Positions 1 through 64,000 of a stretch of 64,000 nt of DNA are shown here, piece by piece (the first letter of the stretch is position 1; each line of letters opens with the position of its first letter). A model generated the notes under the pieces. That model made no database searches and was not told the origin of the DNA. It saw only the letters and a program-made list of their open reading frames with translations. Location: NCBI RefSeq assembly GCF_029633865.1, contig NC_079221.1:4440409-4504408 (forward strand). The letters run 5' to 3'. The stretch is from Lampris incognitus (Eukaryota > Chordata > Actinopteri > Lampriformes > Lampridae). A program made the position numbers and the translations under genes.

Positions 1-119
1 TACCCCCGTCCTTCGGAAAGTGCGTCCCCGTACTTCAGCATATCAGCTCCCTCACGCTTCTGGGCGCACGTGCTTCCGACGGCTTCACGGTCTCACCATC
101 CCACTTCTGACACCAATAG

Positions 120-186
120 TTGTGTTTCCATAAAGGGTTTTAATGCACATTTAGGACGTATCGCATTAAAAAAGTTTATGGAAACG
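120..186. repeat. Short inverted-repeat (MITE-like) remnant
   Basis: GTTTCCATAAA at 124-134 is the exact reverse complement of TTTATGGAAAC at 175-185. Between them lies about 40 bp of AT-rich sequence. This looks like the ends of a small non-autonomous DNA element, or an internally deleted one, sitting between the TRIM fragment and the LINE. No family is recognised. Confidence 0.3.
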
Positions 187-189
187 CCA

Positions 190-1205
190 AAATTCGACAT
201 TACATTTACATTACATTACAGTCATTTAGCCGACGCTTTTATCCGACGCGACTTACAATAAGTGCATTTAACGTAGGAAATCAGGAGAACTACTAGTCAT
301 CAGAGGTCATAAGTGCATCTTCTCTCTAAACAAACATCTAAGAGCAAAACCAGTGCTAAAGTAAAAGCGCGAGAAAGAGATTTTTTTTCAAATGAGTGAA
401 TACAATAAGTGCTAAGAGCAAGTAACAGGGTAATAGTTCTTGAAGAGGCGAGTTTTCAACCTGCGCTGAAAGGTGGGCAGCGACTCCGCTGTCCTGACAT
501 CAGTGGGGAGTTCATTCCACCACTGTGGGGCCAGGACAGAACAGAGCCGGGACCGGGTCGATCGGCAGCAGGAGCCTCTGAGCGACGGGGCAACCAGGTG
601 TCCCGAGGCAGCAGAGCGAAGTGGTCAGGCGGGGGTGTAGGGCTTGACCATGGCCTGGAGATAGGAAGGAGTTGTTCCTTTCACTGCCCTGTAGGCTAGC
701 ACCTGAATCGCAAACTGGATGTGAGCAGCTCCTGGGAGCCAGTGTAGGGACATGAGAAGGGGAGGAGTGTGGGAGAACTTAGGGCGGTTGACCACCAGAC
801 GAGCTGCAGCTTTCTGAACAAGCTCCAGAGGTCTGATGGCCGACGCCGGGGTGCCAGCAAGGAGGGAGTTGCCGTAGTCCAGCCGGGAGATGACCAGAGC
901 CTGGATGAGCACCTGTGCCGTCTCAGCGGTGAGGAATGGGCGAATCCTCCTGATGTTATAGAGGAGAAATCTGTAGGAGCGAGCAACCGATGCAACATTT
1001 GCAGCAAACGACAGTTGGTCGTCCAGGATCACACCCAGATTCCTCACAGTCCGAGTTGGCGTCACCACGGTGTTGTTAATGGTGATGGCCAGGTCTCGGT
1101 GCGGGCAACCTTTCCCCGGGAGGAACATCCGCTCTGTCTTGTCCAGATTGAGTTTCAGGTGGTGTGTCGCCATCCACTCCGAGATGCTAGTCAAGCACGC
1201 AGCAA
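190..1205 (-). mobile_element. LINE 3' fragment (L2/Rex1-like reverse transcriptase C-terminus)
   Basis: The minus strand encodes, at 625-1194, the C-terminal part of a non-LTR retrotransposon ORF2. The frame begins with HHLKLNLDKTE and runs through RNLGVILDDQLSF, SRLDYGNSLLAG and SLHWLP, all typical of fish L2/Rex1-like reverse transcriptases. The 3' untranslated tail (190-620) ends in a motif common to fish LINE/SINE tails (around 218-265, reading TTATCCGACGCGACTTACAA on the plus strand). The element is 5' truncated. It splits the TRIM LTR described above. Confidence 0.7.
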
Positions 1206-1298
1206 TGCGTAGTCACGGGCGACTACGTTAACCAGTTGACTAAAGGGTTCGACCCGCTAGCCAAGGGCCAGCGAGTCTATACATCCGTGATCGTTGCG

Positions 1299-3334
1299 AT
1301 ATTATGCCGTGGATACAGAATTTGACACAACACCCCTCTCCCCAGGCCAAATGAGTCTAGTCGGTGCCGATGCCACCCAACTGCCTGCCCGTGCTAACTT
1401 AATCAGTCTTATATTGATTCGTGTCATTTTGATATATCATGTTTTTATATTGTGACGTGGTTAAATAATGGACTTCTTAGACACCCTTTCAGAATTAACA
1501 AGTAAGCTTTTAATGACCGCAAGTCAGAACAGACACGAGTTGGTATGTGTCTTAGCTCCGCCCCTTTTCTTGGCCACCGAAGCAAACCCATCTATTTGCC
1601 TACTCTTTACCCTCATGGTGGGAAGTAGCACGTTATCTAATGTAACTTCTCTCATAACGTCCCCATCACCTTCCACCACATCGCCGCCGTCTGTGACAGA
1701 CATGTCCGTTTTTAACATGTTCCATATCCCACAACATGACCAAAACGGCGACCGCCCCCGTTGCATTGTGGGTAATATGTGAATGAACCTCGGAGCAGAA
1801 ACACTAGTAGAATTCGCCACAATATGTTCTCTATTCTAGCAAAGCTTAATTTTTGCGGTTAGTGCTTATCTATTTATGTATCCTGTCTGTTTTCTTCTCT
1901 CAGCATTCTTTTTAATCTGCGCACTATCAATAAGTATAAAGTGCATTGCACTTCCACGAAATGCGGTATGAAACGAAGACTGAGCGGTTGATTGGCTGTT
2001 ACGGCCAAGCAGGTTTAAACGCCAAAGAGGGCGGAGGCGACGCCGGGCAGAGTAACCGCAGTCCACCCCAAAAGGAGAGCACGAAGAAGACGAACAGAAC
2101 GACGACGACGAAGAAGAAGAAGAAGAAGAAGAAGAGTGCGGTCCCGGAATCGGCGGCGCTCACATCTCGGAACTTGGGGTAATAAGATTCACTTTTAAGG
2201 AGCTTCCGCCGCGTCCTCCCCGGTAAATCCCAGCTGGCCAGATGTTTGCGCGGGTTAAAGGTGAAACCGCAGAACAGTCGCGAAGTTGTGTGAGAAATGA
2301 AGGTAAAGTTGTAAGAGATCCCGCAGCTGCGACGTTCAAGTTGAGGGCTGACGTCAGTCTGCTGATAGGCTGGACCATGTGAGGCTGCAGGTCCAGGTCT
2401 TGGTCCTGGTCCTGGTCTGTTGACGCGTTGGTTGCCCAAAGCTGTGCAGAGCAGCTGGCCATTTCATCAAAATGCACTGAGAAACATTCCTGCTTTATTT
2501 CAGATTTTCACCAAAAAAGCAATAATAACCGCGATGTACCTGCTTTATTTCAGAGAGAAATAGTCTCTGTTCCAAATGTAGTTTCTCTCTGGAATATTCT
2601 AGACCTCAGACCTGAACTGGAAGAGAACCCGGTGCTTACCTTCCACATATCTGATTATGGATAAGGTTAAGGAAGTGACTTTTAAAATAATTCATCTTTC
2701 TTTCATCCCTCCCAATTTATTTCTAACAAGACATAAAAAGCACATTGATGTGGACTGCTCATTTCCTCAACTGGTCCAGAGGATTTAAGCCATTTTTATG
2801 TTGGCCTTGTACTTTGTGCTTTTTGGCAAGATGTCGGTACATTTATTTCCCAATATATTGATCCCGAATTTTCCCTTTCCTATGAAAACGTGTTGTTGTT
2901 TGGCTTCTTTACTTGTAATTCAGGCGAAGCAAATCAATATTTTATCATCAATTCGATTTTTATTACTTGCAAAATCACACTGATAAATCTAAGTCGTCCA
3001 ATCATAAACCATCCTTTTTTTAATTTTCGAAAATGAAATCAAACAATACGTTACACCGATTCTATATTCTAAAAATAAGGAAAGCTATTGAAACCATAGA
3101 TGTATGTACCGCTTATAAGATTTTTGTGAGCTGATTTGTGATTTCTGTTAATGTTCTGACCCCCGGGCACTATCTGTTTTTTGTGTTTACTGCATAAAAA
3201 ATAAAAATAATAATAAAAAATGTGCATACACCATTAAAAAAAAAAGTTGATCATTTCATTATAGATTGTTGTCATTTACCCGTCAAGATGTTTAACAGCA
3301 CTTTGCGTCACGTCATCTGTTTCATAGCCAAGAC
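1299..3334. other. Gene-poor region upstream of the first SDR gene, with a CpG-rich patch
   Basis: No convincing coding exon. Positions about 1990-2460 are GC- and CpG-rich, unlike the AT-rich flanks, and contain a (GAC)n/(GAA)n tract at 2100-2135. This could be an upstream promoter or 5' UTR exon for the SDR gene starting at 3335, but no TATA box or clear splice donor ties it to that gene. The ORFs here are spurious low-complexity translations. A polypyrimidine stretch and CAG precede the ATG exon (around 3290-3300), so a 5' UTR splice acceptor is possible. Confidence 0.3.
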
Positions 3335-5417
3335 ATGTTGGTTTATATCCTCGGCCTGGCGGCTGTGTGGTTCTTGTATCGGTGGTGCAAGGAAACCCTC
3401 AGAGTGCCCCACCAGTCAGAGAGACACGTCTACATCACGGGCTGTGACTCGGGGTTCGGTCGTCTCCTGGCCACACACCTGGACAAGCTGGGTTTCTGTG
3501 TGATCGCAGGCTGTTATACCGAGAAAGGAGAGGATGAGCTGAAGAAGATCTCCTCTGACAGACTGACAGCCATCCACCTGGATGTCACCGACTCTCAAAG
3601 TGTCAGCAAAGTAGCATCCGTCATCAAGACTTTAGTTGGAGAGAAGGGTGAGTGAGTTTTGCTATGGAGTTAGCCCAAACTATCGACACTTTTCAGTTGT
3701 TGACTTGTATTTTATGGATGATATGGAAAATGAATATTATCATGATAATCATATAGGATCTTAAATTTTATCAGAATATCTGCTGCATATGCAAATGTAC
3801 CGTGTTTAAGAATCCAGCTGTGATTCATCACATTGAACTGTTTGGTAATATAAAGTATAATATGAAACCCAAAACTAGTTTTCAAATAATAGTCTGTCTT
3901 GATATTTCAGACCTCGGTATGTGAGAGTTTTTAGATAATAGATTCTCTTGATCATTAATTCTGACAACAAAATTGTGTCTCATGATGTAACAGTATCCAA
4001 ACTCACCCCAACTCAACACAAATCCTATGCACTGAGAAACTATAAATGGTAATATTAGCCCAGCCCTACTGGTATCATATTTACTCTAAGAACTGAATAC
4101 CATCCAAAAGAGTTTTTGTTTTTGTTTTTTTTATTCTGGCGTGAAACAATACCAGGGGTGTAGCTTAAAGTGAAGTTCTTAATTCCTCTACAAGAACGAA
4201 TCAGGTTGATGTTGTCACATGTAAACATTTCGTTATATTACATAGCATCCCAACTCATCTAAAGGCTGTTATATCATTACATGGTCTGAACACAGTAGCA
4301 CACAAGTATTGTTTGATGAGTTTGTCATGTCATGTTTATCTTGTGGGTTTGGTGCTGCAGGTCTGTGGGCTGTTGTCAACAATGCTGGAATCGCTTTGCC
4401 TTCTGCTCCCACCGACTGGCTCACCATAGAGGACTACAAGGCTATGTTAGCAGTCAATCTGCACGGTGTAATTGATGTCACCTTAAGTGTAGTGCCTTTA
4501 ATCAAGAAAGCCAAAGGCAGGGTAGTGAATGTTGCCAGTGTGTTCGGGCGAATCAGCCCAGTTGGTGGGCCCTACTGTGTCTCCAAGTATGGAGTGGAAG
4601 CCTTCAATGACAGCCTACGGTGAGAGGAGCTGCTGTAGTATCATACTGTACTGTAGATTTTTTCACTTAATTTTATCCAAATGATATATAATACAAGTTC
4701 ATGACTTACAACAATCTTTTTTATGTGTTTTTAGGATTAACATGGCGCCATTTGGAGTCAAAGTCCTATGCATTGAACCTGGATTCTTCAAAACAAATAT
4801 CTCTGACGTTTCACTCTTAAAAAAAAATCTTGAAGCACTTTGGGCTAGATTACCTCAGGATGTGAAAGATGACTATGGACACGGTTTCTTGAATCTAAGT
4901 AAGTTCCGATGACGTTTCTGTCATTTGCAACCTATGATTAAAAAAAAAATATTTTTTTTTACAAATGCATGCACTTAGTGTCATAACACGCTAAAGACAT
5001 ATACACATGTATGTAAATGAATCAGATTACATTTAATTTGTGCCTCATTTACTGTGTCTCATGCAGGAAAAAAATTAAGATGTAGATTCAGAGCAGAAAT
5101 TTTCACTATGTTGAGTTTGCATTCGAAGATATAGCCTGATATCAAATGTTTGTCAACAACACCATATTGATAGAGGCAGTGTTTCTCTTCCAGTGTTTGA
5201 AAAGATGGAGGAATCGTTTGCCCGCTTGCTAGATGGCGACATAATGAAGGTGGTCAGCTGTATGGAGCACGCCGTCTCTGCTGTCTACCCCCGCACTCGC
5301 TACTCTCCTGGATGGGACGCCAAGCTCCTCTGGTTACCCTTGTCCTATATGCCAACCTGCATCTCAGACAGACTTTTTATAAAGAATATGGTCAAGCCAA
5401 AAGCATCTGTGCTCTAG
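3335..5417 (+). CDS. dhrs9: Retinol/3-hydroxysteroid dehydrogenase, SDR9C family, dhrs9-like (copy 1)
   Basis: Four coding exons: 3335-3647, 4361-4619, 4735-4898 and 5194-5417. All introns have GT-AG ends and the joined frame is 319 codons plus stop, the length of human DHRS9. The product is an NAD(P)-dependent short-chain dehydrogenase. An N-terminal hydrophobic anchor (MLVYILGLAAVWFLY) is followed by the cofactor-binding TGCDSGFG (residues about 35-42), NNAG, the catalytic serine region NVASVFGR, and the YCVSK active site. The tail has WDAKLLWLPLSYMP, typical of the RDH/DHRS9/RDH16 group. Family members oxidise retinol or hydroxysteroids at the cytosolic or luminal face of the ER. The neighbouring lrp2 supports dhrs9 over RDH5/RDH16, but assignment within SDR9C is by synteny and eye. 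The second copy at 17.7 kb shares the exon plan. The ATG at 3335 is the first in frame and gives a normal-length anchor. Confidence 0.88.
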
Positions 5418-5498
5418 TTGTTACCCTACCAATTCATTTTCAAGGTAAAGTCATGACTAGATGCAGTGATCTGTTACATTTTACTATCGACAGTAACA

Positions 5499-5504
5499 AA
5501 TAAA
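5499..5504 (+). promoter_or_regulatory. Probable polyadenylation signal of dhrs9-like copy 1
   Basis: AATAAA lies 82 bp after the stop codon, in the gene's orientation, followed by A/T-rich sequence and a GT-rich stretch. This would give a short 3' UTR. Confidence 0.5.
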
Positions 5505-7204
5505 TGATTTAAAAAAAAACTCCTTTTGGTTCTCTTGTGCATTTAACAAGACTAACACCTTTACATTTGCCCTTGCATGCATATGAGTCTCTATGTGCAC
5601 TTTGGTTTAATAGCTGAGTTATGACCTGTGTTTGTTAATTTATAGGGAAGTTTGTGTGGTTGTGCAACTGGCTGTAATATCATTGACTTGTGTTTTTGCC
5701 CTCTGCCACAGTTTCACAATTCTTAGGTTAACGTGACATCGTAACGACCATTTGTCATAAAAACTAACAGCCATTATTTCTCCATGACCATCTTTGACAG
5801 TAATATTATTTTCATAATGCTCCTCGAGCCTGCTGTTAAGATTCCTCCAGTTCTCTTTGTTTGTGTGAAGCGTAAGCATTTAAAATCTATGTTGTGCAAT
5901 TATTAGCCTGAAGATTGATAGCGGAGAATTATCAGTTTCCAGTGGCTTTTGGGTAAAAGGTATCAGAGCTAATGGTCATAAGACATTGTAGTTAACTGCG
6001 CAATCATGTTTAGCAAATCTTTATCTATGCTGTTGATGCACACAAGGGACCTTTGACACTACAACCAAGTCCCGTCAGCCAACACTTGGAATATGCAGGA
6101 TCTCTTCACTGCCTCTATACATTAATGTATGCAGTTATCTACATAAATATTATTTTTCCTTTTTGACGCAAAGGACACATCCTCCTCTTTGAGTACTGTA
6201 GCCATGGTATGTCTGGTTAACTTTTCAGATATTTGGACAACAAACTTAAAGTCACTTTACTATAACTGATGTTTAAAATTATGCAGCCTGATCTGATTAT
6301 GTGAATGAGCATTTTGCATTTTTGAAGTGTCTTTTCTGTTACTATGTTACTCTCACTTGTGCTTATTTTCATAGAGGATGAAAATAAGGAACAACAGGAC
6401 TAATTTTGTGATTTATTTCCAAAACTTTCTGCACACATTTTTCTTAGGTGTGCCGCTGTGCCATCTGGTGGCCAGCTTATCATTTTTAAGAGAAGAATCA
6501 TAAGAATATTAAATTTGCCTTGCAAGGTTTTATATTCCAGAAATGTGGTGGGTTGCTCACATGGGAGACTTAAGACATAACAGAGATACATGCATGGATC
6601 TTGGTTGACTTGTAAAAGAAAATTTTGCATATATACTGTACATATAAGCGTGGGTATAAACACATCCTGCTCATATCGACAACTAAATGTATTTCTTCAG
6701 CTCAGTTTAGTGCTTCACCGTCCCACATGGGAAATTTGTCTTGCAGCATGACATAATAATGCACACAACAAGCTCAAATGACAAAACATAAATAACAACC
6801 GATAAAACAAAATAAGTAAAACACCAAAAACAACAGTTATGGAGCAAGACTGAACAGACCGATACAGGTTTCACGTGAAATTCCATTACATTAATTCCAT
6901 TCCAACTCTACATGAACTGATATCCCTGCGTTTTGTGTGGGAAAAGTTAATGGAAGTGAATCACAATAAAAACCTGATTTGTGTAGAAGTTGCATTGCTT
7001 GCAAAAGTGTTTCAGTGCCTTGGGTGCAAAATTGAAATCCTGCAACGGTGCAAAAGCTGTATATAATTGGATGGATGAGGGGGAACTGGATGACAGATCT
7101 TAAGTCATACTGTGAAAATTAAGAAATTAATTCATTCTTTTTTTTTCAGTAACTAATCAAAAGATATCTAACCCATATGGGTTTACAAGATGCTTCAAGG
7201 ATTA

Positions 7205-7239
<35 letters not shown>

Positions 7240-7482
7240 CAGAGTGAGACCATCATATAACACAGGCAGGAAATCACAGATAAGCACACAAAGGCAAGGA
7301 GTTGTAGATTTAAACAAAAATTATTTACGCTTCCAGGCTTGAGAAGCAAAGACAAACTAGAGGGGTGGACTTATTAGGGGAATACAGGGGCAGAAAAAAA
7401 CCCCCATGTTTTCCCTGCCATTATAAGACTTTTGCGCAGCACCCAAGGCAAGTTTTTGATATGCAGCGCTCGAGCTGAAATA
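5505..7482. other. Intergenic sequence, AT-rich, with an (ATT)n tract
   Basis: I see no gene or recognisable transposon here. The only clear structure is a trinucleotide (ATT)n microsatellite at 7201-7237. The stretch just before the Tc1 element (about 7425-7480) resembles 9378-9445 beyond it, so this may be an older repeat. Confidence 0.4.
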
Positions 7483-9110
7483 CAGTGCATCTGGAAAGTA
7501 TTCACTCCCCTTCACTTTCCCCACATTTCGTTATGTTACAGCCTTATTCCAAAATGGATTAAATTCCTTTTTTTCCTCATCAATCTACATACAATACCCC
7601 ATAAAAAGCGAAAAAAGGTTTTGTAGAAATTTTTGCAAATTTGTTAAAAATAAAAAACTGAAATATTGCATGTACATAAGTATTCACACCCTTTACTCAG
7701 TACTTGGTTGAGGCACCCTTGGCAGCGATTACAGCCTCAAGTCTTCTTGGGTATGAAGCTACAAGCTTGGCACACCTATATTCGGGGTATTTCTCCCATT
7801 CTTCTCTGCAGATCCTCTCGAGCTCTGTAAGGTTAGATGGGGAGCGTCGCTGCACAGCTATTTTCAGGCCTCTCCAGAGATGTTCAATGGGGTTCAAGTC
7901 TGGGCTCTGGCTGGGCCACTCAAGGACATTCACAGACCCGAAGCCCCTCCTTCGTTGTCTAGGCTGTGTGCTTAGGGTCGTTGTCGTGTTGATAGGTAAA
8001 CCTTCGCCCCAGTCTGAGGTCCTGAGCACTCTGGAGCAGGTTTTCATCAAGGATCTCTCTGTACTTTGCTCCATTCATCTTTCCCTCGATCCTGACTAGT
8101 CTCCCAGTTCCTGCCGCTGAAGAACATCCCCACAGCATGATGCTGCCACCACCATGCTTCACTGTAGGGATGGTATTAGCAAGGTGATGAGAGGTGCCTG
8201 GTGTCCTCCAGACGTGACGTTTGGCATTCAGGCCAAAGAGTTCAATCTTGGTTTCATCAGACCAGAGAATCTTGTTTCTCCTGGTCTGAGAGTCCTTTAG
8301 GTGCTTTCTGGCAAACTCCAAGCGGGCTGTCATGTGCCTTTTACTGAGCAGAGGCTTCCGTCTGGCCACTCTACCATAAAGGCCTGATTGGTGGAGTGCT
8401 GCAGAGATGGTTGTCCTTCTGGAAGGTTCTCCCATCTCCACAGAGGAACGCTGGAGCTCTGTCAGAGTGACCATCGGGTTCTTGGTCACCTCCCTGACCA
8501 AGGCCTTTCTACCCTGATTGCTCAGTTTGGCTTGGCGGCCAGCTCTAGGAAGAGTCCTGGTGGATCCAAACTTCTTCCATTTATGAATGATGGAGACCAC
8601 TGTGCTCTTCGGGACCTTCAAAGCTGTAGACATTTTTTTGTACCCTTCCCCAGATCTGTGCCTTGATACAATCCTGTCTCGGAGGTCCAGAGACAATTCC
8701 TTTGACTTCATGGCTTGGTTTCTGCTCTGACATGCACTGTCAACAGTGGGACCTTATATAGACAGGTGTGTGCCTTTCCAAATCATGTCCCATCAATTGA
8801 ATTTAGTACAGATGGACTCAAATCAAGATGTAGAAACATCTCAAGGATGATCAGTGGAAACAGGATGAACCTGAGCTCAATTTTGAGTGTCATAGCAAAG
8901 GGTGTGAATACTTATGTACATGCAATATTCCAGTTTTTTATTTTTAATAAATTTGCAAAAATTTCTACAAAACCTTTTTCAATTTGTCATTATGGGGTAT
9001 TGTGTGTAGATTGATGAGAAAAAAAGGAATTTAATCCATTTTGGAATAAGGCTGTAACATAACAAAATGTGGGGAAAGTGAAGGGGTGTGAATACTTTCC
9101 GGATGCACTG
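7483..9110 (-). mobile_element. Tc1/mariner element with long terminal inverted repeats
   Basis: The element begins CAGTGCATCTGG and ends with the inverse, flanked on both sides by TA (7481-7482 and 9111-9112), the Tc1 target duplication. The terminal inverted repeats are long, about 210 bp each (7483-7693 and 8899-9110), with only scattered mismatches. Between them is one transposase gene on the minus strand. The total of 1628 bp is usual for fish Tc1-like elements. The modest TIR divergence suggests a moderately young but inactive copy. Confidence 0.93.
7697..8711 (-). pseudogene. Broken Tc1-like DD34E transposase
   Basis: The reading frame starts MKSKELSLDLRDRIV at 8711 and has two N-terminal helix-turn-helix units (about residues 1-110). 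The catalytic region has LWSDET (first Asp), NDPKHTA (second Asp) and [11 protein letters not shown] (Glu), i.e. the DD34E triad. An in-frame TAG at 7959-7961 follows directly after HTA. A frameshift near 7935-7945 separates this from the C-terminal part, which then reads on to ASTKY at 7697. The gene therefore cannot make a full transposase from this copy, although its TIRs could be mobilised in trans. Confidence 0.9.
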
Positions 9111-9112
9111 TA

Positions 9113-10392
9113 TCTATGATAAAACGTACCTCAGACTCTCCTGCTATCAAGTGTCCTTTCAGAAAAGAAAAAAAAAGTCAAAAGACTAGCGCAGTGCAGT
9201 CAGGTGTGTGCAGATCTCTGCCAGGCGTGGTATCTCACCTTCACCAGTGCTTGGACAAACTACCCCTTTTTTGCCGACGGGTAGAAAAGAAATACATGCA
9301 CACAAAAACCAGTGTTTTTGTTTGTTTTTGGGAGTTTTTTGTTTTGTTTTGTTTTGGTTTTTTGCCTTGGTAAGAATTTTGCACAGTGCCCAAGTTGTCT
9401 GAATGGGAAATATGGGGGGAAAATGTATATGCAGCGCTCAAGCTAAAAGAATCTACCTAAAAACATTTTGCCTGTCAGTCTGGATGTGCAGCGTCCTAGG
9501 CGGACCTTTGCAAGAATACAACCAAGTCTGACATGAAATAACAGAGCTCAGGCTATCAAATATGTTTAACTGTCGCGGTTTCGTGATATAACATGAATCA
9601 AGGTGAATGGCTGCTCTGCTGATTGACTTTAATTTATAAGAAAACATAGCTCAGCCACGGGAAATCTTTGATTGTTGCTACTGCGATGATTTCCAGCCCT
9701 GACTGATTAATCCTACTGCTGAAATTGTATCTTTATAGCTCTAACTTTGGAGACTATGACACTTCCGTGTGGCGCTGAGGTGAATAAGGCGAATTATTTT
9801 TGGTTCATCCAGTGTTCCTCCAGTTCTCCTGTGCTGAGATCAGCAGTGAATAATTTATTGGCTTGCAAAATACGATCGACTTCTTGTTTACTTTCAAGAC
9901 TCATACCCAAATGACAATAATTATAATAATAACAACAACAATAATAACAATAATCCTCAAAGATGGCACAGACCCAGGTCAATTCCAGGAAACCAACTAC
10001 AAAGACACAACAAGGCCGCCACATACCTGCACTGGAACATCTGCAAAATTCAACATCAACACAAAAGAAAAGTGGTACAAGCACGAGCCCCAAACAGTAA
10101 CAGAAAAACATATCTGGGAATGTTCTCATTCATCCAGGTCAGGGTTATCCAAAGGAATTGAATCGAGTGCAACTGGACTTGGTATATATCCGTGAAGACG
10201 TTTCGCCTCTCATCCAAGAGGCTTCCTCAGTTCGTGCCTTTCTGACTAGACCAAGCTGGTCTGACTAGTCTGACCGAAAGGATTGTTGAGTAGCCTAATA
10301 GTGATCAGTGATAGCTGCTAACTAATGTTTAGCATCCCGGCGCGTAAACGGATTAGCTCACAGCTCAGATCAGGATGAGCCTACACCACGTC
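9113..10392. other. Intergenic sequence with small repeats
   Basis: No gene is visible. Positions 9378-9445 resemble 7425-7480 on the other side of the Tc1 element (shared ATGCAGCGCTC and flanking words). 9907-9957 is an imperfect (AAT)/(AAC) tract. Positions 10130-10250 look like a dispersed fish repeat (GTTTCGCCTCTCATCCAAGA at about 10200-10219), recognised by memory only. Confidence 0.35.
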
Positions 10393-11169
10393 CAGGGGCG
10401 CGGGAAGGTATTTTGAGTGGGGGTGCTGAGGTGCCCTCTACCTAAGCTAGTATTCATTTGCCAAGGAAATATCCCCCCCCCCCAGTCTTGCTCACACATG
10501 CACAGTGGCGCAACGACGGACCCCAGTGCACTCGTACAGTATAACTAAGCACACACACACACACACACACACACACTACAAAGACGCAACGTTAAATATT
10601 TTACCAACAATGTGTTGGAGTTTACAGTCCAATGAGAGGTGAAAGGAAGGGAAGCTGTCCAGAACTCATGTTAGCGCTCTGGCACGGATGCAGTAATGTA
10701 AACAGCTACACTGTCAATCACGTGACACACACGCATGCCCATCATCTGACACACCAAAGTCCCATATCGGTTACGCACACAAACACCTCTTTTTCACGAC
10801 AACACTGCTAGCCGAAAACATGCCGTTAACACAGACACAGGATATCCATTAGGCCTACATTAGGAACAGTCTGCACTGCAATAGCAATAATGTGAACTTG
10901 CCTTTCCTGCTAGTTATTATGAATGTCAGTTAAAGTATGCCACCCAGCTCATAGCATTGCCAATTCCTGGCTACATACACAGCCTACTAAAAACATGACA
11001 CTGACTATTACACACATTCTGCACGGCGGCAGCAATAACCAAAAATGAATAATAACGCATGTCAGTCTTACCTATTTGAAGACTCCAAATGTGGACTTCA
11101 TCAGTGGCTGAATGTCCATCCGATCAAGAATGTCACTGTGGACGTGCAAGTAAAGTCAGGTGTGTTGAG

Positions 11170-14100
11170 TCATCTCTGAGTCATGTTGTTCCGTAGCCAC
11201 GTTTTGAGGCGGTGATGGGTGGAGAACAACTGCTCAGAGGAAGCGGCGGAGACAGGTGGACATAGGCAAAGTTCAATAAACATTTCCACCTCTGTCAGTA
11301 GTTCTCTTGTTTGAGGATGCAATGCTTCGACAAATCCAGCAACATCTTGAGCGGACTTGACTCCTTTTGTCTTGGAGAGCTCACCCATCAATGTGAGCTG
11401 CATATGTAGACGAGATTTGTCAATCTGATCGGGGAGCTGTGCAGCATTGATCTCATTCCACTCAGGGTAGGCTGCATTTGCGGCATTGGTAAGAGTCTGC
11501 TCTCTCAGGGCAGCGACTTGCAGTCCTTCTTGGTCGAATCGGCGATCTAGCTCAGTTGTCACAAGATCAAAGGCCTCATAGAACTCACGCCGCCATTGCT
11601 GCTCTCCTACATCAGTCACGATGGCCTCAGCCTTCTCTGTATCCCTTAGACTGGCAGGGGTGGTTCTGCTGGTTCGTGGAGGAAGGGGCATTTGAAGATT
11701 GTTTTTTTTCTGCACAAGCCTCCACTTTGGCGGTCATCTCCTGGACAACTCCATCTTCTCGCAGTGCATGCATGCGCTGTTGTAGCGCAGTCAAACACTC
11801 CAGTGCGCCCTTCGCACTTGCCTTCTCATTTTGGAGAGTTCTGGCTACAGTCTCGCACGGTCCAAAAAGAGCCCCACAGCTCAAAAGGCCAAAGTATGTT
11901 CTTGCTTTTGTAGCTTGTTTGTATAGACCAGGTATTTTCGCCTGCGTATCTCCCCTTACGGTCTTGTCTTGCTCTAGCACCTTCAGTGTCTCCAAAAGGG
12001 CTGTATATGAGGAGCAAATCCACGAAACAGCCCTTGTGCGCACAACCCATCGAGTCGGGCATAATGACAGCAAGTTGCAGACCACCTCATCACTACCAAA
12101 CATAGACTGGAACAGCGTCTTACGCTTTGAGGACTCCCCTATCACCACTGAGACATTCCGCACAAAGTGTAGCGTGTCTGCAACAACGCCAACTCCCCTC
12201 GCCACTTCTTGTAACAGCAGATCTAGTGAATGGTTACTGCAGTGCACATAAGAGTGGATTTGGACACTGCTCTTTCAGTTTTGCTTGCACGCCTGAGATG
12301 CGGCCTGACATATTAGCAGTGCCATCGAAGCAAAATCCCTTTAGACGTTCCAGTGGCAAATTCAAGCGCACAAAAACATCTTTAATGCGGGAAAAACGTG
12401 TTTCTCCAGTTGAATCAGGCGCATTATAAAACCCGAGGAAAACATTCACTGCCTCGAGTTTTGAATCCACATATTGCAGACTACAGGAAAACTGCTCTGT
12501 TGTACTCGCATCGGTGGTCGCATCTGCGGTTAAACCATAGAAATAATGCTCTCTCGCTTTGGACACGATTCTTCTTTGAAGAGCATGGGCAAATATTTCC
12601 AGTATTTCATTTTGAATCGTGTCCGACATCCAGTTGTCTCTTCCCTGTAGCCACTCGCGGCATTTAGGCAAATCATATGTCCTCTCCATCATTAGTTTCC
12701 AAAGCACACCATCTCCATTATTATGGCCTCTGAACAGAAGCCCTTCACTGCCGAGGAGTCTTGTTGATCTAAATATCAGTTCCAAGACAGGTCTGGCAGG
12801 TTTTTTTGCTCTTTCTCAGCACTCTCCGACAGTAGAGCATTAACTGGAGTGTTGTTGAGCGAAGCATTCTCACCGATCCTGAATGTATGTCTGACACGCC
12901 ATGCTGGCTAACCTTTGTGGTTGCTTTACGCCAGTTACAAAAGCCTCCCACTGTGAATGAACCTGTCTTTCTATCGTGGTGTCTTAATCCCTTCTCTGCG
13001 GCTTTGCAGCAGGTGAAGCAAAGAACGGTGTCTCTCTCCGTGACATAGTGCAACCATTTCCACCTGTTAAACCAGCTTTTTTGAAATGACCACTGGAGGG
13101 TCTCTGTTCCAATTCTCCTCCCAGGAAAACGCAGGTCTGGTCGACAGGGCTCGTCAGATCCTCTCACACTCGCGTTAGCTGGGCGGCCTGGCCTGGAACA
13201 TGTAGCTGCTGAGCCTGCTGAGTCCTGCCGGTCTGTGTTTGCTAATGTAACCCACATGATTACATGTACCCTGTGACGTATTCTTCTAGAGTGCCCTCTG
13301 CAAGACCATACAGTGTTTAGACGCATGCAGAGACTGATGCGGTTTAGAGGGGGAGAATGTAACCCACATGATTACATGTACCCTGTGACGTATGTAAGTT
13401 CCACGAGTAGCCTCTAGGAGGCACACGAGCTACAGAGTTTAAACCATACAAACAACCGTCAACAATAGAGAAGAGAAATACGGATATTTAGAAATACGGA
13501 CAACTTTGACTATGGATACTTGAATTATTGATATTTGAACTACGGATATTTGAGCTACAGGACATTTGAACTACGACAAAAAAGATCCCTCCCACGAAGC
13601 TTCCTTGATGATCTCCTATTGAAGGAAGAAGGAAGACTCTTTTCTCTTGTGTTTTGTACGCTGCTGGAATCCTGACTGGTTTTTTTAGTACCCCAAACAA
13701 CCCCCCTTGCTACACCTTTTGGAACCCTTGGATACCCCCTTTGGATTGCCCCCATCATCGCCCTGGATTTGGATTCATCATCATCGCCTCTACATTAACT
13801 TGCCCCTGTGATTGTGGTAGGATCTGGACATTGCACCTTGCACAGATTGGAAGACTGATTCATTCCCCCTTTTCTTTTCTTTATTATTTTCTTTGAGTGC
13901 ACTCATACTTTATTTTGGATTATTTTCTTTAATTTGTTAGTGTAGAATATGGCTGCATAAGTAATATATTAGAAGGGTATAAAATAGAATATAGATAGAT
14001 ATAGACAATAAATAGAATATTAGGAAGAACTTTTAAAAAGTATAATAGAGTAATATATATATATATATATAACACATCTAATTTAGTATTGATATTGAAA

Positions 14101-14498
14101 TAACTTTACTTGAACTGCTGAAATAAATTGGTTTTTTTATTGTAAACTATACCCACGAGTGTGTGTGTTGTCTTTGGGGTGAGTACTAGAATCTGGTCTA
14201 GAAAAAAACCTACACCAATCTCCACTGAACTTAGACATTAGACTGTAAACTGTCCCTGCGCAAGCATAGGCCCATTCCCCTGTCGTGCAGGTTACACTAA
14301 CATTAGCTCTTGGGTGTTAGCAGCCGCTGACCCGCTAGCTACACTGTCTGCACTGCTAATGGCCTCCTGGTGATCGTCAGTGGGGACAGTAGAAGTGGGC
14401 CTAGGTGCTGCTGCTTCAGCAGCATCTTCTACCTCGGTCATCCTTGCCGTTTTCGCATTTTTAGAATTGAAAAGGTCTAAGATTCGTTTTTGCGCCAT
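11170..14498 (-). pseudogene. Broken hAT transposase (TTF-zinc-finger/ZMYM1-like)
   Basis: The pieces, in order on the minus strand, are as follows. An N-terminal segment starts MAQKRILDLFNSKNAKTAR (14498-14292). A zinc-finger-like region has FTCCKAAEKGL and WRKATTKVSQHG (13230-12830). The central part has YFYGLTADATTDAST and FCFDGTANMSG (12785-12234). Next comes MHCSNHSLDLLLQE (12247-11627). The C-terminal hAT dimerisation motif SSEQLFSTHHRLKTWLRN is at 11230-11170. At least three frame changes and the LTR insertion separate the pieces. The family resembles the transposases that gave rise to ZMYM1/ZBED-like host proteins. No intact gene remains. Confidence 0.8.
13245..14294. mobile_element. 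Fossil LTR-element remnant inside the hAT
   Basis: A roughly 940-bp LTR-like block (13356-14294) starts TGTAACCC and ends GGTTACA. The first 34 bp of the same block are found once more at 13245-13278. A purine-rich stretch directly before the long block resembles a polypurine tract. A CTAA direct repeat flanks the whole (13241-13244 and 14295-14298). This looks like a 3' LTR plus a tiny internal remnant and a stub of the 5' LTR. No coding region is left. Family unassigned, Gypsy-like by repeat ends only. It is younger than the hAT it interrupts. Confidence 0.55.
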
Positions 14499-14688
14499 GT
14501 TGTTAAGTTACCTCGTCCGACGGCCGTTTGCCAATCAATGCCTCGTGACTGAGCGTTTGTATCAACATCAAAGTGACACCGCCGTGAACCCGTGGGTCTG
14601 TGATCACTAAAAACTAACAGACACGTTTTGATTTTTAACATGTTTTCTTCCCCAAAGCAAGATTATTTATTATATCGTTTTAATATAT

Positions 14689-14839
14689 TGTAACGTGCAT
14701 GGATAAGTAGACACGTTGGTCCTGGACTAACGGGTCGAACCCTTTAGTCGACTGGTTAACATTGTCGCTTGCGGAGCGGGAGACACGGGTTCGCGTCCCG
14801 GTTGTGACGGTTCTCGGACTGCCCCCCGAATTCGCTACA
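14689..14839 (+). mobile_element. Solo miniature LTR (TRIM subfamily B) with tRNA-like module
   Basis: The 151-bp unit starts TGTAACG and ends GCTACA, and matches the LTRs of the element at 36370-36755. It is flanked by ATAT on both sides, although the site is low complexity. Inside is a tRNA-like module: box A-like TAGTCGACTGG (14745-14755) and box B-like GGTTCGCGTCC (14788-14798), 32 bp apart as in a tRNA gene. It sits inside the hAT element. Confidence 0.6.
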
Positions 14840-14964
14840 ATATATACACGTTAGAAAAAAATTGCAGGCAGCAGTATGGGTGCTCCGCCTGCCTGCAGCT
14901 CCTTCTACCTGCAGCTAGGGGGTACTGCAGCACCCTCAGCACCCCCCCCCTTCCCGCGCCCCTG

Positions 14965-16487
14965 CATCTAACCATCGCCAACATGCTCTGCTAGAGCTCC
15001 GCTTTTAACGTTCACGTTGGAGCACCTGGATCATTAGGATCAAGGTGGGAAAGATGGATGGCTCAATTTGGAAATTTCCTGCGTGCCATGGACATCAAGG
15101 AGGACACTCGAAAACGTGCCATGTTACTTCACTATTCTGGGGAACAGATGGAGGGTGTACGCTCGAAAACAGAGATCATTTTGTCTGGACGGACGATGAA
15201 GTGGCGTTGTTACTCTATAAAGCGTCATAACTGCAGGAAAACGTTGATTAGCGTTAATAAATTTAGTAGAGATATCGCTAATCCGCCATTGTTAATGTTG
15301 TCTGCTTACTTGCGCATGGCCGTTTGACCGAAAACGTAATACGCATGTGCGAAGCGGAGCCGTGACGTCACCGTTTCGCTGGTTTACACGGCGAGGCTGG
15401 AGTTCGCGTTTTCAAGAGGTCGCTCTGACCGCACACAAAATGACGCCATTTTGAACGCGTCACAGTGGGAAAGCCACTCTTAACGTTTTACTTTCACCAC
15501 ACAACGACAACTCGGGATTTCCATTCTGCATGGCGAGGTGCAAAGGCATTCTCAAATCCGCAGTACATGTACCATAAAATAAGTGGGGGGGGGGGTTTTC
15601 CATCACCAAGGTCACAAGTGTACAAATGAAACATACCCACCTTAATGGCGCAAGGAAGACCACCATTTCCTTCTCAAGCAAATACAACACAGGGTTTGAC
15701 CCCAAATGCCCTTTTCTTCTCATTGTTTGAGTGTAAATTCTGAGTTTTGCCCACATGACCATTTATCTCTGAAGTTCTTCAGAAGCTTCAGTTTCACCGA
15801 GCTAAATGCTGGGTTTTAAGTTATGTGTGAATAGTTATTATGAATGGGCCTCCTTAAAGACTGAGGAGTTCCTCACTCCAAAGGGAAGGGTTGGTGTTAC
15901 CCCACAGGAAAACCTTCTTAGTAATGGTACCATTTGTCATGTTATTCCCACCACCCCAGTCACCTTTCAGGCTCATCTCCAGGGGATCCCAGCCTAGATT
16001 CCCTCGAATGTAAAGCTTTTGAACATAATGTTGTGCACCTAAAGAGCAGTGTATTGCCCTTCGCAACTGAGTCAGCCATCCAGCCCTCCTTACATTTCCC
16101 AAACCCCGGGTCAATCAATAACTCAATATTGGTTAATCACATGATGCGTTTAACTGAGACTAGGTAATCAAGATCTTTGCATACCTTAGGTTCACCTATA
16201 GTTGAGCCCAAAAAGACCACTTTATTAAGGTTTTTTATCCTGTTTTTAGTTCTTCCCCTTTTAAAAAATGTTTCTACCCATTGCTGGTTTCAATAAAGTT
16301 GCACCTGTTTCAAGACATTTACTCCAAAAATGAAAGATTATCTCAAATCAAGTTGCTTTTTCTATCTTTTAATTTCTTGCACTTTCTTGAAACAAGCAAT
16401 GTTACCGGCCAAGTGGGTGGGATAAGTAAATGTCATATCGATATCTTGAAATAAGCATTATAAGACCTAAAACAAGATAAAAACAGT
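14965..16487. other. Intergenic sequence with a possible fossil gag-like fragment
   Basis: Around 15005-15170 the plus strand shows a short stretch (WERWMAQFGNFLRAMD) like the start of LTR-element gag proteins. It is very short, broken and of low confidence. The adjoining 15170-15230 reads FVWTDDEVALLL, a word I associate with a dispersed fish repeat. Nothing recognisable lies between 15450 and 16487. Confidence 0.25.
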
Positions 16488-16745
16488 GGCGGCACGGTGG
16501 CCCAGTGGTTAGCACTGTTACCTCACAGCAAGAAGGTCCTGGGTTCGAACCCCAGGCCATCCCAGGTCCTTTCTGTGTGGAGTTTACATGTTCTCCCCGT
16601 GTCTGCGTGGGTTTCCTCCGGGTGCTCCGGTTTCCTCCCACCATCCTACCTGTGCCCGCTGCAGCTGCCCACTGCTATACAATAAAATGGGTTACATGCA
16701 GAGAAAACGTTTCACTGTGACCTGTACAATGACAAAATAAAAAGT
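16488..16745 (+). mobile_element. tRNA-derived SINE, family 1
   Basis: The tRNA-like head GGCGGCACGGTGGCCCAGTG at 16488, with box A around GTGGTTAGC and box B GGGTTCGAACCCC, is followed by the body word TGGAGTTTACATGTTCTCCC and GTTTCCTCCGGGTGCTCCGG. The tail is TGTACAATGACAAAATAAA. This is a very common fish SINE. Copies occur in inverse orientation at 32255-32576, 33826-34167, 42655-42966 and 46826-46995. Confidence 0.8.
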
Positions 16746-17721
16746 GGCTTTCTGAAAAGCTTGTCTTGTTTTTCTGCAGAGTCCACTAGTAAACCCCGTG
16801 CCCTCCTCGAGAGTCCTCAGCTTATACCAAAAAGCAAATACCAGCCCAAGATATTTATAAGAACTTGTGCACTCAGTAAGCACATATTCAAAAGAATATG
16901 TTTGTGTGCTATTTGTGCTTACCTTTCTTCTAAAGTCCATAATCTGGGTTTCGGTCTGACTGATCATCAGCCTCCACTGGAAGCACCAAATTTGCCGTAT
17001 CCAGCATGAAGTGTAGGCCTTGTTCTGTCTTCATGAGAAGAGACAGCATTCAGTGAAATGCTTCGACTTGTCATGCAACTTCACACACATACTTAGATGA
17101 GAGACTTAAAGATGAGCAATGAAACGTTTCCCCCAGTCAACGTTGTGCCCAGATGAACCGATTCAGCTTTCTGTGGTTTCCTTACCTGGATTACTGAGCA
17201 TGCATAAAGACACTAGAGACTTACATTTGAAAGCAAGGTTAGTTCTGTATTTGTTGAAATGAAATAAATTGAACCGTTGTTATACTACATTGGATGAACT
17301 CTTTATTCCTAAGTGTGCATAGATTTATGTGTATAGCACTTTTATTTCTATCTTTGATTGGTCTTTTTTTTTTGAACTGCACAAACTAATCACAAGTCGT
17401 TCATCCCCACAGGTGTCTGAGGAAAACCTGCTTGTATATTTTTCGGAGGTAAAGTTGAATATCTCGTTTTTATTACCAGCTCCTCTTGAAAGCGTTGTAT
17501 ATTCCTGATAATGACTTGTAAATAAATATTTGGGGTTTTTTTTTCTGTGAATGAAACCTACAAGAAAGATGCTTAGCGGATGATTTAGAAAATCAACAGG
17601 CATGTGAAAACCTGTGACAGGTGTCATTTTATCCTGCAGGTCTGTTACTGACAGTCTCCTGACACTTTCCTCATTGAAGATGAACAAAAAAAAAAAAAAC
17701 CCAAATCCTCTTGTCTTTTAG
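16746..17721. other. Upstream region of the second SDR gene
   Basis: No repeat or gene is recognised. It should contain the promoter and the missing 5' exon of the gene whose first visible coding exon begins at 17722. I cannot single out that exon by eye. Confidence 0.3.
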
Positions 17722-20700
17722 AGAATCCTGTCACACCCGGCGTTAAGCGGCACTTTGTTTTTGGCGGTTACCGTTGCCATTGCTTGGTTCATCAGAGATT
17801 CCTGCAAAGTTGACAACTTCCCCCAGAAGCACGTCTTCATCACGGGCTGCGACAGCGGCTTCGGGAATTCGCTGGCCAGACAGCTGGATCAGAAGGGATT
17901 CCACGTGATCGCCGCATGTCTCACCGAGAAAGGTGCCTCGCATTTGGCATCCGTGTCCTCCCCCAGACTCAAGACTCTTCTGCTCAATGTTACCGACAGC
18001 GCCGGCATCGGGAGAGCGGTGGAGTTTGTCAGCGCGAAGGTCAAAGGTCGAGGTGAGGTGGGCGGACGGCAGGGGGTACGGGCAGATAGGGTGCCAGTCA
18101 GCGTTAAGCACCGGTGGGTGGGAGATGAAGGGAAACTTGACCACCACACCATCCTCCGACTGAGTCACGCAGACCTACATTTGCACTCCCCCCCCCTTCA
18201 TCTAAAGCAGATGGGAGAGACAAATTAACAGCTACCCCCTGCTGATAAGAAACTCACCCATAAACCACTGCTGACAGTCCAACTACATTTCCATCATACA
18301 TTAAAGTGCTTTATCAAAGGAATTCCTGAATTGTTTTTGTGGGTTCAGATATGTCAACCCTGTTTCATTTTTTTTCCCTCTTTGCTCTCATACTATAGCA
18401 GCAGATTAGTTAACAGGGGCAAATGAAGCACTAATTATCTGAGACGGGGGGGGGCATCTAAATAACATGCCATTACTCTGTCATTGCCTTTCAATTTCTC
18501 CCTCAGGTCTGTGGGGGCTGGTGAATAATGCCGGAAGGTCCATACCCATCGGCCCGTCGGAGTGGATGAAGCTGGAGGATTTCGCGACAGTTTTAGACGT
18601 GAATCTGCTGGGACTCATCGACGTGACCCTACAGTTTCTCCCGCTGCTGAAGAAAGCCCGGGGCAGGGTGGTCAATGTGGCCAGTATCTTGGGGAGACTT
18701 TCCCTCACAGGCGGAGGCTACTGTCTGTCCAAATGGGGGGTGGAGGCCTTCTCTGACAGCCTCAGGTATCGGGACCAAAAATAACTCGGCTTTTTAACCC
18801 GTGTGTGTCGTTGATCGCAGCATGTTAGGCCAGAACGTCTCAGTGTATGGCGTGCAGCTACACGGCAGGGCTTATTAAGCCATATGTACTGTATATCCTT
18901 ATTGCCAAGCTAATGGACATTGCAAATATCAGAGATGGTGGTGAGATCACTGGTTCGAATCCCCATATTACCGCCGGCTTGGTCAGGCGTTCCCACAGAC
19001 ACAATTGGCCGGTGTCTACAGGTGGGAAGCCGGATGTGGGTACGAGTCCTGGTCGCTGCACTAACACCTCCTCTGGTTGGACGGGGCGCCTGTTCGAGGG
19101 GGAGGGGGAACTGGGGGGGAATAAAGTGATCCTCCCACGCGCTACGTCCCCCTGATGAAAGTCTTCACTGTCAGGTGAAAAGAAGCGGCTGGCGTCGCCA
19201 CATGTATCGGAGGAGGCATGTGGAGCAGTGACCGGGACGGCTCAGAAGAGTGGGGCAATTGGCCAGATACAATTGGGGAGAAACAGGGGGGATTTTTTTT
19301 CCCCTTTTTTGTTTTGTATGTGCATTCTCTGCATGGCTGGGCAAAATAAGTGTAGCGCCCACCCCCTACTCTGTGTCTCTAGACGCCGTGAAAGGGAATA
19401 AACTAGGAAGGTGGGGCTACGGGTTCGTACACTAATACTATTCTGAATAAGAGTTGATGATACCCAGCAAAATTAAGCTTAATGAACTCAACTTATTATT
19501 CCGAATGAAGTAACTGGACCAGACAACCTCCTTATATAAACAGGTCATGTGTTGAATTTAGGAATGTGAATAAAGTAAAGTTGTGACAGCAGCGATGCAA
19601 ACAGGCGCACAATTATCAATTATGTCAAATACCCCAAACAAGAAAATGCAAATCAAGAATAATATGACTCCAGTCAATAGTTGCACAACCAACACCTTTG
19701 TGCATCCCAAGTATACCAGTGTTTTTGAGAGGGGAACATTATCTAATATATATACACAATTCTAAATGTAAATAGAATAGAGACCAGGATCATGATAGTG
19801 GTATTATATCTATTTAGTGGTCAATGTGAGACTAGCTGTGAGTATACCCCAAATAAAGCTAACTATGTATAGCTTTTAAATAGATTGGGCCTAATTACTT
19901 TGACGGTGAGCAGTACTACAGCAGATACTCTGCTTTAAACGGACCCCCGGGACTGTACTGGCTGTACCGTGACCGAGGAATTCACCTGGCGCTTTAACAC
20001 AAGTGCACGTACCTTTGTGGTACAATAATATACCCCAAGTAAAAACAAACACAAAACACCTGTTGCTCAGTACCACAAGTGTAATAGTGGTGGGCCCACA
20101 CACTTTATAACGCAAATAAAATAACCCCCAAAGCCGCCATAAGCTAATACACGCTGCAGGCCCGTGCGCTACTTGCAATGGGCCGCTCCACTCAACAGAG
20201 CAGCATGAGACTGGACTTACCAATGTCAGCGGGAGGTCGTGTGGGACAAGTAGCGCCGCCTTGTGGCCAGGAGAGCTCTGTACGTGCCCACGTAGCCCTG
20301 AGCGGGAACGATGATGCCAGGGAGACCCTGTTCGAGTCCAGGAGAGCTCCGTACGGCCCACGTAGCACAGAGCAGGGACGATGATGCCAGGGAGACCCTG
20401 TTCGAGTCCAGGAGAGCTCCGTACGGCCCACGTAGCACAGAGCAGGGACGATGATGCCAGGGAGACCCTGTTCGAGTCCAGGAGAGCTCTGTACGGCCCA
20501 AGTAGCACAGAGCAGGGACGATGATGCCAGGGAGACCCTGTTCGAGTCCAGGGGAGCTCCGTACGGCCCATGTAGCACAGAACAGGGACGATGATGCCAG
20601 GGAGACCCTGTTCGAGTCCAGGAGAGCTCTGTACGGCCCACGTAGCACAGAGCAGGGACGATGATGCCAGGGAGACCCTGTTCGAGTCCAGGAGAGCTCT

Positions 20701-23700
20701 GTACGGCCCACGTAGCACAGAGCAGGGACGATGATGCCAGGGAGACCCTGTTCGAGTCCAGGGGAGCTCCGTACGGCCCATGTAGCACAGAACAGGGACG
20801 ATGATGCCAGGGAGACCCTGTTCGAGTCCAGGAGAGCTCTGTACGGCCCACGTAGCACAGAGCAGGGACGATGATGCCAGGGAGACTCTGTTCGAGTCCA
20901 GGGGGAGCTCCGTACGGCCCACATAGCACAGAGCGGGAACGATGATGCCAGGGAGACCCTATTCGAGTCCAGGAGAGCTCCGTACGGCCCACGTAGCACA
21001 GAGCAGGGACGATGATGCCAGGGAGACTGTTCGAGTCCGGGAGAGCTCTGTACGCGCCCACGTAGCCCTGAGCGGGAACGATGATAATAGGGAGACCCTG
21101 TTCGAGTCCAGGGGAGCTCCGTACGGCCCACGTAGCCCAGAGCGGGAACGATGATGCCAGAGAGACCCTGTTCGAGTCCAGGGGAGCTCCGTACGGCCCA
21201 CGTAGCACAGAGCGGGAACGATTATGCCAGGGAGACCCTGTTCGAGTCCAGGGGAGCTCCGTACGGCCCACGTAGCACAGAGCAGGGACGATGATGCCAG
21301 GGAGACCCTGTTCGAGTCCAGGAGAGCTCCGTACGGCCCACGTAGCCCAGAGCGGGGAAGATGATGCCAGGGAGACTGTTCGAGTCCAGGGGAGCTCCGT
21401 ACGGCCCACGTAGCCCAGAGCAGGGACGATGATAACAGCGAGACCCTGTTCGAGTCCAGGGGAGCTCCGTACGGCCCACGTAGCCCAGAGCGGGAACGAT
21501 GATGCCAGGGAGACCCTGTTCGAGTCCAGGGGAGCTCCGTACGGCCCACGTAGCCCAGAGCGGGAACGATGATGCCAGGGAGACCCTGTTCGAGTCCAGG
21601 GGAGCTCCGTACGGCCCACGTAGCCCAGAGCGGGGACGATAATGCCAGGGAGACCCTGTTCGAGTCCAGGGGAGCTCCGTACGGCCCACGTAGCCCAGAG
21701 CGGGGACGATGATGCCAGGGAGACCCTGTTCGAGTCCAGGGGAGCTCCGTACGGCCCACGTAGCACAGAGCGGGGATGGAGACCAAAATCCAGCGATGAA
21801 CCGCCGCATACGAACCTTAATGCGCGGTGCGCGTGACCGGGTTGCTGTACGGCCGTATCCTATGGCTCAGTCCCACGAGCTACCGGCTCACCGACACCAG
21901 GCAGAGCATTTACGCTACAGGCAAGCTAACTTGCTAGCACATCTGACTAGCAAGACACTCATAAAGAACACTGGGGTCGTACAGAAAATAAAACACGTCT
22001 TTCAAACGACTCCATATATGGTCAGTAAAAGACCGTATTTCGAATGACAACTGCCGCCATTACAGCAAAGGTTAGATTAGCCTAACTACCCAAGCTAATC
22101 GGGAGCAATCAGCTAACGTAAACTGATTGAGCTAGCAAGTGAAGCTAACAGTGAGAATTTACGTACACAACCTCAAACTTCTGAATATAATCTGACGCAA
22201 CACACCTTGCAAATTTACACGTCTGATCAACGTATAAGAGTCGACTCTAACGAGTATATAATTAAAGCCCAATACAGGATAATGCTGGGGAGACTGTAGA
22301 CAGCGGAACGCCACTTGACTTGAGACCTTCATTCCCGAACTCTCTCGAACTTCTTCCTCTTCTTCTCTAAAGTGCTCTCTACTCCCGCCCCCCATCCAAT
22401 CACAATAAAGATGTGCCCTTATTGACATTTGACATCAACCAATAAAACACTGATACGCCATATAGGGGAGGTCGTACACGCGCTATGCCTCGTGTGTGCC
22501 CACGTACGTTCCAATCAAACTTGCTTAGTTTTTTTGTCTTTCTTTTTTAGGGCAGACGGGACGCGAACCTTAGACACTGGTGTTACTTTTCCCGTCTCCG
22601 TCTTCTGACCACCTTCGCCTGAAGCTACAGGGGAACCGAATTTATTTGGGATCCAGGGCGGAAGTTCGCCGGCGCTGTCCGTCACTGCCTGGCGCTAGCG
22701 AGCTAGCTAAACTCCGGAGCACAACCCGACACGACTCAATAGTTCACTTCGTCTGAAAATGGCGAGGGCACCGTCTTCTCTCTTCCGTAACACGTTTAAT
22801 CCTCCTTCACAGCTGCACAAAACGTTGACACAGGTCCAATATATCACAACAGTTCTTAGTAGTAATATTTCCTTTCACTTGCGCGGAGCTCCCACTAACG
22901 TTCGCGCCACACAACAACAACTTCCTCATTCAGCCCTCCCTACCAACCAATCAGCGTCCGACCCCAGATCTTGCTCTTAAAGCGGTACACACTTATTTAC
23001 CGACACTAGTGTAAACTACTAATAAGACCCGTTAGCCCCTAGCTAACGGGTCTGACCCTCTAGCCGAGCGGTTAGCGACGTCGCCTTGTGGTGCAGTACA
23101 CCCCATATCGAATCCCGCACCGGGCAAGAAAATAACCGGTTACATTGGTGGCAGCGGCGGGATCCGGAAGTGTGCAGATCCTCAGAGGTCTCTTCGGAGC
23201 GCGGGAATAACAAAGCGCAAGGGCGCGCTTCCGGGAGAGGGTGACAACTGTAAACTACTAATAAGACACGTTAGCCCCTAGCTAGCTAACGGGTCTGACC
23301 CTTTAGCCGAGCGGGTAGTGACGTCGCCTTGTGGTGCAGCACACTCGTATCGAATCCCGCACCGGGCAAGAAAATAACCGGCTAAACTAGCAAATCCCTG
23401 CTGACACAGTAAAACTACATGCATTTAACAGCTGCACTAGACCATAGCATAGTGTGACCGGTGCATCTTCTTCTGTCCAGGCGGGACATGCAACACTTTG
23501 GTGTCAAAGTGAGCATCATCGAGCCCGGGTTCTTCAAGACGGGAGTGACGAGGCTGGATCTTATTGAGGCGGACCTGAGGAGGCGCTGGAACCACCTCCC
23601 TCAAGATGTCAGAGACTCCTATGGAGCGCAATACTTTGACGACTGTAAGTGTGACTTGCCCTCTGAATGAACTCCGGTTCCAAAATGAGCATTGTGCGTT

Positions 23701-23981
23701 GGTTCATGTGTGACGTTGTGATACGCGGACCGTCTGACTGTTCGCTTTGTGTCCCAGATACGAAGGCGCAGGACCTCTCCATGGGCATCCTGTGCAGTCC
23801 TGATATCTCCAAGGTGACCAGCTGCATGCAGCACGCCCTGACAGCTCGACACCCTCGCAGCCGCTACGGGGCTGGCTGGGATGCCAAGCTGTTCTGGATT
23901 CCCCTTTCCTATCTTCCATCGTTCGTGTCAGACTTTGTTGTCAGCGTGCTCCTTCCTCGGCCGGAAGGAGAACGACGCTGA
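17722..23981 (+). CDS. SDR9C retinol dehydrogenase-like, second tandem copy
   Basis: Visible exons: 17722-18052, 18507-18765, 23481-23644 and 23758-23981. The last three have exactly the lengths of copy 1 (259, 164 and 224 nt), with the same phases and GT-AG ends. Motifs: hydrophobic segment [12 protein letters not shown], cofactor site [22 protein letters not shown], active-site YCLSK, EPGFFKT, and the tail [14 protein letters not shown]. All are consistent with an active NAD(P)-dependent retinol/hydroxysteroid dehydrogenase. No in-frame ATG lies before TGCDSGFG. The upstream frame closes at 17719 (TAG), which overlaps a good acceptor (CTCTTGTCTTTTAG). The start is therefore probably in an upstream exon; a lost start is the alternative. 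Intron 3 is 4.7 kb and holds a SINE, a minisatellite and a TRIM element. The product resembles RDH16/RDH5 slightly more than copy 1 does, so orthology is open. Confidence 0.8.
18930..19300 (+). mobile_element. tRNA-derived SINE, family 2 (intronic)
   Basis: Box B-like GGTTCGAATCCCC near 18951 is followed by the characteristic body (GACACAATTGGCCG, AAGCCGGATGTGGGTA, AGAAGCGGCTGGCG) and the tail AATTGGGGAGAAACAGGGG. The 5' end is degraded. Five further copies occur in the window, at 24066, 26627, 39915, 47034 and 51360. The copies differ from one another at many sites, so the family is not very young. Confidence 0.75.
20266..21776. repeat. 70-bp minisatellite, about 21-22 units, in intron 3 of the second SDR gene
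   Basis: A unit of 70 bp (for example beginning GGAGAGCTCCGTACGGCCCA) repeats from about 20266 to 21776 with small variation and a few short deletions. A three-unit (210-bp) block is itself repeated: the variant TGTAGCACAGAACAGGG recurs at about 20570 and 20780. Because 70 is not a multiple of three, each strand stays open by chance in several frames. The apparent proteins of up to 524 residues are artefacts. Each unit contains GAGACCCTGTTCGAGTCCAG, which resembles the T-arm of a tRNA. Confidence 0.95.
21777..23004. other. Intronic sequence between the minisatellite and the TRIM
   Basis: I recognise no gene or repeat family here. The stretch is locally CpG-rich (21780-21880 and 22600-22760). 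An open frame at 22759-22980 has no family resemblance, and I do not call it a gene. Confidence 0.3.
23010..23385 (+). mobile_element. TRIM (miniature LTR element), subfamily A, with tRNA-like LTRs
   Basis: Two direct repeats, 23010-23144 and 23249-23385, start TGTAAAC and are about 93 percent alike by eye (some ten differences). The element is flanked by a perfect 5-bp repeat, ACTAG (23005-23009 and 23386-23390). Directly after the first LTR, TGGTGGCAGCGGCGGGAT (23146-23163) is complementary to the 3' end of a tRNA-Leu, as a primer-binding site would be. A purine-rich stretch precedes the second LTR. Each LTR has box A TAGCCGAGCGG (23061-23071) and a box B-like TATCGAATCC (23106-23115) at tRNA spacing. 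It also has an 11-bp hairpin, GACCCGTTAGC/GCTAACGGGTC, at 23027-23053. The element is non-coding and looks structurally whole. It is not a functional tRNA. Confidence 0.8.
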
Positions 23982-24065
23982 GGCGGGTCAGCATGAGTGG
24001 AGAGGGTGTCACGAAGCATCGCAGGTGTGTTGTGAACAGATGTGCTGTGACGACTCTTTAAAAAA

Positions 24066-24940
24066 AATGTACGGGCGTCCGGGTGGCGTGGCGGTCTATT
24101 CCGTTGCCTACCAACACGGGGATCGGCGGTTCGAATCCCCGTGTTGCCTCCGGCTTGGTCGGGCGTCCCTACAGACACAATTGGCCGTGTCTGCGGGTGG
24201 GAAGCCGGATGTGGGTATGTGTCCTGGTCGCTGCAGTAGCGCCTCTTCTGGTCGGTCGGGGTGCCTGTTCGGGGGGGAGGGGGAGGAACTGGGGGGGAAT
24301 AGCGTGATCCTCTCACGTGCTACGTCCCCCTGGCAAAACTCCTCACCCAGATAGCATCTGGATGCGAGGCAATGATGGGGCACTGTTGGCCTTCTTCTGA
24401 CCCTGACAAAATGGATGTGAGCCTGAAGTGGCCCACATGTATAATGGCAAATATGGCCCAAATACGCCAAATCAAATGTGGGCCTTTTCTGGCAAAGATG
24501 CGGTGCTCTGGGCAACATGTGATCTGGATGTGACCCTGAAGTGGCCCGTGTGGTAAATGGTGAATATGGCCCAAATATCACAAAACAAATATGGGCCACC
24601 TTTGGCAAATATGTGGCACATGTGGCATTGCTATGGCTTGGTTCTGGCCCAGATCTGGCAAACAGGAGCGGACCGCCCAAGTGCCATCATTCCACGTGGT
24701 ATGTGGGCCGGATGAAGGTGGCGGGTGTGGGACGGGTCCGGGCCACAAGCAATTTTGCTATCTGGGTGCACTGTCAGGTGAAAAGAAGCGGCTGGTGACT
24801 CCACATGTATGGGAGGAGGCATGTGGTAGTCTGCAGCCCTCCCCGGATCGGCAGAGGGGGTGGAGCAGCGAGCGGGCTCGGAAAATAGGGTAATTGGCCA
24901 AAGTACAATTGGGGAGAAAAAGGGGAAGAAAAAAAAAACC
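24066..24940 (+). mobile_element. tRNA-derived SINE, family 2, interrupted by a MITE
   Basis: The head at 24071 reads GGCGTCCGGGTGGCGTGGCG, with box B GGTTCGAATCCCC at 24129. The SINE body runs to about 24344 and resumes at 24768 (GCACTGTCAGGTGAAAAGAA) to the GGGGAGAAAAAGGGG tail near 24930. The 24345-24767 interruption is a separate inverted-repeat element. The SINE starts about 85 bp after the stop of the second SDR gene, so it may lie in its 3' UTR. Confidence 0.8.
24345..24767. mobile_element. MITE with 12-bp terminal inverted repeats
   Basis: ACCCAGATAGCA (24345-24356) and TGCTATCTGGGT (24756-24767) are perfect inverse copies. The 423 bp between have no coding capacity and contain recurring words such as TGGCCCA and CAAATATGG. 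It interrupts a SINE, which fixes its borders. The superfamily is not determined because the target duplication is unclear. Confidence 0.7.
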
Positions 24941-25209
24941 AAACAAACAAATGTACACTTGCTTGCATGGGGATGAAATGCAGACAAATAATTTACTCTT
25001 AAGGTAAATAAATAAATCAAGATTGTATTACAAAATAAGAAATTTATTCATTCATGTCTCAGCAGCATTTCATGAATTCAGCTGGCATCAGATTGTTTTT
25101 CCATGTGTCCATCTTTAAAAAAACAACAACAACATTTGGGCGTGTCAAACGCGACCACTGATCCATGTCATTTATTTGTATTTGTTGTCACACAAAAGGG
25201 TTTTTCTTC

Positions 25210-25510
25210 AAACCCAGAATTTACAGGCCGCGTTTACAAGGCGGCCGACGTTTCACTTGGGCGTGTTCAGGTATCGTCCCAGGCAACCGGAAGCGGTAGC
25301 GCCGGGCTTCCTGTACATACCGGTACTAAAACATGATGGCGACTGATTCTAACGCCGCAAGAGCCGGGGACCAATAAGAAGACAGGAGTCTGATCAGGTC
25401 CGACAGGAAGTGCGCTCGGCGTACCGCTCGTGAAACGATGCGGGTGCGTACTTCCGCTTCCGGGTCCGTCTGTATTCTCACGCCGCGGCGCATCCCTCTG
25501 GAGAATTGAT
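25210..25510. promoter_or_regulatory. CpG-rich segment with clustered ETS-type motifs
   Basis: This 300-bp stretch between the convergent genes is CpG-rich, unlike its neighbours. It holds CCGGAAG or its variants several times (CCGGAAGCGG at 25279, AGGAAGTGC at about 25404, CTTCCGCTTCCGGG at about 25452). A short frame starting ATGATGGCGACTGATTC at about 25332 ends after a dozen or so codons. It resembles a TATA-less housekeeping promoter, but no downstream gene is visible on either strand. Confidence 0.35.
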
Positions 25511-25727
25511 ACCAAAGAGTTCCGGAATTGCCAATTTGTTTAATTTAGCGATAAAATGAGGTATATAAACACGAGATGAATTTTAGTACATCTTCCGTTT
25601 TGTTCAGTGGCAAAACAAAAAAAAAGCAGAACACGCAATTACCCAAGATGGCGCACAGCCTAACAGCCCGTCATGCAACACCTAGGTAGTATACATTCAC
25701 GACGCACACCAGCTTTATGGATTCCAT

Positions 25728-26011
25728 GACAAATGCTCACAAGACCAATGCTCACAAGACCAATGCTCACAACACTAAAAGAAAAAGAGACACAAATTGT
25801 TTTATAATCATGATTATCTGTAAGATCACCATTTCATTCGTCAGGGAGATGTGATCCCTCTCACATGCTCAGGCCCATGTGAGATGTCTTATGTGACGTG
25901 CAACAGAATGTTCAGTTGACTTTTTGAAAAAATAAAGATTGTAAAACAATTTGTGAGCATTTGTCTCTTTTCCTATTAGTATTGTGAGCATTTGTCTTGT
26001 GAGCATTTGTC
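25728..26011. mobile_element. Small inverted-repeat element (MITE-like)
   Basis: Both ends carry GACAAATGCTCACAAGAC followed by a second copy of the AATGCTCACAA word (25728-25760 and, inverted, about 25978-26011). A 16-bp direct repeat GCACACCAGCTTTATG lies at 25704-25719 and 26013-26028, that is 8 bp outside the left end and 1 bp outside the right end. The centre is non-coding. Confidence 0.5.
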
Positions 26012-26129
26012 TGCACACCAGCTTTATGTGTTATTTGCTTACGCGCTATTGGAGAGATCACCTTTCCCAAACAGCCAGGAGATATTATCGACAAAATCTT
26101 ACTCTTCAAATTTACAAATATACAACATA

Positions 26130-26135
26130 TTTATT
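26130..26135 (-). promoter_or_regulatory. Candidate polyadenylation signal of lrp2
   Basis: The minus strand reads AATAAA here, about 280 bp beyond the lrp2 stop codon. It is the nearest canonical signal I found, in AT-rich 3' UTR-like sequence. Confidence 0.4.
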
Positions 26136-26413
26136 AACATCTCTATCAGCAGCTTCAGTGCAAAGATATACATATAGTACATCAGAATGATAAAAAAAAA
26201 TCATCAAAACGAGACTTGGCATGAGAAATATCAGAAGGCATCGTCACAAACGACCTGTTCTCTCCCTCAGCTACTGAAACGCATTTCTCTTTTTCTTTCT
26301 CTCAGAACAATCCGAGTTTTGTACTGCATAAAAAAATAAATTCTGTGCAAAGTGTTTGTGTGTGTGTGTGTTGTTGTTGTGTGTTTAGTGATTCCCGTTT
26401 GCGTGGAGTGGGG

Positions 26414-29400
26414 TTATACGTCGCTGTCTTCTTTGACAAGGTTGGCGGTGTCTTGGAACGTGTCCTCCGTTGGCGAGTAGGCGCTGGGACGATCCCTCTT
26501 CTGAGGTTTGGCGGGAGGAGCGAACGGAGAGGGCTCGGCGTTAGACGCGTCCCCGCTGCCTCCCGCAGGTTTTTCATTCTTCATCTGGAAGATAATAAGT
26601 AAACAACGTGACATCCAAGGGATCCAAGGACCCCCCCCCCCCCTTTCTCCCCAATGGTATTTGGCTAATTACTCCGCTCCGAGCCCTCCCCCGGTCGCTG
26701 CTCCACCCCCTCTGCCGATCCGGGGAGGGCTGCAGACTACCACATGCCTCCTCCGATACATGTGGAGTTGCCAGCCGCTTCCTTTCACCTGACAGTGAGG
26801 CGTTTCGCCAGGGGGACGCAGCACGTGGGAGGATCACACCATTCCCCCCAGTTCCCCCTGAACAGGCACCCTGACTGACCAGAGGAGGCGCTAGTGCAGC
26901 GACCAGGACACATGCCCACATCCGGCTTCCCACCCGAAGACACGGCCAATTGTGTCTGTAGGGACGCCCGACCAAGCCGGAGGTAACACGGGGATTCGAA
27001 CAGGCGATCCCTGTGTTGGTAGGCAACGGAACAGACCGCCACGCCACCCGGACGCCCAGCCAAGGATTCTTTCTATTGAGTTCATCATCAGTGCCGGCCC
27101 AAACATTTTCTCGCTACATTATTGCCCAGTTGATGAGTTTGTGGCCTCACCTCTGAATAGGAGGGGTTGTCAAACGTGGTGCTCGGCTTCAGTTTTCTTT
27201 TGAAGAAGCTCCACTTGGACTCCTGAAAACAGAACCCCAAACAGTCACGTAGCCATTCGGTATTTTCTAAATCATTTCTGATCTACGTGGGTTTTGAAAG
27301 GAGCCCACCTGAACAGGTGCTGCGCTGACTGTCGACGTCTGCACAATGCCTGCGCTCTGCTCCACGCGGTACGCCGGATTTACAAAGTTGTTCTCCATCT
27401 GCTCGCCACTCACATTGACAGTTACCTATGTGACGTGTGACCGATCAGAGAAGGAAGTTTGTTTTATGCATCTGTCCTCGCTACGATTCAGCCTTTCCAT
27501 ACGTGATGGCTTACAAAACAGTGAGTGAACATTGTGAATTGTGTACCTGTGTGGCGTGAATGACAGCGGGGTCGCCAGAGACTCCTGACGCAGAGGCATA
27601 CAGAGGATTCTCGAACGTGATTGGCTGCCTCCCCGCCTCCATGGCAAAGTTATCATCCTATGGAGACGATCATTGCGTTCAGGTTCATGTAAATGAGCTG
27701 CTGTGGACTTGTTGAACATATTACACACTGTCAAACTGTATGTGCATGTGGACAGTTGCTCAGCGTCAACTTCAAATGACACTTTGAGTGCCGTCACACA
27801 ACAATAACACCCTTGTCTCCACTGGCTGCAGAGAGAAACGGTCACATTCATGGGTTTAAAATCTCACAATCCTGTTAATAAATACAATGTCAGTGTCCCA
27901 AGGTCAATCTGTTTTTTGGGGGGTTTTTTTGTATTTTTGGTCAAATAGAAGTGTAAAATGCTGACAGTACAGCTCTGAATACTTGGGTGACTAACAGGCG
28001 CTTAAGCGTCACACTCCAGTACTTACCATCTGCATTGCTGTGTCGATGAATGACACCCCGATGTGTGAGGGGCCCAGATCCACATTATCACCTGAGCGAA
28101 AAGTCACCCCGTTCCCAGTGTCACCAGATTTCACCAGGCTGCTCAAGCTGGAAAGGATGAAAATAGACTCCCATGTGAACTCTGACCTAAACAGTCAACT
28201 GTGTGCTATTCATGCTAAGTGGTTTAATGCCTGGGTATTTCATTCAAGAGGCCTGGGCTGACTCCCTGAGGGTCAGGGAAAGTGGAACAGAATCAAAAAT
28301 GGACTGGTGCTAAAGCTTGATAAACTAGTGTACCTGGGCAGCTTGGGTATGGAGGGAATGAAGGAGCCTGTTCGTTTGTAGTTGAGGAAAACCCCGACAG
28401 CTAAAGCCCCAGTGATCAAGATGATAATTACTGCCAGGAGAACCGCTACAGCTGAAGGAAAAAACAAAATGGTTTGACCCTCCTCTTTTTTAGTTGTACA
28501 CAGAAACACAACTGTAAATGACTTCCAGATGACCCATTAGTTTGCTGAGTTATGGGGGAAGGTTAAAGAGTGATGGAGTAAAAATGTGTGAGGGCTATTC
28601 ATTACATTTCTTTTTTGTCTGACAACAAATTCAGTTTTTGCTGACAAACAGAACTGAGATCCAACTTGCACCTTTGAACGAGACCAACTGTTCCCAAAGA
28701 GTTACTCAGTGTCGGCACAACGTTACCGTCACTGAGCCGGCCAGCTCCCATTGAGTCTTGCAGTGCAAAGACGTTACCCCCAGCTCATTTTTTTGATAAC
28801 TTTTTGTTAACATTCCTGGTGAAGTAACAAAATGAAACTATCCATCCATCCATCCATCCATTATCCAAACCGCTTATCCTGCTCTCAGGGTTGCGGGGAT
28901 GCTGGAGCCTATCCCAGCAGTCACTGGGCAGCAGGCGGGGAGACACCCTGGACGGGCCGCCAGTCCATCACAGGGCAACTAAATCATTCCAAATGTGATG
29001 CAACATTCACAACCAAGCCCTGGTGTAAGTGGCAGTTAAAGCACTTGCAGATTTATGAGCTATTTCATAAACATATCATATGATTGAAAAGTTGAGAGGG
29101 GAGCCATAGTACCTGTGCCTGCTGGTGCACCCCTTGACTTCCCCATCTCACAGTAACCGCCTGCATAGTCATATGGACATCTAGAGAAAAACATGACAGA
29201 AAGGCAATTCCTCTTATACACTGGGAGAACATGGCCGCATAATCTTCACAGGGGTGCAAAGGAGTCTGGATTTCATACAAAAGACTGAAATTATTACATA
29301 CATTTCGTTATGACTGGTAGATAAGACCATAATTGCCTGCTGCAAAAGGCGTCTGCAAATTACACTCACTTGCATTTCGGCAGACCCCCCTCATCACTGT

Positions 29401-30992
29401 AGCAAGTCCCACCATTCATGCATCTGCATGCAAGGGGCATTGGAACTGGTGCCTCAATGGCTGCAGGAGTGAAAGCCAAGCACACTCAGCTTCATCAAAA
29501 AATAAAAACAACAGCAACTACAACCGCAACAGCAACAACAGCGATAACGGCAACAACAATAACAACAACTTCACCACAATGTCATAGTATCACACAGACA
29601 CTTGAGCAGCCATGCATGGAGAGAGTATGGATGCCAGATCACATAACAGCCGAGACAGAAGTCAGGCAGAATTTGCAATCAGATCAGATGATGCCCCTCA
29701 TTCTACCTGCATCACATTCATCGGGATTGAATCCAACCGGAGAGGAGCCTTGTGGGCAGGTACAGGTGTATCCTCCAGGCCGGAGGAGACACAGGTGACT
29801 GCACATATCCTTACAGGGGTTGGGTACTGCAGGGGATTGAAGGGAGAGGAAAAAACACAATTACATATTGTCCAATACAAAACGAACCCCCTTGGAAAAT
29901 ATGTCACTAGTGTTATTCTGCCATAAGACCGCACCGCTAACACATTTGTACCACCACTACTGAAGATCTTTTTCAGCACACATACACACTTGGCCATGTC
30001 TTGTCACATCTTGAAAGTGATTACCCCCCTCTCCTCTTTCGTACTTATGCAATTAAGAATAAGCAAAGAGAGCTTTGAAAAGTTACACAAAATTAAACAT
30101 GATAACATTTTGTATGGGGAGTTTGTAAACATTTAAAAAGATTGGCTCATGCACAAATTTATGGGATGCTCACAGACATTTCTCTTGTTATGAAATCTGC
30201 AATTTTTAATGTTATCAAGGTGCAAACATGCTGCATTTTCGTGCATGTTACAAAAAGTATGACATGAATCTTTTCTGAATGTGGAAGGAGAGGGGAGTCA
30301 GTTATTAAACACTTTTGGTTTAAGGGAATGAATCTATCAGTGATAAATGAGGTTGGTTTTACAAACTCTATGCAAAATCACTTAACCACTTTCACACCAC
30401 ATGCCTCAGAAAACTAGTGGGATGACAAGATCCCTGACACAGAGGTCCCCACTCGCTCAAGACTGCTGAATATACACACCATCCTTATGCAATCACAGCT
30501 TCGTTGGGTGGGCCACGTAATTCGCATGCCAGACCACCGGCTCCCAAAGAAACTGTTATATGGCAAACTCAAACAAGGCAAGCGCTCCCAAGGTGGTCAA
30601 AAAAAGCGCTTCAAAGACACCTTGAAGGTTTTGTTAAAGGCCTTCGCCATCAACTACGACAGATGGGAACACAAAGCTCTGAACAGAGGAGAGTGGCGTG
30701 CAGCTGTCTGAAATGGTGCAAACACGTATGAGGCTGCCAGGACTACTGCGGCTGAGAGCCGCAGGCAGGCCAGGAAAGACCGTGCCAGCAACCCTCCAGC
30801 TATTCCCACTATCCCATGCCCACACTGCCAAAGAACATTCAGGGTGCAGACTGGACTAAACAACCATCTTCGCACCCACAGAAATTGACCCTGACAGGAT
30901 GACTAGATGGTCCTCGTCGCTGCGATGGACAAACAACAGTGTGATTCTGTCAAGCCCCACTTCGCCTTTGAGTAGTTTCATTTGCTATCTTC

Positions 30993-31077
<85 letters not shown>

Positions 31078-34000
31078 ATGTGGAATATATTGCAATCTCA
31101 TTGTTTTCTTACCTGAGCGGTTGTGCCGGTGCTCCTGGTAGATTCGTACTTGAGTCAGCCAAGGATTGATGGTCAGTACTTTGACTTTATTTCTGCTGCC
31201 AAACTTATCAGTCTTCCATACTTCACCTCTCTCCTTTGTTGTCCAATACACATGGCCCTCAAAGACATCCACACTGTAGGGGTTTCCAATGTCTTGAACA
31301 CACAATATTGTGGTACCATTAACACATTTTATAAATCATACCATCACTTCCATCATTAACTGAGTGAACTGCATGACAATGCGTGTGTATGCACCTTTAA
31401 ACTAAAGGCCTTGCATAACCGTATGCTTACCTCCTGAAATGATGACCTTTTTATCTGTGCCATCTGGCCTCATGGACTCGATGATGTTCTCCTTGGAGTC
31501 ACACCAGTAGATCCTGTTCCCATTCAGATAGTCAACAGCCAGGCCAGTAGGCCAGCCAAGATCCTCATCCAGCAAAACCTGTCTGTGCTGGCCATCCATC
31601 CAGGCCGTCTCTATTTTGGGCCTCCTGCCCCAGTCTGTCCAGTACATGGTTCTACCAATACAAGCAAAGCAAAAGATGTGTGTGAGTGTATATATGTATA
31701 TGTTTAACTATGACAGGTTGGACGGTGTTTTGAAATAAACTAAAGGTCAGTACCCAAGTGTTGGATTGACAACAATGGCAGCAGGCTGATCAAGGTCAGT
31801 ATGGATCAGCCACTTCCTATACCGCCCATCTAGTTTGGCCACTTCAATACGATTGGTCCCTGCATCCGTCCAGTATATATGCCTGAAAAAAAGTGACACA
31901 GAGATGTTGAGTTAAGAAATGTCGCTGAGACCAACTCATACAGTATGTTAATGCAAAGTTCTTTGCTTGGAGAAGTACCCGCCAATCCAGTCCACAGAGA
32001 TGCCGTCTGGATTTGCGATGTACTTCAGATTCAGATCCACCTCCTTCACTGGGTTGTTCCCATGGTCGTTGAAGGTGGTCATATAGGCCCGTTTGATAGA
32101 ACCGAACTCAGATCCCCGACCCAGAACGGTCCAGTACACAATACCTGAGGAACCGCAGGGAAAAGAGTCATAAGATTGTGATGGGAACCTCAACAGCCAT
32201 GCTATAGCCAAACATTCAAGAATTCGTTAGCCACACATTAATTCATTAATACATTTACTATACATACTCAGGGACACAGGGGGCAGAGGCTATTCAGCTG
32301 GCATTGGGCAGAAAACAAGGAGACACCCCCAATGGGCCATCAATCAATCAATGGCTCAACACACACAAATATTGACACACCAGTCATACCCGAAAGGTGT
32401 GTTATACCTAATATCAGTCCAAAATGCACCTAAAAAGCACGTCTTTTGATTCTGGGAGGAAACTGGAGACACCAAAAAAACAAGCAAATCGTGTGGACTC
32501 CACACAGAAGGGTTGAGAGCAGTCCTAGGCTTCTACAGGTGTGAGGTGACAGTGCTAACTACTGAGCCCGAACCGTGACAAAACTGACTAAAAAAACGCA
32601 TTGGCTGTCTTACTGAGTCCCATTCCCTCGGGGTCCCACAGGTAGTCCAGGGCTTGTATGTGCTCAGCGTTGTCCACATAGTCTGAATATTGCTCGGAGG
32701 ACAGGTTGAAACGACGAATACGGATGTTGTCGGGCAGGAGCAGCACCGGCGGGTTTCCTGTAGAAGAAGGAAGGTTGTGGTGAACACTGTCAGCAGTTTC
32801 ACTCATAACTTCAGCTGTTAAAAGGTGCTATGTGTAATTCTGTTTGACTCTTGACCACTATCGCTGAGCGACGTTACAAACAACAAATCAAAGCAAGCAA
32901 GACACAAAAATGTTCAAATAAGTGGTGGTGGACATGCAGCACGTTTGCTGACGTCTTCCGCTTTTGAATTTCATGAGCAGATGTTGTTTGCTATAACTGC
33001 TGCATAGTTTGCCAACGACTGAGTGTGAGCCAAGTCGTTTGGGTGATGGGGCTTCAAACAACGTAAAAAGCAATTTAACTGGCGCAGCCTCTGTTTCTGA
33101 AAGCAGAAATCTGTTTTAAATCAACACATTTCAGCAACCTCTGCTGATATTATGTTATGCTTCAGGAAAGCTGAAATATTATACATAGCCCTCTTTAAAA
33201 CAGTAAGCATAATTGTAAAGGGGAGTTTTCAGTGCTTTGTGGTTGGCCCTCGTGTGTGAGCTCTTACCCTGGGCAGCACATTGCACGCCATGCGGCTCAC
33301 CAACCGAGACAAAGCCTTGGGCGCAGAAACACTCATAGCTGCCTTTGGTGTTCCTGCACTCCTGGGGACACGTTCCATAGACCTCACATTCATTCACATC
33401 TGTTTTAAGAGTCAAACAAAGGGACCATGAAACACTGTGGAGGCAGCATCCAGTGGACTGACATACTCTCAATGATAAGATCTAATGAGAAGTGTTCAGA
33501 CTGAGGAACGGCCGGCCGTATGTCGCACACATGTACCTTCACAGGTGTTTCTGTCTGTCACCCTGGGTTTATAGCCAGGCCTGCAGGAGCAGAGGAAGCC
33601 TCCATCCATCAGGTCGGTGCAGTTGTGTTCACAAATGTTCTCGCTGCAAGAGCGCCCGCTGCCATGGTCTGATGAGAGTAGATATGACATTAGCCCCATT
33701 TTCTCTAGACATATGTATATCATATATTTTGCATATAAAAACACCATGCCATACAATCAACTTTACCTGACATCAGATATCTCCAATGCATTAAAAGTTT
33801 TTTTTCCTACATCTATCTTAATATAATCCATCCATTATCCAAACCACTTATCCTGCTCTCAGGGTCGCAGGCATGCTGGAGCCTATCCCAGCAGTCATTG
33901 CATAACAGGCGGGGACACACACACACACACACACATACACACACCTAGGGACAATTTAGTACGGCCAATTCACCTGACCTACATGTCTTTGGACTGTGGG

Positions 34001-37000
34001 AGGAAACCGGCACACCCGGAGGAAACCCACACAGACACGGGGAGAACATGCAAACTCCACACACAGGACGACCCGGGACGACCCCCAAGGTTGGCTACCC
34101 GGGGCTCGAACCCAGGACTTTCTTGCTGTGAGGCGACCACGCGAACCACTGTGCCACCATGCTGCCTATATAAAATCCAGTGAGTTAAGTAAAACTATAA
34201 AAGAAACAGTGTTTCTTTTAACAAAGTTACACTACCGTTCAAAAGTTTGGGATCACCCAAACAATTTTGTGTTTTCCATGAAAAGTCACACTTATTCACC
34301 ACCATATGTTGTGAAATGAATAGAAAATAGAGTCAAGACATTGACAAGGTTAGAAATAATGATTTGTATTTGAAATAAGATTTTTTTTACATCAAACTTT
34401 GCTTTCGTCAAAGAATCCTCCATTTGCAGCAATTACAGCATTGCAGACCTTTGGCATTCTAGCTGTTAATTTGTTGAGGTAATCTGGAGAAATTGCACCC
34501 CACGCATCCAGAAGCAGCTCCCACAAGTTGGATTGGTTGGATGGGCACTTCTTTGAGCAGATTGAGTTTCTGGAGCATCACATTTGTGGGGTCAATTAAA
34601 CGCTCAAAATGGCCAGAAAAAGAGAACTTTCATCTGAAACTCGACAGTCTATTCTTGTTCTTAGAAATGAAGGCTATTCCATGCGAGAAATTGCTAAGAA
34701 ATTGAAGATTTCCTACACCGGTGTGTACTACTCCCTTCAGAGGACAGCACAAACAGGCTCTAACCAGAGTAGAAAAAGAAGTGGGAGGCCGCGTTGCACA
34801 ACTGAGCAAGAAGATAAGTACATTAGAGTCTCTAGTTTGAGAAACAGACGCCTCACAGGTCCCCAACTGGCATCTTCATTAAATAGTACCTGTTAGAGCC
34901 TGTTTGTGCTGTCCTCTGAAGGGAGTAGTACACACCGGTGTAGGAAATCTTCAATTTCTTAGCAATTTCTCGCATGGAATAGCCTTCATTTCTAAGAACA
35001 AGAATAGACTGTCGAGTTTCAGATGAAAGTTCTCTTTTTCTGGCCATTTTGAGCGTTTAATTGACCCCACAAATGTGATGCTCCAGAAACTCAATCTGCT
35101 CAAAGAAGTGCCCATCCAACCAATCCAACTTGTGGGAGCTGCTTCTGGAAGCGTGGGGTGCAATTTCTCCAGATTACCTCAACAAATTAACAGCTAGAAT
35201 GCCAAAGGTCTGCAATGCTGTAATTGCTGCAAATGGAGGATTCTTTAACGAAAGCAAAGTTTGATGCAAAAAAAATCTTATTTCAAATACAAATCATTAT
35301 TTCTAACCTTGTCAATGTCTTGACTCTATTTTCTATTCATTTCACAACATATGGTGGTGAATAAGTGTGACTTTTCATGGAAAACACGAAATTGTTTGGG
35401 TGATCCCAAACTTTTGAACGGTAGTGTATATATATAACTTTTCCAACTCTGTGGATAGTTTCCAACTTGGACAAAGCTGAGTTGGAAACGGTCGGATGGT
35501 TAGTTTTGGCCGCTAGCCAAACAGTATAGTCGCCGCTTATTCCATTTGTTTGCCCAACAAGTGGGTGTTATCGATAGCTGGTGCACGCCAGATCAGTGAG
35601 ACGTTTTACAGTTAAAGATTTACTTCGTCGTTCCCGCTGTCCACCCGCCCAGAGAACAGAGGACAGGGACATTGACTTGTATCGGCGGACACGGTAGTGT
35701 TTACCAGCTGCCTGCCTGAACTTGCCTGCGCTGATACTGAACGGACGGTAACGTCTGGTCTCGGTCACCATCACTACAGGTACTTTGCAGTCATTTCTCT
35801 AGCTCGGCAGCGAGCGAAGGGGCCATTCTAGTTTGCGGCCACACCACACACAAGCAGCGATTCAGGCCTGCAACGAGGGTTTCATTTTTATTTAAATGCC
35901 AGCTTAGCACAACCTAGGTTTATGGTGTTTATGCTGTATAGTTACTGTTTAAGGTGGCCCACAAATCTAATTAAAAGGTACCTAAGGTAGTCATTTAATG
36001 TGAAAGATATACAAGGGTTATTAAACTGAATACTTTTTTTTTTTTGTTTATTGAAGTAATTACTGTTCGGAAGGATTTTTGATCAAAACCTCTGAAAATT
36101 TTTGTGTTTATTCATTAGATGCACATTTATTTGGGTTACTTGAATTATTGCTTTTTTACGGGTATATATCTTAGGGGTATATATATTTCCTGTAAAAACT
36201 TTTCCAAACGGAAAAAATACATTTTTTTTTCCTGCATCTGTATTGATATTCCGCTCCTCATTAGTTGAGCACTTATAACACCATTGACAGTTTCGGGGGG
36301 AAAAAAAACGCCATATATATATATATAGATATATACGTATATATAGTATTGTGTGTGTGTGTGTGTGTGTGTAATGACCATGGATGTGTAGACTTGCTAG
36401 CTCGATGGCTAATGGGTCAGACCCTTTAGTTGACCGGTTAGCGCAGTCGCCCGTGGTGCAGGAGACTCAGGTTTGCTTCCTGGCTGCCCCTTCATTTGCC
36501 ACTTTGGTGTCAGAAGTGGGATGGGGAGACCATGAGGCGATCGGAAGCACGTGCACCCAGAGGTGTGAGGGAGCTGGTATGCTGAATCATGGGGACGCGC
36601 TTCATGAAGAAGGAGGGGTAGTGTAATGACCATGGATGTGTAGACTCACTAGCCCATTGGCCAACGGGTCGGAGTCTTTAGTTGACTGGTTAGCACAGTC
36701 GCCCGTGGTACGGGAGACCCAGGTTCACGTCCCGGCTTCCCCTGAATTTGCTACACACACGTTCATATATATACGTGTATATATATACGTGTATATATAT
36801 ATATATATATATATATAATCCAGTGATTCAAGTAAATTCTTTATGAGACAGTACAAGCCTGTGTCATGCCATAAGCAATCATCAGTTAAAACGTTTGGTT
36901 TGTGGTCCTTCAGGGTGATAAGGCTCGGTTCCGAGCAGTGACATCAATGCGGTTGTCTAACTTAAGGTCCGAGGCAATGTTTTCATCTTTCATCATTACT

Positions 37001-38679
37001 TCTCTTTCGGCGATCTCTGCGGCCCTCTTGTATGATTTTGTGATGTTATTTTCCAGGAGGTCGCCGTTGTGCTCAGGTTTTAATTTCTACAAATTAAAAC
37101 CTGAGCACAACGGTGACCTCCTAGAAAATAACGTACACGTGTGCAGGGTGGAGTGGATTGTGGGGCTGGGTTAAGGGGGCATGTGTACAAAAATACAAAA
37201 TTTAGAATAATACCCAGATCAAGAATTCTCTGTGGAATTCACACTTACAATACTGCATGTCTGTGTGTCGCGTTAAGCATCGTGGAGGCGACTGCTTTTA
37301 GATTGATTCCAATCTTATGTGTCCTTACAGTGTTCATGCCTGACTTCAATATTTATGTTTCACCTTAATTTTACATTTCAAACGTTTTACAGATAGAATT
37401 TTAGGTATTTAATAGAGACCGTTACCCACAGTGACTTACAAAGCATGCAGCGATAGAAGTTCAAATTCCAGGATCACCAAAATTGCAAGCCGCCACTAAT
37501 AATTATTAGTCTTGCACTTTTGCACTACCTATTATAACAGGTAGTGCAAGAGTCATGGCCAAAGCACTATGCTGGGATTCCTGTCATCATATTTAAGGGA
37601 GAAAAGTGGGCTAAAGAAAGACTGAGAGGTGACTACTAAAAGGGGAACTAATAGATTTCCTGTATACACCCGACTGCCAAAAGAATGCCTATGAATTTGA
37701 ATTCTAGAGGGACTGCACACATATTCAATTCATTTCATTACGACCTTGAATTGACTCAACTCATCTGTTTGCAAGACCTGTTGAACTCACCAAAAACAGT
37801 CTGAGTTCCCGGGCTGGAGGAATTCAGTTATACTGATAGAAATGTATATATACAGAGAGACTAGAAAAGATTAGTTCTTTGAAAATCAGCCTTTGTTTGG
37901 TGTACTCACGACAGCCCAGCTCGTCCGAGTGGTCGCCACAATCATCATAGTCATCACATGCGTACTGCAGAGGGACGCACTGGCTGTTGCTGCATTTATA
38001 CTCGTCATCTGAACAGGGCTTGCGCGTGGGGTTTTGACCTGGCATGGAGACAAAATTATTAAATCGACAGATAGTCGCTGTTGATCATGTCTGACCCAGG
38101 TTTTTTGGATTCAGGGGACTTAGTGGATACAGGGGAAATTGATTGACAGTAAACCCTAGCACTATGGTAGCTGTGCAGTGTGTGCCCTGTTCTACAGTGA
38201 AGCAGAAAAGCAGTCTCGTCCTCACAGTTGTCTTGTCTCTCATCAGTGCCGTCGCCACAGTCATCCACAGAGTTACACAGCTCATGGCTGTAGATGCAAC
38301 GGTTGTTGTCACAGCGGAAACGGAACGGAGCGTCACACTGGATCTCCACTGAGGAAGGAGGACGACAGAAACATTGTTGGAGCCAAGAAAATGTTCAGTC
38401 AAACCCACAATCCTGAAGACTGCATGCAAACACATGTTCTTTTCCATATTTTCTACCACTGGCATAATAATAATGACAATAGCTCATCAACACGAAGGTA
38501 ATTGCCAAGGGCCTCGCGCATACTTTGATCTATTTCAAAACTTGAGGAAACAAAGAAATGAATGTTAAAGTTCTTATCGGATAAATTAATAATATATTTT
38601 GCCCATAGTGAGCCAGTCCTGACGCTAAGTGATTTCTTGGCGGGACTTTGGTTAAACTACCTTGGCTGTAGATGTACTT

Positions 38680-38769
<90 letters not shown>

Positions 38770-41700
38770 TGTATCTCACAGCAAAGGTGGAGTTCCTCGT
38801 CTGAATTGTCTCCACAGTCATTGTCCCCGTCACATTTCCAATGAGGCTGGATGCAGACATGGTTCTTGCACTCAAACAGGAACGGGGGGCAGTATGTGCC
38901 ATTGGGAAAGCGGGTTGCTGAAACCACCAGCCACAACAACAATGACAACAACCATAGCCACAAACATGATGTCACACTCAAAGAAACACAAAACAAAAAA
39001 CCCTGTTGTCTTTACACCTTAATGAAACTGTGGGTAGAAGGTGATCCAAAACCTATATGTGTTGGAGTGGCAGCTGTAAAAAGCTGCGTTGGTGAAAGAA
39101 AACTTAATCTCTTAGGAGTTCAGAGAGAAAATCATTGGTCTAGGGACACTCACGACATGATATCTCATCTGTGTAGTCCAAACAATCGGCATTTCCGTCA
39201 CATTTGAAGCGTTCAGCGATGCAGTGTCCACTCCCGCATTGGAAGTAGCCTGGGTGACAGGTTCGCAACTCTGCAACGCAACCAAAACCAAACCAGCTCT
39301 CAATGCACAATAACCACACAGCATTCTTATTTCAAACTATTTGCATTTTTAAATACACAGTAAAAAAACAAAACAAAAACAAAATAAAGACATCACACTA
39401 CTGGAGTAGAATTTATCCCCCATCAGAAGGCCCTTTTCAACAATGTACAAAATGAAAGTTGGTGGTCCCGTCCATCCATGGCATGGTTTAAAAATGAAGT
39501 GCTATTGCTTCATAGCTTAGTGCAGCCCTCAGTTACTGACAAACAGCCAGACCCGGGGCCAAAACAAAGAGCCTCCACTTACCACAGTCCCTTTCATCCG
39601 AGTTGTCCTCGCAGTCGTTGTCATGGTCACAGACCCAACGGTCAGGAATGCAATGCAGATTATCGCAGCGAAACTCACTCTCCGTGCACGCTCTCGGGGC
39701 TGAAGCAAAACAAACAGGGAACGATTAAATGGTGCTTTCCTCATGCAAAAGTCTTAAAATACTGCAGGTGTTCGTTTTGTTTTCGTTCTGCTCTCAGCAG
39801 ATTCGTACAGACTCTTCTGTGTAAATACATTGACAGCCACTAAACTGGAGTCAAATTCCTTGTATGTGTAAATATACTTGGCCAATAAAGATGATTCTTA
39901 TTCTGATTCTTTCTTTTTTTTTAAATTTCCCCCCTTTTTCTCCCCAGTTGTATGCGGCCAATTACCCCATGTCTCCTCTGATACATGTGGAGTCACCAGC
40001 CGCTTTTCACCTGACAGTGAGGAGTTTCGCCAGGAGGACATAGTGCATGGGAGGATCACGTTACTCCCCCCAGTAACCCCTCCCCGCCGAACAGGCACCC
40101 CGACCAACCAGAGGAGGTGCCAGTGCAGCGACCAGGACACATACTCACATCCGGCTTCCCACCTACAGATACGGCCAATTGTGTCTGTAGGGATGCCCGA
40201 CCAAGCTGGAGGTAACGCGGGGATTCAAACTGGTGATCCCCATGATGGTAGGCAACAGAATAGACTGCCACACCCCCCGGACGCCCTTTATTCTGATTCT
40301 TAAGTTCTGAAATCAGTCAACTGTGTGTAACTGCAAAACTGCCAAATGCTGCCGTGTGAATTATGTCCCCTTGCGTTCATTTGACACTCCCCTTACACAG
40401 CACCGTATCAACAGCTTGGTGAGATTTCAACTGCTGTTCATCATTGCTTACCGTGGAGACACGGGGACCCAAAAAACAAAACAAAAAAAAAACACAGCAA
40501 AATGTGCAGACCTGCCTCTTCAGTGAGCTTACAGAAATCACAGGAAGGAAATCAGCAACAGACTTAGAAAGGGAGGGGCATTCAAGTTTTAACATGCAAC
40601 GAAATCATGCGGACCCAGTTGCTGATCTCCTCTGCAAACATTACTTTTCCCCCATTAGCTGGCAGGCGCTTAGACTTGTTTAAAAGCTCCGGGGCAAAGA
40701 GTGACAGACTCCCTACCTCCCTCTTCCTGACACACCAAGGACAGCCTGTTTCTCTAACAGCCGATAAGACGGACTCTCACAGCGCTGCACCCTCAACAGA
40801 CGTGTCGATCCTTTTACAACCCCTTCCCCGTTATCTGATAAAACAATAGCATGCCCATTCTTTGCCATCAACACCCTTACTTCAAATGGATGACTCGCTG
40901 GACCTATTCCACACTAAATCCACTTGACATACACTTAGCCAAATGTGAAAACCACATACCCAACTTTAGAGGGTTGGTTTTTATTTGGATCACTGTAATG
41001 TGGACACTCTCCCTTGACAGCTATGCAAACGAAGATAAAGGCGCACCCCTAAACTCTCACTGGTGCTCAAACAGCCTCTCACAGCCACACGGTTGAAGGC
41101 CATGCCGTTAACAGAAATCTGCAGTTCAGACGCAAAGGAAGCTGATGATTTTAAGTTGATGATTTCGAGGGTTTGTCACGACTGACGGTGGACGGCACTC
41201 ACAGCAGCTGCGTTCGTCAGAGCTGTCTCCGCAGTCGTTGTCCCCATCACACTTCCATCTGAGCGGGATGCACTGGTGGTTGTCGCAGCGGAAGTCTCCG
41301 AGAGGATCGCAGGTCACCTCATCTGGAAGAATGGCAGACAAAAGGAGGATCACACGGGGGGGAGGGGGTCAAGTCTGAAACTGAAGCTTATCAAGTGTGA
41401 GTCAAGTCTATGACTTTGACATGATGAGTCCAACTCAAGACTAATGGGGCTAAAAGGTATGTAAAAACTGACACCAGAACAAGACAAGTCCAATTAAATG
41501 CCATGACAACCAAGTGCTTTCCACTAAAATAATTCAAAGGTAAAGGTGCTGAGGTACTTAGTAGTTGTGGCTAATGTCAGAGAAGGGGGCATAAGTACAT
41601 TTTCTGTTTTTAATTTTGACTCTTTATGCCATATTCTTATGATTACAAGCAGAACCGTCGCATGGGCTGTGCAAAGTGTGCGACCACACAGGGCCTCATG

Positions 41701-43966
41701 CCTCTAGGGCCTAGGGCCTTGCAACTGGCCTGCAATCCTGCAGTTTTTTTGAGATATATGATATTCTTATGACTTTTCTTGACCCAACATGCTTGCAAAA
41801 CGAAATTCCCGTGTGCCAATTCAATTACATGAAAAAAATCTAACAAATGACTCAGGCTTTTTCATTTTCGATACTGCGTCGTTAGGTAGTGCGTGCTCCA
41901 TCTCACTGCTCACTGCGGAGAAGAAGGAGAAACAATGCTGGCTGCATGAGAGCGTGACCAGTTTCACAAACATAAAGATGGGTGCTGTGAAATGGAAAAT
42001 AAAAATTAAAAAGAGGGAAGAATTTCATAAGTCATTGTGAGGCTCGCTGGATAAATTTGTCAACACTTCCAGAGATGTGGTGGCTGTGCAGGTGTCCAAA
42101 GCTAGTAGGTGCATGTGACCGTCAGCTATGTGTAATGACTGGTCTGAAAAATTATGTAAAATCTGAATGAAATGTAGGCTATAGACCTGAAATATTCAAT
42201 TGTAACATACTGTCATACTTCAACAAATAAAGCGACAGCTGAGCTGACTAGATGTAAAGCCAATAATTTTAGTTGATTTTTTTTCCCTTGAAAGACTATA
42301 ATAGCAAAAAGTCATAGCTGAGACTGTGTGCATGATGATGCTGCATTATTCTACTTGTTAAAAATGTATTGCACTGAGATTACGTGTGCAGTAGAACTAG
42401 AATAGCTGCGTGCAGTGTGCATGTGACCATGATACATAATGCATGCATGTCAATGAGCAGGGCCTTACATGTCAAGTTCCTTACAGCCCCCTTGTGATTA
42501 CAAGCTCTTCTTTTGAGAGGTGGGAGTGTTGATGATGCCTCATCACAAAATCAGAGCGAGGCAGGAAAACCATAAATTGTCATGCTGCTCTCTGGCGGTT
42601 GTGTTTGAAATTTAGCAGCAAAAGCTAAATGTTATCTAGATTTAATTTCTATCACTCATTCATTATCCAAGCCACTTGTCCCAGTTGGGGTCATGGGGAT
42701 GCTGGAGACACCCTGGACAGACTGCCAGTCCATCATAGGGCCAACAAATTCACACCTAGGGTAGTATAGCCGATTCACCTGACCTACATGTCTTTGGACT
42801 GTGGGAGGAAACCGGAGCACCCGGAGGAAACCCACTCAGACACAGGGAGAACATGCAAACTCCACACAGAGGATGACCCCCAAGGTTGGACTACCCCGGG
42901 GTTCGAACCCAGGACCTTCTTGCTGTCAGGCGACTGCGCTAACCACTGTGCCACCGTGCTGCACCTAATTTCTATCAAAAAACACAAATTTTTCTTCATT
43001 GAAATTGTTCTTGGGCTGATGAGATCGACTAGTTTTTAGAATGTTTTATTGAGATGTTAGTGTACACAAACACTCAGTGAAACCCTGCCGCTACTCTTGG
43101 CTGCATTTCATTTCTACATGGAAATAGAATTTTTAATTTCTTACAAATGGCCAGATGAAAATCTGTTTTAGAAATCTACAAATCTCAATATGAAACAATA
43201 TAAACTGAGAAAGAGTACTTGTTCGGTAGAAGTGGACTTTCTCAAAAATATGTAAGGGGAGGAAGAACAGGACATGAGTCACTTCCATTAAGGATGTCTT
43301 CGACCCACAACTTCATGACTAGTTCCTTAGAGAAACAATTTTAGAATATGAACCAGGGATTTGAAATAAAGACCCAGAGTCACATTCGCACAAACAGCAA
43401 ATTGAGAGTTGCGAGTTATTTGACCTCTGGACTCTCCCCCCTACGGTCCCGAAAGCTTTAATAACAACTGTAATATTCTGTAGATAAAAAGTCTTTAATG
43501 TTGCCTTTAACGATAAAAATAATAAAGAGATGATGAAAACTAAACCTAATTGTAAAACCACCGATTTTCACACAGGGAGTAGAACAGCATGTCTCAGATG
43601 GACGGGGGAGCTCTTTCCATGCCAGCCTGTGTCTCTGTAGGATAAGACCGTGTGAGATGAGAAGAGAAGGAGTAAGAAAATTGGTAGAGATGTGGAGGAG
43701 GGCTGGTCTGAGCTGTCTCTACCATACAGCACTGGGGGTCAAAAGATAGCACGGCGTTAGCCAGTCTTAGCCTCCTAGCGCTCCACCTGGCCCGGCTGCT
43801 GCATTCTTAAGGGCAGATTAGCGCTGATCTCCCCTCCTGCGCGGGGATGGCGCTAATGGAGTGAGGGCCTCTGATAAGAGACGGGAGAGCCACAGCTAGT
43901 GTGTTTGGATCGTAGCAAAGTACAAAGAGACTTGTGTGAACCCTGCCCCCACACAAGGACAGAGCA

Positions 43967-43998
<32 letters not shown>

Positions 43999-45186
43999 GG
44001 GCGCAGCACACACACACAGGCACATGCATACACACACACACTGACCCATGGGCACAGACAGCTAATAAATCTGTAGCACTCTTAGGGAGAGGCGAATGGT
44101 AGGGGAGGGTGAGTGATGAGACCCTCTCCATCACCACCTCCCACTACCTCACTCTGTAATGCTCCAGGAGGCTGAGGTGTTGGCTAATTGCCCTTCACTC
44201 GGAGAAAGAAATGATCCTGTTTGCTTTCTGTGATTTTTTTTTTATAGCCTTCTTGGATTATATAAAAAAAAAAAGAAAAGAAAAAATTCAACATATCACA
44301 AAAGACTTTGCAGGAAACAAATTGGAGAGTGGTACATTAACATGATTGCTGTTTTCATGCAAATTCCTGATGATATTTCATTTCAGGTCACCGTCATGAA
44401 GTAAACAGGGCCTCGGTTTTGGACTCACCGCAGCCTTGCTCATCGCTGTTGTCTCTGCAGTCGTTGTGGCCATTGCATACAGACCAAAGTGGGACACAGC
44501 GGTAGTTGGTCTTGCAGGAAAACTCTGTGTGGTTGTCACAGCGGTAGGCCGGTCCCACTGAAGAGAGGAAACATCAGGGACAGTCAATAATAATGATAAT
44601 AACAGTAATAATAATAATAATAATAAGAAGAAGAAGAAGAAGAAGAAGAAGAGGAGGAGGAGGAGGAGAAGATGAAAAAGAAGAAGAAGAGGAGAAGGAG
44701 AAGAAGAAGAAGCAGAAGAGGAAAACAACACTAAGAACTATTTCTTGGTGACATTATTAGGTCATTCCCTGTCAATGTAGATTGTAAAATACTGTATCTG
44801 CTTCCTCATCCCAACAAGACTGTCCTATGACAAGAAAGCTACAAATAGTGTGTGTGTGTGTGTGTGTGTGTGATAGAGAGGGGGGGTATGGGGGCATCAC
44901 ATACTGCACTCCTCTAGGGGTTCATCAGAGTTATCCCCGCAGTCATCGTCCACGTCACATTTCCAGCTCTGTGGGATGCAGCGTCCGTTGCGGCACTTGA
45001 ACTGTCCAGGGCGACAGGTCCTGCTGGAGCAATGGGCAGCGTCTTCGTCAGATCGGTCGCCACAGTCATCCTCGCCATCGCATTGCCACGACTCAGGGAT
45101 ACAGCGCTTATTGGTACACTGCCACTGGTGAGTCTCACACTGGTGGGTGGCTAGACATACACATATGCACATTTATTAAGGCTGGG

Positions 45187-45233
<47 letters not shown>

Positions 45234-47778
45234 CACCCTACATACACCACACACTATTTATTATTGTTACTGCTTTTTTGTTCCGTTTTGTTATTTATTA
45301 CTACTGTTGCTGCAGTGTTGAGGCGCCGAAACACAAGAATTTTACTCTCTTGTACTTGTACAATGAGACGTAACAAATAAAGAATCTTGAATCTTGAATC
45401 TAAAGGAAAGACAATTAGGTCCAGGTTCAGACTTTTATCCCACCTGGCCTCAAAATGGTGGAACACATTCCCAGTCGCCATCAGAACTACTGACTCACTT
45501 ACTCTCTTCAAGAAAGCTCTAAAAAGTTTCCTCTTCAACTACTACTACTACTACTACTACTACTATTACTACTACTACTACTACTTTCGGCTGCTCCCGT
45601 TAGGGGGCGCCACAGCGGATCATCCGTTTCCATCTCTTCCTGTCTTCTGCATCTTCCTCTGTCACACCAGCCACCTGCATGTCCTCCCTCACCACATCCA
45701 TAAACCTCCTCTTTGGCCTTCCTCTTCTCCTCTTCCCTGGCAGCTCCATATTCAGCATCCTTCTCCCAGTATACCCAGCATCTCTCCTCCACACACGTCC
45801 AAGCCATCTCAATCGTCTCTCTTGCTTTGTCTCCAAACTGTCCGACCTGAGCTGTCCCTCTAATATACTCCTTCCTAATCCTGTCCTTCTTCATCACTTC
45901 CAATGAAAATCTTATCATCTTCATCTCTGCCACCTCCAGCTCCACCTCCTGTCTTTTCATCAGCGCCACTGTCTCCAAACCATACAACATAGCTGGTCTC
46001 ACTACCATCTTGTAAACCTTCCCTTTAACTCTTGCTGGTACCCTTCTGTCACACATCACTCCGGATACACTTCTCCACCCACTCCACCCTGCCTGCACTC
46101 TCTTCTTCACCTCTCTTCTGCACTCCGTTACTTTGGACAGTTGACTCCAAGTATTTAAACTCATCCCCCTTCGTCACCTCTACTCCTTGCATCCTCATCA
46201 TTCCACTGTCCTCCCTCTCATTCATGCATATGTATTCCGTCTTGCTCCTACTGACGTTCCTTCCTCTTCTCTCAAGTGCATACCTCCACCTCCTCCTCCA
46301 CCAAAAAGTTTCCTCTTCAAGGCCTGCCTTAATCCTTACAGTGGTCTCTGTTGGTTCTTTGCTATGAATGTGAACTGGGCTGTTATGATTGTGCCCATAC
46401 TTAGATACCATTTGTTATTGGTTTACAATTTAGCCCTTTTCTACTTCCACTTGAAAGCATAATTTGCCCGTTTTCTGACTTGGAGCAACATACATCTGCT
46501 TTGTACTTTGATTCTCCTACTGACAGTCTCTTGGTGCTCTAAGGCACACCTACACTAAATGCACTCAACTTGACATGCACTTCTGATGTGCCGACCATGT
46601 CTGATGCAAGTTGGTAACAATCACATTTGTATGCTGATTTCTGACTCCCATATAAGTAAGTAGTGAAAATGAAAGCCACTTTAATTCAACGTTGTATTCT
46701 TACAACGAATTACAATTACAAACGGTTTCTTTCCGTGGGCTGTCATTCAAATGAACACGTAACACTGTCAATCAATCAAACCATTTTGTGTACTGTACAG
46801 ACAGGAGTATCGCCCCTAACACGCATGTCTTTTTGATGGTGGGAGGAAACCGGAGCACCCGGAGGAAACCCACGCAGACACAGGGAGAACATGCAAACTC
46901 CACACAGAGAGGACCTGGGATGGCCTGGGGTTCAAACTCAGGACCTTCTTGCTGGGAGGCAGCAGTGCTAACTACTGGGCTACTGGGCTACTGTGTAAGT
47001 AAGTAAAGATTATTTATTTGTTGGCTTTTTTCCTCCTCTTTTTCTCCAAAATTGTACTTGGCCAATTACCCTATTTTTCGCGTCGTCCTGGTTGCTGCTC
47101 AATCCCCTCTGCCAAACCGGGGAGGTCTGTAGACTACCACATGCTTCCTCCAATACTCCAACATGTGGAGTCGCCAGCCGCTTCTTTTCACCTGACAGTG
47201 AGGAGTTTCGCCAGGGGGACGTAGGGCGTGGGAGGATCACGCTATTCCCCCAAGTTCTCCCTCCCCCCCAAACAGGCGCCCCAACTGACCAGAGGTGTAA
47301 ATGCAGCGATCAGGACACATACCCATATCCGGCTTCCCACCTGCAGATATGGCCAATTGTGTCTGTACGGACGCCCGACTAAGACGGAGGTAACGGAACA
47401 GACCGCTACGCAGCTCGGACGCCTCAAAGTTTATCTATATAGCACTTTTCACAGACAGAGTCACAAAGTGCTTCACAGTGAAAGAAAAGGAAAAATAAAC
47501 TATATAAATATATAAAACTTTGTTAAAAGAAATCCTAAGCTGATGAATGCTTATGGCATGAAACAGGCTTGTAATAATAATCATCATCATCATCATCATC
47601 ATTACATTTTCATAGCATTTTTCTAGACACCCAAAGCGCTCCAGAGTGAAGTGGGGAACTCACTTCACCCACCACTGAAGTGTAGCACCCACTTGGGTTG
47701 TACCGTCTCATAAAGAATTTACTTGACTCATTGGACTCATGTTGCAGCGAATTCAGGGGGCAGCCGGGAAGCGAACCC

Positions 47779-47811
<33 letters not shown>

Positions 47812-50800
47812 GATAGATAGATAGATAGATAGTTATACGTACATAGATATATAGATAAATAAAAGATAAACAGAGAATACATGAGCCAAAAAAAAGCAAG
47901 CAATGTACAAATTAAGCAAGACTAAACTGACCACAGACTCGGCAGTCTGTAAAGTCAAGGGGAGAGCGTTCCTCACTGTAGGGGCAACTACTGTGAAAGT
48001 TCGACCCCCCGTGGTTTGGAGCCTGGTACGAAGTACAGACAGTAAAGATTTTTCAGTGGACATAAGAAGTGATCTTGATGTCGTGTAGGGGCAAATTAGA
48101 TCAACAACGTAGGAGAGCGCCTGACCATGGAAGGAACTATAGGCAATCAGTAAAACCTAAAATGTAAGTCGTTTTAGATAAAAGCGTAAACTAAATGAGT
48201 AAATGGAATTGTAAATGTAAATTCAAGTTAGCTCAGATGAGAGGCTCGTGAGTGGCAGATGATAGGAAACATCCTGTGCGCTGATATAGCACTTAAATGA
48301 AATGTGGAGAAAGGTCTGGTGAGATGAGATTATACATACGCTTATGCTGCTTCTGTTGTGCCTACTTCATTGCTTTTCAACCACCTCCACCCCCTGTCAC
48401 CCATTTGGATATAGTCTATGTGCTGTATGAGGGATTTTGCTCCATGTTATTGATAGTTTTATTGTACTTCATGTGCCATCTGTTTACAGCAGAGCCACCC
48501 ATCACTAAAGCGCAAAGTCATACTGCCACATCGATGCAATGAAGTACTTCAAACATGAGTTGTCCTGATTGAAACTGAATTAAGGAAGCACCATGCACAA
48601 CTAGGTTTTAATTTTGAGGTAAACATAAAAACATATATATTCATTTTTCTTGAGATAGCATTAGTTTTTTAAAATACAGCTTAGATAATAGTATCAAAAT
48701 TAAAATAAAGCAACAGCAAACACACGACCTACCACACAGCACAGGGTCTTCATCAGAGCCATCGTGGCAGTCTTGGTTCAGGTTGCACAGGAAGTGAGGG
48801 CTGGTGCAGTTTCCATCGTTGCATTGGAACTGCCCCAGCCTGCAGTAGCGGTGGGGGCAGGTGGCGGGCTCATCGGAGCCGTCCCTGCAGTCTCTCTGAC
48901 CGTCACACTTCCACCAGATCGGAATGCAGCTGTTGAAGCAGATGTAGGGTTGACACTGCTGAGTGCCTATACCACAGCCTCACACAAGTTTCTATTTTTA
49001 TCCATTCTTCCTGCTGCCTTTTTTTAATATTATTAACAGAGAAAATATTAAATTGCCCTTAAGTAAGTTCAGAAGATCCCAAGACCTAAAGGAAAACTCT
49101 GGCCTTTCTCCTTCACATATGATTAAATGATCAAATTCTTTTAGCCCACAGTTAAATGGAAACTGTAGTATTGTTTAACTTCAGCCTGATTTTCCTAGGA
49201 GTCAAACCAAGCGATGGGTTGCAGAATCTCTTAAATTGATTCTTACCTGAGCAGCTCATGTCAGCTGCACACCAAGCTTCAATGTATAGTTCTACGGGAG
49301 AACAGCGCTCGCCAAACAACATCTGCCAGAAGAGCTCTCTTTTGGCACTACAGGCTCAGGATGTAATGAAAGGAGTCTAAAGCGTCTTAGACAAAACATC
49401 AATCATAGAATATTATATATCTATATAATTATATGTAGATATCAATCCATTTCTAAAGCAGAAGTCTCAAACCACAAGTCTCAATCCGTAATCCCCTGAA
49501 GAGTGAGCCGTACACAACAGTGGAAGGGTTAATGAGAAAATGCTAAAGAGCTCTATCACTGCACTGGTTGACTGTATTAAGATGGTTTTTTCATAATAGA
49601 AGGTGTTTTCACACTCCTCAAAACATTATGAGCGTGTTAGTGCCACAAAAAAAAACGCACTTTCAGTGGACATTGTTTGGCAGTGCATTTGCCCTGAAGG
49701 ATTAATTTACACCTTGATGTGCAGCAATGGGCTAATGCTAGCTTGTTCAGTTCTGAATCAATTAAAAAGGTTTTGCACTTCATCGCTTAGTATATGACTC
49801 CTAATGATAGAAAAACAGGGCTTAGGATAAAAAAAATACCATAGTTTTCCTTTAAAGTTGAGGTCCGGTGCAAAGAAAGCTCAACAAACCGTTCATTATC
49901 AGCACATCTGTACTGGGTGCTGGAGCACATGGGAAGACATCTGGTCACACCCCCAAGTTGGACAGTCAGGAAGTGGTCTGGGCATTCACAGGTGTGGTCC
50001 CGCCCCCCGTTACGGATCAGGCACAGGTGAGAGCAGCCTCCATTGTTCCCCGCACAGGGATTGGTCACTGTCAGAGAAAATAGGCCACAGAGGGTCAAAC
50101 AATCTCTATTCAACACAGCTGCACAAACACAGTCCTTGCATTGTCCAGCTACAAGCAAACATCTAAATGGACTCCAGAAGCAGGAAATGTCAAGATAAGC
50201 TGGTGATAATGATCTCAGCTCAAGCCATGAGTCGAATGATAATAGGAGGAAGTGAGCTGTTGAACACAGGATACTCAGGGACTTACCAATAGGTTGCCTG
50301 TAGGGATGGCACACATGGATGTCAAAGGGTCTGTGTGTGGTGTTAACTAGCGCCTGACGACCAGAGCCATCGTATTTGTTTCCTTTCTCCACGGTGCGCA
50401 GGTTCCAGTCTGTCCAGTATATAGTCTCCTCAAACACAGTGAGGGCGAATGGGTGAGGCAAGTTTCCATCATACACTGTGTGTCTGTGATTGCCCTCTAA
50501 ATCTGAGTACCTGGAGACAGAAATAAGTAATGAGATAAGAAATAAACAATCAACAGGTGTGTATGAGTTTCAATGCATCAAAGGTAAAGTCTGGTATCTT
50601 TTACCGAGGCCTGATTTATTTATTTTTTATTGCATTTTCTTTTTTGCACTTCTTCAACTCTCTGTAGCTTCCGTTATTGTCTTACTGCAACATCTCACTC
50701 CTTGCAGGATTACTGAACGAGACCTCCGCTCCAGGTTAGAAATTGATTGATACCTATATAATTTCATTGTTGATAGAGTGTCTAAGTCACTTCAGACTCC

Positions 50801-53800
50801 TCTCAAAACATTCTGAGCCTGTTAGTGACAAAAAAGACATCTTCCAGTGGATGTCATTTGGCAAGGACTAATGCCTCAAAGAATTACATTGTAGTTTGGT
50901 GCACATCAGTCCCCTGATGCTAGCCTCCTCAATATTGGATCAATTTAAAAGATTGTACTACCCATCACTTGGTTTGGCTCTTAATAATAGAAAAACAGGG
51001 CTCAGGTTTACAAAAAATACTGCAGTTTCCCTTTTACTGTTGGCTAAAAGAATGTGATTGCTTATCTTCCGTGAAGGAGAAATGTACTTACTCAATGTAA
51101 TTGAGATGCGCATCGGACCAGTACAGCTTGTCATTACTATAGTCAATGGTGATCCCATTAGGCCACTCTATCTTCGTAGTGATTATGGCTGCCTTGTTTG
51201 ATCCATCCATCCCGGCACGACCTATAAAGGCTTTGTTTCCCCAGTCTGTCCAGTAGACATATCTGTCAGGGATCCAAGAAAATGATTAGATTGCATCATT
51301 ATGTAGTTTTGACACTCCATATCTCTGAATAAAAACTATAACTGAATTATAAGATGCCTTTTTTTGGGGGGGGGGGATCCCCCCCCCTTTTTCTCCCTAG
51401 TTGTACCCGGCCAATTACCCTGTTTTCCGAGCCGTCCCAGTCACTGCTCCACCCCCTCTGCCGATCCGGGGAGGGCTGCAGACTACCACATGCCTCCTCC
51501 GATACAAGTGGAGTCGCCAGCTGCTTCTTTTCACCTGACAGTGAGGAGTTTCACCAGGGGGATGTAGCACGTGGGAGGATCACGCTATTCCCCCCCAGTC
51601 CCCCCCCAAACAGGTGCCCCAACCGACCAGAGGAGGCACTAGTGCAGCGACCAGGACACATACCCACATCTGGCTTCCCACCCGCAGACACGGCCAATTG
51701 TGTCTGTAGGGATGACCGACCAAGCCGGAGGTAACATGGGGATTCGAACTGGATATCCCTACATTGGTAGGCAATGTAATAGACCGCTACGCTACCTGGA
51801 CACCCTGAACTATAAGATTTCCTTGCCTACTACTCACCCATATTTGGGATGTAAAACTATGGCTCTCGGATTTTCAAAACAGTAGGTATTATTGGCATCC
51901 ACGCAGTGTTCAGCCAGCTTCCTCACAAAACGCCCGTCCAGTTCAGACACTTTAAGACAGTTCAAGAAACTGTCCACCCAGTAGAGTTTCCTGGCTATCC
52001 AGTCAACTGCCAGGCCCTCTCCATGAAGCACACCATTGACTACCACCTCTCTGCTGGTGCCATTGAAGTACATCCTCTCTATCACCCTTCGGCTCACATC
52101 GATCCAGTATAGACGCTTGTCCACACGGTCAAAGTCCATGGCCACCACACTAGTCAGCCCCTGCAGGATCAGGGAGTAGGCCTCCCCATCCGTCGAAAGG
52201 TTCCTCAGGTAGTAGCGGTTGCTGAAGATCAGGTAGGGTGTGATGTTGCTGTTCTGACGGCAGCTCCGTCCATCTGGCTCTCGGAGGAACCCGGGGGCGC
52301 ACTTGCACACGTAGGAGCCGAGCGTGTTCTCACACACCTGGCTGCACACGCTCGGCGTCTCGGCACACTCGTTGATGTCGTCGCAGCTCTTGTTATCAGA
52401 CATGAGGCGGTATCCCGGGCGACAAGTGCAGATGAAACTGGTGGGCGTGTCCGTGCAGTTGTGGTCGCAGTGGTGGATGGACGGGTCTGTGCATTCGTTG
52501 ATACCTGGGATCAGGGAAAATTTGTAAAAATGAGCTCAACTGGGCTATCAAAGGTTTCAAAACTGATCAGAGGGAAAGACATATATTTAATGGAAAAGAT
52601 AAACTTTTAAATTAAGAGTGCAGTCAGACATATGTCACAGAAAATGGGAGCTACTTATTGTAAACAATATCATAGAATTTAGAAGCAAAAAAAATCATTA
52701 ATTGTTATCCTAATTAGCCTAATGGTAAAACAAATGTCCGTAATCAGCTATTAATCTATTATTATTCGAAGTAAGTTTCTTTTCTTGAAGTGCTTTAGTG
52801 CACTTCAGTCATATGTCATAGTAAAGCAACCACTTTTGTGTCTATTTTAAGCCTTTAAGTAATGTTGTGTGTAGCTATGAATGTATGCATGTGTGTACTG
52901 TATGTACCCATGTGGGAAAAATAAGAGTTTGAATTAAATAGAAAGCAAAGCAGAAGTTGCAAAACAAACCAAAGTCACAGGGAATTAATGCAAAGAATCT
53001 ATAGCACATATTTCCCCTCTGCACCCACTCCCTCACAACCATTAATCTAAAATAATCAGTGGTCATTTGTGGGGAAAATGATTAAGAGAGAACTAGATGA
53101 GGCCCAGAGCAGGTTGACTGGTAATGCCCATTGCCCCTGGAGAGGTTCCAATACCCCCGCCAGTCTTGAATCAAATCCTGCAAGAACTTTTCCCACCTGT
53201 ATTTTCCTTTCAACAGCCTTGAAGCTAAATACTAAACTGAAGTGGAATGAACTTTTCTCCCTCACACTCATCTTGTTGAAAAAAAGTATTATCTGTCTGA
53301 AAGCATAGAAATTACTTGGATCTAAATAAATAAATAAATAAAAGAAACCTTTCTTTCTTTAATGTTTTACAGAGAAGGCAAGCATGGCTATTTTTCTGTA
53401 ACCTAGTCTGTATTGTAAATAGTGATAATTTTATCCTCTCATTTGATTCTGTCGCTCGTACCTTGTATGTGTTACCGTTTCATATCTTATCACCTCTTTT
53501 ATCCGACATAGGTCCTATCCCTCTAGCCTTACCCACTCCAGCTGGATGCACTCAAATCAACAAATTTCATGGTATTTATATTTCAGGCTTATAACTCAGT
53601 CTTAAGTACTGTAGTAGACTTATACCTGCAGGAAGCATAGGATGTCCTTTACTATTTACTATATATCATTCCACAGTAGCACTGAGACTTCAAAGCTGTG
53701 GCTGAATTTCTCTCTGAATTTGATATGCTCCACATTAACATTTTCTTCACACACCCCCCCCCCTTGAGAGAGCACTCTTCAAACAGCATCTGCAAGGTTT

Positions 53801-56800
53801 TTGCAACCGTTTAAGAAACTCTAAAGCAGACAAACATAAACGCTCTGGGGGTTGAAGACACTTATTGTTAGGGACTGAATTATTGAAATGCATAACAGAT
53901 CTCTGACATGATGCTTCATCACACTCACCACATCCCTTCTCATCGCTGTTGTCGGAGCAGTCATCGTTCCTGTCACACACCTTACTCAGCGGGATACAGT
54001 GTCCGTTGTCACATCTGAACTGTCCAGGTGGGCAGGTGGGTGGTGGTGTGTGGCACATTTGGTCCAGTTCGTCGGACTCGTCCCCGCAGTCATTGTCCCC
54101 ATCGCAGATGAAGTCACGTGACACGCAGCGGCCGTTCTGGCAGGTGAACTGGTGCTGCTGGCAGGGCTGGTAGGTGCAGCCCTGCTCATCGCTGCTGTCA
54201 CCACAGTCATTACGCCGGTCGCACCTGTCAATACAACATTGGCAGGACTGTGTCATTATTCCCACACTTACACTCTCAACTAATTCACACTGTGCCAATC
54301 AACAGATGTGAGACCAAATCACTCTCATGTTTCTTATGATTGTCATGTTGTCCATGCTGTTTTATGGATTTTGTTTTCATTTCCAACCTGTAAGAGCTGC
54401 GTATGCAGAGGCCGTTGCTACAGGTGAACTCGTTGATGCCACAGGATCTGCGCGTGCAGTTGTGATGCTCGTCTAAAGCATCTGCACAGTCTGCGTCGCC
54501 ATCACACACCCAGTCACGAGGGATGCATTTCCGCTGAGGTGGTTGGTTGTTTACACAGGTAAACTCTGCAGCCGAACATGTGCGATTGGCTGGGGGGAAG
54601 AAAAAAAAAAACAGGGCGGGGGGGGCGCTTTGGGGTTATTGCATGAAATGAAATCTGTGATGTTATAACGATGATCTCCAAATTGCTCCGCATTTCTGAC
54701 AATCCAAACATTCCAAACTGTATTTAGAGATGCGCAGCCGTGACTTGAATTGCTTTTTATCCATCTTTTTTTGTGTGTGTGGATCCACATTGTCGGAGAT
54801 TGAGTCTCCTGCTGAGGCTTTGGAAATAAGTGCTGAAGCCACTGGCTCCAAGGCATCTTATTGTTGGGGTAGCCCACACTGGTGAGACAAGACATAAGAG
54901 TCTAGATCCACCCTGAGCCAGCAAGCCACCAAAAAGGAGGTCCACAAAGTAACGAGTGAGGCAGGAGAAATCAGGAATGTCAGCTCCCTGGACTCTGGCC
55001 GGAGACCTTCCAGAGGAGCCAGAGATGCTAGGCACTGATCTTCCCCAACAGAGTAACCCTCCTCACCACCACTGGCCTACCAGTATATATCCTAATCCAT
55101 CAGTGTCCTGAAAGGAGAGGGCAGCATGGGACTGGCAAAGCGGAGGGTGGGAAGGTGGGGCGGTGTTCGAGCAACTATAAGTTGGTCCTGGAGGGAGAGG
55201 AAGAGAAAACAGAGGGAAAAAAGAGTGGATGCGTACCACAGTTGTGCCTCTGGTCCTCGTCACTCATGTCTCCACAGTCGTTATCCCCATCGCAGATCCA
55301 GGAAGCGGCGATGCACCTGCCGTCGTCACAGCGAAACTGGTCAGCATTGCAGGTTCTGACCAATATATCTGAGGAACAAAATCACATCAAGACACAGATC
55401 ACATCTCACTACTAAACTAATCATCACAAGTACAACTCATCGTAACGGAATAAAAACAACTTCTGCCATCTATACACATTTTTCAAGGTTTACTCTGAAA
55501 TAGACTGTTCTTACAATTATCTATTTATCTATTATCTCCCAGTTCCCGCCCCTTTTATCTTTCAGTGATAAACAGGACACAATGCGACACCAGCCAGGCT
55601 TTTAAAAATAGTCATGGCAACTCCACTTTCCCATGCATGGCGAGCTATCTAAACAAAAGCCAAAGTGAGGCTCTGTAACCCCCAGGGGGACAAAGGGAGG
55701 GGGAGGTGCTGTTTGTCAGGGGAGACTTGGGGGCGTCACCGTGGAGGAATGCGGTGGACAATAGGAGGCCTGGCTGACCACATCCCCGACAAAGACATAC
55801 ACACCAATGACTCACACTCTCACACTCTCTAGAACATCACTCACGCCGGTCTCGCACACAAGGCACACAGCCGCAGATTGGCAGTCCAGTCGCAGATGTG
55901 AAACAAAGCAGCTGATAATAGAGCGACAGACACATGCACACGAAGCCTAGCGGCCCTGTGATGGGGAGGTTGTGGTTGTGGAAGCAGTGATGGGGGTCAA
56001 ACAGAGGTGCGCGGCACTCACCACATGACGAGGGTTCGTCAGAGCCGTCGGCGCAGTCGGCCCCTCCATCGCAGTGCCAGTGTCCGGGGATGCAGCGGCC
56101 GCTGGAGCAACGAAACTCATTCTGGGAACATGTGGACGTGGCTGCGTGGGGGACGAGAGGGAAAACGTTAACTCACCTTGAGGGAAGTCAGAGATTATGA
56201 CATCTTGCAGGACGATGAGAGGGAAGTGAGACTGCGGACAGACCGAGCAACATTATTTTTTGTTTGGTTTTGTATTTCTCTACAACAACTTCTGAACTGT
56301 TTCTCGTATAACACCCCTTCCTTGTTTTGTGGGAGTACTAGACGAATTGTACCGACTGTTTTGAATAGATGGGAAATGTTAAAGGGAAGCAATCATTATT
56401 TCAAACATTATCTCTCTATATATGTATGTTGTAGGGATAGCACTTCAAAAGCAGCCATTATACTCAGTGGTCCTCTGTGTGTCTCTGAAACACCATCGAA
56501 ATTGTGGAAAAGTGTCTGCCAGTGACGTCACTGGTGGACTATCCATGAATGTGAAAACTTTTTTCCTGGTTTGCTGATAGACTGCAGTGTATAACGAAAT
56601 GCAAACATCAACACAACATACAGTTGTATAAGAATATTCAAATAACAACGTTACATTATACAGCTGCAAGTAGCATCGTTATTCACATTTTCTCATACAG
56701 TGCAGGGGACTGGCAAATCAGGAATTTTTTTTTATCATTTACAGATTGTCCGTCTTTGACATCACCAGCATTCACAATTTCAGAGACACACAGAAGACTG

Positions 56801-59205
56801 ACTCCCTATTTTTATGGCTAATAATGGAGTATTATCTCTACAAAGTAGCTATAGAGATAATACTGGAAATCATCGTTTCCCTTTATTATGGGGTTGAAAT
56901 GGACAAAATGTGACATCCTTTACTTCATCCCTTACTGTTTAACTCACCACAGTGGGTGGGGCTCTCATCGCTCATATCTCCACAGTCATTGTCTCCGTCA
57001 CAAAGGTAGGAGCGTGGGATGCAGATGTTGGTAGTTTGACACTTGGTTTGCTCTGGCTGGCAAGTTCTCTCCGCTGAGATAAGCACGAAACAGAATGGAG
57101 CTTTTATAAGCAATAGAGTCTTTAATGGACAGAAACTTTTAAATTTACACACACTCAGGATGTGTGGACTCACGGCAGTTTTGCTCATCCGAGGTGCCGT
57201 TGTCATAACAGTTGTTGATGCCATTGCAAACGTAGTCCTTGGCAATACAGCGTCCATTACTGCAGGTGAATTCAGTGGTGGGGTCACAGGGTCTGAACAG
57301 GCAGGCCACCTCATCACTGTTGTCGCCACAGTCATCGTAGTGGTCACAGCGGTAGTGGTAAGGCACACAGCGCCCATTCCCACAGGTAAACACTGTCGGC
57401 TCACAGGTGTGGAAGGCTGCCAATCACAACAAAGGACAGGTGAGAGTTTCAGACATACTGGTGGTCATATGAGGGTCGGCTGGCACACTGCGAATGTTGT
57501 CTTTACCTGACAAGGCAATAAATGATGATGCCACTTGAGGGACTGCATGCAAGATATAAGCACATTTATATATTTGTTAGCTGTAATTTGGGTTAATATT
57601 GGGGAAATGCACGCATGCAAGGAGTAAATGATTAGTGAAATGCAAGAATACACACCAAAAGAGTTGAAATAAATCTTAGATCCTGAAAAAGACATTTGTT
57701 ATGAAGAGAAATAGAAATTGTTAGTATCAATGAATGTAAAAGACGTAATATTTCAGAGGAAAAAAAAACTTAGTATTTTGATTGCTGCATGTAAATCATA
57801 AAGCCAGCTTTTCAATCACTGCACAGAGCTCTGAAGAACATTTGCGAGTATTCGACAGTAAAAGTGCAGATGGTTTCAATATAAAACAAAATCAGAAAAG
57901 AGGGCACAAAAATGTAAGTCAGCAACAAACAATGATGCATAACAGAGGAACTTGATCCTTGGCAAGCTCCTGGCATTGGACCACACCCTACCACAGACTC
58001 TCTCCAGCTCATCACTGCCGTCTCCGCAGTCATTGTCATTGTCACATTTCCACTGGGCACGAATACATCGGCCATTCATACAGGTGAATTGCCCTGGTTG
58101 GCAGCGGGTCCCATTGTCAACGATGCAGTGCTTGTTGTCCGCCAGGTACCAACGACCCTCGGATGGACACTGACACTCAGCACCATTGGGACCTGAAGAA
58201 ATCAAAACCCCTCATTTTACATTTTAGTTCTTTAATTGATCAAACCCATTTTATTATAGATTCACTTAAGATGTTCAATGAAAATTGGTATTTAGATTAC
58301 ACTCAACTGCACCCGTGCAACATTGGGATTTCGCATAAGTATGTTCAGAAAAACTGAGCGAAAAAAGAACATGTGAAAATGTTTACCTGGCGTGCATATG
58401 TGGCTGCAGCCTCCATTGAACTGCTGACAGGGACTGTCGCACTGCTGTTGCTTCCTGCTGGAGAGAACATGGATGTCCATAGGCCTAGAAGGAAGGTTTT
58501 GAATCATCACCCTCTGATCTGAGCCGTCGTGCTTGTTGGCCCGGTAGATGCTGCGCGTGTTCCAGTCGCTCCAGTAGATGTACTGGTCGTGCATAGTCAT
58601 GGCGAATGGGTAGATGGCTGTGCTGACAATAATCTCCCTGTTGGCCCCTGTGAGAGAGCAGCGCTCAATCTTCTGTCTGAAGGCAGCAGAAACACAGCAA
58701 TTTAGCATCAACATTAAAACAATGGGATTTGCATAGTGATAAAAATGCTTCAAGGGTACAAATTTAGGTTCATACAAGCTGGCATCTGCCCAGTAAAGCC
58801 TTTGCTCCTCGTAGTCCTGGGTAAGTCCGTTGGGCCAAACAAGACTACTGTTCACAATCTCGGTTCTGAAGTTTCCTCCTAAAGTTGCACGCTCAATTTT
58901 TGCGTTTGTTCCCCAGTCTGTCCAGTACATATACCTGTGAGACATGAAATGGAATTATTTCACATTGCCTGTCCAATATACCAATATGGTACTATGTATA
59001 GCTGTCTTGGTTTGAGTTTTTACTTTAGGTAATTGACTCTCTTACCCCCTGCAAGGATCCAGCATGATGGCCCTTGGCCTGGGCACATGGGCGATAATAG
59101 TCCTTTGAGAGCCATCCACAGACATGGAACTGATGCTCTGGTTTACATAATCACTGTAGTAGATCCTTCCATTGATCCAGTCAAAGGCTATACCATCAGG
59201 AGCCC
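26414..59205 (-). CDS. lrp2: Low-density lipoprotein receptor-related protein 2 (megalin), 3' half, 39 exons
   Basis: A giant endocytic receptor of absorptive epithelia that takes up vitamin-binding proteins, lipoproteins and morphogens. I traced 39 exons from 59046-59205 (partial codon first) to 26414-26584 (TAA stop at 26414-26416). All borders have GT/AG and the summed 6578 nt is one open frame of about 2191 residues. The last exon ends [17 protein letters not shown], closely matching the human LRP2 C-terminus. The tail also has FENPLY and FDNPSY. The repeat counts (10 and 11 class A modules) equal the third and fourth human clusters. LRP1 is excluded by the tail. The start and earlier exons lie beyond 64000. 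Which teleost paralogue (lrp2a or lrp2b) cannot be told here. Introns hold many SINEs, a palindromic Tc1 element, TRIMs and LINE pieces, none of which breaks an exon. Confidence 0.95.
26627..27062 (-). mobile_element. tRNA-derived SINE, family 2, in the last lrp2 intron
   Basis: An inverse copy of the family 2 SINE: poly-C/T tail side at 26627-26650, body words (TGTGGAGTTGCCAGCCGCTT at 26760), and tRNA head GCCACGCCACCCGGACGCCC at its right end, 27041-27060. It sits between the penultimate and last coding exons of lrp2. Confidence 0.8.
28838..28985. repeat. Dispersed fish repeat (TCCATCCATTATCC type)
   Basis: A (TCCA)n run is followed by TTATCCAAACCGCTTATCCT and a body ending in CCGCCAGTCCATCACAGGGC. 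The same start appears at 33826 joined to a full family 1 SINE, so this is probably the 3' part of that SINE family. Confidence 0.6.
30405..30965 (+). mobile_element. LINE 3' fragment with C-terminal zinc finger
   Basis: The plus strand encodes the end of a LINE ORF2: [20 protein letters not shown] and [19 protein letters not shown] (30487-30711). After a frame change comes [20 protein letters not shown] (about 30820-30880), a C2H2-type knuckle typical of these LINE proteins. It is 5' truncated and lies in an lrp2 intron, just before a (GT)n tract. Confidence 0.75.
30997..31074. repeat. (GT)n microsatellite
   Basis: About 39 uninterrupted GT units. On the lrp2 strand this is (CA)n, starting about 38 nt after the donor of the 31113-31292 exon. 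Confidence 0.95.
32255..32576 (-). mobile_element. Degenerate family 1 SINE
   Basis: A weak inverse match to the 16488 SINE: GATTCTGGGAGGAAACTGGA (32450), GACTCCACACAGAAG, and GACAGTGCTAACTACTGAGC near the right end. It is more diverged than the other copies. Confidence 0.55.
33826..34167 (-). mobile_element. tRNA-derived SINE, family 1, long copy
   Basis: From CCATCCATTATCC (33826) through a (CA)n stretch, GGACTGTGGGAGGAAACCGG, GGAGAACATGCAAACTCCAC and the inverse tRNA head (GAACCACTGTGCCACCATGC) at 34145-34164. It shows the head and tail of the family in one copy. Confidence 0.8.
34230..35426. mobile_element. Palindromic Tc1-derived foldback element
   Basis: Two arms of about 535 bp (34230-34764 and 34892-35426) are near-perfect inverse copies, separated by a 127-bp spacer and flanked by TA on both sides. 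Each arm starts CACTACCGTTCAAAAGTTTG and holds the 5' end of a Tc1-like transposase gene ([20 protein letters not shown]), pointing inward. The left arm continues into the spacer ([13 protein letters not shown]). It looks like two 5' ends of one transposon joined head to head. Confidence 0.88.
36370..36755 (+). mobile_element. TRIM (miniature LTR element), subfamily B
   Basis: LTR-like repeats of about 134 bp (36370-36503 and 36622-36755) start TGTAATGACCATGGATGTGT. After the first, TGGTGTCAGAAGTGGGAT (36505-36522) is complementary to the 3' end of tRNA-Leu(CAA). A purine-rich GAAGAAGGAGGGGTAG precedes the second. The 118-bp internal segment is non-coding. The LTRs contain the box A/box B-like tRNA module. 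The element is inserted in a TG/CA-rich site, and no clean target duplication is seen. It appears structurally whole. The LTRs differ at many sites, so it is older than a recent insertion. Confidence 0.72.
37045..37132. repeat. 42-bp near-perfect hairpin
   Basis: Arms 37045-37086 and 37091-37132 pair with about two mismatches around a 4-base loop (CTAC). The arm ends in CTCAGGTTTTAATTT. It lies in an lrp2 intron next to a sequence with no other recognised repeat. A second small palindrome with about 13-bp arms (TGCACTACCT/AGGTAGTGCA) is near 37520-37550. Confidence 0.9.
38682..38767. repeat. (GT)n microsatellite abutting an lrp2 splice donor
   Basis: About 43 GT units. On the lrp2 strand it is (CA)n, beginning about 12 nt after the donor GTGAGATAC of the 38780-38917 exon. 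Confidence 0.95.
39915..40287 (-). mobile_element. tRNA-derived SINE, family 2
   Basis: An inverse copy in an lrp2 intron, from CCCCTTTTTCTCCCCAGTTG (39930) to CCACACCCCCCGGACGCCC (40268-40286). It is flanked by TTCTGATTCTT at 39903 and TATTCTGATTCTTAAG at 40289, a probable target duplication of about 12 bp. Confidence 0.8.
42655..42966 (-). mobile_element. tRNA-derived SINE, family 1
   Basis: An inverse copy: TTATCCAAGCCACTTGTCC at 42662, GGACTGTGGGAGGAAACCGG, GGTTCGAACCCAGGACCTTC, and AACCACTGTGCCACCGTGC at the head end. Confidence 0.8.
43973..44040. repeat. Interrupted (CA)n microsatellite
   Basis: Two CA runs separated by GGGCGCAG- and GGCACATG-type interruptions. Confidence 0.8.
44595..44715. 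repeat. Purine-rich (AAG/GAG)n tract
   Basis: A mixed (AAT)n then (AAG)n and (GAG)n stretch, about 120 bp with almost no pyrimidines on the plus strand, in the intron between the 44429 and 44905 lrp2 exons. Confidence 0.85.
45189..45231. repeat. (CA)n microsatellite
   Basis: About 22 CA units. On the lrp2 strand they lie about 40 bp upstream of the acceptor of the 44905-45150 exon. Confidence 0.9.
45400..46480 (+). mobile_element. Older LINE 3' end (L2/Rex1-like), interrupted
   Basis: At 45400-45538 the plus strand reads [20 protein letters not shown] and [13 protein letters not shown], a conserved C-terminal block of fish L2/Rex1-like ORF2 proteins. The sequence resumes at 46303 after a younger LINE. 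The resumed part ([14 protein letters not shown]) is the usual end. 5' truncated. Confidence 0.6.
45539..46302 (-). mobile_element. RTE-like LINE, 5' truncated, with perfect target duplication
   Basis: The minus strand encodes the end of a reverse transcriptase ([40 protein letters not shown]) with a frame change near 45835. Its 3' end is a (TAG)n microsatellite (45539-45585), as in RTE-type LINEs. The 18-bp AAAAAGTTTCCTCTTCAA occurs exactly at 45521-45538 and 46303-46320. The LINE at about 61920-63660 is probably the same family. Confidence 0.85.
46826..46995 (-). mobile_element. tRNA-derived SINE, family 1, short copy
   Basis: An inverse copy starting in GATGGTGGGAGGAAACCGGA and ending at the head near GCTACTGGGCTACTG. 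It lacks the TCCATCC-type part. Confidence 0.75.
47034..47426 (-). mobile_element. tRNA-derived SINE, family 2
   Basis: An inverse copy, internally deleted near its tRNA head: the usual GGGGATTCGAA box B segment is missing between 47395 and 47400. Confidence 0.75.
47740..47832 (-). repeat. TRIM LTR end fragment joined to (GT)n-(GATA)n
   Basis: About 36 bp (47744-47779) match the 3' end of the subfamily B miniature LTR in inverse orientation (AGCGAATTCAGGGGGCAG). The match stops at a (GT)n run followed by (GATA)n. Confidence 0.45.
50287..52504 (-). other. lrp2: lrp2 exons for an EGF pair and beta-propeller
   Basis: Exons: 51838-52504 (667 bp, the largest in the window), 51092-51262 and 50287-50510. 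The large exon holds two calcium-type EGF modules ([25 protein letters not shown]) and several propeller blades ([18 protein letters not shown]). The next two carry YVYWTDWG and IYWTDWN blades. The following EGF module is in the 49890-50067 exon. A SINE lies in the intron between the 51838 and 51092 exons. Confidence 0.88.
51360..51808 (-). mobile_element. tRNA-derived SINE, family 2, full-length
   Basis: An inverse copy from CCCCCCTTTTTCTCCCTAGT (51384) to the head CTACGCTACCTGGACACCC (51786-51804). It lies between the lrp2 exons at 51092 and 51838, only about 30 bp from the latter's donor. Confidence 0.8.
52505..53928. other. lrp2 intron, nothing recognised
   Basis: AT-rich intron. Positions about 53090-53300 show no family resemblance, and I see no exon or transposon. 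Confidence 0.4.
53929..58192 (-). other. lrp2: lrp2 exons for the third LDL receptor class A cluster (10 modules)
   Basis: Exons: 57992-58192, 57174-57416, 56948-57073, 56022-56141, 55237-55368, 54388-54589 and 53929-54224. Ten class A modules with intact cysteines and SDE signatures, the same count as the third human cluster. One module is split between the 54388 and 53929 exons (ending SSYR, resuming [13 protein letters not shown]). In one module (54589 side), [12 protein letters not shown] has extra residues before the fourth cysteine. Confidence 0.88.
58387..59205 (-). other. lrp2: lrp2 exons for the first propeller visible in the window and its EGF module
   Basis: Exons: 59046-59205, 58776-58934 and 58387-58676. 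They read [35 protein letters not shown] and [15 protein letters not shown], i.e. YWTD blades, then [15 protein letters not shown], the trailing EGF module. The most 5' exon begins with two bases of a split codon. The preceding exon is not found before 64000, so the intron is at least 4.8 kb. Confidence 0.88.
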
Positions 59206-59529
59206 CTAGGTCTGACCAACCATACGTGCCATTATTAAATCAAGAAGCGCCATAAAAGACATACAAGAGAAAGAAATCAACACACATCTTGCAGTAAAAG
59301 TGTTCCCAGAAGGGTTTTTCAAGGATTTGACCAACATCTCCTAGAGTAGAAAAAAAATCAAGCTGGGAGTTTTTAAAAAAATTTTTTAGACAATTGAAGA
59401 GTGAATGGTAAATGTTTGTTTTTCTATGCCACACTTACAGTGATGAAATGTTTGAGTGCTTTCCCTTAATGACAAATGTATTATTGTTGTTGTTATCAAA
59501 TACAATAGTGGCAGTGCAGGCAAGCCCTA

Positions 59530-59830
59530 CAATTCAATTCAGTTTATTGTCATGTGCAGGCACATGTTAAAAATGACATGAGGGCTGTGGCTTCACCAAA
59601 CAGTGCAAGACACACACAGACAAACACAACAAACACAGTATAAGATATACACACATGAAGACCAGAAGCTAAAAATAAGTTAAAAGAGAGCTGGAGCACA
59701 AAATATTTAAAAATACCCACAGACATTCAGTGGGTGGCCAGGTTCAGGTGGGCGACAGCTTGGGGAAAGAGCTGTTTTTGAGCCTGGTAGTTCAGGCTCT
59801 GAGGCTCCTGTAGCGCCCCCCAGAGCGCAG
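59530..59830. repeat. LINE-tail-like dispersed repeat
   Basis: Begins ATTCAATTCAGTTTATTGTC and ends with GGGGAAAGAGCTGTTTTTGA and CTCTGAGGCTCCTGTAGCGC, a 3' tail I recognise from fish LINE-derived repeats. Non-coding. Confidence 0.5.
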
Positions 59831-60058
59831 GGGGGGGGACAGTCCATGGTTGGGCTGGGTGACTAAGTGGCTGACTGAGTGATCGTGTTTGACAGGATTG
59901 GGTCGCTGGATCAGGTGACCAACAACGTCACTCAAGTTACTTGGCTGCGAGGCACGAGGGAGCGCGCACAATTAAAGCACCGGAAATAAAAATCACTCTG
60001 GCAAAACCGTCACTGGCGAATCCACAAGTGCCCTTTGCGGCCGCTACACTTACACCAG

Positions 60059-60316
60059 TGTAAACTACTAATAAGACACGTTAGCCCCTAGCTAGCTAAC
60101 GGGTCTGACCCTTTAGCCGAGCGGTCAGTGACGTCGCCTTGTGGTGCAGTACACCCCGTATCGAATCCCGCACCGGGCACCGTATCGAATCCCGCACCGG
60201 GCAAGAAAATAAGCGGTTACATTGGCGGCAGCGGTGGGATCCGGAAGTGACGTCGCCTTGTGGTGCAGTACACCTCGTATCGAATCCCGCACCAGGCAAG
60301 AAAATAACCGGTTACA
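60059..60316 (+). mobile_element. Rearranged TRIM, subfamily A
   Basis: A 5' LTR (60059-60221) with an internal duplication of its box B region, then a primer-binding-site-like TGGCGGCAGCGGTGGGAT (60223-60240), then directly a partial LTR (60248-60316). Most of the internal segment is missing. Confidence 0.65.
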
Positions 60317-60345
60317 CACGTTTTTGTTTTCCTTGTCTTACTGGC

Positions 60346-60662
60346 GTAACCGGTTATTTTCTTGCCCGAGATTCGTCAGACCCGTTAGCTAGCTAGGGGC
60401 TAACGTGTCTTATTAGTAGTTTACAGTCGTCACCCTCCCGGAAGCGCGCCCTCGCGCTTTGTTATTCCCGCGCTCCGAAGAGACTTCTGCGGATCCGCAC
60501 ACTTCCGGATCCCGCCGCTGCCACCAATGCAACCGGTTACGTTCTTGCCCGGTGCGGGATTCGATACGAGGTGTACTGCACCACAAGGCGACATCACTAA
60601 CCGCTCGGCTAAAGGGTCAGACCCGCTAGCTAGGGGCTAACGTGTCTTATTAGTAGTTTACA
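60346..60662 (-). mobile_element. TRIM, subfamily A, inverted neighbour
   Basis: Inverse orientation to the previous copy and only about 30 bp away. It has a shortened LTR (60346-60425), an internal segment like that at 23164-23248, the primer-binding-site-like ATCCCGCCGCTGCCACCA (60509-60526, plus strand) and a full LTR (60528-60662) with the tRNA-like module. Confidence 0.68.
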
Positions 60663-60699
60663 CGTGTAATTCTCCAAGCGCCCACAAAGGGTGAAATGC

Positions 60700-61330
60700 A
60701 CCCTTAACTGTGCTGCCACGCAAACAGCGTCTCGGTGCGCCGGTGCTATTTGCACGTATCTACAGTAGGTAACGCCCATACATTTGGCGCTAAATTCGCC
60801 CCTTACTATGCAAATGAGCCTCATTGCAAAACGCCAGCGCTAATAGCCACAGCGGTTAGAGTTATTGGCGTCTTCAGAGAGCTGTTGGTAACCTGCCGCT
60901 TTGACGGCCGAGCGGAATAAACCGCCGCTCTTGCAGACCGCTCCTCACGTGGCTGGGAGGGTCGTATCCCGGTCGCGCCCAGAGCCCTTAACCCCAGGGA
61001 TAGTGGGTGTAGATCGGTGTGGTGTTCGGGGACTCGTCGTTCTCCAGCGACCCCTCTGGCCCATCCGGGCGCCTGCAGCCAAGCAACCGAAAGCATTCTC
61101 CCTACGTCTCCTTCGCGGCCTGATAGGTGACGCAATCCGTGCGAGGAGGCTTCAGCGTGTAAAACAGCGAGAGCAGCCGACACGAGTTTGAAGGAAGCTG
61201 GTGTTACGACTATCTCCTTCCTGTGGAAACGTGAGCCAGGGGAGTTATTCGACAAGGGTTCCGGCCATACGCCATTAGGTTAATCGGGTGGGATAAGGGG
61301 AAAAACTAGAAATAAATTTATTTTTTTTTA
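60700..61330 (+). repeat. Possible tRNA-derived SINE and flanking repeat
   Basis: GACGGCCGAGCGGAATAAAC (60903) and GGTCGTATCCCGGTCGC (60960) resemble box A and box B. A body like that of known fish SINEs follows to about 61260. 60663-60860 is an unassigned repeat-like stretch. Confidence 0.35.
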
Positions 61331-61339
61331 AAAGAGAGA

Positions 61340-61915
61340 GAGAGAGTTGTTGGTAACTGATGCTCACACTCTCCAGTGACCATGGCAGCAGTGACTGTAG
61401 CCAGGCAAAGGCATTGCGTTGCCACATGAGTGGCCATTTTGCAGAAGAATATCACTTTTTGATTTAACTGAGAGCAAAATCATTCGCAGATCGAGGTTGC
61501 TAGATTTAACAATTCTTGCTATACTTGATGACATCAAGGATGACATTGAACCTGCCTATTGTGTTCTTGGCGCAAAGCCATCATTTATGCTTTGCAACAT
61601 GGATAATTGCAATCAGATGCAAAACAAGGGAAAATTACACTCAGCTGCAAAACTTTATGGGTGTGTTTGCGCTGAAATATCATTAGCACAATATGTTTTG
61701 TGAATTGGACCTTGGGACGGTGCAGTTACAAGTGATGTGCAATTCGTGGTGCTATCACCGGCCACGATCCATTCTTTGTGAATTCACCTGTCAACAGTGG
61801 CATTTTCTTCCAGAGGCCAAGGGAAGCCAAACTTCTCCTGTTTTTTCAGACTCTAGTTATCATTTTAATAACCCAACCGCTGAGGATGCACAGCCAGTGC
61901 ATTCTTAGTGCCGGT
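61340..61915 (+). other. Unassigned sequence with a possible DNA-transposon fragment
   Basis: The frame at 61419-61703 (LTILAILDDIKDDIEP) weakly resembles the N-terminus of Harbinger-type transposases. No catalytic motif is seen. Confidence 0.25.
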
Positions 61916-61919
61916 CCCA

Positions 61920-63660
61920 AACCTCGGTAAATGGGGAGGGTTGCGTCAGGAAGGACATCCGGTGTAAAATCTTTGCCAAATCAAATATGAGGATCATAAG
62001 CCACATTTCCATACTGGATCAGTCGAGGCCCGGGTTACCAACAACCGCCACCGGTTCAGTTGGCCAGCAGGGTGCTGGTGGAAACTATGCTACTGTTGGG
62101 CAAAGGAGAAGGAGAGGGGGAAGCCATGTCCAGAGGCAGCGGGAGAAGAGGAAGGGTAGGAGTGTAGAGGTGAGAGTTGGAACCTTGAATGTTGGCACTA
62201 TGGGAGAGAGCTGGCTGATATGATGGAAAGAAGAAAGGTAGGTATACTGTGTGTGCAAGAGACCAGCTGGAAGGGGAGTAAGGCCAGGTACATCGGAGGT
62301 GGGTTCAAACTCTACTACCATGGTGCGAATGGGAGGAGAAATGGGGTAGGGGTAATTCTGAAGGAAGAATACGTCAAGAGTGTGCTGGAGGTGAAGACAG
62401 TGTCAGACAGAGTGATGAGTATGAAGCTGGAAATCGAAGGTGTGTTGACGAATGTTATCAGCACATATTCCCTGCAAGTTGGGTGTGAGATGGAAGAGAA
62501 AGAAGAATTCTGGAGTGAGTTGGATGAAGTGGTGGAGAGGGTACCCAAGGAGGAGAGAGTGGTGATTGGAGCAGACTTCAATGGGCATGTTGGTGAAGGT
62601 AACAGAGGTGATGAGGAGGTGATGGGCAGGTATAGTGTCAAGGAGAGATGTGGAAGGACAAATGGTGGTGGACTTTGTGAAAAGGATGGAAATCTGTGGT
62701 GAATACATATTTCAAGAAGAGGGAGGAACACAGGGTGACGTACAAAGGTGGAGGAAAGTGCACACAGGTGGACTATATCTTATGGAGAAGGTGCGATCTG
62801 AAAGGGATTGGAGACTGCGAGGTGGTGATGGGAGAACGTACCTAGGCAGCATTGGATGGTGGTCTGTAGGATGACTTCGGAGACCAAGAAGAGGAAGAAA
62901 GTGAAGGCAGAGCCAATGATCAAATGGTGGAAGTTGAAGAAGGAAGACTGTTGTGTGGAGTTCAGGCAGGAGTTAAGACAGGCACTGGGTGGTAGCAAAG
63001 AGTTACCAGATGGCTGGGCAACCACTGCAGAAATAGTGAGGGAGACAGCTAGGAAGGTACTTGGTGTGTCATCAGGACAGGAAGGATGACAAGGAGACTT
63101 GGTGGTGGAACGAGGAAGTACAGCAAAGTATACAGAGGAAGAGGTTAGCAAAGAAGAAGTGGGATAGTCAGAGAGATGAAGAAAGTAGACAGGAGTACAA
63201 GGAGATACAGCGTAAAGCGAAGAGAGAGGTGGCAAAGGCAAAGGAAAATGCGTATGGTGAGCTGTATGAGAGGTTAGACACTAAGGAAGGAGAAAAGGAC
63301 TTGTACCAACTGGCTAGACAGAGGGACCGAGCTGGGAAGGATGTGCAGCAGTTAGGGTGATGAAGGATAGAGATGGAAATGTGCTGACAAGCGAGGAGAG
63401 TGTGCTGAGAAGGTGGAAGGAGTACTTTGAGGGGCTGATGAATGAAGAAAATGAGAGAGAGAGAGAAGGTTGGATGATGTGGGGATAGTAAATCAGGAAG
63501 TACGGTGGATTAGCAAGGAGGAAGTGAGGGCAGCTATGAAGAGGATGAAGAGTGGAAAGGCAGTTGGTCCTGATGACATACCCATGGAGGCATGGAGGTG
63601 TTTAGGAGAGATGGCAGTGTTAGGACGGAAACTTGTGGTCAAAGAATGGAAAGCCTCCTC
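61920..63660 (+). mobile_element. RTE-like LINE, 5' half (endonuclease and start of RT)
   Basis: The plus strand encodes an AP-type endonuclease: VRVGTLNVGTMG, VGILCVQETSWKGSKAR, NGVGVILKEEY, VVIGADFNGHVG (62160-62702). After frame changes comes the linker (WWWNEEVQQSIQRKRLAKKK, 63100) and the RT start (VRAAMKRMKSGKAVGPDDIP, 63520). The similarity stops near 63625, so the catalytic RT is absent. Frames are broken at least twice. It lies in an lrp2 intron. Confidence 0.8.
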
Positions 63661-64000
63661 TGCACCAACGCCATCTTTGTGGCACACTTCTCTTGGTCAG
63701 CTGGCTGCCCTAGAACAGTTATCATATAGGCTGCTTGATAAGGTGGAGGAATATCACTTGAAAGTATATTGAGCGTTTAATGGTGTTTCCAGCTCATAAA
63801 ATTAACAGGAACATATCACAGGTAATGCAAATAACTGAGATACATTTGGTTAGAATACCTGTTGACAAGCAATGCTGTAAACTTTTAAGCACTCCACGCA
63901 GCACAGTCATGTTTTTTCTTCTTTTGTTTTTTTTTTCTTCTTTCCTTCTTTCAGGATGTCTCTCCTATCTTTTATTTATTTTTGGTCTGGTTGTGTTTGT
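63661..64000. other. lrp2 intron to the window edge, nothing recognised
   Basis: No exon with an LDL receptor-type signature is visible on the minus strand. A pyrimidine-rich tract lies at 63910-63955. Confidence 0.4.

Follow-up and report, generated by a model that had tools for sequence, protein, structure and literature searches.

Does the 377-bp segment at positions 23010-23386 of the Lampris incognitus DNA analysed here (64,000 nucleotides in all, hereafter the window) represent a non-autonomous LTR retrotransposon, and does the tRNA-like module in its LTRs act as a Pol III promoter? The original prediction placed a miniature LTR element at 23010-23385, coordinates that are correct to within a few bases, and recognised no described family like it. 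On the latter point it has been overtaken, as TRIMs with tRNA-derived LTRs and the same anatomy were named Helenus in 2024 (Kojima 2024, PMC10886601). Copies resembling the window element are here termed family 1, and those of a second, related group family 2.

Structure of the element

The element comprises two LTRs in direct orientation with 90.5% identity (blastn, E 4e-49), the 5' LTR (23010-23144; all features of the element are on the + strand) reading TGTAAAC...GTTACA over 135 bp and the 3' LTR (23249-23386) spanning 138 bp. The direct repeats were correctly predicted, with measured lengths of 135 and 138 bp in place of 135-137 bp; a final extra A belongs to the 3' LTR because its colinear alignment with the 5' LTR ends at 23386 (GCTAAA versus GTTACA). 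Between the LTRs lies a non-coding interior of 104 bp (23145-23248), which is too short for a coding region, as had been claimed. At under 1 kb and without coding capacity, the 377-bp element falls within the definition of a TRIM. It is flanked by CTAG at 23006-23009 and again at 23387-23390, according to a 4-bp rule derived from 45 genomic copies.

The references for the primer-binding site (PBS) were the 3' ends of human tRNA-Leu(AAG) and tRNA-Leu(CAA). The PBS of the window element (23146-23163) is complementary to tRNA-Leu(AAG) at 17 of 18 bases, 12 of them in one run, which upholds the predicted site but not its full 18-base match. A purine-rich stretch, GGGAGAGGG (23233-23241), is likewise present and is a candidate polypurine tract, but it stops 7 bases short of the 3' LTR edge that it had been said to precede. 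This family-1 candidate is short and away from the LTR edge; in family 2 the tract GAAGAAGGAGGGGTAG directly adjoins the 3' LTR.

Both LTRs were scored for Pol III motifs against box A and box B consensus sequences. In the 5' LTR, box A TAGCCGAGCGG (23061-23071) has no mismatch and a degenerate box B ATATCGAATCC (23105-23115) has 3 mismatches in 11 positions. Box A is thus where it was predicted, whereas box B starts at 23105 rather than 23106 and the gap between the boxes is 33 bp, not 34. The corresponding boxes of the 3' LTR are at 23304-23314 and 23347-23357. A perfect 12-bp stem with a 5-nt loop (23025-23053) immediately precedes the tRNA-like module.

Related copies in the window

Two further family-1 copies stand in opposed orientation at 60055-60666. 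Copy A (60059-60316, + strand; left flank CCAG) has an internal duplication in its 5' LTR and has lost most of its interior, while copy B (60345-60662, - strand; right flank CGTG) carries an internal deletion in its 3' LTR; the 28-bp spacer separating them (60317-60344) reads as inverted. The flanks as they stand are CCAG-A-CACG...CTGG-B-CGTG, and turning the spacer back gives CCAG-A-CCAG...CGTG-B-CGTG, restoring both 4-bp duplications. Judging from these flanks, each copy first made an ordinary 4-bp duplication and the spacer was inverted afterwards, an inversion that may most simply have arisen by recombination between the opposed copies.

A family-2 element occupies 36370-36755 (+ strand), with LTRs at 36370-36503 and 36622-36755 and no clear duplication. 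Its PBS (36505-36522, + strand) matches tRNA-Leu(CAA) at 18 of 18 bases, and its polypurine tract GAAGAAGGAGGGGTAG lies directly before 36622 on the same strand. A related solo LTR of 151 bp (14689-14839, + strand) contains the box B form GGTTCGCGTCC and is bordered by ATAT on both sides within AT-rich sequence. At the left edge of the window are a family-2-like interior with a tRNA-Leu PBS (1-116, - strand), cut by the window start, and a related LTR fragment (1214-1297, - strand). Within this region (1-1297, - strand) the interior begins exactly at the PBS, yet non-LTR sequence precedes it; between interior and LTR fragment is a stretch that appears LINE-like by eye, for which Pfam gave no family.

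Elsewhere in the window, long open frames at 19891-21866 (- strand) consist of one repeated unit and are probably a GC-rich minisatellite, not a gene. The window also holds exons encoding a short-chain dehydrogenase and LDL-receptor repeats, as well as a Tc1-type transposase that carries the Sleeping Beauty HTH domain, a content that suggests a fish host.

Copies in the host genome

We searched the host genome (1,481,484,146 bases in 537 contigs) with three queries. The 5' LTR gave 1940 putative first-look candidates, of which 40 were scored (96-100% identity), the interior gave 1435, with 40 scored, and the family-2 LTR gave 3588, with 40 scored, yielding 46 matches. The exact 29-base junction of LTR and PBS occurs 168 times genome-wide, compared with none for the reversed control. 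Sixty family-1 loci were analysed, the LTR query and the interior query contributing 30 each; two of the sixty duplicate others. Their architectures were LTR-interior-LTR (41), solo LTR (10), tandem (5), interior-LTR (3) and LTR-interior (1), and a rerun with a shorter word returned 40, 10, 5, 3 and 1, respectively, plus one LTR-interior-LTR-LTR. Among the 30 loci from the LTR query alone there were 18 LTR-interior-LTR, 10 solo LTRs, one tandem and one partial copy. The tandems include the form LTR-interior-LTR-interior-LTR. The host genome contains at least two related families, present as paired LTRs, solo LTRs and tandems.

LTR-LTR distances in 30 family-1 elements ranged from 0.023 to 0.097 (median 0.054; window element 0.071), none having identical LTRs, and the only two family-2 elements with two full LTRs gave 0.153 and 0.203. 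Family 1 is accordingly the younger of the two as sampled.

Two loci show further repetition: an array of five LTR-derived units with a 100-bp period (L046, 1101-1633) and a repeated LTR-interior array (L039, 1032-1914). Family-1 copies also cluster 3-13 Mb from contig ends, an interval chosen after viewing the positions, with 86% of 105 merged positions, taken from the matches listed and biased by similarity, falling in this zone against 31% expected; none of 2000 uniform simulations on contigs of known length reached this value. Gypsy-type PBS sites and family 2 had 33% of 55 and 67% of 21 positions in the same zone, respectively. On seven contigs outside the listing that suggested the pattern, 14 of 17 family-1 positions were in the zone (7.7 expected), as were 7 of 14 PBS sites.

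Target-site duplications

For 47 of the 60 family-1 loci the positions of both ends were clear, leaving 45 distinct copies once 2 duplicates were removed. An exact 4-bp flanking repeat was found in 21 of these 45, compared with 46 matches among 1980 mispaired flanks used as a control, and TA occupies the middle of 11 of the 21 repeats. No exact 4-bp repeat was present in the other 24 of 45, where decay or recombination accounts for its absence. Of the 30 family-2 loci, 15 were testable and 4 of these had a 4-bp repeat. The original prediction had read the flanking repeat of the window element as 5 bp (ACTAG). The actual repeat is CTAG, and a 5-bp duplication is rejected, being found in 0/45 family-1 and 0/15 family-2 copies (6 bp likewise in 0/45 family-1 copies). 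With its length corrected to 4 bp, the duplication agrees with Gypsy-type integration, which is what an animal Helenus element should show.

Primer-binding site and candidate helpers

The commonest PBS form, present in 24 of 45 family-1 interiors with the first base aligned, differs from the window copy only at the mismatching base; the window copy's own form was found in 14 of 45, aligned in the same way. The PBS pattern TGGTGGCAGCGGTGGGATW matches 86 genome sites (reversed control, 0). Two of these 86 PBS-like sites were examined (L091 and L092). Each is a Gypsy-type copy whose open frame is interrupted, leaving several open stretches, and each has RVT_1 and RNase H domains. A search with nhmmer up to E 10 detected no similarity of either copy to the Helenus LTR, and the 18-nt PBS match in the interior is all that they share with family 1. 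Gypsy copies with a matching tRNA-Leu PBS are therefore no more than candidate helpers.

The tRNA-Leu(CAA) PBS has 1082 genome sites. The one examined (L093) was rejected as a family-2 helper, as it is itself a family-2 TRIM. In this locus a related LTR in opposed orientation, with ATAT on both sides, is nested in the family-2 interior (approximately 3009-3110, + strand of the locus).

Origin of the tRNA-like module

Of 400 dinucleotide shuffles of the 5' LTR, one gave a box pair as good as the original, and the pair in the 3' LTR, with 2 mismatches, was equalled in 0/400. Across the window, however, a pair with no more than 3 mismatches is present in 19 of 948 tiles of 135 bp (both strands), some of them the element's own LTRs, and taken by itself the motif pair is thus not strong evidence. 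Box A has the form TAGCCGAGCGG in 83 of 98 distinct family-1 LTR copies and is mostly TAGTTGACTGG in family 2, departing from TRGCY. Among the 98 distinct LTR copies of family 1, 71 have a box B that reads GTATCGAATCC and none has the GGTTC core; in family 2 the core is present in 43 of 51 distinct LTRs and TCC is kept in 47 of 51. Variation in family-2 box B is concentrated at the sixth to eighth positions, which are likewise variable in the box B of tRNAs.

Conservation figures lean towards the forms seen in the window because the copies were picked for likeness to its sequence; with that bias, box A of family 2 ranks among the top 3 of 124 windows of equal length and its box B is unremarkable (104/124 do as well), the family-1 boxes are not singled out (28/125 windows as conserved for box A and 57/125 for box B), and identity between the families averages 0.79 in box A, 0.75 in the hairpin, 0.70 in the segment from box A to box B, 0.57 in box B and 0.54 at the 3' end.

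Similarity to tRNAs was scored against 15 human tRNAs with 500 shuffles. The solo LTR at 14689 scored 47 against tRNA-Gly (best shuffle 34) and the family-2 3' LTR scored 38 against tRNA-Asp (best shuffle 32); the window element's own score of 31 is modest, being matched by 2 of 500 shuffles. The LTRs of families 1 and 2 are homologous, and by these scores the module is tRNA-derived, most visibly in the relatives. This bears out the idea of a tRNA-based element that corresponds in animals to the 5S-based Cassandra.

A working tRNA gene is ruled out by ARAGORN, Rfam/cmscan and folding. ARAGORN found no tRNA genes in the whole window and none in eight LTR sequences at its default threshold, reporting one of the eight at 80% and two at 70% when relaxed. 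Rfam had nothing matching up to E 10 in 22950-23450, and cmscan at gathering thresholds found nothing in the window or in 20 loci. The family-2 segment 36300-36800 likewise gave no tRNA match, and the family-2 TRIM L093 gave only a weak one, confined to the T-arm of the model (12.3 bits, the gathering score being 29). The folding energy of the module is indistinguishable from that of shuffles (z -0.35, 0.55 and -0.17). In the stem-loop before the module, 87.5% of pairing cells are kept in eight related LTRs, with covariation within the shuffle range (158/500 for the covariation score, and likewise for pairs in which both bases have changed). At this site the folding of two family-2 LTRs is not better than that of shuffles (z -0.80 and -0.31).

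Nature of the element

We put the probability of a Helenus-type TRIM, meaning an LTR retrotransposon that is non-autonomous and is copied in trans, at about 0.9, on the strength of paired TG...CA LTRs, a tRNA-Leu PBS, 4-bp duplications, solo LTRs, tandems, many copies and a tRNA-derived segment with box A and box B in the LTRs. Two other origins were weighed. A dimeric tRNA-derived SINE resembling an LTR element would explain the tRNA-like modules arranged as direct repeats and a length of under 400 bp, but not the exact 4-bp duplications, the TG...CA ends, a PBS adjoining the first repeat, the solo repeats at 10 of 30 loci or the LTR-interior-LTR-interior-LTR tandems. The check proposed with the original prediction, a survey of paired LTRs, duplications and tails, found 18 of 30 loci paired, 21 of 45 copies with an exact 4-bp repeat and no poly(A) tail at the right edges listed. 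The preference for a TRIM is upheld by the paired, solo and duplication counts, and the SINE is rejected as scarcely credible in view of the fixed 4-bp duplications, LTR-type ends and lack of a LINE-type 3' tail at the edges listed. A deletion derivative of an autonomous Gypsy element whose own LTR bears a tRNA-like module would share its tRNA-Leu PBS with Gypsy copies in the genome, as the window element does. The two Gypsy copies examined among the 86 PBS-like sites, however, have no similarity to the Helenus LTR and match only over the 18-nt PBS, and we regard this origin as improbable. No match was found in prokaryote or viral collections, nor by blastn in phages or plasmids, as expected for a eukaryotic element.

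For a Helenus-type TRIM, RNA would start in the 5' LTR near box A; Pol III would make it, or Pol II should the module have become vestigial. A tRNA-Leu would prime reverse transcription by the enzymes of a Gypsy element, strong-stop DNA would transfer from the 5' to the 3' LTR, and a Gypsy integrase would insert the product and generate the 4-bp duplications. A Pol III transcript running beyond the 3' LTR could in principle still permit strand transfer.

Pol III or Pol II transcription

By descent, Pol III transcription of family 1 is plausible, and the odds of the tRNA module serving this family as an active Pol III promoter appear close to even. As far as sequence can tell, the case for Pol III is weaker here than the original prediction implied, because family 1 retains box A but has no GGTTC core in any of its 98 distinct LTR copies. 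TTTT is found in 2 of 106 family-1 and 2 of 51 family-2 LTR copies.

The competing account is that Pol II transcribes the TRIM and that in family 1 the tRNA-derived segment is a relic which no longer acts as a promoter; we give it somewhat less than even odds. It fits the loss of GGTTC from all 98 family-1 LTRs, even though this family is the less diverged, and a conservation profile that does not single out the boxes; the absence of TTTT from the sense strand of the five window copies is within what chance allows (0.32-0.86 as the shuffle probabilities of zero) and is not used as evidence. Against it stand the lack of AATAAA, ATTAAA and TATAAA/TATATA in the 377-bp element, the intact box A in 83 of 98 family-1 copies and the canonical box B retained in relatives. 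More tentatively, and with some doubt, we suggest that family 1 amplified after the loss of GGTTC, using either Pol III through box A with an altered box B or Pol II, the stem-loop before the module and the clustering some megabases away from chromosome ends being additional features. If true, family 1 would amount to an experiment of nature on the need for the tRNA module.

Comparison with known systems

According to Kojima (PMC10886601), Helenus occurs in fungi, in animals, where its duplications are of 4 bp, and in one plant; vertebrate members use tRNA-His, -Leu or -Lys as primers, and Gypsy is the probable helper. Its box A (TRGCY...YGG) is conserved, as is the GGTTC of box B in most members, a trend and not a stated requirement, and Pol III transcription is described as unproven. 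The window element agrees in its small, gene-less size, tRNA-derived sequence in both LTRs that is not a working tRNA, box A, 4-bp duplications, a PBS matching a tRNA 3' end (tRNA-Leu among those used by Helenus) and Gypsy as candidate helper, as well as in its tandem arrays and many copies, zebrafish LTR-11_DR numbering about 5575 LTRs (PMC10886601). The difference lies in the GGTTC of box B, conserved there and lost in family 1 here. Compared by description only, the families are probably either further Helenus members or an unrecognised copy of a named family, and the element is not new in principle since Helenus was described in 2024. A literature search covering few subscription journals had, among the matches listed, no second description of vertebrate TRIMs with tRNA-derived LTRs.

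Other small elements are less similar. Cassandra of plants is also a TRIM with a small-RNA-gene promoter in its LTRs, but the module is 5S rRNA and Pol III transcripts are reported, the window element being known from sequence only; Ajax shares a Pol III-type LTR module and a tRNA-Leu PBS, but has a 5S-derived module and 5-bp duplications and is found in nemerteans (both as described in PMC10886601). PbTRIM (PMC3532108) and a bivalve TRIM (PMC6934838) are likewise small non-coding animal LTR elements, but the openings of their abstracts mention no tRNA-like LTR module. The present families extend a recently recognised group that joins SINE-like promoters to LTR retrotransposition, and they offer two related families that can be compared in one genome, only one of which has a canonical box B, a contrast that makes Pol III use by such elements directly testable.
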